33,662 nt of DNA, taken from NCBI GenBank assembly GCA_020832585.1, contig JAFIEL010000254.1, positions 1-33,662 on the forward strand, given 5' to 3'. The DNA is from Natronohydrobacter sp. (GTDB taxonomy: Bacteria; Pseudomonadota; Alphaproteobacteria; Rhodobacterales; Rhodobacteraceae). The notes under the pieces were generated by a model. That model searched no databases. It worked only from the letters and a program-made list of their open reading frames with translations, and had not been told where the DNA came from. A program made the translations under genes and the position numbers. Below, one piece after another: positions 1 to 33,662 of the stretch. Each line of letters opens with the position of its first letter. The first letter of the stretch is position 1.

Positions 1-1
1 G

Positions 2-265
2 GGCGCAAGCTGGGATGACCCCGGCGAGATCCAGCACCAGCTTGCCCCGCAATTATTGGCGCTCTGCCAGAAATCCGCACGCGAGGATCAGGTCAGCAGC
101 ATTGTCCTTGGTGGTGGGCCGCTGGCCGGTCTGGCAGCAAGACTGCAATCACAGGTCGATGTGCCACTGATTGACGGGACGACAGCGGCCATCGCCACCT
201 TGCGTGTGGCCCTTGATGGCACCCCGCAGGCCGAATTGACCCGTCCCCACCTGGCCCATAGCTGA
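2..265 (+). CDS. Asp/Glu racemase family protein, C-terminal part (5' end outside window)
   Basis: The reading frame is open from the first full codon of the window, so the gene begins upstream. The visible 87 residues contain SIVLGGGPLAGLA followed by VPLIDGTTAA. This is the pattern near the C-terminus of hydantoin/aspartate/glutamate racemases (Gly-rich loop, then the VPVxDG segment that precedes the last helices). Such enzymes use two cysteines to epimerise hydantoins or amino acids; the catalytic cysteine regions are not clearly visible in this fragment. It stops one base before the ATG of the MFS transporter, so the two are almost certainly cotranscribed and perhaps translationally coupled, which suggests a transporter–enzyme pair for one substrate. 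The family is fairly sure; the substrate is unknown. Confidence 0.7.
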   Translation, partial: GASWDDPGEIQHQLAPQLLALCQKSAREDQVSSIVLGGGPLAGLAARLQSQVDVPLIDGTTAAIATLRVALDGTPQAELTRPHLAHS

Positions 266-266
266 C

Positions 267-1436
267 ATGACAGCGCCACCGCGCACCAGGCTGCATTTCG
301 CATTGATCCTTGCAGCCCATGCGCTTGGGGCCATGTCCTTGCTGTCGGTGCTGACGGCAGGACCGCAGCTTGTCGCAGCACTGGGACTATCCGCGCTGCA
401 ACTGGGGGGATTGGCCAGCCTCTATTCAGCAGCCCTTGCCGCCGCGTCCCTGCCCGCTGGTCTGGTAACAGACCGGCTTGGCACGCGCGGCGCACTGACA
501 CTTTCGGCCCTTGCCATCGCGACCGGCCTTGCGCGCTGTGCAACGGCGGGCGGTTTTGCGCAGCTTGGGGCGGGGATCGCACTGTGCGGGGCGGGATACG
601 GGTTGATCAACCCCGCTGCAGGGCGGGCAATCACGCTATGGTTTACCCCGAAATGGCGCACGACGCTTCTCAGCCTGAAACAGACGGGCGTCCCGGCGGG
701 GGCCGCCTTGGGCAGCCTGACAGCACTCCTTGGCCCGGCTTTCGGCTGGCAGGCGGGGATTGCCTGCGCGGCAGCGATTGCACTTGTCGCAGGCCTGATG
801 TTTGCGCTGTTCCTGCCGACCGAGACCCAACAGCCCCCGCCAGACACGCAGCGCAAGACCAGATTGACCGAAGTGCTGACCTTGCCCGGCCTTGCCCGCG
901 CCAATCTGGTTGCGGGGCTGACGAACGGGATACAATTCGCCCTATGGGCCCACCTGCCCGCAATGCTGCAACTGTCCTTTGGCACCGGTGCCGCCGTGCT
1001 TGGCCTGAGCCTTGCAGCGCTCCATCTTGGCACCTTTCTGGGGCGCGTGGTCTGGGGCGCGCTGACCGACAGGCTGTTGCAGGGCAATGCCGCGCGCGGC
1101 TTGTGGCTGCTTTGCGTGATGGCGCTGGCGGGGGCGGCGGCACTTGGGGCCATCGCGCTGGTGGCCAGCCCGCTCATGGCTGTGATCGCCTGCTTCATCC
1201 TGGGCTTCACCGCCTGCGCGGCAGTCGGGTTGCATGTCGCCCTGACCGCCCGGATCGCGCCGGATCATCTGTTGGGCGGCGCGATGGGTTACACGATGCT
1301 GTTCACCAATCTTGGCGGCATCATCGTGCCTGTCGTGCTTGGTGTTGCAGTCTCTCTGACCGGGGTCGGCGGCGCCGGGGTGGTCCTTGCCATCTTGCTG
1401 GTGCTCGCTCTTGCCTTGCTGCACAGGTTTCGGTGA
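267..1436 (+). CDS. MFS transporter (CynX/NimT-like)
   Basis: A 389-residue, very hydrophobic protein with about twelve membrane segments, the usual size for the major facilitator superfamily. After the second segment it has GLVTDRLGTRGAL, a good version of the MFS cytoplasmic loop motif (G-x-x-x-D-R-x-G-x-R). A hydrophilic loop near residues 185–200 (PTETQQPPPDTQRKT) separates the two six-helix halves. The ATG lies one base after the stop of the racemase-type gene and has no clear ribosome binding site of its own, so coupling is likely. Substrate cannot be read from the sequence; the partner suggests an amino acid or hydantoin-like compound. It converges on the enoyl-CoA hydratase gene across about 96 bases. 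Confidence 0.85.
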   Translation: MTAPPRTRLHFALILAAHALGAMSLLSVLTAGPQLVAALGLSALQLGGLASLYSAALAAASLPAGLVTDRLGTRGALTLSALAIATGLARCATAGGFAQLGAGIALCGAGYGLINPAAGRAITLWFTPKWRTTLLSLKQTGVPAGAALGSLTALLGPAFGWQAGIACAAAIALVAGLMFALFLPTETQQPPPDTQRKTRLTEVLTLPGLARANLVAGLTNGIQFALWAHLPAMLQLSFGTGAAVLGLSLAALHLGTFLGRVVWGALTDRLLQGNAARGLWLLCVMALAGAAALGAIALVASPLMAVIACFILGFTACAAVGLHVALTARIAPDHLLGGAMGYTMLFTNLGGIIVPVVLGVAVSLTGVGGAGVVLAILLVLALALLHRFR

Positions 1437-1532
1437 CTTCTACCCCACCGGCTTGCGCAACTCACCTGCACAGGGTCCGGATATTTTCCCGCCGGTTCAT
1501 CCCGCCACAGGCCCGGATACGCAACCCCGGAC

Positions 1533-2336
1533 CTATCGATCCTGCCACTGCGGCGCGCGTTTCTCGATGAATGCCCCTATGCCCTCCGTGGCATCATGGG
1601 CCAGCATGTTCTCGACCATCACCTGACTGGCATAATCATAGGCATCGGAAAGCGGCATCTCGCGCTGAGCATAAAAGGCGCGTTTTCCCGTGGCCAATGT
1701 CATGCTGGATTTCGACGCGATCTTGCGGGCCATGTCCATCACCGTCGCGGTCAGATCCGCGGCGGGGACAGCGTGGTTCACAAGCCCCATCTCTGCCGCG
1801 CGAGGGGCCTCGATCATGTCGCCGGTGAGCAGCATTTCCATCGCATGCTTGTTCGCGACATTGCGCGACAAGGCCACCATCGGGGTCGAACAGAACAGCC
1901 CGATATGCACGCCCGGCGTGCTGAACCGCGCGGTCTCTGCCGCAATGGCCAGATCACAGCTTGCCACCAGTTGACAGCCCGCCGCTGTGGCCACGCCAGT
2001 CACTTCGGCGATCACGGGCTTGGGGCAGTTGACGATCCCTTGCATGACGCCTGCGCATTGCGCCATCACTTGCGCGAAATACGCGCGCCCCCCGTCAGAC
2101 CCCGCGCGCCCGGCGGTCATTTCCTTCAGGTCATGGCCTGCGCAGAAAGCCGGGCCATTGGCGGCAAGGACAATCACTCGCACGGCACTATCCTCGCCCG
2201 CCACAGCAAAAGCCGCGCCCAATTCCGACAGCATCGCCTCGGACAAGGCATTGCGCCGCGCGACATCGTTCAGGGTCAGGCGCAGGATGCCATCGGCTGA
2301 CAGTTCGCGCAGCACGATCTCCGCTTCAAAAGTCAT
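1533..2336 (-). CDS. Enoyl-CoA hydratase/isomerase family protein
   Basis: A 267-residue crotonase-fold protein of normal length. It has the oxyanion-hole segment ANGPAFCAGHDLKEM (about residues 58–72) and the second motif GVATAAGCQLVASCDLAIA (about 114–132). At the place where classical hydratases carry the second catalytic glutamate (P-E-x-x-L-G) it reads TPGVHIGLFCSTPM, as in the ECHDC3-like subgroup, so it may not be a standard beta-oxidation hydratase. It is the last gene of a minus-strand cluster with an OsmC protein, a GcvT/DmdA-like enzyme and an Lrp regulator. Gaps are short (21 and 11 bases). The family is sure; the substrate is not. Confidence 0.85.
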   Translation of the reverse strand: MTFEAEIVLRELSADGILRLTLNDVARRNALSEAMLSELGAAFAVAGEDSAVRVIVLAANGPAFCAGHDLKEMTAGRAGSDGGRAYFAQVMAQCAGVMQGIVNCPKPVIAEVTGVATAAGCQLVASCDLAIAAETARFSTPGVHIGLFCSTPMVALSRNVANKHAMEMLLTGDMIEAPRAAEMGLVNHAVPAADLTATVMDMARKIASKSSMTLATGKRAFYAQREMPLSDAYDYASQVMVENMLAHDATEGIGAFIEKRAPQWQDR

Positions 2337-2357
2337 GGGCGCGGCCCTTTTCGGTGT

Positions 2358-2807
2358 TCAGTTGACATTGATTTCCACACTCTCGGCCAGCGTATTGGCA
2401 ATGAAGCAGTAGCGATGCGCCCGCGCCTGCATGTCGCCAAGTTGCGCATCACTGACCGAAAAGCCCGTGTCAAAACGCACCACCGGGTTCAGGTCGATCC
2501 GCGTGACCGACATCTGCCCTTGCGGGTTCTTGCCCAGATGCGCCTCGGCATAGTCATGATAGCTGGCCACAGGCCAGCCCGCCTTGGCGCAGAGCGCCAA
2601 GAAGGTCATCATGTGGCAGCTAGACAGCGCCGCCGCGAGCGCCTGTTCGGGGTTGGTGTGGTCCGGATCGCCGCCCCAGTCCGGGGCGGCATCCACTTGC
2701 AGCTCATGGCTGCGGTTATACTGCACCAGATGCGCGTTCGAGAACTTGCCCGTTTCCAAGGCAGGTTCCGCGCGTTGCCAATGCAATTCGACGGCCAGCG
2801 CAGACAT
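2358..2807 (-). CDS. OsmC family protein
   Basis: 149 residues, the usual OsmC/Ohr size. It shows the two family cysteine regions: ALSSCHMMTFLALCAKAG (about residues 61–78) and AHRYCFIANTL near the C-terminus, where the family has its second redox cysteine before the final strand. OsmC/Ohr proteins reduce organic hydroperoxides with these thiols in the cytoplasm. The N-terminal part (GGDPDHTNPEQALAAALSSC) matches the OsmC rather than the Ohr pattern. It lies 11 bases after the GcvT/DmdA-like gene and 21 bases before the enoyl-CoA hydratase gene, so it probably belongs to the same transcript. No odd features. Confidence 0.85.
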   Translation of the reverse strand: MSALAVELHWQRAEPALETGKFSNAHLVQYNRSHELQVDAAPDWGGDPDHTNPEQALAAALSSCHMMTFLALCAKAGWPVASYHDYAEAHLGKNPQGQMSVTRIDLNPVVRFDTGFSVSDAQLGDMQARAHRYCFIANTLAESVEINVN

Positions 2808-2818
2808 TCACGCCCCGC

Positions 2819-4000
2819 TTACGCTGAAATCTGCGCAGGATCAGCCGCACCCGTGGCAGCTATGCTTTTGCGCGGATCAAAAAACGGGCGCTCCACGACC
2901 GTCGCGGTGGTCTCGCCTGAATGGGTGATGACCTGCAAACCAGTGCCAAGCTCGGCAGCCTGGATCGCGACCATGGCAAGGGCGATGTTCTTCTTCAGGC
3001 GCGGCGAATAGATGGCCGATGTCACCTTGCCCACAGCCGCGCCGTCATGGTGGAGTGTCCAGAAGCTTGTATTCGGCCCCGAAAGCGGATCACCGTCGAT
3101 GATCAGCCCGACCTGCTTGCGCGTGATCCCGTTGTCGCGGATGCGCTGCAGGGCGAATTTGCCGATGAAATCCGCCTCCATGTCCAGATTGACCAGACGA
3201 TCCAGCCCCAGCTCGAACGGATTGGTGTGAATATCGGCATCGGCATGATAGGACAGCATCCCGCCTTCGATCCGCCGGATGCTCGATGTATGGCCAGGCT
3301 TCAGCCCGAAGGCCATGCCCACCGCCATGATCCGCTCCCAGAGCGCATCGCCATAGGCCCCATCGCGCAGGTAAAGCTCATAGCCCAGCTCGCTTGACCA
3401 GCCCGTGCGCGACACGATCAGCGGGATACCGTCCAGTTCCATCTCGCGGTGCCAGTAGTAACGCAAATCGAGGATTTCGTCGCCAAACAGCGCCTGCATG
3501 ATCTCACCCGATCTGGGGCCCTGCAACTGCAGGGGCGAGACATCCGGCTCGGAAATCGACACCTGCAGGCCGGAATGTACGGCAACCCCTTGCGCCCAGA
3601 GCAGGATATCGCTGTCGGCCAGCGACAGCCAGAAATGGTCTTCGGCCAGTTTCAGCAGGATCGGATCATTCAGAATCCCGCCCTCGGCATTGGTGATCAG
3701 GACATATTTGCACTGCCCCACGGCCATTTTCGACAGATCGCGCGGGGTCAGCATCTGCACGAAACGCGCAGCATCAGGCCCTGTGATTTCCACCTGCCGC
3801 TCGACGCCCACATCGCACAGGATGGCCGTGTTCACGAGGTTCCAGAAATTCTGCTCGGGGTCGCCAAAGTCGCGCGGGATATACATGTGATTATAGACCG
3901 AAAACCCCTGCGCCCCCCAGCGCACGGTTGCGTCGAAATAGGGCGATTTGCGGATCTGCGTGCCAAAGCCGAAGTCTTGCATCGTGTTCATGTGGTCCAC
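2819..4000 (-). CDS. GcvT-family folate-dependent enzyme, DmdA-like
   Basis: 393 residues, in the range of glycine cleavage T-proteins and DMSP demethylases. The N-terminal half has VYNHMYIPRDF, CDVGVERQVEITGPDA, LTPRDLSKM, then GGILNDPILLKLAEDHFWLS, and later VSPLQLQGPRSGEIM. These segments resemble the tetrahydrofolate-dependent DMSP demethylase DmdA more than canonical GcvT, from memory of both families. A GcvT-like C-terminal barrel follows (SAIYSPRLKKNIALAMV). It would transfer a methyl or aminomethyl group to tetrahydrofolate. Regulation by the Lrp/AsnC gene directly upstream is plausible. Other GcvT paralogues (sarcosine or dimethylglycine related) cannot be excluded, so no symbol is given. 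Confidence 0.75.
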   Translation of the reverse strand: MDHMNTMQDFGFGTQIRKSPYFDATVRWGAQGFSVYNHMYIPRDFGDPEQNFWNLVNTAILCDVGVERQVEITGPDAARFVQMLTPRDLSKMAVGQCKYVLITNAEGGILNDPILLKLAEDHFWLSLADSDILLWAQGVAVHSGLQVSISEPDVSPLQLQGPRSGEIMQALFGDEILDLRYYWHREMELDGIPLIVSRTGWSSELGYELYLRDGAYGDALWERIMAVGMAFGLKPGHTSSIRRIEGGMLSYHADADIHTNPFELGLDRLVNLDMEADFIGKFALQRIRDNGITRKQVGLIIDGDPLSGPNTSFWTLHHDGAAVGKVTSAIYSPRLKKNIALAMVAIQAAELGTGLQVITHSGETTATVVERPFFDPRKSIAATGAADPAQISA

Positions 4001-4153
4001 CCTTGTCTGCGGCTTTGGCCTCGCCAGCTACCGCGGTTCCTCTGGGACAAGGTGATAGCGCCAAAGCTGCGCAAGAATGGACCGAAAACCAACCCGTTTA
4101 CGGACTGAGCGGGCTTGGATTTTCACAAAAACAGACCGTTTGGACTGGCAAGC

Positions 4154-4648
4154 CTATCGCCTGCGATGGGCCGCCAGTTTGGCCAGGTTGGGCTGCTCGG
4201 CCTTGATCAGGCGGGTCGCGAAATAGGTCATGTAGCGATCGATCGCCAGATCCGCCGCCAGCAAATCCTCCATCACCTCCTGAAAGCTCGCAAGGCTGGG
4301 CGTGACGACCGTCATCACATAGTCAAGCCCCCCGCCCGTTGCGACGCAGTTGATGATTTCATCCACCGATTTGATATGGGTCTCGAACCGGTCGAAATCG
4401 ATCTTCCGGTGCGAGTTCAGGGACACCGTCACGACCACACGGGTTGCATCCAGAACCCGGTCCAGCGCGATATCGGCATGATAGCCGCGGATATAGCCCG
4501 CTTCGCGCAGCCGCGCCAAGCGCGCCCAGCATGGGGTCGGAGAGAGGTTCACGATTTCGGCCAGCCGGGTCTTGCTCAATTGCCCATGACGCTGGACAGC
4601 GCTCAGAATCCGAATGTCAGTCGGATCGAGCCCTTGTCGTGCTCCCAT
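4154..4648 (-). CDS. Lrp/AsnC family transcriptional regulator
   Basis: 164 residues from the ATG at 4648. The frame is open further upstream, but the extra 63 residues are rich in Cys and Arg and unlike the family, and an Lrp protein normally starts a few residues before L-D-x-x-D-x-x-I-L; here MGARQGLDPTDIRIL. The N-terminal helix-turn-helix runs from about residue 22 to 45 (SKTRLAEIVNLSPTPCWARL). The C-terminal RAM (ligand-binding) domain has VTVSLNSHRK and TGGGLDYVMTVV. It is the first gene of the minus-strand cluster with the DmdA-like enzyme, 153 bases upstream of it, and likely controls that cluster and itself. Confidence 0.85.
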   Translation of the reverse strand: MGARQGLDPTDIRILSAVQRHGQLSKTRLAEIVNLSPTPCWARLARLREAGYIRGYHADIALDRVLDATRVVVTVSLNSHRKIDFDRFETHIKSVDEIINCVATGGGLDYVMTVVTPSLASFQEVMEDLLAADLAIDRYMTYFATRLIKAEQPNLAKLAAHRRR

Positions 4649-4903
4649 ATACACCCACCCCGCAGACTGACCTATACACGAGTCACTTCGAAAAGGACGA
4701 CACCGGTTTCCCTGACGGATATAGGACAGCGCACATGTCCGACAGAGCGGGTTTGCGACACATTTGGGGGCCGCAGCGTCAGAATGTCTTTGCGCGCTCT
4801 GGCAGCCGGCGGCCTGTGCCGCTGGCTGCTCAGGCAATGCTGACAGCGCACACCCCCCGACCCGTTCCGCGCCTCAAATCCGGACCGCGAAGATGGCCCC
4901 TGC

Positions 4904-5920
4904 TCACGCTTGCAGGTAGCCCTGTGGATTGGCCGATTGCCAGTTCCACGTCGTCCGGCACATGCTGTCAATGTCATGCGTGGCGTTCCAACCCAGCAGG
5001 CGCGCGGCCTTGTCCACAGCCGCCAGCATCCGCGCCACATCGCCATCGCGGCGTGGTCCGATCTTGCACGGGACTGCACGTCCAGAAGCACGCTCGAAAG
5101 CTTTCACCATTTCAAGCACTGTGGCCCCTCGTCCCGTCCCGACATTGATCGCCTCACACCCGGTGACGGCCGCGGCAAACTCGATGGCCGCAAGATGCGC
5201 CCGCGCGAGGTCATCGACATGGATGTAATCGCGCTCTCCGGTTCCATCGCGCGTGTCATAATCATCGCCAAAGACATTCAGATGCTGCAATCGCCCGACT
5301 GCCACCTGCGCGATATATGGAACCAGATTGTTTGGAATACCATTCGGGTCTTCACCAATACGACCAGACGCATCAGCCCCCACCGGATTGAAATAGCGCA
5401 GCAATACAGCACTTGCATCTTGGCGCGACGCCACCCAGTCGCGCATGATCTCTTCAATGAAGTACTTCGTACGCCCGTAAGGGTTGGTCGGTTGCAATGG
5501 GTGATGCTCGTCAAAAGGCAGGTATCTGGCCTCGCCATAGACCGTTGCCGAAGAGGAAAACACGATCCTGCGGCAGTCGTGCCGCTGCATTGCCTTCAAG
5601 AGTTCAATGGAACCGGACACGTTCTGGGCATAATATTCAAGGGGCGTTTCATGGGAGTCACCGACAGCCTTGAGACCTGCGAAATGAATGACTGCTTCAG
5701 GCCTGAACGCGCGAAAGGCCGTGTCCAGTCGCGTTCCATCCTGAATGTCACCTTCGCATATCTCAAAATCCGCATTCGCGAGTTGCTTCACCCGTTTCAG
5801 AGCTTCAGGGGTGCTGTTCGAAAAGTTGTCAAGAACCAGAACCTCATGCGGTTTTCGCAGAAGCTGCAGCAAGGTGTGGCTGCCGATGTATCCAGCGCCA
5901 CCGGTCACAAGAATCCGCAT
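4904..5920 (-). CDS. galE: UDP-glucose 4-epimerase
   Basis: 338 residues, exactly the usual GalE length, from the ATG at 5920, which follows AAAGGTGG at a good spacing. The track for longer starts would add 26 residues before MRILVTGGAGYIGSH, which is the normal N-terminus. It has the NAD-binding G-x-x-G-x-x-G (about residues 7–13), FSSSATVYGE with the catalytic Ser/Thr region, and NPYGRTKYFIEEI with the Y-x-x-x-K pair. It interconverts UDP-glucose and UDP-galactose for surface polysaccharide or galactose metabolism. It stands alone between two unrelated minus-strand units. Confidence 0.93.
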   Translation of the reverse strand: MRILVTGGAGYIGSHTLLQLLRKPHEVLVLDNFSNSTPEALKRVKQLANADFEICEGDIQDGTRLDTAFRAFRPEAVIHFAGLKAVGDSHETPLEYYAQNVSGSIELLKAMQRHDCRRIVFSSSATVYGEARYLPFDEHHPLQPTNPYGRTKYFIEEIMRDWVASRQDASAVLLRYFNPVGADASGRIGEDPNGIPNNLVPYIAQVAVGRLQHLNVFGDDYDTRDGTGERDYIHVDDLARAHLAAIEFAAAVTGCEAINVGTGRGATVLEMVKAFERASGRAVPCKIGPRRDGDVARMLAAVDKAARLLGWNATHDIDSMCRTTWNWQSANPQGYLQA

Positions 5921-6218
5921 GAATTCCACCTTTCTCGTTTCATCGTCACCCGACCTGGGCAGACTCTGCGGCCGGTCGACTGCAGTCATCTCGCTCAACC
6001 GAAAACTGTCTTACCTTGCCTGCGCCCGCAAGTGCACAAGGATTAGATCAACGTTAGCAGGAAGTTCTCAGCAAAACGAAGAGCGTTCTTCGATCTGGGG
6101 CGCACCGGGGCATGGGTCCACCACGTCGATCTTGTCCCATGAACGCATTGCTCCGCAGATCGCGTGCGCAAGCGACAGGCGCGTGCCTGCCGCTCGGCGC
6201 GCCCGTGATCTTCGCCTG
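5921..6218 (-). other. Intergenic region upstream of galE
   Basis: About 300 bases between the galE start and the end of the phosphatase gene, both on the minus strand. It should hold the galE promoter and the end of the uptake operon. I see only short open frames without family features and no clear terminator hairpin with a T-run. Confidence 0.4.
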
Positions 6219-7049
6219 TCAGCGTGACCCGGTCGCATCCTCCGGGATGGAAAGCTTGGTGCCATACGGCACCAACGGTGCAACAAGTTCCAGGAATTCC
6301 GGGGTTCCGCAGGCAAAGCGCAGCTTGCCGCGCAAATCGGTGCTGGCCCAATCCACAGTAGATCGGATCCCGATCTGGTTCAGTATGGGCAGAGCCGCCA
6401 TCAGATCCCAGCTCGATTCCCCTGTGCCGATGTAACCATCGACCTCGCCACGCGCGACTTCAGCCAACGACATCGTCGCGGAACCGCAACAGCGAAACGT
6501 CATTCCGGCGTCTTCCATGATGAAGCGCAGCGTTGCGAGACGCTCCTCCACCGGGATAACGGGATGAAAACCCACCCCGCATGAAGCTTTGCCCCGGTCC
6601 ATTCCCTGCCGCACCGGCAGTTCTGCGTCATTGCGGGTCGCGGCGATCCCGTCGCCGCCCGCAAACAACTCGTCGCGGGCCGGGGCGTAGAACACCCCGA
6701 AAACTGGACGGCTTTGTTCGTGCAACCCGATAGAGATAGCCCATTGATCATTGCCGCGCACGAAATTGAATGTGCCGTCAATCGGATCAATCACCCAGAG
6801 CCGCCCGGATGTTCCCTCATGCGCGGCACCTTCTTCGCCGAATACACCATCATCCGGGAAGATGTTGCGCAAGCGGGCGGTCAGAAAGGCCTCTACGTCC
6901 TTGTCGGCCTGCGTGACCAGGTCGAGATGGCCTTTTGACTCGACAGTCTCGGCGCTGATCTTGCGGAAGTAGCTCAGGGCGACAGAACCTGCCTCTCGGG
7001 CCAGAGAAGTGATGATCGGGGCGATTTCGGTCAGGGAAAGCTGTGTCAC
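6219..7049 (-). CDS. Inositol monophosphatase family protein
   Basis: 276 residues, normal for the family. The metal-binding motifs are present: GEEG (about residues 71–74), DPIDGTFNF (88–96) and SSWDLMAALPI (about 217–227, the W-D motif). Such enzymes are Mg-dependent and remove phosphate from inositol-1-phosphate, histidinol phosphate or related sugar/polyol phosphates in the cytoplasm. The ATG overlaps the stop of the metallophosphoesterase gene by four bases, so translation is coupled. As the last gene of an ABC uptake operon with a phosphodiesterase, it probably dephosphorylates a product of the imported substrate. The exact substrate is not readable. Confidence 0.88.
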   Translation of the reverse strand: MTQLSLTEIAPIITSLAREAGSVALSYFRKISAETVESKGHLDLVTQADKDVEAFLTARLRNIFPDDGVFGEEGAAHEGTSGRLWVIDPIDGTFNFVRGNDQWAISIGLHEQSRPVFGVFYAPARDELFAGGDGIAATRNDAELPVRQGMDRGKASCGVGFHPVIPVEERLATLRFIMEDAGMTFRCCGSATMSLAEVARGEVDGYIGTGESSWDLMAALPILNQIGIRSTVDWASTDLRGKLRFACGTPEFLELVAPLVPYGTKLSIPEDATGSR

Positions 7050-7825
7050 AGTTCGACATACCTGCTGTGGATCGTGACAGCGCCAGGGCCGTCAATCTTG
7101 TGGAGGAAGTAACGATAAGGCTCTTTTGTCGCCCCCGGTTCATCGGCACCGGCAACAAGCTGCAATTCATGCTGAAAGACCGGGCTGCCCCCTGTCGCGC
7201 AGAATTTCCCCTGCCAAAGCGCCTGAAACGGGCGATGGATATGACCCGCAAGGATCCGCAAGGCCCCGTCATAGCCCGCGATCAGGGCGCCAAACTCTTC
7301 ACGTCCGGTGCCAAGTGCCATCGCATCAAGTGAGTCGACGCAAGATGGAAACGCGGGATGATGCATCAGGATCAGCGTCAGTTCCGGAATGGGCCGTTCC
7401 AGTCGTGCCGCGATCCAGTCCAACTGCGGGCCGGTCAATTCGCCTTCGACATGCCCCTCTTTCACGGTGTCCAGCGCAAGGACACGGATACCGCGGATCC
7501 ACTTTTCGTAATGCAGTGTCGGACCTGCGCCAAACGGAAGTTCAGCATCAAAGGCCGCGCGCAGACCTGCCCGCCTGTCATGGTTGCCCGGCACGACCAG
7601 AACCGGCATCTTGAGCGGTGCCAGGATGTCCCGCAGAAGCGCATAATCGTCAGCCGAACCGCCATCGGTCAGATCGCCCGTGAACATGACGGCGTCGATC
7701 TGTGGTGTGAATGCGGCCAGATCGGCCACAATCTTGCGCGCGACATGGGCGGCATCCAGCCGCACGAGCGATGTTTCGGGCCTGTCCGCAAAGACGTGAA
7801 AATCGGATATATGGGCGATGAGCAT
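7046..7825 (-). CDS. Metallophosphoesterase (GpdQ/CpdA-like)
   Basis: 259 residues from the ATG at 7825, which places MLIAHISDFHVF at the N-terminus as in the class III cyclic-nucleotide/glycerophosphodiester phosphodiesterases. The metal ligands are visible in order: D8-x-H10, GD (50–51), GNHD (80–83), MHHP (about 167–170) and GHIHRPF near residue 205. A longer upstream frame has no family features. It starts 20 bases after the permease gene and overlaps the phosphatase gene by four bases. In an operon with UgpB-like transport genes, hydrolysis of imported glycerophosphodiesters is the natural guess; cAMP phosphodiesterase activity is an alternative. Confidence 0.87.
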   Translation of the reverse strand: MLIAHISDFHVFADRPETSLVRLDAAHVARKIVADLAAFTPQIDAVMFTGDLTDGGSADDYALLRDILAPLKMPVLVVPGNHDRRAGLRAAFDAELPFGAGPTLHYEKWIRGIRVLALDTVKEGHVEGELTGPQLDWIAARLERPIPELTLILMHHPAFPSCVDSLDAMALGTGREEFGALIAGYDGALRILAGHIHRPFQALWQGKFCATGGSPVFQHELQLVAGADEPGATKEPYRYFLHKIDGPGAVTIHSRYVEL

Positions 7826-7845
7826 CTTGTGCCTCTGTGCGGGCG

Positions 7846-8670
7846 TCAACGAATTCCCGAGCGCATGAAGCTCTGGACGAATTGGCGCTGGAAGATCAGG
7901 AAGGCGATCAGCAAGGGGCTGACCGACAGCAATGTTGCGGCCGTGACAGTGGGCCAGTCGATGCCCTGCTCGACCGTCGAAAAGACTTGCAGGCCAACAG
8001 TGATCGGGCGCGTGGTGGCCGAATTGGTCACGACAAGCGGCCACAGGAAATTGTTCCAGTGATAGGCGACCATGACCAGCCCATAGGCCAGATAGGTGGA
8101 CTTCGAGAGCGGCACATAGACGCGCCACAGGATTGTCAGCGGCCCGGCCCCTTCCATCCGCGCCGCTTCGTCCATTTCCTTGGGGACACTCTTGAATGCC
8201 TGGCGGAACAGGAAGATACCGAACGCCGATGCCAGATAGGGCAAAGCGATGGCCGGGATCGTGTCGATCAGGCCCATGCTGGAAATGGTCGCATAATTCC
8301 GCACCAGCAGCACTTCGGGCATGACCATCATCTGCACCAGAACGACCATGAAAATCCAGTCGGAACCCCGGAACGGGAATACGGCAAATGCGTAGGCCGC
8401 CAAGGTACAGATCACGAATTGCGAGATGACCACGAACGTCACCAGCATGAAGGTATTCAGGAAATACCGGTCAAACGGTGCCGCATTCCAGACGCGGATG
8501 AAGTTTTCCAGCGTCAGGGGCGAAAAAAGATCGAAGCGCCCGACATAGCTGGGTGGGTGCACAGCCGTCCAGATTGCGAACAGAAGCGGCAGGATCCAGA
8601 ACAGGGCCAGACTCCAGGCAAGCAGGTTGACGGCAAGCTCGGTGCCTTTGGATGCGCGATTGTTGCTCAT
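7846..8670 (-). CDS. ABC transporter permease (UgpE/MalG-like)
   Basis: 274 residues with six predicted membrane helices. The cytoplasmic EAA loop reads EMDEAARMEGAGPLTILWRVYVPL (about residues 180–203), the docking site for the ATPase. The long first periplasmic segment and the C-terminal arrangement fit the MalG/UgpE type. Its ATG overlaps the stop of the upstream permease by four bases. It forms the membrane channel together with that permease for the sugar or glycerophosphate-type importer of this operon. Confidence 0.9.
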   Translation of the reverse strand: MSNNRASKGTELAVNLLAWSLALFWILPLLFAIWTAVHPPSYVGRFDLFSPLTLENFIRVWNAAPFDRYFLNTFMLVTFVVISQFVICTLAAYAFAVFPFRGSDWIFMVVLVQMMVMPEVLLVRNYATISSMGLIDTIPAIALPYLASAFGIFLFRQAFKSVPKEMDEAARMEGAGPLTILWRVYVPLSKSTYLAYGLVMVAYHWNNFLWPLVVTNSATTRPITVGLQVFSTVEQGIDWPTVTAATLLSVSPLLIAFLIFQRQFVQSFMRSGIR

Positions 8671-9542
8671 CTGTAGTGAATCCTCTTGTCAAGAAACCCG
8701 AACTGGAACAGCGCAATCAGACCCAGAAGAACCAGCATCACCACACTCAGCGCAGCGGCATAGGCTGTATCCCAGAAGTTGAAGGCAACCTGATAGATGT
8801 AGTGCAGCAGAAGTTGTGTTGAGTTGTTCGGCCCCCCGCGCGTCAGCGCGATCACATGGTCCACCAACCGAAAGGCTTCGATCACGGCATTGATCAGGAT
8901 GAACAGCGTTGTCGGCATCATCAGCGGCAGGATCACACGGCGCAAACGCTGGAAATAATTGGCCCCTTCCAGGGTCGCGGCCTCCAGCAAGGTTGGCGGG
9001 ATCTGTTGCAGCGCGGCCAGATAGAAGATCATGAAAAACCCGGCCAGTTTCCAGATCGTGATGACGATCAGCGCCCAGAGCGCAGTGCTCGACTGCCCCA
9101 GCCAATTGGTGCCACCCCAGCCGAACAGTCGCAGGAACTGATCGATCAGGCCATAATCCGGGGTGTAAAAGAACATCCAGATATTGGCCACCGCGATCAT
9201 CGGCAGGATCGTTGGGGTGAAATAGGCCAGCCGGACAAAACCCCGCCCCTTGATACGGGCATTGACCAGCAAAGCCATGGCCAGGGCCAGCCCCATCGAC
9301 ACCGGGATCACGACGGCGGCGTAGATCAGGTTGTTGATAAAGGCGCGGTGGAAGACAGGATCGGCCACCATGCGCTCGAAATTTCCGGTCCCCACGAACG
9401 CGGCAGGGCGCCGGCCCCGTGGGGTCGAATAGACACTGTCGATCAGAGTTGCGACCGTGGGGTAGAATGTGAACGCGATCAGAAGCACCGCTGCCGGAAA
9501 CAACAGCGCGAAACTGATGAGGAAATTGCGCGACATTTTCAT
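8667..9542 (-). CDS. ABC transporter permease (UgpA/MalF-like)
   Basis: 291 residues from the ATG at 9542, which has GGGG about ten bases upstream; a GTG at 9557 in the same frame would add five residues (GTG has no visible ribosome binding site). It has six hydrophobic helices and the EAA loop LLEAATLEGANYFQRLRRVILPL in the C-terminal half. It follows the binding-protein gene by about 30 bases and overlaps the second permease by four. It is the inner-membrane partner of the UgpE-like permease. Confidence 0.9.
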   Translation of the reverse strand: MKMSRNFLISFALLFPAAVLLIAFTFYPTVATLIDSVYSTPRGRRPAAFVGTGNFERMVADPVFHRAFINNLIYAAVVIPVSMGLALAMALLVNARIKGRGFVRLAYFTPTILPMIAVANIWMFFYTPDYGLIDQFLRLFGWGGTNWLGQSSTALWALIVITIWKLAGFFMIFYLAALQQIPPTLLEAATLEGANYFQRLRRVILPLMMPTTLFILINAVIEAFRLVDHVIALTRGGPNNSTQLLLHYIYQVAFNFWDTAYAAALSVVMLVLLGLIALFQFGFLDKRIHYR

Positions 9543-9573
9543 TTTCGGAAACCCCACGGTCTTTGTTTGCGCG

Positions 9574-10869
9574 TCAGTTACGATAGACGGTCAGGATACG
9601 ATCCGCCTCGGCCTGTGCGTCGCGCATGGCTTGTTCCGGGGTCTTGTCACCGGTCAGAGCTGCCTGGATGCCGGTATTCAAGACCTGGTTGATCCGCGCA
9701 GCTTCAAAAGTCGAGATTTCCGGCACGGAATCGGGGATCTGCAAGCGGGCGACCTCTGCTTGCGGCACTTCGGCGACGAAGTTGCGCAGGGTCTCGGTCT
9801 CCCAGGAATCGTCTCGCGGCGCAACATAACCTGTTTGCACACCCCAATCGGCCAGCAATTCAGCCGAGGTCATGAATTTCGTGAACTCAAACGCGGCCTT
9901 TTGCTGCTCTTCCGTTGCCCCGGAGAAGATATAGAGGTTTCCACCCCCAAGCACCGAGGCTGGTTCCGGATTGCCCGGATAGGGGGCCACACCGAATTCA
10001 AACGTGGCATTGGTGCGGATATTGCCCAGATTGCCGGTCGTATGCCATGCCATCGCAAGGCGGCCTTGAAGGAAATCACTGGGCGTCGTTCCCCATTCCA
10101 GAATACCGGGCGGCTGGATACCGTGTTCATTGCTCAGATCGACAAAGAACTGTAGCGCACCGATGACTTCGGGTGTGTCGAAGAAGGTATGCAGACCGTC
10201 CTCGCTCGACAACTGCCCGCCATTTTGCGCGACCAATGCCCCGAACAGCCAGTGCACGGCGTTCATGCTGCTGGGAATGCCCAGACCATATTGGGTGACA
10301 TTGCCAGAGGCATCGCGGATCGTCAGCGCTTTGCCGAATTCCACCATCTCGTCCCAGGTCCGTGGCGGCTGGTTCGGATCAAGGCCCGCCGCAGCGAACA
10401 GATCCTTGTTGTAATACATCACCGCGGTCGAACGCTGGAACGGCACCGACCACAGATGACCGTCAACCTGCGCGGATGCCAGATAGGCAGGCATGAAACC
10501 GTCAAGCCATGCGCGATCTTCATCTGTGCTGATGAAGGTGTCGATGGGCTGAACCACGTCTTCGTCAATCAGGGTATAGATATCGGTTGCCAGCAACACA
10601 GCCACAGTGGGCGGGTTGCCACTGCGCGCGGCGGTCAGGGCGCGTGTGGTGGTTTCCGTGTAGTTGCCCGAAAAGATCGCCTCGACGCGAATATCCGGGT
10701 TCTGGGCGTGAAAATCGGCAACATAGCCGTCGACCACATCGGTCAGCGGCCCGCCAACCTGCACAGGGTAGAAGAATGTGATATTGGTCTGTGCAAAGGC
10801 AGGCGACAGGGCAAGCAAGGTCACACCGACACTGCCGAGCAGTGTCTGTTTAACTGAAGTCCACTTCAT
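9574..10869 (-). CDS. ABC transporter substrate-binding protein, UgpB-like
   Basis: 431 residues with a clear Sec signal peptide (Lys near the start, a hydrophobic stretch, cleavage expected after AFA near residue 26), so the mature protein is periplasmic. Segments such as SGNYTETTTRALTAARSG, MYYNKDLFAAAGLDPNQPP followed by RTWDEM, and LGGGNLYIF resemble the glycerol-3-phosphate binding protein UgpB as I remember it (YYNKDxFxxAGLDPxQPPxTW). Family 1 extracellular solute-binding fold. It is encoded between the ATPase and the permeases. The true ligand could be glycerol-3-phosphate, glycerophosphodiesters or another carbohydrate. Confidence 0.88.
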   Translation of the reverse strand: MKWTSVKQTLLGSVGVTLLALSPAFAQTNITFFYPVQVGGPLTDVVDGYVADFHAQNPDIRVEAIFSGNYTETTTRALTAARSGNPPTVAVLLATDIYTLIDEDVVQPIDTFISTDEDRAWLDGFMPAYLASAQVDGHLWSVPFQRSTAVMYYNKDLFAAAGLDPNQPPRTWDEMVEFGKALTIRDASGNVTQYGLGIPSSMNAVHWLFGALVAQNGGQLSSEDGLHTFFDTPEVIGALQFFVDLSNEHGIQPPGILEWGTTPSDFLQGRLAMAWHTTGNLGNIRTNATFEFGVAPYPGNPEPASVLGGGNLYIFSGATEEQQKAAFEFTKFMTSAELLADWGVQTGYVAPRDDSWETETLRNFVAEVPQAEVARLQIPDSVPEISTFEAARINQVLNTGIQAALTGDKTPEQAMRDAQAEADRILTVYRN

Positions 10870-10878
10870 GGTTTTTCC

Positions 10879-11931
10879 TCACGCTGGTTGGAGTTGCACC
10901 CAATCGGGTTGAGCCACGGCAGCTTCCTGCCGAAGCCCGGTTTCTGCATCGAACAGGTGAAGCGCATCCGCGTTCCACCCCAGGTGCAGTGTCGCGCCCG
11001 GCACTATTGCAGGACGCCCTTGCAGACGGACGGCGCATTGCACCCCCTCCACGTCAACGGAAAGAACCGAGTCAGCGCCAAAATACTCGGCATGCGTGAC
11101 CCGACCCGGCAGACCCCGTTCGACCAGAAAAATTTCCTCTGGCCGCAGTCCAACCTTGAACTTGCCGTCAATGGTCATGCCACAAGCTTTGAATGCGCCC
11201 ACATCAAGAATATTCATCGGCGGCGCACCAATGAATTTGGCAACAAAGGTGGATGCCGGGCGCGAATACAGCACTTCGGGCGTGTCGAATTGTTCGATCC
11301 GGCCATTGCGGAGCAACGCGACACGATCCGCCATGCTCATGGCTTCTGTTTGATCGTGGGTGACAAAAATCATCGTGATCCCGAGCCTGCGCTGCAGAGA
11401 GCGGATCTCGTTGCGCATCTCTGCGCGCAGCGACGCATCAAGGTTGGACAATGGTTCATCCAGCAAGCAGACAGGCGCCGATGCAATCAAGGCACGCCCC
11501 AGGGCCACGCGCTGCTGCTGCCCGCCCGACAGTTGAGAGGGACGCCGATCCAGCAGGTCCTTCAACCCCAGAAGCGGCGCAACCCGCGCAAGCTTTTCGG
11601 ACTGACTCTTGCGGGATTCGCCGCGGACCGACAGCCCGAAGGTGATATTGTCAGCCACCGTCAGGTGCGGGAACAGCGCATAGGACTGGAACACCATGGA
11701 AATACCGCGCTTTGCGGATGGCAAATTCGTGATCTGCTTGCCATCCAGCAGTATTTCGCCAGAGCTGGCATCTTCAAGACCGGCAATCAAACGCAACGTT
11801 GTGGATTTGCCGCACCCGGACGGGCCCAGCAATGCGATGAACTCGCCTTCCCGCGTTTCCAGATCCAGATCTCGCACGACATGCGTGTCGCCCCAGAACT
11901 TGTTCAGACCACGAATTGTCAGGACGGACAT
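10879..11931 (-). CDS. ABC transporter ATP-binding protein (UgpC/MalK type)
   Basis: 350 residues from the ATG at 11931 (AAGGAAAG upstream), which starts MSVLTIRGLNKFWG as expected; a longer frame adds 26 unrelated basic residues. Walker A GPSGCGKST (36–44), signature LSGGQQQR (134–141), Walker B CLLDEP (155–160), and the switch histidine in FVTHDQTEAM. The C-terminal third is the MOP/TOBE-type regulatory domain of MalK/UgpC proteins (KVGLRPEEIF). It energises import through the two permeases encoded downstream. It lies 10 bases after the DeoR regulator gene. Confidence 0.92.
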   Translation of the reverse strand: MSVLTIRGLNKFWGDTHVVRDLDLETREGEFIALLGPSGCGKSTTLRLIAGLEDASSGEILLDGKQITNLPSAKRGISMVFQSYALFPHLTVADNITFGLSVRGESRKSQSEKLARVAPLLGLKDLLDRRPSQLSGGQQQRVALGRALIASAPVCLLDEPLSNLDASLRAEMRNEIRSLQRRLGITMIFVTHDQTEAMSMADRVALLRNGRIEQFDTPEVLYSRPASTFVAKFIGAPPMNILDVGAFKACGMTIDGKFKVGLRPEEIFLVERGLPGRVTHAEYFGADSVLSVDVEGVQCAVRLQGRPAIVPGATLHLGWNADALHLFDAETGLRQEAAVAQPDWVQLQPA

Positions 11932-11941
11932 GGCGCTTTCC

Positions 11942-12727
11942 TTACGCGAACACGATTTTTTTCTGGAGCGATTCTGGCGCTGCTGATGCAAGCTGTCGTG
12001 TTCCGGCATCCGTGATGATCAGATCCACGTCATCCAACGACGAGATGACCGACATCGCGCTTTTCGAGAATTTCGAATGATCCGCAAGCACGATCACCTT
12101 CTGAGCGATTCCGATCATTTCGCGCTGCACTGCGGCGACATCTGGTGTTGCCACATTGATCCGCGCCCGCCCCAGATCGACGGAGGATACTGACAGGAAC
12201 AGCTTGTCCACGTTGAAACGGCTGATTGCTTCGGTCGCGATCGGACCGATCATGCTGTGGTTCATGTTGCAATATTCCCCGCCAGTCACATACAGGCTGC
12301 GCACGTCCGCCGCGCTCAGACATGATGCAATATCAATGCCGTTTGTAACAAACGTAAGACTCGCACGATGCGAAAGTTGCCGGGCAAGTTGCAGCGTTGT
12401 TGTCCCGGCATCGATGAAGACAACATCGCCATCCTGAACCAATTCCGCCGCAATCTTCGCAATTCTTAGCTTTTCAGCGGAGTTTTGCACCATGCGCTCG
12501 GCATTCGAGTACTCCTGGACCACCTGGCCGATGGGCAAGGCGCCGCCATGTGTTCGCCGGATCAAGCCGCGTGCTTCGAGATCAACAAGATCACGCCGTA
12601 TGGTCGCTTCAGATACGCCAAGGTAAGTTTGCAGATCCTGTGTATCCGCATAAGTCCGCGCCTGAAGGCGCTCCAACAGACGCGCCTGACGCTTCGATGT
12701 CAAGGAAATCGCCTTTCCGCCCGGCAT
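11942..12727 (-). CDS. DeoR family transcriptional regulator
   Basis: 261 residues from the ATG at 12727, chosen because GGGAGG lies about nine bases upstream; an in-frame ATG at 12745 would add six residues. N-terminal DeoR winged helix-turn-helix (QDLQTYLGVSEATIRRDLVDLEARG, about residues 30–54) with the typical RTHGGA after it. The C-terminal DeoRC sensor has FIDAGTTTLQLARQL, TNGIDIA and ADHSKF, which in this family bind a phosphorylated sugar or polyol. As first gene of the uptake operon it likely represses the operon and itself; palindromes lie just upstream. Confidence 0.9.
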   Translation of the reverse strand: MPGGKAISLTSKRQARLLERLQARTYADTQDLQTYLGVSEATIRRDLVDLEARGLIRRTHGGALPIGQVVQEYSNAERMVQNSAEKLRIAKIAAELVQDGDVVFIDAGTTTLQLARQLSHRASLTFVTNGIDIASCLSAADVRSLYVTGGEYCNMNHSMIGPIATEAISRFNVDKLFLSVSSVDLGRARINVATPDVAAVQREMIGIAQKVIVLADHSKFSKSAMSVISSLDDVDLIITDAGTRQLASAAPESLQKKIVFA

Positions 12728-12754
12728 GCTCGTCGACCTCCCCATCGAATCACA

Positions 12755-12771
12755 TGATTAAATGTTAATCA
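12755..12771. promoter_or_regulatory. Candidate DeoR operator palindrome
   Basis: TGATTAAATGTTAATCA is a perfect inverted repeat with 7-base arms, 28 bases upstream of the chosen deoR-type start. It is well placed to be the operator or part of the promoter of the uptake operon. Confidence 0.45.
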
Positions 12772-12800
12772 CAGTTTGAATGATCTGTCATGAAGTTTTT

Positions 12801-12814
12801 CGATCATTTGATCG
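12801..12814. promoter_or_regulatory. Second palindrome upstream of the DeoR operon
   Basis: CGATCATTTGATCG is a perfect palindrome with 6-base arms about 75 bases upstream of the DeoR start. A further TGATCAA half-site follows. It may be a second operator; it does not share an obvious half-site with the other palindrome. Confidence 0.3.
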
Positions 12815-13019
12815 TTATTGATCAAGTTGCCAATCGCAATGCCAAATCTGGTAACGCCCGGAAGCACGGCCATTGCAAGACTGCGCGCCTGTGTGCACTG
12901 ATTGCCCTCGGCCTGCCCAAACACGATATGCCGATGGGTTGCTCCGAGGTAACTCTCGCCCATTTCACACCGTCGATCAGCCTTCATCATCGCAGCTCTG
13001 ACCGCGTGCGTGGTGGTGG

Positions 13020-13071
13020 CGCATCGCCGGGATTTTCATCCCCCGGATAAAAATCTGATCCGGCTGATGCG
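13020..13071. repeat. Imperfect stem-loop in the left flank
   Basis: CGCATC then GCCGGGAT on the left side pairs with ATCCGGC then GATGCG on the right side, with one bulged base on each strand, giving about 13 base pairs around a 24-base loop. No T-run follows on either strand, so it is not a standard terminator. Role unknown. Confidence 0.45.
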
Positions 13072-13124
13072 TGACGAACTTGTCCCATAGTGCTCCCTTC
13101 CATTCGTGGGAAAGGATCGCACCA

Positions 13125-13214
13125 TCAAACCGGGGGATCGAACCCCAGGACCCGCTCTCCTGAAACAGGCAATAGCATTCGTGTGCGCTGCAAACTCACA
13201 CGAAAATGGCTTGA
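13125..13214 (-). other. tRNA-like fold (acceptor-like stem and T-arm), not a canonical tRNA
   Basis: On the minus strand TCAAGCC (13214–13208) can pair with GGTTTGA (13131–13125), closing a region with three hairpins. The first is an 8-bp stem TTCGTGTG/CACACGAA, the second is CCTG-TTT-CAGG, and the third is a T-arm-like hairpin GGGG-TTCGATC-CCCC. The T-loop sequence is that of a tRNA, but there is no D-arm, no 7-base anticodon loop and no encoded CCA. It could be a decayed tRNA, a structured small RNA or chance. Confidence 0.25.
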
Positions 13215-13320
13215 GTCAGCTTGCGATCCATCAAGACGTGACCAAGCGCTTCTCCATGTGGGGCGCTTCGTGGGGCAAAGCGCCAAAAGGCAAATTTTCC
13301 CCAGTAAAATCAATGATAGG

Positions 13321-13342
13321 TGGCGGAGACGATGGAATTCGA
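13321..13342. other. attL, left copy of the tRNA-Ser 3' end
   Basis: The first 15 bases TGGCGGAGACGATGG and the last 6 ATTCGA match the 3' end of tRNA-Ser at 27404–27425; only the base between them differs (A here, G in the tRNA). This is the remnant of the original tRNA end displaced by integration. Confidence 0.85.
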
Positions 13343-13434
13343 CAAAAAGACAGACAGAAAGACACAACAGAAAAAACCGATCAAAAACAAGATGTTGTGA
13401 GAAAGACAACAACACACACAAGACGCACAGCGGG

Positions 13435-13462
13435 GCAGACACCGAGCAAAAACCGAGCAAAA
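13435..13462 (+). repeat. Left arm repeat: GCAGAC plus two tandem 11-mers
   Basis: GCAGAC followed by two head-to-tail copies of ACCGAGCAAAA. The same 28 bases recur exactly at 27300–27327, in the same orientation, close to the other att site. The location on both arms and the tandem 11-mers fit arm-type binding sites of the tyrosine integrase N-terminal domain. Confidence 0.65.
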
Positions 13463-13528
13463 AACCGCTTGAGAAAGACCCGCCACCCCGCCATGATGGG
13501 GGAGACATTGGCACACACAGGCGGACAC

Positions 13529-14833
13529 ATGAAGATTTACAGGCGGGGCAAAAAAGGGCTTTTCTGTTTGCGACTATGGATCCCCGAACACTACCGAGAG
13601 ATCGAGCCACGGCGGGATCTGTTTTTGACCCTACGCACAACAGACGAAGCGGAGGCACACCGCCGAGCCGTTGAGACGCGGGACGGCATTTTTGCAGACC
13701 TTGACCGCCGTCTTTCCGCCCGCCTTGCAACCGAGGGGACGGCGGCACACTACGACAGGATCCGAGACATCGCCACAGCCCATGGCCATCATTACAAGAC
13801 CAGCGAACAGATCGCAGAGGGGCCAATCGAAGACCTGATCTCACGCGTTTTGACATTGAAAAAGACAGACCCAAAAGCAGAGAGCAAAGAGACCACCGCC
13901 GCCTTGTTGGGAGGGGTGGAGCCGCCCAAAGTGATGATCTCTACCTTGTTTGCGGAGTATGAAAAGATCGCAACAGAAGAGATCGCCGGCAAGACCCCCG
14001 ACGCAATCCGCAGATGGAGAAACCCACGCCTGAAAGCCGCCGCCAATTTTGTGAAGGCGGTGGGAGACCGCCCCGTTTTGGACATAACCCGAGATGAAGC
14101 CTTGGACTTTCGCGGCTGGTGGTTGGACCGTTTGACAGACCCCGAAGAGGCCGCAGGAAGCCCAGGCACGGCCAACAAAGACATGATCCACCTTGGGGGC
14201 ATGATTGGGAAATTGTGCAGATTCAAAAGATGGACAGACCCCCGCGTGTTTGCAGGCCTTGCCCTGAAAGAGAAGAGCGGCAGAGCGATCCCGCCGTTTG
14301 ATAACGAATGGATCGCCGCCACCCTGATGTGTGAAAACCCGATCCCCGAGTTGGACAGGGAAGCCTTGGACGTTTTGCTAGTGATGGTGAACACAGGGGC
14401 GAGACCGAGCGAGATCCACGGCCTCACAGCCGAAGACATACGGCTAGACACACCGATCCCTTTCATTGACATAAACGACAAACACCGCACACTGAAAACC
14501 GAAGCGAGCAAGCGAAAGATCCCCTTGTGGGGGGTTGCCTTGGAGGCCATGAAACGGCGGCCTGATGGGTTCCCCACATACAGAGGGCGGGACCTATGGA
14601 GCACAATCACCAACCGCACAATTCGAAACACAGGCCTTTTCCCAACGCCCGACCACCGAGCCTACAGCCTACGCCACTCATTTGAAGACCGCATGATCGC
14701 AGAGGAGATCCCAGAGAGGATCGCGGCGGACATGATGGGCCACACGATACGCCGTGAAAGGTATGGCAAAGGGGCAAGCCTTGAGAAAAAACTGGAAGTG
14801 ATCCAACGCATAGCGATCACGCCCACCCGATAA
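13529..14833 (+). CDS. int: Tyrosine recombinase/integrase
   Basis: 434 residues from the ATG at 13529. The frame is open back to 13106, but that would run across attL and the arm repeat, and the family usually starts with a short basic strand like MKIYRRGKKGLFCLRLWIP. Catalytic residues of the phage-integrase domain are visible: R292 (GARPSE), the Lys region LKTEASKRKIPL, YSLRHSF with R382 (a Tyr at 379 stands where many relatives have His), H405 (MMGHT) and the nucleophile Y412 (RERYGKG). The N-terminal part should bind the arm sites. It integrates the element into, and with a directionality factor excises it from, tRNA-Ser. No excisionase is recognisable. Confidence 0.92.
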   Translation: MKIYRRGKKGLFCLRLWIPEHYREIEPRRDLFLTLRTTDEAEAHRRAVETRDGIFADLDRRLSARLATEGTAAHYDRIRDIATAHGHHYKTSEQIAEGPIEDLISRVLTLKKTDPKAESKETTAALLGGVEPPKVMISTLFAEYEKIATEEIAGKTPDAIRRWRNPRLKAAANFVKAVGDRPVLDITRDEALDFRGWWLDRLTDPEEAAGSPGTANKDMIHLGGMIGKLCRFKRWTDPRVFAGLALKEKSGRAIPPFDNEWIAATLMCENPIPELDREALDVLLVMVNTGARPSEIHGLTAEDIRLDTPIPFIDINDKHRTLKTEASKRKIPLWGVALEAMKRRPDGFPTYRGRDLWSTITNRTIRNTGLFPTPDHRAYSLRHSFEDRMIAEEIPERIAADMMGHTIRRERYGKGASLEKKLEVIQRIAITPTR

Positions 14834-15000
14834 CCTGAAAGCACACCAACGCCATGGCCACAGGCCGCGTGGAGGTTATCGAAAGGAGAAAGAAAAAGAC
14901 CCCCGCACGGCGGCGGGGGCAAGGACAGGTGAAGCGAAAAACATAGGGACGAAAACAGAAAAAGACAAACCCCCGAACGGGGGCAAGGGGGAACAGGACA

Positions 15001-15022
15001 GGCGGCCAAAGGCCGCCCCTTT
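15001..15022 (+). terminator. Intrinsic terminator after int
   Basis: GGCGGCC-AAA-GGCCGCC followed by CCTTTT, between the convergent integrase and TraD/MobC-like genes. The 167 bases between the int stop and this hairpin show only smaller C/G-run hairpins and no gene. Confidence 0.65.
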
Positions 15023-15268
15023 TCATTTGAACGACTGCAGAAAATCGCGATCCTTTTCACTCACAAAGCGGAGCAGATACGCCTCCAGCCTTTCCATCTT
15101 TTCCTTGTCTTTTTCTTTCTCAAACGCAGACAACAAAGCCGCCCCCAAGATTATTTTGCGACGAGCCAAAGCCCGCCTCTTTTCATCTTTCAAGCGGGCC
15201 GCAGCCGCCTGCAGTTGTGCCTCGAGTTGGGCTTTTCTCTTTTCCAGTTTTGAAACGCTTTTTGACAT
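15023..15268 (-). CDS. Small TraD/MobC-like mobilization accessory protein
   Basis: 81 residues from the ATG at 15268 (GAGG upstream; another ATG lies one codon before). It is a charged, helical, probably coiled-coil protein: SKLEKRKAQLEAQLQAAAAR, then RRALARRKIILGAALLSAFEK. This matches the layout of TraD/TraC-type conjugal transfer proteins found divergent from MobA/TraA relaxases (basic helix, then R-x-x-x-LGA-hydrophobic helix). It would bind oriT and help the relaxase. It is transcribed away from the relaxase with oriT in between, the usual arrangement of such modules. The frame extends upstream to 15427, but that part overlaps oriT and is unlike the family. Confidence 0.65.
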   Translation of the reverse strand: MSKSVSKLEKRKAQLEAQLQAAAARLKDEKRRALARRKIILGAALLSAFEKEKDKEKMERLEAYLLRFVSEKDRDFLQSFK

Positions 15269-15404
15269 CATGGCCTCATCATTTTTTTCTTTCTCAAAAC
15301 GAGATGGGGCCTTTTTTTGGCAACCGCCAAACACAGGCCACACCTGATTTGGACATGGCCAGCGAAGCAGGCCGCCCCGACAAATTGAGCGTAGCGAAAT
15401 ATGG

Positions 15405-15461
15405 AAGGGCGCACTTATGCAAACCAAGGTTTGCGGCGGCCAAAGGCCACCTGTGCGCCCT
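15405..15461 (-). other. oriT: Origin of transfer (IncQ-like oriT)
   Basis: On the minus strand an inverted repeat, GCAAACC-TT-GGTTTGC (15434–15419), is followed one base later by TAAGTGCGCCCTT (15417–15405). Inverted repeat plus TAAGTGCGCCCT is the layout of the R1162/RSF1010-type oriT as I remember it, and the relaxase here is of the matching MobA class. The nick would fall close to the end of the core. A second core-like TGTGCGCCCT is present on the + strand at 15452–15461, so the whole segment is an imperfect palindrome. Confidence 0.75.
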
Positions 15462-15529
15462 CACGCTACCGCTCCGGGAGGGGCGACCTTGCCAGGCCGC
15501 AAAAACACGAACGACAAAGACAAAAACGA

Positions 15530-17173
15530 ATGACAAAAAGCCACGCCGCCAACCATCACAGCATACAAACGATCCAGCGATCCGCAGGGCGATCATCTGT
15601 TGCGGCGGCGGCATACAGACACAACGCACGCATGACAGATGATCGCACGGGATTGACACACGACTTCAGACGAAAAGGCGACCTCATCGCCGAAGGGGTG
15701 ATCGGCTGGACCGACACCCCCGAAACGCTATGGAACGCCGCAGAACAGGCAGAGAATCGCAAGAATTCAATCACCGCACGGGAGATCGTTTTGGCCTTGC
15801 CCCACGAGTTGGACACGGCCACACAAGAGAGGCTGATCCGCGGCCATTGCCTGATGTTGCGGGACCGCTACGGGGTCGCCTGCAGTTGGGTTATTCACGA
15901 CCCTGAAAAGGGGCCAAACAGGAACAAGCACGCCCACATCATGATGACCTCCAGAGAGGTGAACGCGGCGGGCGAGTTTGGCAAGAAGACCCGCGTTTTG
16001 GACGACCGCAAAACAGGATCGGCAGAGTTTGAACACATGCGGGAAGCATGGGCAAAGCGAGCCAACGCGGCATTGAAAAAGGCGGGCGTGAAAGAGATGA
16101 TCGACCACAGATCGCACGCACGCAGAGCGGAAGCAGGAGAAGCCCCACCGCAGGAAAAACAAAGACACATGGGGCCACGCCTCACCGCCATCGCCCGCAA
16201 GCACGAAGCCGCCGCAGAGCAAGCCAGAGCACAGGGCAAGCCCGAGCCAATCGCCCCACGCTTTTTGAAAGAGGCGAAGCGGATCCGAGTCCGAAACGCG
16301 GCATTGTGGGGACTGTTTGACGCACACAAAACAGCACAGAGAGCAGCGAACACAGACGGCAAGATCGAAGACAGAGGGGACGGCATGGAAGCCCAGGCCA
16401 TTGAAGAAACCACCGCCTTGTTTGAGGCGGCCATGGCCTCACCTCTTTTTGTCTTTCGACTTGAAGACCGCAGACGCAGAGAGAAAGAAAGACAGAGACA
16501 GAGAGAGCAAGCGGCACGGCAAAGGCCGACCCAGCGACCGCCACAGAGACCACAGGGCGGCGGGGTTGTGCAGTTGAAGCACACAGGACAGGAGCGGCCA
16601 CACATCGCCCCACACGCCACGCCAGAGCCTACGCCCACGGCACAGGCAAAGAGGGAGAATGTGATCCCCTTGTTTGAACACAAAGCACAGCCCCAAGGGT
16701 TGGGACTTGTTGAGGCGTTGAAGAAGGGACTAGCCGAACAGGAGCCAGCGAGGCCGAAACCAAAGGCCAAGCCCCGCACACGCAAGGCCAAGACAGACCC
16801 ACAACAGCCAGGCCTTTTTGACAAGGTTTTGTCTTTCTTTACGCCGCCCAAGCCAGAGCCAGAAAGACAGACAGAACAGGACAGGGAGGGGCCGAAGCCT
16901 TGGCAACGGGTGGAGACACCCACGAAGCCACCAGAGCCACCACAGCGGCCACAGAAGCGGCCAGCGGAGCCACAGGCACGGACAACCACGCCGCAACCAC
17001 AGAGCAGGCACACAGACGAAGAGAGGGCGGCCATCATCGCCGAGGCCGCACGGGCCATGTTGCCAAAAGATGGAGAGAAGCCACGGCACACGCCGCCACA
17101 CTTACGAAGACCACCGCCCCCGCCAGTGTTGAAGCCCAGACGGGAACGGACACGAGGACCGCCACAGAGATGA
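15530..17173 (+). CDS. mobA: MobA/MobL family relaxase (MobQ type)
   Basis: 547 residues from the ATG at 15530; the upstream extension to 15401 crosses oriT and is not relaxase-like. The N-terminal domain has RSAGRSSVAAAAYRHNAR with the probable catalytic Tyr29, a helix-strand unit ending in SWVIHDPEKG, and the metal-binding NKHAHIMMTSREV (His134 and His136). This is motif III of the family. From about residue 210 the protein turns highly charged, then Pro/Gln/Arg-rich with low complexity and no primase domain that I can recognise. It nicks oriT and leads the strand during mobilization by a helper conjugation machine. No strong ribosome binding site is visible. Confidence 0.88.
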   Translation: MTKSHAANHHSIQTIQRSAGRSSVAAAAYRHNARMTDDRTGLTHDFRRKGDLIAEGVIGWTDTPETLWNAAEQAENRKNSITAREIVLALPHELDTATQERLIRGHCLMLRDRYGVACSWVIHDPEKGPNRNKHAHIMMTSREVNAAGEFGKKTRVLDDRKTGSAEFEHMREAWAKRANAALKKAGVKEMIDHRSHARRAEAGEAPPQEKQRHMGPRLTAIARKHEAAAEQARAQGKPEPIAPRFLKEAKRIRVRNAALWGLFDAHKTAQRAANTDGKIEDRGDGMEAQAIEETTALFEAAMASPLFVFRLEDRRRREKERQRQREQAARQRPTQRPPQRPQGGGVVQLKHTGQERPHIAPHATPEPTPTAQAKRENVIPLFEHKAQPQGLGLVEALKKGLAEQEPARPKPKAKPRTRKAKTDPQQPGLFDKVLSFFTPPKPEPERQTEQDREGPKPWQRVETPTKPPEPPQRPQKRPAEPQARTTTPQPQSRHTDEERAAIIAEAARAMLPKDGEKPRHTPPHLRRPPPPPVLKPRRERTRGPPQR

Positions 17174-17176
17174 CAG

Positions 17177-17206
17177 AAGGCCCCACCAAACGGCGGGGCC
17201 TTTTCT
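17177..17206 (+). terminator. Intrinsic terminator after the relaxase
   Basis: AAGGCCCC and GGGGCCTT form an 8-bp stem with a 10-base loop, followed by TTTTCTTTTT. It sits between the convergent relaxase gene and the small minus-strand operon. Confidence 0.7.
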
Positions 17207-17233
17207 TTTTGTCTTTCTTACAGTGTGGAGGGC

Positions 17234-17548
17234 TTACACACCGCCCCGCAGATGTATGACCGCAAAGAGACAAAGGCCGAAGGCCAGATGTTGAGAAGAC
17301 AAGGGAACAAAACAAACATCACTCATCATAGCGAAGACGGCTGGAGCGTTTTCACTTGTGCAGACCGTGAAGCCATCATCACCAATATCCTCATCACGGA
17401 AGAGCAAAAAGGCCGCCCAGACTTCCGGCGAGTTGATAACCTCAAAATCATCATCTTCCCCCAGACGCTTGCGGGCGGAATCGAGGGCGAAGCACAGGCC
17501 GGGGAATGTTGCGAGCATTGCAGGCTTGAGGGGTTGAAAATCTACCAT
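17234..17548 (-). CDS. Hypothetical protein
   Basis: 104 residues from the ATG at 17548, which overlaps the stop of the upstream gene (TGATG), so the two are translationally coupled. A GTG one codon earlier is an alternative start. The protein is acidic in the middle (LGEDDDFEVINSPEVWAAFL) with two hydrophobic stretches later and several cysteines; no family is recognised. It is the third gene of a small minus-strand operon that converges on the relaxase. Confidence 0.5.
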   Translation of the reverse strand: MVDFQPLKPAMLATFPGLCFALDSARKRLGEDDDFEVINSPEVWAAFLLFRDEDIGDDGFTVCTSENAPAVFAMMSDVCFVPLSSQHLAFGLCLFAVIHLRGGV

Positions 17549-17757
17549 CACACGCCCCCCTCTTCCTCTTCCTCATCTTCGCCAGGCCACTCATAGGCCC
17601 AGCGGCTCGAGATGTTCTCAAAGGGATCCTCTTCCTCTTCCCACCCCGTGAAAGTTTGGGCGAAGAGTTGGATTTGTTCCTCACTGTATTGAAGACGCAG
17701 GGCTGCGAGTTGGGCGGGGGGATAGACGGCGGCGGGGTTGATGGGATGGTTTTTCAT
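17548..17757 (-). CDS. Hypothetical small acidic protein
   Basis: 69 residues from the ATG at 17757, which follows AAAGGAAAA at a good distance; a longer upstream frame overlaps the preceding small gene and is less likely. The C-terminal half is strongly acidic (WEEEEDPFENISSRWAYEW, ending in a run of glutamates). Such acidic miniproteins in mobile elements are sometimes DNA mimics, but nothing here proves it. It lies between the 55-residue gene and the coupled 104-residue gene. Confidence 0.55.
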   Translation of the reverse strand: MKNHPINPAAVYPPAQLAALRLQYSEEQIQLFAQTFTGWEEEEDPFENISSRWAYEWPGEDEEEEEGGV

Positions 17758-17788
17758 TGTGTGTTTTCCTTTCTTTTTGGGTTGATGG

Positions 17789-17956
17789 TTAGGCAGAGAC
17801 GAGAGCACGGGCACGGGCCAGGGCATCCGTTTTTTGTGTGTGTTCATCGACAGCACGCTCGAGACGCAGGAAGGCGGCCAGAGAGGCGGGGCATTGTTGC
17901 GAAGCGGCCACGCGGGCGGCGTGTTCATAGGCAGAGAAAAGGGCTTGTGTGTTCAT
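17789..17956 (-). CDS. Hypothetical 55-residue protein
   Basis: A short gene below common length cut-offs. The ATG at 17956 follows AAAGGAT at a good spacing and the protein is a coherent alanine-rich helical sequence: MNTQALFSAYEHAARVAA, then LAAFLRLERAVDEHT and ALARARALVSA. It ends 31 bases before the next gene's start, whose ribosome binding site fills the gap. First gene of the three-gene minus-strand operon. No known family. Confidence 0.5.
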   Translation of the reverse strand: MNTQALFSAYEHAARVAASQQCPASLAAFLRLERAVDEHTQKTDALARARALVSA

Positions 17957-18565
17957 CGTCGATCCTTTATTGTTTGCATTTGATACCCTGCAGCAGCGGG
18001 GTGATCGGCAGGTGGGACACGCCTCCAGCCGAATCCAGCAAATCGAGCCAACACACCCCCTTGGTGTGATCCATACTCCACACCCTGAACATGATGGACA
18101 CGAGCCAAGGCCTTGAGTCTGATCAGGTTTTCACACACAGGCCACCGAGAAAGAAAAACAGAACAGGAACAAAAGGCGGGCGAAGCCTTGCAACAGGCCG
18201 AGATCGGCACATCTTCCCCGCCCCCCGCAGGCATTGACCACCACACAGGCCGCCGCTTTTCCTCTTTCTTTCTGTTTTTGTTGGGTTTTTTTACAGTTTG
18301 GGCCAGCCATTGGTTGGTTGGTGGGTGGGTTTTCAAAATTTTCTGATCCAGAAAAGAGCACGGCCCCCGGCCTCACCCGTGATATGGACACCGCCCCAGG
18401 GGCCCCAAGACCTCACACATGGCAGGGCAGACCATCACATGCCGCAGGAGCGGCACACAGGCAGGAGACACACAGACAGACACAGAGCAGCGAGAAGCCC
18501 GCACAGGCCAGCACAGCGGCCAGAGGTTGCAAACATCGCCCCTCATCATCGCCCCCAGTTTTTAC

Positions 18566-18600
18566 AACCCCCACGCCCAAGCGGCGGGGGGTTTTCCTTT
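18566..18600 (+). terminator. Terminator-like hairpin in the non-coding region
   Basis: AACCCCC pairs with GGGGGTT around a GC-rich loop and is followed by TTTTCCTTTT. No protein gene ends here, so an untranslated transcript from the region before it is possible. Confidence 0.5.
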
Positions 18601-18630
18601 TGTGTGTTTGTCTTTCGCCATCTGATCGGG

Positions 18631-18646
18631 GGGGTGTTGTTGTAAA
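18631..18646 (+). repeat. Inverted 16-mer, left copy
   Basis: GGGGTGTTGTTGTAAA, exact reverse complement of the sequence at 22725–22740, about 4.1 kb away. Confidence 0.5.
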
Positions 18647-18759
18647 AGGGGGTTTTCATTTTTTGAAACGAGAGAACGATCACGCCCCGCCCCCCACTAT
18701 GTAGGGCCGCCCCCTTGTGGGACCCCCGCCGCATACACACACGCATGAACACAGGCACA

Positions 18760-18798
18760 GGGGACCCTTGAGAAGGGTATGGGTGTAATGCAGGGGGG
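18760..18798 (+). repeat. GGGGACCC … ATGCAGGGGG element, copy 1
   Basis: Starts GGGGACCC, contains the hairpin ACCCTT-GAG-AAGGGT and ends AATGCAGGGGGGG. Copies 2 (inverted, 18916–18954) and 3 (22643–22677) share both ends at similar spacing. Confidence 0.5.
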
Positions 18799-18915
18799 GT
18801 AAGCGGAGGAAGATCCCCACACACGACAAAAAACAAACGCGTTGTCGCGTCGCATTGCACACGGAACGGAAACGAGGACAAAAAAACAACACACAGAGAC
18901 AAAGCCCGATCGCAG

Positions 18916-18954
18916 CCCCCCCTGCATAACAGTGAAACGATCCACAGGGTCCCC
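18916..18954 (-). repeat. GGGGACCC … ATGCAGGGGG element, copy 2
   Basis: On the minus strand GGGGACCC, 19 bases, then ATGCAGGGGGGG. It faces copy 1, so the two form an inverted pair around about 115 bases. Confidence 0.5.
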
Positions 18955-19190
18955 GGCATTGATTGAGGGCATGAACAGGGGCAAGAGAAAAGCCCCCTTT
19001 TTCACCTGATGAAAAACATTTTCATTTTGGCATTGTGTGCGAGAGCGTCCCCCGCACCGGTCCCCGATCGGTCTTCCAAAGATAGACCCACCCCCCCCCA
19101 TCATGCCCCAAATGTGCAGAGGAAAGCCCGCCAAAGGCGGGCAAACAGAGCAGGATCAGCAGGATCCAAGGCATTTTTGAACGGACAAAA

Positions 19191-19440
19191 AAGAATCCTA
19201 GAGCCATCCGTTTGTTTTTGTTTGTTTTTTTTCATCTGAAGGAAAACTTGGACGGATTTCAGAGGCTCCTCTAGAAAAACACCCCTTTCCTTGCGAATTC
19301 CCCCCTTTTTACATCTTTTTCAATTAATAGCCTATTTTTTTCCTAGTTTTCCTAGAGAGAGAGAAAGAGAAGGAAAAAGAGGGGTTTATCTGAAGGAAAA
19401 AAAACAAAAAAGATTCCTAGTCTTTCCTAGTTTTCCTGCA
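19191..19440. other. Candidate replication origin (AT-rich, iteron-like)
   Basis: AT-rich tract directly upstream of the helicase unit with short repeats: T(T/A)TTCCTAG-type octamers at about 19339–19346, 19348–19355, 19413–19420 and 19423–19430, plus two exact copies of ATCTGAAGGAAAA (19234–19246 and 19388–19400). A TCCTAGAG also occurs at about 19195. Clustered direct repeats plus an AT-rich unwinding region next to a helicase gene are the usual layout of an element-encoded origin. No initiator protein is identified. Confidence 0.5.
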
Positions 19441-19542
19441 GTGTTTTCACATTTTCCCCGAGAAAGATACTTTTTCCAAGATTTATTTGCTTTTCTTTTG
19501 AAAGGGACACAGATCGCTCCTGAATCACGAAAGGAAGCGATC

Positions 19543-19863
19543 ATGAACAACAAAGACATTTTCACATTGAAGCGGCCCCAATTCATGGGTTTGACTTCGC
19601 AAGCCATCGCCGCACAGGCAACGCTTGGAGAAAGAAACCAGCGAGGCAGAAAAGCAAGGGCCGCCATTGCCAAAGCGTTTGAGAGAAAAACTGTTCATTT
19701 GTTGAGAAACACTGCAGGCAGGATTTGCATTTTCACAGACGAGCAGATCCCCGACGATCTCAAAACAATGGGTTTGGTTTATGAATGCCAAGCCCTTGTG
19801 GAATGGGCAGACGACAGCGGGGCGATCATGCTGAAAAAAATCAAAACAGAAAAAGACATTTGA
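19543..19863 (+). CDS. Hypothetical protein upstream of the helicase
   Basis: 106 residues from the ATG at 19543, preceded by AAGGAAG at a good distance; the frame extends upstream through the AT-rich tract but those residues are not protein-like. It has a basic helical middle (ERNQRGRKARAAIAKAFERK) and an acidic-hydrophobic C-terminal part (ALVEWADDSGAIMLKKI). It is 30 bases before the helicase gene and likely cotranscribed. It may be a replication accessory or origin-binding protein, but this rests on location only. Confidence 0.6.
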   Translation: MNNKDIFTLKRPQFMGLTSQAIAAQATLGERNQRGRKARAAIAKAFERKTVHLLRNTAGRICIFTDEQIPDDLKTMGLVYECQALVEWADDSGAIMLKKIKTEKDI

Positions 19864-19893
19864 ACGGCGACACATTGAAAGAGGACGACTCAC

Positions 19894-21516
19894 ATGGACG
19901 ACATCACAAACATCATCAAAGAAGCAGAACAAAAAGCCCTCAAACTTTTTGGAGAGTTGAAAGAGCCAGAGCGAACAACGGCGATCTGTTCCCTTTTTGA
20001 CGAAAACGACAGCGGAAACGCCGCCCGCCTTGTGCTGAGGCATGGCCACCGATTCCGATATGTTGAAGCCAACGACGGCGGAAACTGGAGAGCGTTTGAC
20101 GGCAAGAGATGGATCGGCGGAAAAAGAGCCTTGGCAAGGATTGGCAACCTTGCAACGGACACCGCCCAGCACATCAAGAAAGAAACAAAGTTTTTGGCCC
20201 CAGGAAAAGACGCAACACAGGAAGAGATCGCACAAGCAGAAAGGCGAATCGCTTTTCGATACAAGCACGCCCTGAAAAGCGGAAACAATGCACAGGCCAA
20301 AGGCATGATCGACAAATCCAGCGGAGCGGTGATCGCAGATTTGGAAGAGTTTGACGACCCACAGAAAACCGCCTATTTGTTCAATGTTGCGAACGGCACG
20401 ATCGACTTGAGAACGGGCAAGATGAAGCGACACGATCCCGAAGACAGGATCACCATGATCTCAAACATCACATTTGACCCACAAGCCAAATGCCCAGAAT
20501 GGGATCGTTTTCTTTATTCCGTTTTGGAAGAAGACACGGAGATGAAGGCGTTTTTGGCAAGGTTGATCGGCTACACTCTACATGGCCACCAGCAGGAGGA
20601 GAATGTTGTTTTTATTTTGGGCAACGAGAAAGCCGAGAAGACAAACGGGAGCAACGGCAAAAGCAAACTGACAGAGGGGATCCGCCCCATTTTTGGGGAG
20701 TATGGCTGGACAGTCAAGCCCGCCCTGATTTGCAAAAACAAAAACAAGAACGACGAATCCAGCGACATCGCCGACCTTTTCCGAAAGAGGATCGCCATTG
20801 GCTCCGAATTCAAAGACACAGATGTTATTGAAGAGGACATTTTCAAGAGATCCACAGGCACAGACAAGATCAACGCCCGCAAGAAGTTTGGACATGCTTT
20901 TGAGTTTTACAGCACGGCCACCTTGTTCTATACAGCGAACAAGACACCCCGGATCGATTCCACAGACAACGGCGTTTTGAGGCGGCCCCTTTTCATACAG
21001 TTGGGGAGGGTGTTTTACAAAGAGCATGAACACCCCAACGGGATCCCAGAAGGCGGCCATGTTGCTGATCTCAAACTTGGAGAAAAACTGTTAGCAGAAA
21101 AGCAGGGGATCCTAGCATGGGCGATCAGGGGGGCTGTTGAGTATAACGCCGAAGGCCTGAAAACCCCCACAAAAGTGATGGAAGACAAACAGAGAAGAAT
21201 GCAAGGATTTGACCCCTTGGAGGAATGGCTCGAGGTTTGTGTGGAGGTTGCAGACGGCTGGAAGACAAAACAGATCGACCTTTTCGAGTCCTTTCAAAAC
21301 TTTTGTGAATTCAATGCAACCAAGGGGCAAAGAATGAGCCGCCAAGAGTTTGGGGACAGATTGGATCGCAAGGGTTGGGAAGGAAAGAAGATCAGCGGCA
21401 TGATCCAGCGGTTGGGCGTGAAACTGACACAACACGGCGAGCAATACGCAAAGAAGAACACGCCGATCATCACAGGGCAATCAGACAGGATCCAACACTT
21501 GCACCCCGTGAAATGA
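19894..21516 (+). CDS. D5/P4-type superfamily 3 replicative helicase
   Basis: 540 residues. The N-terminal D5_N-like domain has GNAARLVLRHGHRFRYVE and NWRAFDGKRWIGG (about residues 40–80). The SF3 ATPase has a Walker A loop TNGSNGKSK (250–258), a Walker B-like IAIGSE (about 303–308), and the sensor segment LFYTANKTPRIDS (343–355) ahead of LRRPLF with the arginine finger. Phage/plasmid primase-helicases of this class often carry an N-terminal primase domain; here it is absent, so priming must come from elsewhere. Ribosome binding site GAGGA precedes the ATG. It should unwind the origin for replication of the excised element. Confidence 0.87.
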   Translation: MDDITNIIKEAEQKALKLFGELKEPERTTAICSLFDENDSGNAARLVLRHGHRFRYVEANDGGNWRAFDGKRWIGGKRALARIGNLATDTAQHIKKETKFLAPGKDATQEEIAQAERRIAFRYKHALKSGNNAQAKGMIDKSSGAVIADLEEFDDPQKTAYLFNVANGTIDLRTGKMKRHDPEDRITMISNITFDPQAKCPEWDRFLYSVLEEDTEMKAFLARLIGYTLHGHQQEENVVFILGNEKAEKTNGSNGKSKLTEGIRPIFGEYGWTVKPALICKNKNKNDESSDIADLFRKRIAIGSEFKDTDVIEEDIFKRSTGTDKINARKKFGHAFEFYSTATLFYTANKTPRIDSTDNGVLRRPLFIQLGRVFYKEHEHPNGIPEGGHVADLKLGEKLLAEKQGILAWAIRGAVEYNAEGLKTPTKVMEDKQRRMQGFDPLEEWLEVCVEVADGWKTKQIDLFESFQNFCEFNATKGQRMSRQEFGDRLDRKGWEGKKISGMIQRLGVKLTQHGEQYAKKNTPIITGQSDRIQHLHPVK

Positions 21517-21557
21517 TGATTTCCCGCATTTTTTTTGTTTTTTTTCCGCATATTTTT

Positions 21558-21705
21558 TTGTGAAAAGAAACAAAGGCCCTATGTTATACTGGAGCCGGGT
21601 GTTCGACAATGCAAGCAACGCCCCGCCAGCCCAAAGAGCTCAGAGTCGCCAAAAAAGATCTCACCCCCGCCGAGTCGCCACGGCGGGGGTTTTTCTTTTT
21701 GTTTC
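21558..21705 (+). ncRNA. Small RNA-like unit A
   Basis: Promoter TTGTGA, 16 bases, TATGTT (21558–21585), then a start expected near 21592 on GGAGCCGGGTG, and an intrinsic terminator CCCCCGCCG-loop-CGGCGGGGG plus TTTTTC at about 21670–21705. No open frame of note is inside. The first about 35 bases of the transcript are similar to unit B (GCCGGGT, TTC, ACAA). It lies between the helicase gene and a stand-alone copy of its N-terminal domain. Confidence 0.55.
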
Positions 21706-21753
21706 TGTTTTTCTCTACATCTTACAAAGACAGAAAGACAGAAAGGGCAAGAC

Positions 21754-22080
21754 ATGACCAAAGAGCAAATGATCACAATGATTGAAGAGGCGAAGCAAAG
21801 AGCCGAGCAAGAGATCCCCGACTTTTCAAGTTTTGATGAAGACAAGAAAGCAACGGCCATCTGTTCATTTTTCCCAGAGAGTCAAGACGGCAACCACGCC
21901 CGCCTCTTTTTGAGGTTTGGAGAGTTGATCTCTTTTGCACAAGCCCCTTGGGGATCCGAATGGTTGGCATATGATGGAAAGTGTTGGGTTGGAGGAGAAA
22001 AGGCCATAACCCTCATAGATGATATGTGCAAACAAACAGCGGCCAAGATTGTTGAAGAGATCCCGTTTCTGACAAACTGA
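21754..22080 (+). CDS. Stand-alone paralogue of the helicase N-terminal domain
   Basis: 108 residues, start supported by AAAGGG. It aligns over its full length with the first about 105 residues of the helicase: both have IIEEA/IKEAEQ near the start, TAICS(L/F)F, a G-N-x-ARL-x-LR pattern, EWLAYDGKCWVGGEKA against NWRAFDGKRWIGGKRA, and end in EIPF/ETKF. It stops there, with no ATPase domain. It might regulate the helicase by forming mixed complexes, or be a decoy for inhibitors. It is bounded by small RNA-like units A and B, so gene plus RNA may have been duplicated together. Confidence 0.75.
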   Translation: MTKEQMITMIEEAKQRAEQEIPDFSSFDEDKKATAICSFFPESQDGNHARLFLRFGELISFAQAPWGSEWLAYDGKCWVGGEKAITLIDDMCKQTAAKIVEEIPFLTN

Positions 22081-22088
22081 AAACGTTT

Positions 22089-22213
22089 TTGTTTTTTTCT
22101 CAAAAGGCCCTATGTTGTTTTTAGGCCGGGTTTTCAAGACAACCAGAAAGCCACGCCGCAGAAAACAGGATCCTGACCCCCAGCCCTCACAGGTTGGGGG
22201 TTTTTCTTTTTGT
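22089..22213 (+). ncRNA. Small RNA-like unit B
   Basis: Promoter TTGTTT, 16 bases, TATGTT (22089–22116), expected start near 22123 on AGGCCGGGTTTTC, terminator ACCCCCAGCC-loop-GGTTGGGGGT with TTTTTC at about 22175–22207. Same promoter spacing and the same AAAGGCCCTATGTT block as unit A, and a related 5' end. It directly follows the helicase-domain paralogue. Confidence 0.55.
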
Positions 22214-22350
22214 CTTTTTCTCGAAAGGCCCCATGTTGTTTTTGATTCCCGCCGCACAGGCGGCTTAGAAGAAGATGGGAAACCTACCCCCTCAAAACTT
22301 CCCGCCGCATAGGCGGACGCCCCCAGCCTTTTGGTTGGGGGTTTTTCTTT
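22210..22350 (+). ncRNA. Small RNA-like unit C with subtype I-F CRISPR-like repeats
   Basis: Promoter TTGTCT, 16 bases, CATGTT (22210–22237). The predicted +1 near 22244 is the first base of a 28-base stretch that matches the subtype I-F CRISPR repeat at 22 positions. The core GCCGCACAGGC and the 3' handle GCTTAGAA are exact, and the two stem changes are compensatory (CTGCC/GGCAG becomes CCGCC/GGCGG). A second, degenerate copy with loop GCATA follows 53 bases later, then an intrinsic terminator CCCCCAGCC-TTTT-GGTTGGGGG plus TTTTTC. No cas gene is in the window. Confidence 0.6.
22244..22314 (+). repeat. Two I-F CRISPR repeat-like hairpins
   Basis: First copy 22244–22271, second 22297–22314 (only the stem-loop and five bases before it are kept; the 3' handle is lost). 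Shared part: TTCCCGCCGCA(C/T)AGGCGG. The 25-base stretch between them is shorter than the about 32-base I-F spacer. This is a repeat-mimic or decayed mini-array, not a normal array. Confidence 0.55.
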
Positions 22351-22403
22351 TGGCACATCGCACAAGCCCCAGAAACGACGCAGGAGCGGCAAGAGGGGAG
22401 CAG

Positions 22404-22745
22404 ATGAACACACACCCACAAACGCCCCAGAACGCCCCACACACGCCCCAGAGAAAGAAAGACAGACACACACAGGCCACCGCACAAGCAAGCCCCAAAG
22501 CAACACACAGCGGCGACCCTGAACGGGAAGAGGGAAGCGGCAACAGGACGCACAGAAACGCCCGCACAGGCCGATCCCCGCCCCAGACAGACAACCACAC
22601 CCAAACGCCCACGATCCCCACCACATGGCCACCCCAGGAGCGGGGGACCCCTGAAGGGGCAAACGCAATGCAGGGGGACAGGCAGCGGCAGCCTTTCCGC
22701 GTAAAAAATTTTGAAAAAACCGACTTTACAACAACACCCCAATGA
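22404..22745 (+). CDS. Possible low-complexity hydrophilic protein
   Basis: 113 codons from an ATG with a good ribosome binding site (GAGGGGAG). The protein is almost devoid of Leu and Val and is rich in Pro, Thr, Gln, His and Arg, resembling the tail of the relaxase. The DNA of this stretch has the same cacaca-rich character as the non-coding region at 18.4 kb, contains copy 3 of the GGGGACCC element and half of an inverted 16-mer, so the frame may be open by composition only. Confidence 0.3.
   Translation: MNTHPQTPQNAPHTPQRKKDRHTQATAQASPKATHSGDPEREEGSGNRTHRNARTGRSPPQTDNHTQTPTIPTTWPPQERGTPEGANAMQGDRQRQPFRVKNFEKTDFTTTPQ
22643..22677 (+). repeat. GGGGACCC … ATGCAGGGGG element, copy 3
   Basis: GGGGACCC, hairpin CCCCT-GA-AGGGG, then AATGCAGGGGG. 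Same orientation as copy 1 at 18760. Confidence 0.5.
22725..22740 (-). repeat. Inverted 16-mer, right copy
   Basis: On the minus strand GGGGTGTTGTTGTAAA, identical to the + strand at 18631–18646. The two copies bracket the candidate origin, the helicase and the small RNA-like units. Confidence 0.5.
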
Positions 22746-22809
22746 AAACAAAAGGCCTTTTTTGATTGGGCTTTTTTCAAAACCCATTGTTAGGTTGTGA
22801 TCTTTTTTT

Positions 22810-22850
22810 CTTTCTCTTTTTTGGTTTTTTGTGTTCCGAAACATATTTGT
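22810..22850 (+). promoter_or_regulatory. Promoter with shared palindromic operator, site 1
   Basis: TGTTCCGAAACATATTTGT at 22832–22850, with a TTGGTT-type hexamer 15 bases before CATATT. The palindrome core TGTTCCGAAACA lies between the two promoter elements. Two more sites (23664–23682 and 25432–25450 minus) share the layout. It drives the gene at 22904. Confidence 0.6.
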
Positions 22851-22903
22851 GTTTGGAGCGGCGGGGATTGGCCCCACGCAACACTCAAAAGGGAATGAAC
22901 ACA

Positions 22904-23134
22904 ATGGCAATCACAACAAACAACACAATGCACGAGATCGCAGGCTACAGGGTGGAGATGATGACAGGAAAGACCGGGGTTTTTGACATCAAGGTTTTTG
23001 AGATCGACGACAAAGGGGACGGCCATTTTTGCGGCTATGCAGAAATCAAGGTGAAAAACTACGAAACCACCGAAGGCCAGATCCTCAAAGGAATCATGGA
23101 AATGCGCGAACGCCAGGCAATGGCCGACGCCTGA
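22904..23134 (+). CDS. Hypothetical protein
   Basis: 76 residues from the ATG at 22904, with AAAGGGA about ten bases upstream; an ATG at 22895 would sit too close to it. The sequence is a mixed alpha/beta small protein: GYRVEMMTGKTGVFDIKVFEI, then GYAEIKVKNYETTEG and a C-terminal helix. No known family. It is the first gene after operator site 1 and ends before a CCCCGCC-CACAA-GGCGGGG hairpin (23142–23160) that lacks a T-run and may protect or attenuate the transcript. Confidence 0.6.
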   Translation: MAITTNNTMHEIAGYRVEMMTGKTGVFDIKVFEIDDKGDGHFCGYAEIKVKNYETTEGQILKGIMEMRERQAMADA

Positions 23135-23191
23135 AACAACACCCCGCCCACAAGGCGGGGCCATCACTCAAGCAACAGGAGAAAAAGAGAG

Positions 23192-23404
23192 ATGAACACA
23201 ACAGCACAAACAGAAATCACGCGGCCCCAGAATTTTCCGCGAGCCGTAAAGAGGTTTTTCAAAGTTGAGAGGATTGGAGGGGCTTATACTGTTTTGACAA
23301 GAAACAGCAAAACAGGCCCATGGCTGCAAGACTCACAACACGCAAAGCGGAAAGAGGCAGACGAAGCGGTGAGGCGGGCGAAGGCCGACGACTCCACGGA
23401 ATGA
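23192..23404 (+). CDS. Hypothetical small basic protein
   Basis: 70 residues with a strong ribosome binding site (GGAGAAAAAGAGAG). The middle reads RFFKVERIGGAYTVLTRNSKTGPW and the C-terminus is a charged helix (RKEADEAVRRAKAD). No family recognised. It is probably cotranscribed with the 76-residue gene before it and is followed by an intrinsic terminator. Confidence 0.6.
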   Translation: MNTTAQTEITRPQNFPRAVKRFFKVERIGGAYTVLTRNSKTGPWLQDSQHAKRKEADEAVRRAKADDSTE

Positions 23405-23426
23405 AACCACCACCATTGAACAACAG

Positions 23427-23456
23427 ACCCCGCCCCAAAGGCGGGGTTTTTTCTTT
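23427..23456 (+). terminator. Intrinsic terminator
   Basis: ACCCCGCC-CCAAA-GGCGGGGT followed by a run of six T, directly after the 70-residue gene. It closes the unit that starts at operator site 1. Confidence 0.75.
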
Positions 23457-23641
23457 TGTGTGTGGGGCTTTTCTCTTTTTGTCTTTTTGGGTGTTGATCG
23501 ATCAATGGGTTTTTGGGGGTTGATACAGCGGAAACAAACGACAGGCCGCCCCACCCTTATACCATGCCCAGGGGGCCAGGGTCCCCGCCACGTTTTGAAG
23601 AGATCGCACAGAAACCGCCCGGAAAGAAAAGACAAAAAACA

Positions 23642-23682
23642 TCATCTGTTTTTTGTTTTTACCTGTTCCGAAACATATTTGT
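23642..23682 (+). promoter_or_regulatory. Promoter with shared palindromic operator, site 2
   Basis: TGTTCCGAAACATATTTGT at 23664–23682, identical to site 1 over 19 bases, with TTGTTT 15 bases before CATATT. It lies 30 bases upstream of the three-gene operon at 23712. Confidence 0.65.
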
Positions 23683-23711
23683 TGAGAAGAAGGAAAGAGG
23701 GAGGCCAACAC

Positions 23712-24035
23712 ATGGCAAACTTCAAGACAAAAGCAAACGACGACACAAAGCGGGCCGCCTTGGCCCTGTTTGAGGCGGCACAGAAAGACGGAGAGATCCG
23801 CCCTTGGTTTTTTCAGTCAGACGGCCACGCAATGGAAAACCTACGCCCAGCCGTTTTGATGTTGTTGAAATGGGGAGCCATCGAAAGGGTGGGCATAACC
23901 CAAACCTACAGGCTGGGCCTTTTTTCCGCACACCAGCGGGCCAGCATTTTGAAAGCGTTGGCAACAAAGCCACGCACAGAGAGCGACGAAGACAGGGCCG
24001 CCCGCGTTTGGGCAACCCGCCGCCGCATGTTTTGA
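23712..24035 (+). CDS. Hypothetical protein of a repeated domain family, copy 1
   Basis: 107 residues from the ATG at 23712, with GGGAGG eight bases upstream. Pattern: an N-terminal helix KRAALALFEAAQKDG, then LLKWGAIERVGITQTYRL and SAHQRASILKALA. The two following genes repeat this pattern (A-rich helix, a LKxxGAI-type turn followed by a beta pair, then an AHQRAxI helix), which is what a small winged-helix domain looks like. No known family. First gene of an operon of three. Confidence 0.65.
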   Translation: MANFKTKANDDTKRAALALFEAAQKDGEIRPWFFQSDGHAMENLRPAVLMLLKWGAIERVGITQTYRLGLFSAHQRASILKALATKPRTESDEDRAARVWATRRRMF

Positions 24036-24047
24036 GGGGGCCACACA

Positions 24048-24299
24048 ATGGACAGACAGACAAAGCAAGCCGCCGCCGACTTTTGGCATGTTGTGCAACA
24101 GGGCCAAAGCCTTTTTGCAGACATGACGCTAGGACACTCAAAAGAAGCCGCACAGGGGGCTTTTGAGTTTTTGACACAGGCGGGGGCCATCGAAGCGAAC
24201 ACAGGCTGGACAGGCACGATCTACGCCCCCAAGCACACCACCGCACACCAGCGGGCCGCCATTTTGAAAACACTGCAGACAGAGGAGCCAAGCAGATGA
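24048..24299 (+). CDS. Hypothetical protein of the repeated domain family, copy 2
   Basis: 83 residues, 12 bases after copy 1. QAAADFWHVVQQGQ, then FLTQAGAIEANTGWTGTIYA, then TTAHQRAAILKTLQ aligns with copy 1. The stop overlaps the next ATG by four bases (ATGA). Function unknown; a winged-helix DNA-binding role is a structural guess. Confidence 0.6.
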   Translation: MDRQTKQAAADFWHVVQQGQSLFADMTLGHSKEAAQGAFEFLTQAGAIEANTGWTGTIYAPKHTTAHQRAAILKTLQTEEPSR

Positions 24300-24895
24300 A
24301 GATCCCAAACCCAAAACCCGAAACCCGCCGAGCAGCCGCCGACCTTTTGAGCCGTATGAACAGGACAAACCAGGGCGTGAGCATGGCAGACCTCAAAAGA
24401 GACCACGGACCCGCCGCCGCCATGGGGGCGGTTGTTGTGTTGCGAAACCTTGACGCATTGAGAACAGAGACAGGCAAAAACGGGCGGGCGACATACAAGA
24501 AGCAGATCGGAGAGGCAGAGAGACAAACAGCGATCCAAAGGCTTTTTGCAGACCCCAGACCAACAGACCACACGGCACACGCAAAGATGTTGGCAAAGAA
24601 GAGAGCCAACCAGAAGAGAAGCCCCGAAGAAGAGCAGAAAGCGATCAACGCCGCCCGCCAGTTTTTCGCATTTTTGACAGCGAATGGCGGAAAGATTGAA
24701 GTGTGGAAAACAGAGATGATGTTGATCGAAGACATCGAAGACGGGATCGATCGGCTTTTGATCTTGCGATTGATTGAGCCTTGGACAAAGACACGGCGAA
24801 ATCATAACGCCTTACGCTTTTACCGCATACGAGAGCCACAGACACACAGCGAGCGGATCCGCTACGACAACGCCATGATTGGCAAGATTGATTGA
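24296..24895 (+). CDS. Hypothetical protein with two copies of the repeated domain
   Basis: 199 residues. The first half has RRAAADLLSRMN, VLRNLDALRTETGKNGRATY and EAERQTAIQRLF; the second half has AINAARQFFAFLT, LLILRLIEPWTKTRRNHNAL and PQTHSERIRY. Both halves fit the pattern of the two preceding proteins, so this one looks like a fusion of two domains joined by a basic linker (AKKRANQKRSPEEEQ). It ends the operon; a terminator follows at 25029. Confidence 0.6.
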   Translation: MKIPNPKPETRRAAADLLSRMNRTNQGVSMADLKRDHGPAAAMGAVVVLRNLDALRTETGKNGRATYKKQIGEAERQTAIQRLFADPRPTDHTAHAKMLAKKRANQKRSPEEEQKAINAARQFFAFLTANGGKIEVWKTEMMLIEDIEDGIDRLLILRLIEPWTKTRRNHNALRFYRIREPQTHSERIRYDNAMIGKID

Positions 24896-25028
24896 AGGTG
24901 TGGAGGAGTAAGAGAGATCCATACCTTGCTACCCTGATTGTGTTTTTTCCTTTTTTTGTTGGGTTTTTCTCAATCAAGACAGACGCAGACTTGTAGCAAA
25001 ACAAGAACGGGTGATGTAGCAAAAAGAA

Positions 25029-25051
25029 GGCGGGGAAATCCCCGCCCTTTT
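25029..25051. terminator. Bidirectional terminator
   Basis: GGCGGGG-AAAT-CCCCGCC with CTTTT on the + side and CTTCTTTTT on the minus side, between the convergent operon ending at 24895 and the gene ending at 25051. Confidence 0.7.
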
Positions 25052-25401
25052 CATTTGTCTTTTTTGTCTTTTGGCCGCCCGCCAGGCCGAGGCCCCGAGA
25101 ACGCAGGATCTGCAGACCACCCGCCCAAAGAGTAGCGGGCCTGATTTGTCAAGGCCTTGACATATTCGATCCTGAGTCCTGTTTTTTCAGACAAGACCGC
25201 CCGATCCCCAGACACGGAATCGCCTTTTGCGTTGTAAAGCGTGAAAACGTCTTTACGCATACGCGTTGGGTGTTTGGGTTTTGGCTTTTCTTTCTGTTTT
25301 TCTTTTGGGAGTTGAGACAGGGCCGACATGGTAGGCCGTTTTTGTTGGGCCCTGATTTGTGCCATCTTTTCACGCAGAGAAAGCGTTTGTTGTGTGTGCA
25401 T
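25051..25401 (-). CDS. Hypothetical basic protein with NUMOD-like C-terminal motif
   Basis: 116 residues from the ATG at 25401, chosen for AAAGGAT eight bases upstream; the frame reaches back to 25434. The N-terminal half is a charged helix and a Lys/Pro linker. The C-terminal half reads FTLYNAKGDSVSGDRAVLSE, then KTGLRIEYVKALTNQARYSL and GGW. This recalls short DNA-binding modules found with homing endonucleases and in phage proteins (text-then-helix-then-GW pattern). It could be a DNA-binding regulator. It is preceded by operator site 3. Confidence 0.55.
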   Translation of the reverse strand: MHTQQTLSLREKMAQIRAQQKRPTMSALSQLPKEKQKEKPKPKHPTRMRKDVFTLYNAKGDSVSGDRAVLSEKTGLRIEYVKALTNQARYSLGGWSADPAFSGPRPGGRPKDKKDK

Positions 25402-25431
25402 TGCGTTGATCCTTTTTGTCTTTCTTTCAAA

Positions 25432-25474
25432 CATATATGTTCCGAAACAGAAAAAGACAAAAAAGACAGGAGGA
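25432..25474 (-). promoter_or_regulatory. Promoter with shared palindromic operator, site 3
   Basis: On the minus strand TGTTTCGGAACATATATGT (25450–25432), with TTGTCT 15 bases before CATATA. The palindrome is the reverse complement of sites 1 and 2 in its core, and the flank ACATAT is kept on the same side, so all three sites read TGTTYCGRAACATATWTGT toward their gene. Confidence 0.6.
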
Positions 25475-25957
25475 TCAGCGTTGAATGTCAGGAGCCAAAG
25501 TGTTCAAAAACATTGCCCTTGACACCTTCGCATTTTTTCCAAGCCTTCCCTGTTCATGCCATCGCAAAACATTTTGAACAGGAACAACAAAAACATCAAC
25601 CACAGGAAAGCCTACAATGTCCGAGAGAATGAAGCCCCGAATGTCCGCCAGTTTTCTTTGAAAACCGTCTTCATTGAAAACGCGGCCAGCCCCGACTTGA
25701 GCCGAGGGGTTGAAATAAACACCACCTCTTGTGATGGATCGGACTTCCCATTTGTTGCCATCTGGATCCATCAAATCATAACCAGCCCCTTCAGATGGAG
25801 CGAGAGACCAGCCCGGGTTTTCCCACTTGAGTCGCCGTTCAATGATAAACGACACCCGCCGCCCGTCAGTCAGGTATTCCCTCACATCAGAGGTCTGGAC
25901 TTTGAAAGCCCGAGCCAGTTCCTGTTCATCCCAAGTCAGTTGAAATCTGTTTTCCAT
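25475..25957 (-). CDS. Probable type II restriction endonuclease (PD-(D/E)XK-like)
   Basis: 160 residues with a clear ribosome binding site (GGGGAA). GYDLMDPDGNKWEVRSIT around residues 59–76 (D61 and E71-V-R73) looks like the acidic pair of a PD-(D/E)XK nuclease with Arg in place of the usual Lys. It then has VYFNPSAQVGAGRVF and a hydrophobic strand VVDVFVVPV. It lies 51 bases after the DNA methyltransferase on the same strand, which is the main support for the assignment. Its size is small for a type II enzyme but not unheard of. It could also be a controller of unknown type. Confidence 0.6.
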   Translation of the reverse strand: MENRFQLTWDEQELARAFKVQTSDVREYLTDGRRVSFIIERRLKWENPGWSLAPSEGAGYDLMDPDGNKWEVRSITRGGVYFNPSAQVGAGRVFNEDGFQRKLADIRGFILSDIVGFPVVDVFVVPVQNVLRWHEQGRLGKNAKVSRAMFLNTLAPDIQR

Positions 25958-26008
25958 GTCTTCCCCATTTGCGAATCAAGGGAAGAATGACCGGACCAGA
26001 TCACGGGG

Positions 26009-27238
26009 TCAATTGCGGCGGAGCAACACGATCCTGTTTGTGTTTGTGCCTTTCGAGCCATTGGAGACGCCCCAACAGTTGGCCGTTTTGGTGAAGGTTT
26101 GATCGTTGATCATCACGCCAAGACGCTCAAAGGGAAGACCGTCAGCCGCCGCCCATACGAGCCGCTCAAGCAACACCTTCCCGTTTCTTACCTCACCCAC
26201 CTCAAAAGCCACATGGCCGCCAGGGCGGAGAATGCGGGCTTGTTCTTTCAGAACATCATGAACCATGGCCGTCCATGCCTCTTCCGTCCTGTGATGGGCG
26301 ATCTTGACCGCTTGCGAGTCAATCCCCGCAAACCAACACCGCAGCCAATTGTCTTGGGCATATTGCACAATGTCGAGAAACGGCGGCGAAGTGATCACAA
26401 GGGAAACCGAGCCAGATTCAATGTTGGGCGTTTCCCATGCGTTGCCAGTGTGCAGAGACCAACCCACTGCAGAAGGAACAGGGCCATCTTTGAGAAGGGT
26501 TTTTGTCTTTTTCGCAATGACCGCCCGAATGTCCCGAACAGGAGGAGACACGCCAAGTTTTTCATTGATCTTGACTTGGGCCGCCACAGACACCGCTTGA
26601 TTGGGCGGCATGGAACGCCCCGAGAAGAAGCCGGGAGAATGTCCAGACAGGCGATTTATCGAGACCATGCGGATCCAGTCCGCAACAGGATCGGGGCTTT
26701 TCTCTTCAAGTGGAGCGGCCACGGCCAGCCAATCCCGCAGAGCCTCCAGCCCTTTCAATGTTTCAGGGTGATAGAAGGCCAAGAGATCATCACGGCGAAT
26801 TTCACCACAAGACAAATCAATGTCCGCAAGGCGGCGGGAAACTTCAGCAGCATTGATCGGACGAAGGCGGGGACGGGTCAGCAAGACAGACAAAGGGTTT
26901 ATGTCATTGCCCGAGGCCACACGCCCCATCAGGGCCGCCTGAACAGGAGTTGTCCCCCGCCCCATGAAAGGGTCATGGACGGCCTCACCAACACCCGACA
27001 GGCGAGAGATGAAGAACGCAGGGAGTTGGGCTTTGAAACAAGCCCTGTAGGACACTTCATGGATGGAGTGGGCTTGGCGTTGCCCCGCGGTCCAAAACTC
27101 ATTGACGAAGTAAGGGATCCCCTCCAGCGTTTCACACTGTGTTGGTTTCCCAAAATCACCAAAGGCAACAACCGCCTTGATGAAATCATCAGGAGCAACA
27201 GGGGCGGCGGGTGTTTCAAACAGTGAAAGTTGATTCAT
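26009..27238 (-). CDS. DNA methyltransferase (N4-cytosine/N6-adenine type)
   Basis: 409 residues. The AdoMet-binding motif I is HDPFMGRGTTPVQAAL (88–103) and the catalytic motif IV is TSPPFLD (283–289), a form common in N4-cytosine enzymes. A late strand RPGGHVAFEVGEV (338–350) follows. Motif I precedes motif IV by nearly 190 residues, which hold the likely target recognition part; in most enzymes with SPP(Y/F) motif IV comes first, so the order is circularly permuted relative to those. It modifies DNA and would protect the host from the endonuclease encoded next. It starts about 165 bases from tRNA-Ser. Confidence 0.85.
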   Translation of the reverse strand: MNQLSLFETPAAPVAPDDFIKAVVAFGDFGKPTQCETLEGIPYFVNEFWTAGQRQAHSIHEVSYRACFKAQLPAFFISRLSGVGEAVHDPFMGRGTTPVQAALMGRVASGNDINPLSVLLTRPRLRPINAAEVSRRLADIDLSCGEIRRDDLLAFYHPETLKGLEALRDWLAVAAPLEEKSPDPVADWIRMVSINRLSGHSPGFFSGRSMPPNQAVSVAAQVKINEKLGVSPPVRDIRAVIAKKTKTLLKDGPVPSAVGWSLHTGNAWETPNIESGSVSLVITSPPFLDIVQYAQDNWLRCWFAGIDSQAVKIAHHRTEEAWTAMVHDVLKEQARILRPGGHVAFEVGEVRNGKVLLERLVWAAADGLPFERLGVMINDQTFTKTANCWGVSNGSKGTNTNRIVLLRRN

Positions 27239-27299
27239 GACGAATGTTTAGCATGCCCACAAGATCTGTACAAGCCCAAATCGCACACAGACGAGCAGA

Positions 27300-27327
27300 G
27301 CAGACACCGAGCAAAAACCGAGCAAAA
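27300..27327 (+). repeat. Right arm repeat: GCAGAC plus two tandem 11-mers
   Basis: Exact copy of the 28 bases at 13435–13462. It ends 76 bases before attR, while the left copy starts 92 bases after attL. Confidence 0.65.
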
Positions 27328-27403
27328 TCAGCGACCACGGCCCGCCCTAATTGAGGCTTTTCTTTCTTTTTCAAGGGGTTGTGTTGAACAGCACAAAGAA
27401 GGC

Positions 27404-27425
27404 TGGCGGAGACGATGGGATTCGA
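27404..27425. other. attR, 3' end of tRNA-Ser
   Basis: Right copy of the 22-base border repeat. It forms the CCA, acceptor 3' strand and part of the T-arm of the intact tRNA-Ser gene. Confidence 0.85.
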
Positions 27426-27493
27426 ACCCACGAGACCCTTCCGGGCCTACTCCCTTAGCAGGGGAGCGCCTTCGACCACTCGGCCACATCTCC
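27404..27493 (-). tRNA. tRNA-Ser (anticodon GCU)
   Basis: 90 bases including an encoded CCA. The acceptor stem GGAGATG pairs with CGTCTCC (one U·G). D-arm starts TGGCCGAGTGGT, the anticodon loop is CTGCTAA in the stem CTCCC/GGGAG, a long variable arm of class II (TAGGCCCGGAAGGGTCTC region) follows, then the T-arm GTGGG-TTCGAAT-CCCAT. The 3' end is the element's attachment site and is restored by the insertion, so the gene should still work. Confidence 0.96.
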
Positions 27494-27534
27494 GCTGACC
27501 CGTCTAATGTCCCTTCCGCCAAGCCGCAAGCAGA

Positions 27535-27557
27535 AAAGGACAGTCAAAACGGTCCTC
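27535..27557 (-). terminator. Possible terminator of the LysR gene
   Basis: On the minus strand AGGAC, ten bases, GTCCT, then TTTT, overlapping the stop codon. The stem is short. Confidence 0.35.
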
Positions 27558-28434
27558 AGCGCGGGAATTGCCGCGCAAGATGGGCGCGCAACAGTTTCAG
27601 GCAGGCCTGCACCTTGGGACTGCGATGCAGATCGACATGCGTGACCAGCCACAGCGGCGCAGCCCAGTCCGGGCGGCCGTTCATGACGCGGACCAGCCCC
27701 TCGGCCTCGCCCTGCCCTTCCGGCAGAAACCCAAGCCCCAGTCCCTGCCGGGTCGCCGCAACGCGCGTGGCATGATCATTGCTCGACAGCGCAATACGCG
27801 CGCCCTGCGCCTTCAGCCAGCCCGCAAAGGGCGGGCGTCCCGCGCCCTCGCCGATCCCGATGAAGCGATGCGCGGCCAGTGCGGTATCATCGGCGGGCGT
27901 GCCATGCGCCTCCAGATAGGCCGGGCTGGCATAAAGCGCGATTGGCATATGCCCCAGCGACTGCACCACATTATCGGGTTCCTGCGGCTCACTCCCGGCG
28001 CGCAGGGCGACATGCGCCTCGCCATATTCCAGCCGCAACACGCGCTCTTCGGTGCGCAGGCAGGGGCTGAGCCTGGGGTAAAGCACCAGCATCTCCGCCA
28101 GCACCGGAACAAGCAAAACGCTCAGTTCCGGCAATGTGGTCAGCACCAGTGGCCCCGAAATCCCTTCCTGCAAGTCCTGCAACCGCGCGGCCAGTTGCTC
28201 GAAGCGCTGCTCGGTCTCGGCGGCGGTCTCGAACAGGGCACGCCCGGCCTCGGTCGGGGTATAGCCCTTGGCATGGCGCTGGAACAGCTTGACTGCAATC
28301 CGGTCCTCCAGCGCGTCAATATGGCGGATGACCGTCGCATGATGCACCCCCAGCGAGCTCGCAGCCCCGCTGACCGTGCCCGCCCGCGCGACATGCAACG
28401 CCGTGCGCACCTCGTCCCATGGTTCCAGACTCAT
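27556..28434 (-). CDS. LysR family transcriptional regulator
   Basis: 292 residues from the ATG at 28434, which follows AAAGGGG; a longer frame adds nine residues. The N-terminal helix-turn-helix is GTVSGAASSLGVHHATVIRHIDALEDRI (about residues 19–46) with VKLFQRHAKGYTPTEAG after it. The C-terminal part is the usual co-inducer-binding domain (GPLVLTTLPELSVLLVPVL). No adjacent divergent target gene is seen, since carA lies upstream on the same strand, so the target is unknown. Confidence 0.88.
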   Translation of the reverse strand: MSLEPWDEVRTALHVARAGTVSGAASSLGVHHATVIRHIDALEDRIAVKLFQRHAKGYTPTEAGRALFETAAETEQRFEQLAARLQDLQEGISGPLVLTTLPELSVLLVPVLAEMLVLYPRLSPCLRTEERVLRLEYGEAHVALRAGSEPQEPDNVVQSLGHMPIALYASPAYLEAHGTPADDTALAAHRFIGIGEGAGRPPFAGWLKAQGARIALSSNDHATRVAATRQGLGLGFLPEGQGEAEGLVRVMNGRPDWAAPLWLVTHVDLHRSPKVQACLKLLRAHLARQFPR

Positions 28435-28486
28435 GCCCTGCCCCTTTTGCGTGATCCTCACAAATCAGGCGCAGACGAGCCGCGCC

Positions 28487-29644
28487 TCACCCCGCCTTGC
28501 GCGCGGCCATATTGGCGGCAAACCGCTCGAACAGATAGAAACTGTCCTGCGGGCCGGGACTGGCCTCCGGGTGGTGCTGGACCGAAAACACCGGCTTGTC
28601 CTGCACCCGGATCCCGCAATTCGACCCGTCAAACAGCGAGGTATGCGTCTCGATCACCCCGTCCGGCAGCGTCTGGCTGTCCACCGCGAAACCATGATTC
28701 ATCGAGGTGATCTCGACCTTGCCCGTGTCATGATCCTTGACCGGGTGATTCGCCCCGTGATGGCCGTGATTCATCTTGATGGTGCGCGCCCCCAGCGCCA
28801 GCGCCAGCATCTGATGGCCCAGACAGATGCCGAAAACCGGCAAATCCGCCTTCAGCACTTCGCGGATCATCGGCACGGCATAATCGCCCGTCGCCGCCGG
28901 ATCGCCCGGACCATTCGACAGGAACACACCGTCAGGGTTCAGCGCCAGCACATCCTCTGCCGTGGCCGTCGCAGGCAGCACGGTCACATCACACCCGGCG
29001 GACGCAAGGCAGCGCAGGATATTGCGCTTCGCGCCGTAATCAATCGCAACGACCTTGTGCACAGGCGCGGTCTGGCGCGTATAGCCCACAGGCCAGGCCC
29101 AGCGCATCTCGTCCCAGCGATAGCTCTGCGCGCAAGTCACATCGCGCGCCAGATCCAGCCCCACCAGCCCTTTCCACGCGCGCGCCTTCGCCACCAGCGC
29201 CTCGATGTCGAACTTGCCTTCGGGGTCATGCGCCAGCGCCACATGCGGCGCGCCCTGCTGGCGGATCGCGCGGGTCAGACGACGCGTATCCAGTCCACCG
29301 ATACAGATCCGCCCCTTCTTCTCCAGCCAACTCACCAGATCTCCCGTCGCGCGCCAGTTGGACGGCACAGTCGGATCCCATTTCACCACCATCCCCGCCG
29401 CGACCGGCTCGGCGGTTTCGTCATCTTCCGGCGTGACGCCGACATTGCCGATATGGGGAAAGGTAAAGGTCACGATCTGCCCGGCATAGGACGGGTCGGT
29501 CATGATCTCCTGATAGCCGGTCATGGCGGTGTTGAAACACAGCTCCGCCACTGTCTCGCCCGTGGCACCAAAACCGCGTCCGTAGAAGATCGTCCCATCC
29601 GCGAGCGCAAGGCAGGCCGTGGGTTTCGTGCTCTGGGATGACAT
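28487..29644 (-). CDS. carA: Carbamoyl-phosphate synthase small subunit
   Basis: 385 residues, normal for CarA. The N-terminal domain has GYQEIMTDPSYAGQIVTFTFPHIGN. The class I glutamine amidotransferase domain has NGPGDPAATGDY, the nucleophile in VFGICLGHQMLALALG, and HHPEASPGP with the catalytic His-Glu. It releases ammonia from glutamine for the large subunit CarB (not in this window) to make carbamoyl phosphate for arginine and pyrimidines. GGAG precedes the ATG. It is transcribed divergently from the yqeY-like gene. Confidence 0.95.
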   Translation of the reverse strand: MSSQSTKPTACLALADGTIFYGRGFGATGETVAELCFNTAMTGYQEIMTDPSYAGQIVTFTFPHIGNVGVTPEDDETAEPVAAGMVVKWDPTVPSNWRATGDLVSWLEKKGRICIGGLDTRRLTRAIRQQGAPHVALAHDPEGKFDIEALVAKARAWKGLVGLDLARDVTCAQSYRWDEMRWAWPVGYTRQTAPVHKVVAIDYGAKRNILRCLASAGCDVTVLPATATAEDVLALNPDGVFLSNGPGDPAATGDYAVPMIREVLKADLPVFGICLGHQMLALALGARTIKMNHGHHGANHPVKDHDTGKVEITSMNHGFAVDSQTLPDGVIETHTSLFDGSNCGIRVQDKPVFSVQHHPEASPGPQDSFYLFERFAANMAARKAG

Positions 29645-29776
29645 GGGTCACGCTCCGTCTGATCGGATTTTGCGCGTTCCTACGGGGCCGGGCGGGAAGA
29701 ATCAAGGCACGGCTTGGCCCTTGCCGCACCTGCGCCCCTCCGATACTGTCGCAGTCTCATCCCAAAGGAGCACCCC

Positions 29777-30235
29777 ATGTCCCTGCGCGAGCGGATTTCC
29801 AGCGAACTCAAGGCCGCAATGAAGGCGAAAGAGGCAACAAAACTTGCCACATTGCGCCTGATCAGTGCCGCGATCAAGGATCGAGAGATCGCCATGCGCG
29901 GCGAGGCGGGCGCAACCGAACTCACCGATGCCGATCTCGTGGCCGTGCTGACCCGCATGGTCAAGCAGCGCCGCGATTCGGCCCGCGCCTATGAAGAAGC
30001 CGCCCGCCTTGATCTCGCCGAAAAGGAACTGGCAGAGATTGCCGTGATCGAAAGCTTCCTGCCGCGCCAGCTGGACGAGGCCGAGATGGCGCAGGCGGTG
30101 GATGCCGCAATCAAGGAACTGGGTGCGTCATCCGTGCGCGATATCGGTGCCGTCATGAGCGCGCTCAAGACGCGCCATGCAGGCCAGATGGATTTCGGCA
30201 AGGCCGGTGCGCTGGTCAAGGCGCGTCTGGCCTGA
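29777..30235 (+). CDS. GatB/YqeY family protein
   Basis: 152 residues from the ATG at 29777 (AAAGGAG upstream). The family pattern is complete: MSLRERISSELKAAMKAKE, LATLRLISAAIKDREI, MVKQRRDSARAYEEA, FLPRQLDEAEM and a final QMDFGKAGALVKARL. These proteins share the tail domain of the GatB subunit of the tRNA amidotransferase and may bind tRNA; their exact role is unclear. Its placement divergent from carA is common in alphaproteobacteria. Confidence 0.9.
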   Translation: MSLRERISSELKAAMKAKEATKLATLRLISAAIKDREIAMRGEAGATELTDADLVAVLTRMVKQRRDSARAYEEAARLDLAEKELAEIAVIESFLPRQLDEAEMAQAVDAAIKELGASSVRDIGAVMSALKTRHAGQMDFGKAGALVKARLA

Positions 30236-30294
30236 ACGGCACTGGACTTCCTGAGTTGCGGGCTAGTTTAACGCCCCTGACAGGGGGACCACAG

Positions 30295-31035
30295 ATGCAC
30301 ATGACACGTCTTTCACTGCTCGCAAGCGGGGCAATCCTCGCCGCAACCGCCAGTTTTGCCGAAACCTTCGAATACACGGTCGGGGATACTGTGTTTCAGG
30401 GCTATGTCGCCCGCCCCGCAGGTGAAGCCCTTGGCACTGTCCTGATCGTGCATGACTGGGACGGGCTTAACGCCCATGAAATCGCCCGCGCCGAGGCGAT
30501 GGCCGAAGCGGGCTATGTCGGTGTGGCGCTCGATCTCTTTGGCCGCGACGCAGAATTGAACGGCATCGACGACTATCGCCGCGAAACCGGCGCGCTCTAT
30601 GGCAATCGCGACGAATTCCGCGCCCGCATCGCAGGCGGCGCAGAAGCCGCTGCCGCCCTTGACGGCGTGCCCGCGCAGATGGTCCTGACCGGCTATTGCT
30701 TTGGCGGTGCCGCCGCACTGGAAGGCGCGCGCGCGGGCTTTGACATGGCCGGTTTCGTCAGCTTCCACGGTGGCCTTGGCACACCTGACGGGCAGGATTA
30801 CACCACCACCTCTGCCCCCGTCCTCGTGCTGCATGGCTCTGCCGATCCAGTCTCGGGCATGGCCGATCTGGCCGCCCTCATGGATGAATTGCGCGAAGCC
30901 GGCGTGCCGCATGGCGCGGAAATCTACGGCGGCGCGCGCCATTCCTTCACTGTCGAAGGCTCGAATGACTGGGACGCAGACGCCAATGCACGCGCCGAAG
31001 CCGCCCTGCTGCGCTTCCTTGGCGACGTGTTCTGA
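30295..31035 (+). CDS. Secreted dienelactone hydrolase family protein
   Basis: 246 residues from the ATG at 30295 (AGGGGG eight bases upstream). It begins with a signal peptide ending near ATASFA (about residue 22), so it should be periplasmic. The alpha/beta-hydrolase catalytic residues are visible: Cys in TGYCFGGAAAL (about residue 137), Asp in HGSADPVSGM and His in GGARHSFTVEG. Cys as nucleophile is typical of dienelactone hydrolases. The substrate is unknown. It converges on nagZ with almost no gap. Confidence 0.88.
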   Translation: MHMTRLSLLASGAILAATASFAETFEYTVGDTVFQGYVARPAGEALGTVLIVHDWDGLNAHEIARAEAMAEAGYVGVALDLFGRDAELNGIDDYRRETGALYGNRDEFRARIAGGAEAAAALDGVPAQMVLTGYCFGGAAALEGARAGFDMAGFVSFHGGLGTPDGQDYTTTSAPVLVLHGSADPVSGMADLAALMDELREAGVPHGAEIYGGARHSFTVEGSNDWDADANARAEAALLRFLGDVF

Positions 31036-31038
31036 GCC

Positions 31039-32034
31039 TCAGCCCATCGCCGCCGCATAAGCAGCGTCCAGCGCGCCCGCCTCGACCTCTTCCGGGGCGG
31101 CGCGCAAGGCAAGCGCCCGTTCCGCCCGCGCCAGCCCCGCGCCCGACAGCATCGGGCAGACCCCGGCCAAGGCCTGCATCTCGGCCAGATCGCCATTGCA
31201 ATGCAGCACCAGATCGCAGCCCGCCGCCAGCGCAGCTTCGGCCCGCACCGGAACCGGCCCTTGCAACGCCTGCATCGAGATATCATCGGTCATCAACAGC
31301 CCGTCAAAGCCGATCTCTTCGCGGATCAACCCGATCATGCGCGGCGATTGCGTCGCAGGCCGGTCCGGGTCGATCTCGCGAAACACCAGATGCGCGGTCA
31401 TCCCCAAGGGCAGATCCGCCAGCGCCTTGAACGCCGCGAAATCAGTCTCTTGCAGAGCGCTCTTCGCGCAGTCAATCACCGGCAAATCCAGATGGCTGTC
31501 CAGCGTCGCCCGCCCATGCCCCGGAATATGCTTCAGCACCGGCAACACGCCCCCGCGCAGCAGCCCGTCCGCCATCGCCCGCGCATTGGCCACCACATCC
31601 CCCACCGACCGCCCATAGCAGCGGTTCAGCAAAATCGCATGCGTGTCGCCCTGCGCAATATCCGCCAGCGGCGCGCAATTCACATCAATCCCCACCGCGC
31701 GCAATTCCCGCGCAATCATCCGCCCGCGCAACTCCATGGCAGCGACCGGATCGCGCGCCCTCTCGCATTGCTCCAGGGCAGGCACCCACTCACGCCAATG
31801 CGGCCCGCGCATCCGCGCCACGCGCCCGCCCTCCTGATCGATCAGGATCGGCAGATCGCGCCCCACAGCATCGCGCAAGCTCTCGGTCAAACCCCGCACC
31901 TGATCAGGGCTCTCGATATTGCGCGCAAACAGGATCGCCCCCCAGGGCTGGCTCTCGGCGAAAAACGCAGCTTCCGCCCGGCCAAGCGACAGACCCGCGC
32001 AGCCGAAAATCACCGCACGCGGCGCAGCACTCAT
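31039..32034 (-). CDS. nagZ: Beta-N-acetylhexosaminidase
   Basis: 331 residues from the ATG at 32034, which overlaps the stop of the SPOR-domain gene by four bases. Family 3 glycosidase motifs: LPILIDQEGGRVARMRGPHW, the catalytic loop KHIPGHGRATLDSHLDLPVID with the acid/base His, and the nucleophile Asp in GLLMTDDISMQAL. NagZ removes GlcNAc from anhydro-muropeptides during peptidoglycan recycling in the cytoplasm. The order argS – SPOR protein – nagZ is the usual one in Rhodobacterales. Confidence 0.94.
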   Translation of the reverse strand: MSAAPRAVIFGCAGLSLGRAEAAFFAESQPWGAILFARNIESPDQVRGLTESLRDAVGRDLPILIDQEGGRVARMRGPHWREWVPALEQCERARDPVAAMELRGRMIARELRAVGIDVNCAPLADIAQGDTHAILLNRCYGRSVGDVVANARAMADGLLRGGVLPVLKHIPGHGRATLDSHLDLPVIDCAKSALQETDFAAFKALADLPLGMTAHLVFREIDPDRPATQSPRMIGLIREEIGFDGLLMTDDISMQALQGPVPVRAEAALAAGCDLVLHCNGDLAEMQALAGVCPMLSGAGLARAERALALRAAPEEVEAGALDAAYAAAMG

Positions 32035-33221
32035 CGGATCAGAACCGGGATACAATCAATCTGCTGGTCCACCAGCGCCGCACAGAAGCGCCGCGCGTCG
32101 CGCTCGTCCGAGAACCCATGCGCGCGCAGCCGGTAGAACACCGACCCGCCACTATGCGCGGCCTCGACCACGCGCCCCCGATCATCCAGAAGCGGCGAGA
32201 ACCGGCTTGCCAGCGCATCCCATGCCGCTCGCGCGGCGGCCACATCATCATAGGCCCCAAGCTGCACCAGCCGCGTGCCCGGCCCGATCGTGGCGGGGTC
32301 AATATCGACATCGCGCACCCCGCTCAGCCCCATCGCCACCGAACTCGCAACCGACGCCGCCAGATCATTCGCCAAGGGCGCTGCATCCGTTGCAACCGGC
32401 CCCAGTGACGCCACACGCGACGCGCTGGCCGCCAATTGCGCCCCATTGCGCGCAGGCGGACGCGGTGAAACCGTAACCGCGCGGCGCGTCGGCGAATTGA
32501 TCCCCAAAGCAGAACCACTCCCCGCGCCTGGCTCCGACATCGCCACCTCCTGCTGCAAGGAGACCGGAATCGGCTGTTCCTCGAACTCGGCGCTGTGCTG
32601 GGTTTCCTGCGGACGCGCGCGCTGCAGATCATCCCCCGTCAGATCCAGCGGCGGCGGGGCCAGCACGATCTGTTCGCGCGGGGTTTCTTCCGTTGCTGCC
32701 GCCAGTTCATTCACCGACAGCCCCTGATGCGCCGCCTGACGCCCGCCGGGGTTCTCGGGCGAGACCCTGAGCGGCCCCTCCAGCGCGCGCACAACCGGCA
32801 CGCCCGCCACATCGCGTTTCATGATCTGCCATATCCAGCCCCCGGCCCCGACAATCAACGCGACCGACAGCACCGCCCCCAGACCATGCATCACAGTGCT
32901 GGTCTGACGCCCGCGTGCGGGTGCCTGTGCAGTCTGCGGATGCAGATGGGGATGTGGGTGCGGATATGCCTGCGGCTGCGCATAGGCCGGATAGCCCTGC
33001 GGCGGAACTGCCCCCCAGCCTGCACCCGCTGCAGCTTGCGGCGACGGCGCATAGCCCTGCGCAGAGGCCGCCTGATCCCAACCAGGATAGGCCCCCGCCT
33101 GATAGCCCGGTCGCGCCGCGCTCAGAACCGGTTCAGCATGGCGCGCATACACAGCCCGGTCGTGAAACTCAGGCGCAAAACCCGCCTTGTATCCTGCTGG
33201 AAAATCTCTGCTCTCACCCAT
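32031..33221 (-). CDS. SPOR domain-containing envelope protein
   Basis: 396 residues from the ATG at 33221 (GAGG upstream); the frame extends upstream but the extra part is Arg- and Cys-rich and not needed. An N-terminal Tyr/Gln/Ala/Pro-rich cytoplasmic part is followed by one membrane helix (VLSVALIVGAGGWIWQIM, about residues 138–155), a low-complexity periplasmic linker and a C-terminal SPOR domain (RLVQLGAYDDVAAARAAW to the end), which binds denuded peptidoglycan at the division site. It overlaps nagZ, consistent with a peptidoglycan-related unit. Confidence 0.9.
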   Translation of the reverse strand: MGESRDFPAGYKAGFAPEFHDRAVYARHAEPVLSAARPGYQAGAYPGWDQAASAQGYAPSPQAAAGAGWGAVPPQGYPAYAQPQAYPHPHPHLHPQTAQAPARGRQTSTVMHGLGAVLSVALIVGAGGWIWQIMKRDVAGVPVVRALEGPLRVSPENPGGRQAAHQGLSVNELAAATEETPREQIVLAPPPLDLTGDDLQRARPQETQHSAEFEEQPIPVSLQQEVAMSEPGAGSGSALGINSPTRRAVTVSPRPPARNGAQLAASASRVASLGPVATDAAPLANDLAASVASSVAMGLSGVRDVDIDPATIGPGTRLVQLGAYDDVAAARAAWDALASRFSPLLDDRGRVVEAAHSGGSVFYRLRAHGFSDERDARRFCAALVDQQIDCIPVLIR

Positions 33222-33399
33222 GCCTGCCTCATTCACAGCCAAAGGATCTGCACCCCTCAGCCGTGTTTCCTGACGTTTCTGGCAAGATGCCTGCTCGACA
33301 CTGCCTGCTCGACGTGGCGCGTTTCGCACCTTTTATTCTTTGCGTCGGGCAATCCCTGCCAAGGGATCGCCCTGAAATATCATCCGATGTGACGCGCTT

Positions 33400-33662
33400 T
33401 CAGCGCATTTCTTCCACCGGCGAGACCCCCAAGATAGCAAGACCTGACGAAATCGCAACGCCCGTGGCACGCGCCAGTGCGATTTTTGCCGCAGTTGTGG
33501 CAGGATCGCCCTCCTGCACGAAACGCAACCCCGTCACCTCATTGCCCCGGTTCCACAACCCGTGGAACTCTGCCGCCAGTTCAGACAGGTAGCCTGCCAC
33601 CCGATGCGGCTCCTGCGTGCGCGCGGCCAGTTCCACCACACGCGGCCATTCCGCCACCTTGC
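33400..33662 (-). CDS. argS: Arginyl-tRNA synthetase, C-terminal part (5' end outside window)
   Basis: The frame runs off the right edge. The visible about 87 residues are the DALR anticodon-binding tail: RVVELAARTQEPHRVAGYLSELAAEFHGLW, then KIALARATGVAISSGLAILGVSPVEEM. This is the standard end of ArgS (helical bundle, then LGIxxPxxM). It lies 178 bases upstream of the SPOR-domain gene on the same strand. Confidence 0.9.
   Translation of the reverse strand, partial: KVAEWPRVVELAARTQEPHRVAGYLSELAAEFHGLWNRGNEVTGLRFVQEGDPATTAAKIALARATGVAISSGLAILGVSPVEEMR

Follow-up and report, generated by a model that had tools for sequence, protein, structure and literature searches.

A predicted small RNA on an alphaproteobacterial mobile element displays two hairpins of the I-F Cas6f type, and we tentatively propose that it is an RNA anti-CRISPR-like decoy, a twin-repeat variant that travels without cas genes on an integrative mobilizable element. 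We put the probability of this reading at roughly 0.47. The RNA, unit 3 of a three-cassette series, spans positions 22244-22342 (plus strand) of the window, by which we mean the whole 33,662-nucleotide stretch of Natronohydrobacter sp. DNA that was analysed. We infer that unit 3 is transcribed, that its product binds Cas proteins and that it inhibits them.

Positions 22244-22271 agree with the Rfam CRISPR-DR4 consensus at 22/28 positions in an ungapped count, which bears out the 22-position match to the I-F repeat claimed by an earlier, sequence-only reading of this DNA; the model's own alignment covers 22245-22271 with one gap. The match scores 28.7 bits against RF01317 (CRISPR-DR4), below the gathering cut-off of 35 bits, with an E-value of 7e-4 for 1,451 bases and of 3.9e-4 when its own whole genome is the search space. 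At gathering thresholds, Rfam found only a tRNA and no CRISPR family in the window region. The 28-mers of the window were also scored against three I-F repeat strings and one invented variant. The same 28-mer ranked first with the general I-F string (21, runner-up 18), the Pectobacterium-type string (20, runner-up 17) and the invented variant (24, runner-up 18); with the P. aeruginosa-type string it was tied at 18 and not ahead.

Hairpin 1 (22249-22263, plus strand; CCGCC-GCACA-GGCGG) has the 5-bp stem and GNNNA loop of the I-F Cas6f type and is followed by the 8-nt 3' handle CTTAGAAG (22264-22271, plus strand). The stem change from U-A to C-G is compensatory, as had been claimed, and conservation of the I-F repeat is poor in its 5' part. 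Next comes a 25-nt spacer-like stretch (22272-22296, plus strand), for which no CC-flanked target in the window scored above shuffles. Copy 2 begins 53 nt after copy 1; its hairpin (22302-22316, plus strand; CCGCC-GCATA-GGCGG) has the loop GCATA in place of GCACA, and its handle is gone (ACGCCCCC). An intrinsic terminator lies at 22319-22342 (plus strand). The degenerate second copy, the 25-nt gap, the lost handle and the terminator of the sequence-only reading are therefore all present, and its word "solitary" is wrong, since the hairpin 53 nt downstream makes a pair. Its view that this is not a normal array agrees with our findings: type I-F arrays have identical repeats, a spacing of ~60 nt and cas genes, whereas here the spacing is 53 nt, copy 2 has no handle and the genome has no detectable Cas6f.

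The repeat match lies outside coding genes, on a ~14 kb element flanked by two copies of the tRNA-Ser(GCT) 3' end. The left attachment core (13321-13335) is a copy of that 3' end, and the right core (27404-27418) lies within the tRNA-Ser(GCT) gene (27404-27493). G+C content is mostly 0.45-0.60 in the element and 0.60-0.68 in the DNA to its right. On the plus strand the element encodes a tyrosine integrase (ORF 13106-14833, with domains from about 13535 and a true start that is probably internal), a MobA/MobL (MobQ-like) relaxase (15401-17173; NCBIfam MobQ 185 bits, just under the cut-off of 200), a P4-type (D5_N) primase-helicase (19894-21516) and a 108-aa paralogue of the primase N-terminus (21754-22080; 39% identity). 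A restriction-modification pair on the minus strand adjoins the tRNA end: a type II restriction enzyme (25475-25957; PDLC03550, E 6e-86, no PHROGs match) and a type II DNA methyltransferase (26009-27238). The element is an integrative mobilizable element with restriction-modification cargo. No cas gene was found among the window proteins scanned, in line with the original claim, and the small window ORFs matched no anti-CRISPR family in PHROGs or NCBIfam. The unit region had no blastn match in phages and plasmids and, as DNA against 295 genomes of the family, was found only in its own genome; the primase protein had no confirmed match among viral and genome contigs. Near-palindromic TGTTCCGAAACATAT-type sites at 22832-22850, 23664-23682 and 25429-25450 precede small ORFs and are possibly operators. 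Direct repeats of 34 nt (94%) lie just within both element ends (13429-13462 and 27294-27327) and are possibly integrase arm sites.

Unit 3 ends a run of three tandem cassettes (21572-22342) that have the motif AAAGGCCCYATGTT in common, differ in their bodies and each end in an intrinsic terminator. Unit 1 spans 21572-21697 and unit 2, with a similar terminator, spans 22103-22202 (both plus strand). The motif occurs exactly three times in the window, each time 5' of an RNA-like cassette, where 0.02 occurrences are expected (one mismatch allowed). Upstream of unit 3, a promoter-like stretch (22210-22237, plus strand) combines TTGTCT-16-CATGTT, read by eye, with the common motif at 22224-22237 and places the predicted +1 near 22244. 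A sigma-70 consensus scan listed no promoter upstream of unit 3. The putative promoter of the earlier claim, with its +1 on the repeat, rests on the motif and on these boxes.

This arrangement brings in another reading, in which unit 3 acts in trans as an ordinary small RNA, one of a series of three, and regulates the element's own genes, with the hairpins as stabilisers and the C-rich linker pairing with ribosome-binding sites. The three tandem units, with their common promoter motif and a terminator each, fit it, as does a 12-nt stretch at 24029-24040 that perfectly complements the linker and falls on the Shine-Dalgarno region of the ORF at 24048. However, the best duplex (-22.9 kcal/mol) was equalled by 170/1000 shuffled linkers and is not significant, and regulation of this kind leaves the handle and its recurrence in sister elements unexplained. 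We consider this reading improbable.

We searched for relatives of the element in the family of the window genome, which in our genome set includes Litorivita pollutaquae and belongs to the order Rhodobacterales. Under strict filters, RF01317 matches at E-values up to 10 occurred in 142/198 family genomes, which is noise level among the matches listed. At 25 bits or more, the matches listed in these 198 genomes comprised five loci: an array-like one in genome G135, the window, contig 15 of G134, and loci in G183 and G192. The window and G134 contig 15 belong to the window's element lineage. REP-like repeats were considered and rejected; the strong RF01317 matches of G192, G074 and G135 are single-locus among the matches listed.

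The primase offered a route that did not use the hairpin. It matched 46 of 295 family genomes, with G134 (E 4e-86) and G189 (L. pollutaquae FSX-11; 1e-82) far ahead of the next (2e-39). Both carry the hairpin near the primase, at ~2 kb in G134 and ~2.5 kb in G189, where it scores 22.4 bits against RF01317. Because these two genomes were picked without any hairpin search, both closest relatives bear the motif independently of how they were chosen. A third sister, from an uncultured Sulfitobacter, was found through its hairpin and has a related primase ~4.1 kb off on the same contig. It came from a hairpin-pattern search that returned at least 118 stretches, of which those with two matches or fewer were sifted and ten were inspected closely. 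Many single alphaproteobacterial hairpin matches appeared coding and were dropped, and an ambiguous hairpin in a Rhodobacteraceae MAG (L073), overlain by ORFs, was left out of the sister set. As a separate observation, hairpin repeats resembling I-F, with no I-F cas genes near them, were seen on Rhodobacterales chromosomes and plasmids (L193:6433-7683, L194:5081-7023, L034:1501-1700, L038, L042 and L037:1501-1528), several as tandem units of 88-245 nt; those of L193 reach 39.4 bits, above the Rfam cut-off.

In the sisters the hairpin sits not in a cassette like unit 3 but in an RNA of ~200 nt that has an outer stem of 13 bp as well as a terminator and is 85% identical between G134 and Litorivita. 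Across the three sister RNAs, 14/15 hairpin columns and 6/8 handle columns are invariant, against 0/8 and 1/6 in the flanks. The stem is that of hairpin 1, the loop is GCAYA and the handles are CTTAGAAA, CTTAGTAA and CTTCGAAA. No two-sided pair changes occur among the three RNAs; the hairpin is retained inside a larger fold. Searched against 275 genomes, the G134 RNA matched 18, full-length only in G134 and Litorivita; the other 16 matches are short pieces, mostly of the 3' terminator end. It matched no plasmid or phage.

In all three sister elements the RNA and an ardC-type anti-restriction gene are oriented towards each other; the gene directly adjoins the RNA in G134 and Sulfitobacter and lies ~0.4 kb away in Litorivita, with a small ORF possibly between. 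Restriction or modification genes lie nearby: DNA methylases in G134, type I M and S subunits in Litorivita and a type IIG enzyme in Sulfitobacter. ArdC aids plasmids past restriction, according to the available portion of PMC7213743. The Litorivita element also holds, near its restriction genes, a sub-threshold match to the Rfam abiF RNA (L031:14879-14930, plus strand; 32.2 bits, cut-off 37). Separately, eight Rhodobacterales plasmids (L178-L185) conserve a long hairpin and terminator within ~200 nt 3' of ardC, amid variable neighbour genes. Among these ardC-locus plasmid relatives (8 of 249 records), none had a CRISPR-family match, and homology of their hairpin to the sister RNA was rejected because it is a different conserved hairpin that aligns poorly.

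The case for a decoy runs into the CRISPR content of the family. Cas6f (PF09618) was absent from the window's own genome (0/1), from all 295 family genomes and, at E-values up to 10, from the eight hairpin-bearing genomes; it was present in 1/337 genomes of the class. Csy3 (PF09615) was found in 0/275 family genomes. Cas1 occurred in 2/9 genomes (G189 and G183) and was not found in the window's own assembly, which is 86.6% complete. The sequence-only reading had named a lack of I-F systems in related hosts as evidence against itself, and this sample contained none. Given the absence of Cas6f and Csy3 from the genomes sampled, a chromosomal I-F target within the family is unlikely on present data. 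It is possible that the target is plasmid-borne or lies outside the family: I-F systems exist on plasmids of Acetobacter, another alphaproteobacterium, so their absence from the family sample is not decisive.

Folding predictions add to the difficulty. In the predicted fold of the whole of unit 3, the arms of the two hairpins cross-pair (~0.72) and the local hairpins form at 0.12 and 0.25. For hairpin 1 by itself, in the nascent RNA, local folding is predicted at 0.46. This cross-pairing and the absence of Cas6f (0/295) and Csy3 (0/275) are the main obstacles to a decoy. The original proposal of a repeat-mimic decoy on a cas-less mobile element survives in part. The hairpin and a similar handle recur near an anti-restriction gene in the two closest primase relatives; the repeat is twin rather than solitary, and I-F systems are missing from the family sample.

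Because similar tandem hairpins with varying tails occur at Rhodobacterales loci without Cas6f, the motif may serve another role. The hairpin and CTTAGAA could serve a non-Cas Rhodobacterales factor as a binding site or structural module, with a convergent likeness to I-F repeats and with the sisters displaying the hairpin on a large conserved RNA scaffold. This would suit a family sample lacking I-F, as well as the repeated hairpins, variable in their tails, of G135, G192, G074 and Sulfitobacter OXR-159 and Roseovarius indicus plasmids, and the single hairpin in G183; tblastn with eight I-F Cas proteins found nothing on the stretches examined around these hairpins. The 13-bp outer stem of the sister RNAs likewise exceeds what a decoy needs. 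Yet it is in I-F repeats that a GNNNA loop, a C-G foot and a CTTAGAAA handle come together, and we know of no other protein that binds this combination. Some of these loci are also on mobile DNA, with an integrase adjacent on a conjugative plasmid and, 5.5 kb from the hairpin of G183, a MobV match below threshold, and phages bear short-spacing pairs of bona fide I-F repeats. We hold a non-Cas factor to be unlikely, at perhaps one chance in a few.

The two-repeat short-spacing I-F pattern was found on 23 viral contigs, and the canonical 60-nt spacing on 59. The 23 contigs, which include three near-copy pairs (L205/L208, L212/L220 and L213/L224), were parsed into 30 unit rows with spacings of 42-55 nt, 26 of them at 42-43 or 46-49; five contigs (L213, L214, L224, L229 and L230) carry three to five short-spaced repeats. 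CTTAGAA is kept after the second copy in 10/30 units (L208 excluded, window included). In every row, at least 5/60 shuffles equalled the best local CC-flanked match. With eight I-F Cas proteins (Csy1, Csy3, Cas6f, Cas1, Cas3), tblastn found nothing on the 23 viral pieces (204 kb) and matched 5/5 control loci. Of the 23 pieces, 17 supplied 20 neighbour ORFs for scanning, ten in PHROGs (terminase, tail-fibre, spanin-like, head-morphogenesis and unknown-function families, or none) and ten in NCBIfam (one Dam methylase, nine without a match). The L205 unit adjoins terminase and head-tail adaptor genes and has TTGACA-15-TATAAT as its promoter-like stretch. L205 and L208 alike combine such a stretch with two repeats at a spacing of 50 nt and a terminator, and neither has a target above shuffles. 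The L205 hairpins fold locally in a 124-nt stretch without the terminator (0.88-0.97), and in a 170-nt stretch the minimum-energy prediction pairs them with each other.

A Cas7f step is 6 nt, and the viral spacings clustered near 42 and 48 would fit the loss of such steps from 60; the window's spacing of 53 would fit less well. It is conceivable, though on balance doubtful, that RNA anti-CRISPRs of a distinct class occur on phages and mobilizable elements: in these, paired I-F repeats around a spacer of 14-27 nt, processed like a crRNA, would recruit fewer Cas7f subunits and have no usable target, with the window as the Rhodobacterales member; such a class would have been overlooked by screens that set pairs aside. 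Among the literature matches listed, in a body of text thin on subscription papers and preprints, no paper described paired short-spacer decoys. As its rules are given in the available part of PMC10651486, the published finder treats full matches within 100 bp of one another as an array and drops them, and it likewise rejects candidates that have a partial match in 100 bp of flanking sequence. Close pairs therefore fall outside its count and would probably be discarded; its single-repeat rule admits no copy within 100 bp, and in unit 3 copy 2 follows at 53 nt.

The twin layout, which recurs on phages, also resembles I-F creA, apart from the target, of which unit 3 showed none. Two twin units from the same hairpin-pattern search, L137:4305 (minus strand, Neisseriaceae MAG) and L154:6200 (plus strand, Veillonellaceae MAG), sit between cas3 and csy1, as does the creTA module of Acinetobacter (PMC10097628, available part), and are I-F creTA candidates. 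Their repeat spacing is 47-48 nt, the handle is lost in copy 2, and their spacers match nearby CC-flanked targets at 18/20 and 15/19 positions, equalled by 0/300 shuffles. The unit 3 spacer had no such target within 700 nt, where 300/300 shuffles did equally well, or within 9 kb, where 194/200 were as good. Since the targets of L137 and L154 were recovered, the test is valid for creA-like units and negative for the window. In a separate case, a two-repeat I-F mini-array beside a MobA/MobL gene on a Selenomonas MAG contig (L149:1632-1710, plus strand) has a spacer with 24/32 positions in agreement with a CC-flanked site within the MobA/MobL gene (0/300 shuffles).

CreR is a mini-CRISPR RNA that represses cas. 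Unit 3 could be a CreA- or CreR-like guide, whose two degenerate repeats and short spacer would direct the host's Csy complex to a promoter at another site. The layout is that of the candidates in the cas3-csy1 gaps, and the CreA of Acinetobacter has a 20-nt spacer (PMC10097628, available part; further creTA background in the available parts of PMC9458426 and PMC8501985). With no CC-flanked target at either distance, though the test finds control targets, and no cas locus present, we regard a guide as very unlikely.

We return to the decoy. Cas6f of an I-F system in the recipient cell or on a co-resident plasmid would bind and cut both hairpins of unit 3, yielding a product of an 8-nt handle, the 25-nt spacer and a 20-nt 3' hairpin part, ~53 nt instead of 60. 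This product could tie up Cas6f, Cas7f and perhaps Cas5f/Cas8f in short target-less complexes, and so shield an incoming element that itself carries restriction-modification genes. As only ~5 nt of predicted RNA precede hairpin 1, the product would be crRNA-like, unlike RacrIF1, and short complexes rather than a RacrIF1-type filament would therefore be expected.

If true, repeat mimicry extends beyond solitary repeats, and paired-repeat short-spacer RNAs are a second layout, carried by phages and by mobilizable islands with restriction-modification, whose sisters have anti-restriction genes. Because the published screen, by the rules in its available text, sets pairs aside, counts of RNA anti-CRISPRs would then be too low. 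The puzzle is why elements in a family without detectable I-F retain an I-F-type hairpin and handle.

Several known systems resemble the window in part. Virus-borne mini-CRISPR arrays (PMC11656645, available part) likewise have one or two spacers and no cas genes, but their repeats are identical to those of the host and their spacers are mostly directed against related viruses. The I-F CreA of Acinetobacter (PMC10097628, available part), L137 and L154 share with the window two degenerate repeats around a 19-25 nt spacer, and the second copy lacks its handle in L137, L154 and the window alike; unlike CreA/CreTA, the window has no CC-flanked target above shuffles, no cas operon and no identified CreT candidate. 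The units of the 23 viral contigs differ in their setting, in having two to five repeats and in their CTGCC stems (except L205/L208), and resemble the window in their spacing (42-55 nt, window 53), an often handle-less last copy, a terminator-like T-run that often follows and the lack of a local target above shuffles. In RacrIF1, as described in the available portion of PMC10651486, the hairpin binds Cas6f and the RNA 5' of the cut captures Cas7f; type I-F is inhibited by RacrIF1 and also by a non-targeting crRNA, and among published cases with a cas operon in the host, the subtype matches that of the host in ~83%. Unit 3 departs from RacrIF1 in its two repeats, in its spacer of 25 nt and in the lack of I-F hosts among the family genomes sampled. 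With RacrIF1 and the solitary repeat units of Camara-Wilpert 2023 (PMC10651486, same portion) it shares a repeat-like hairpin, a conserved C-G foot, a promoter-like stretch upstream, in the sister RNAs an anti-restriction gene close by, and a place on a mobile element without cas genes.
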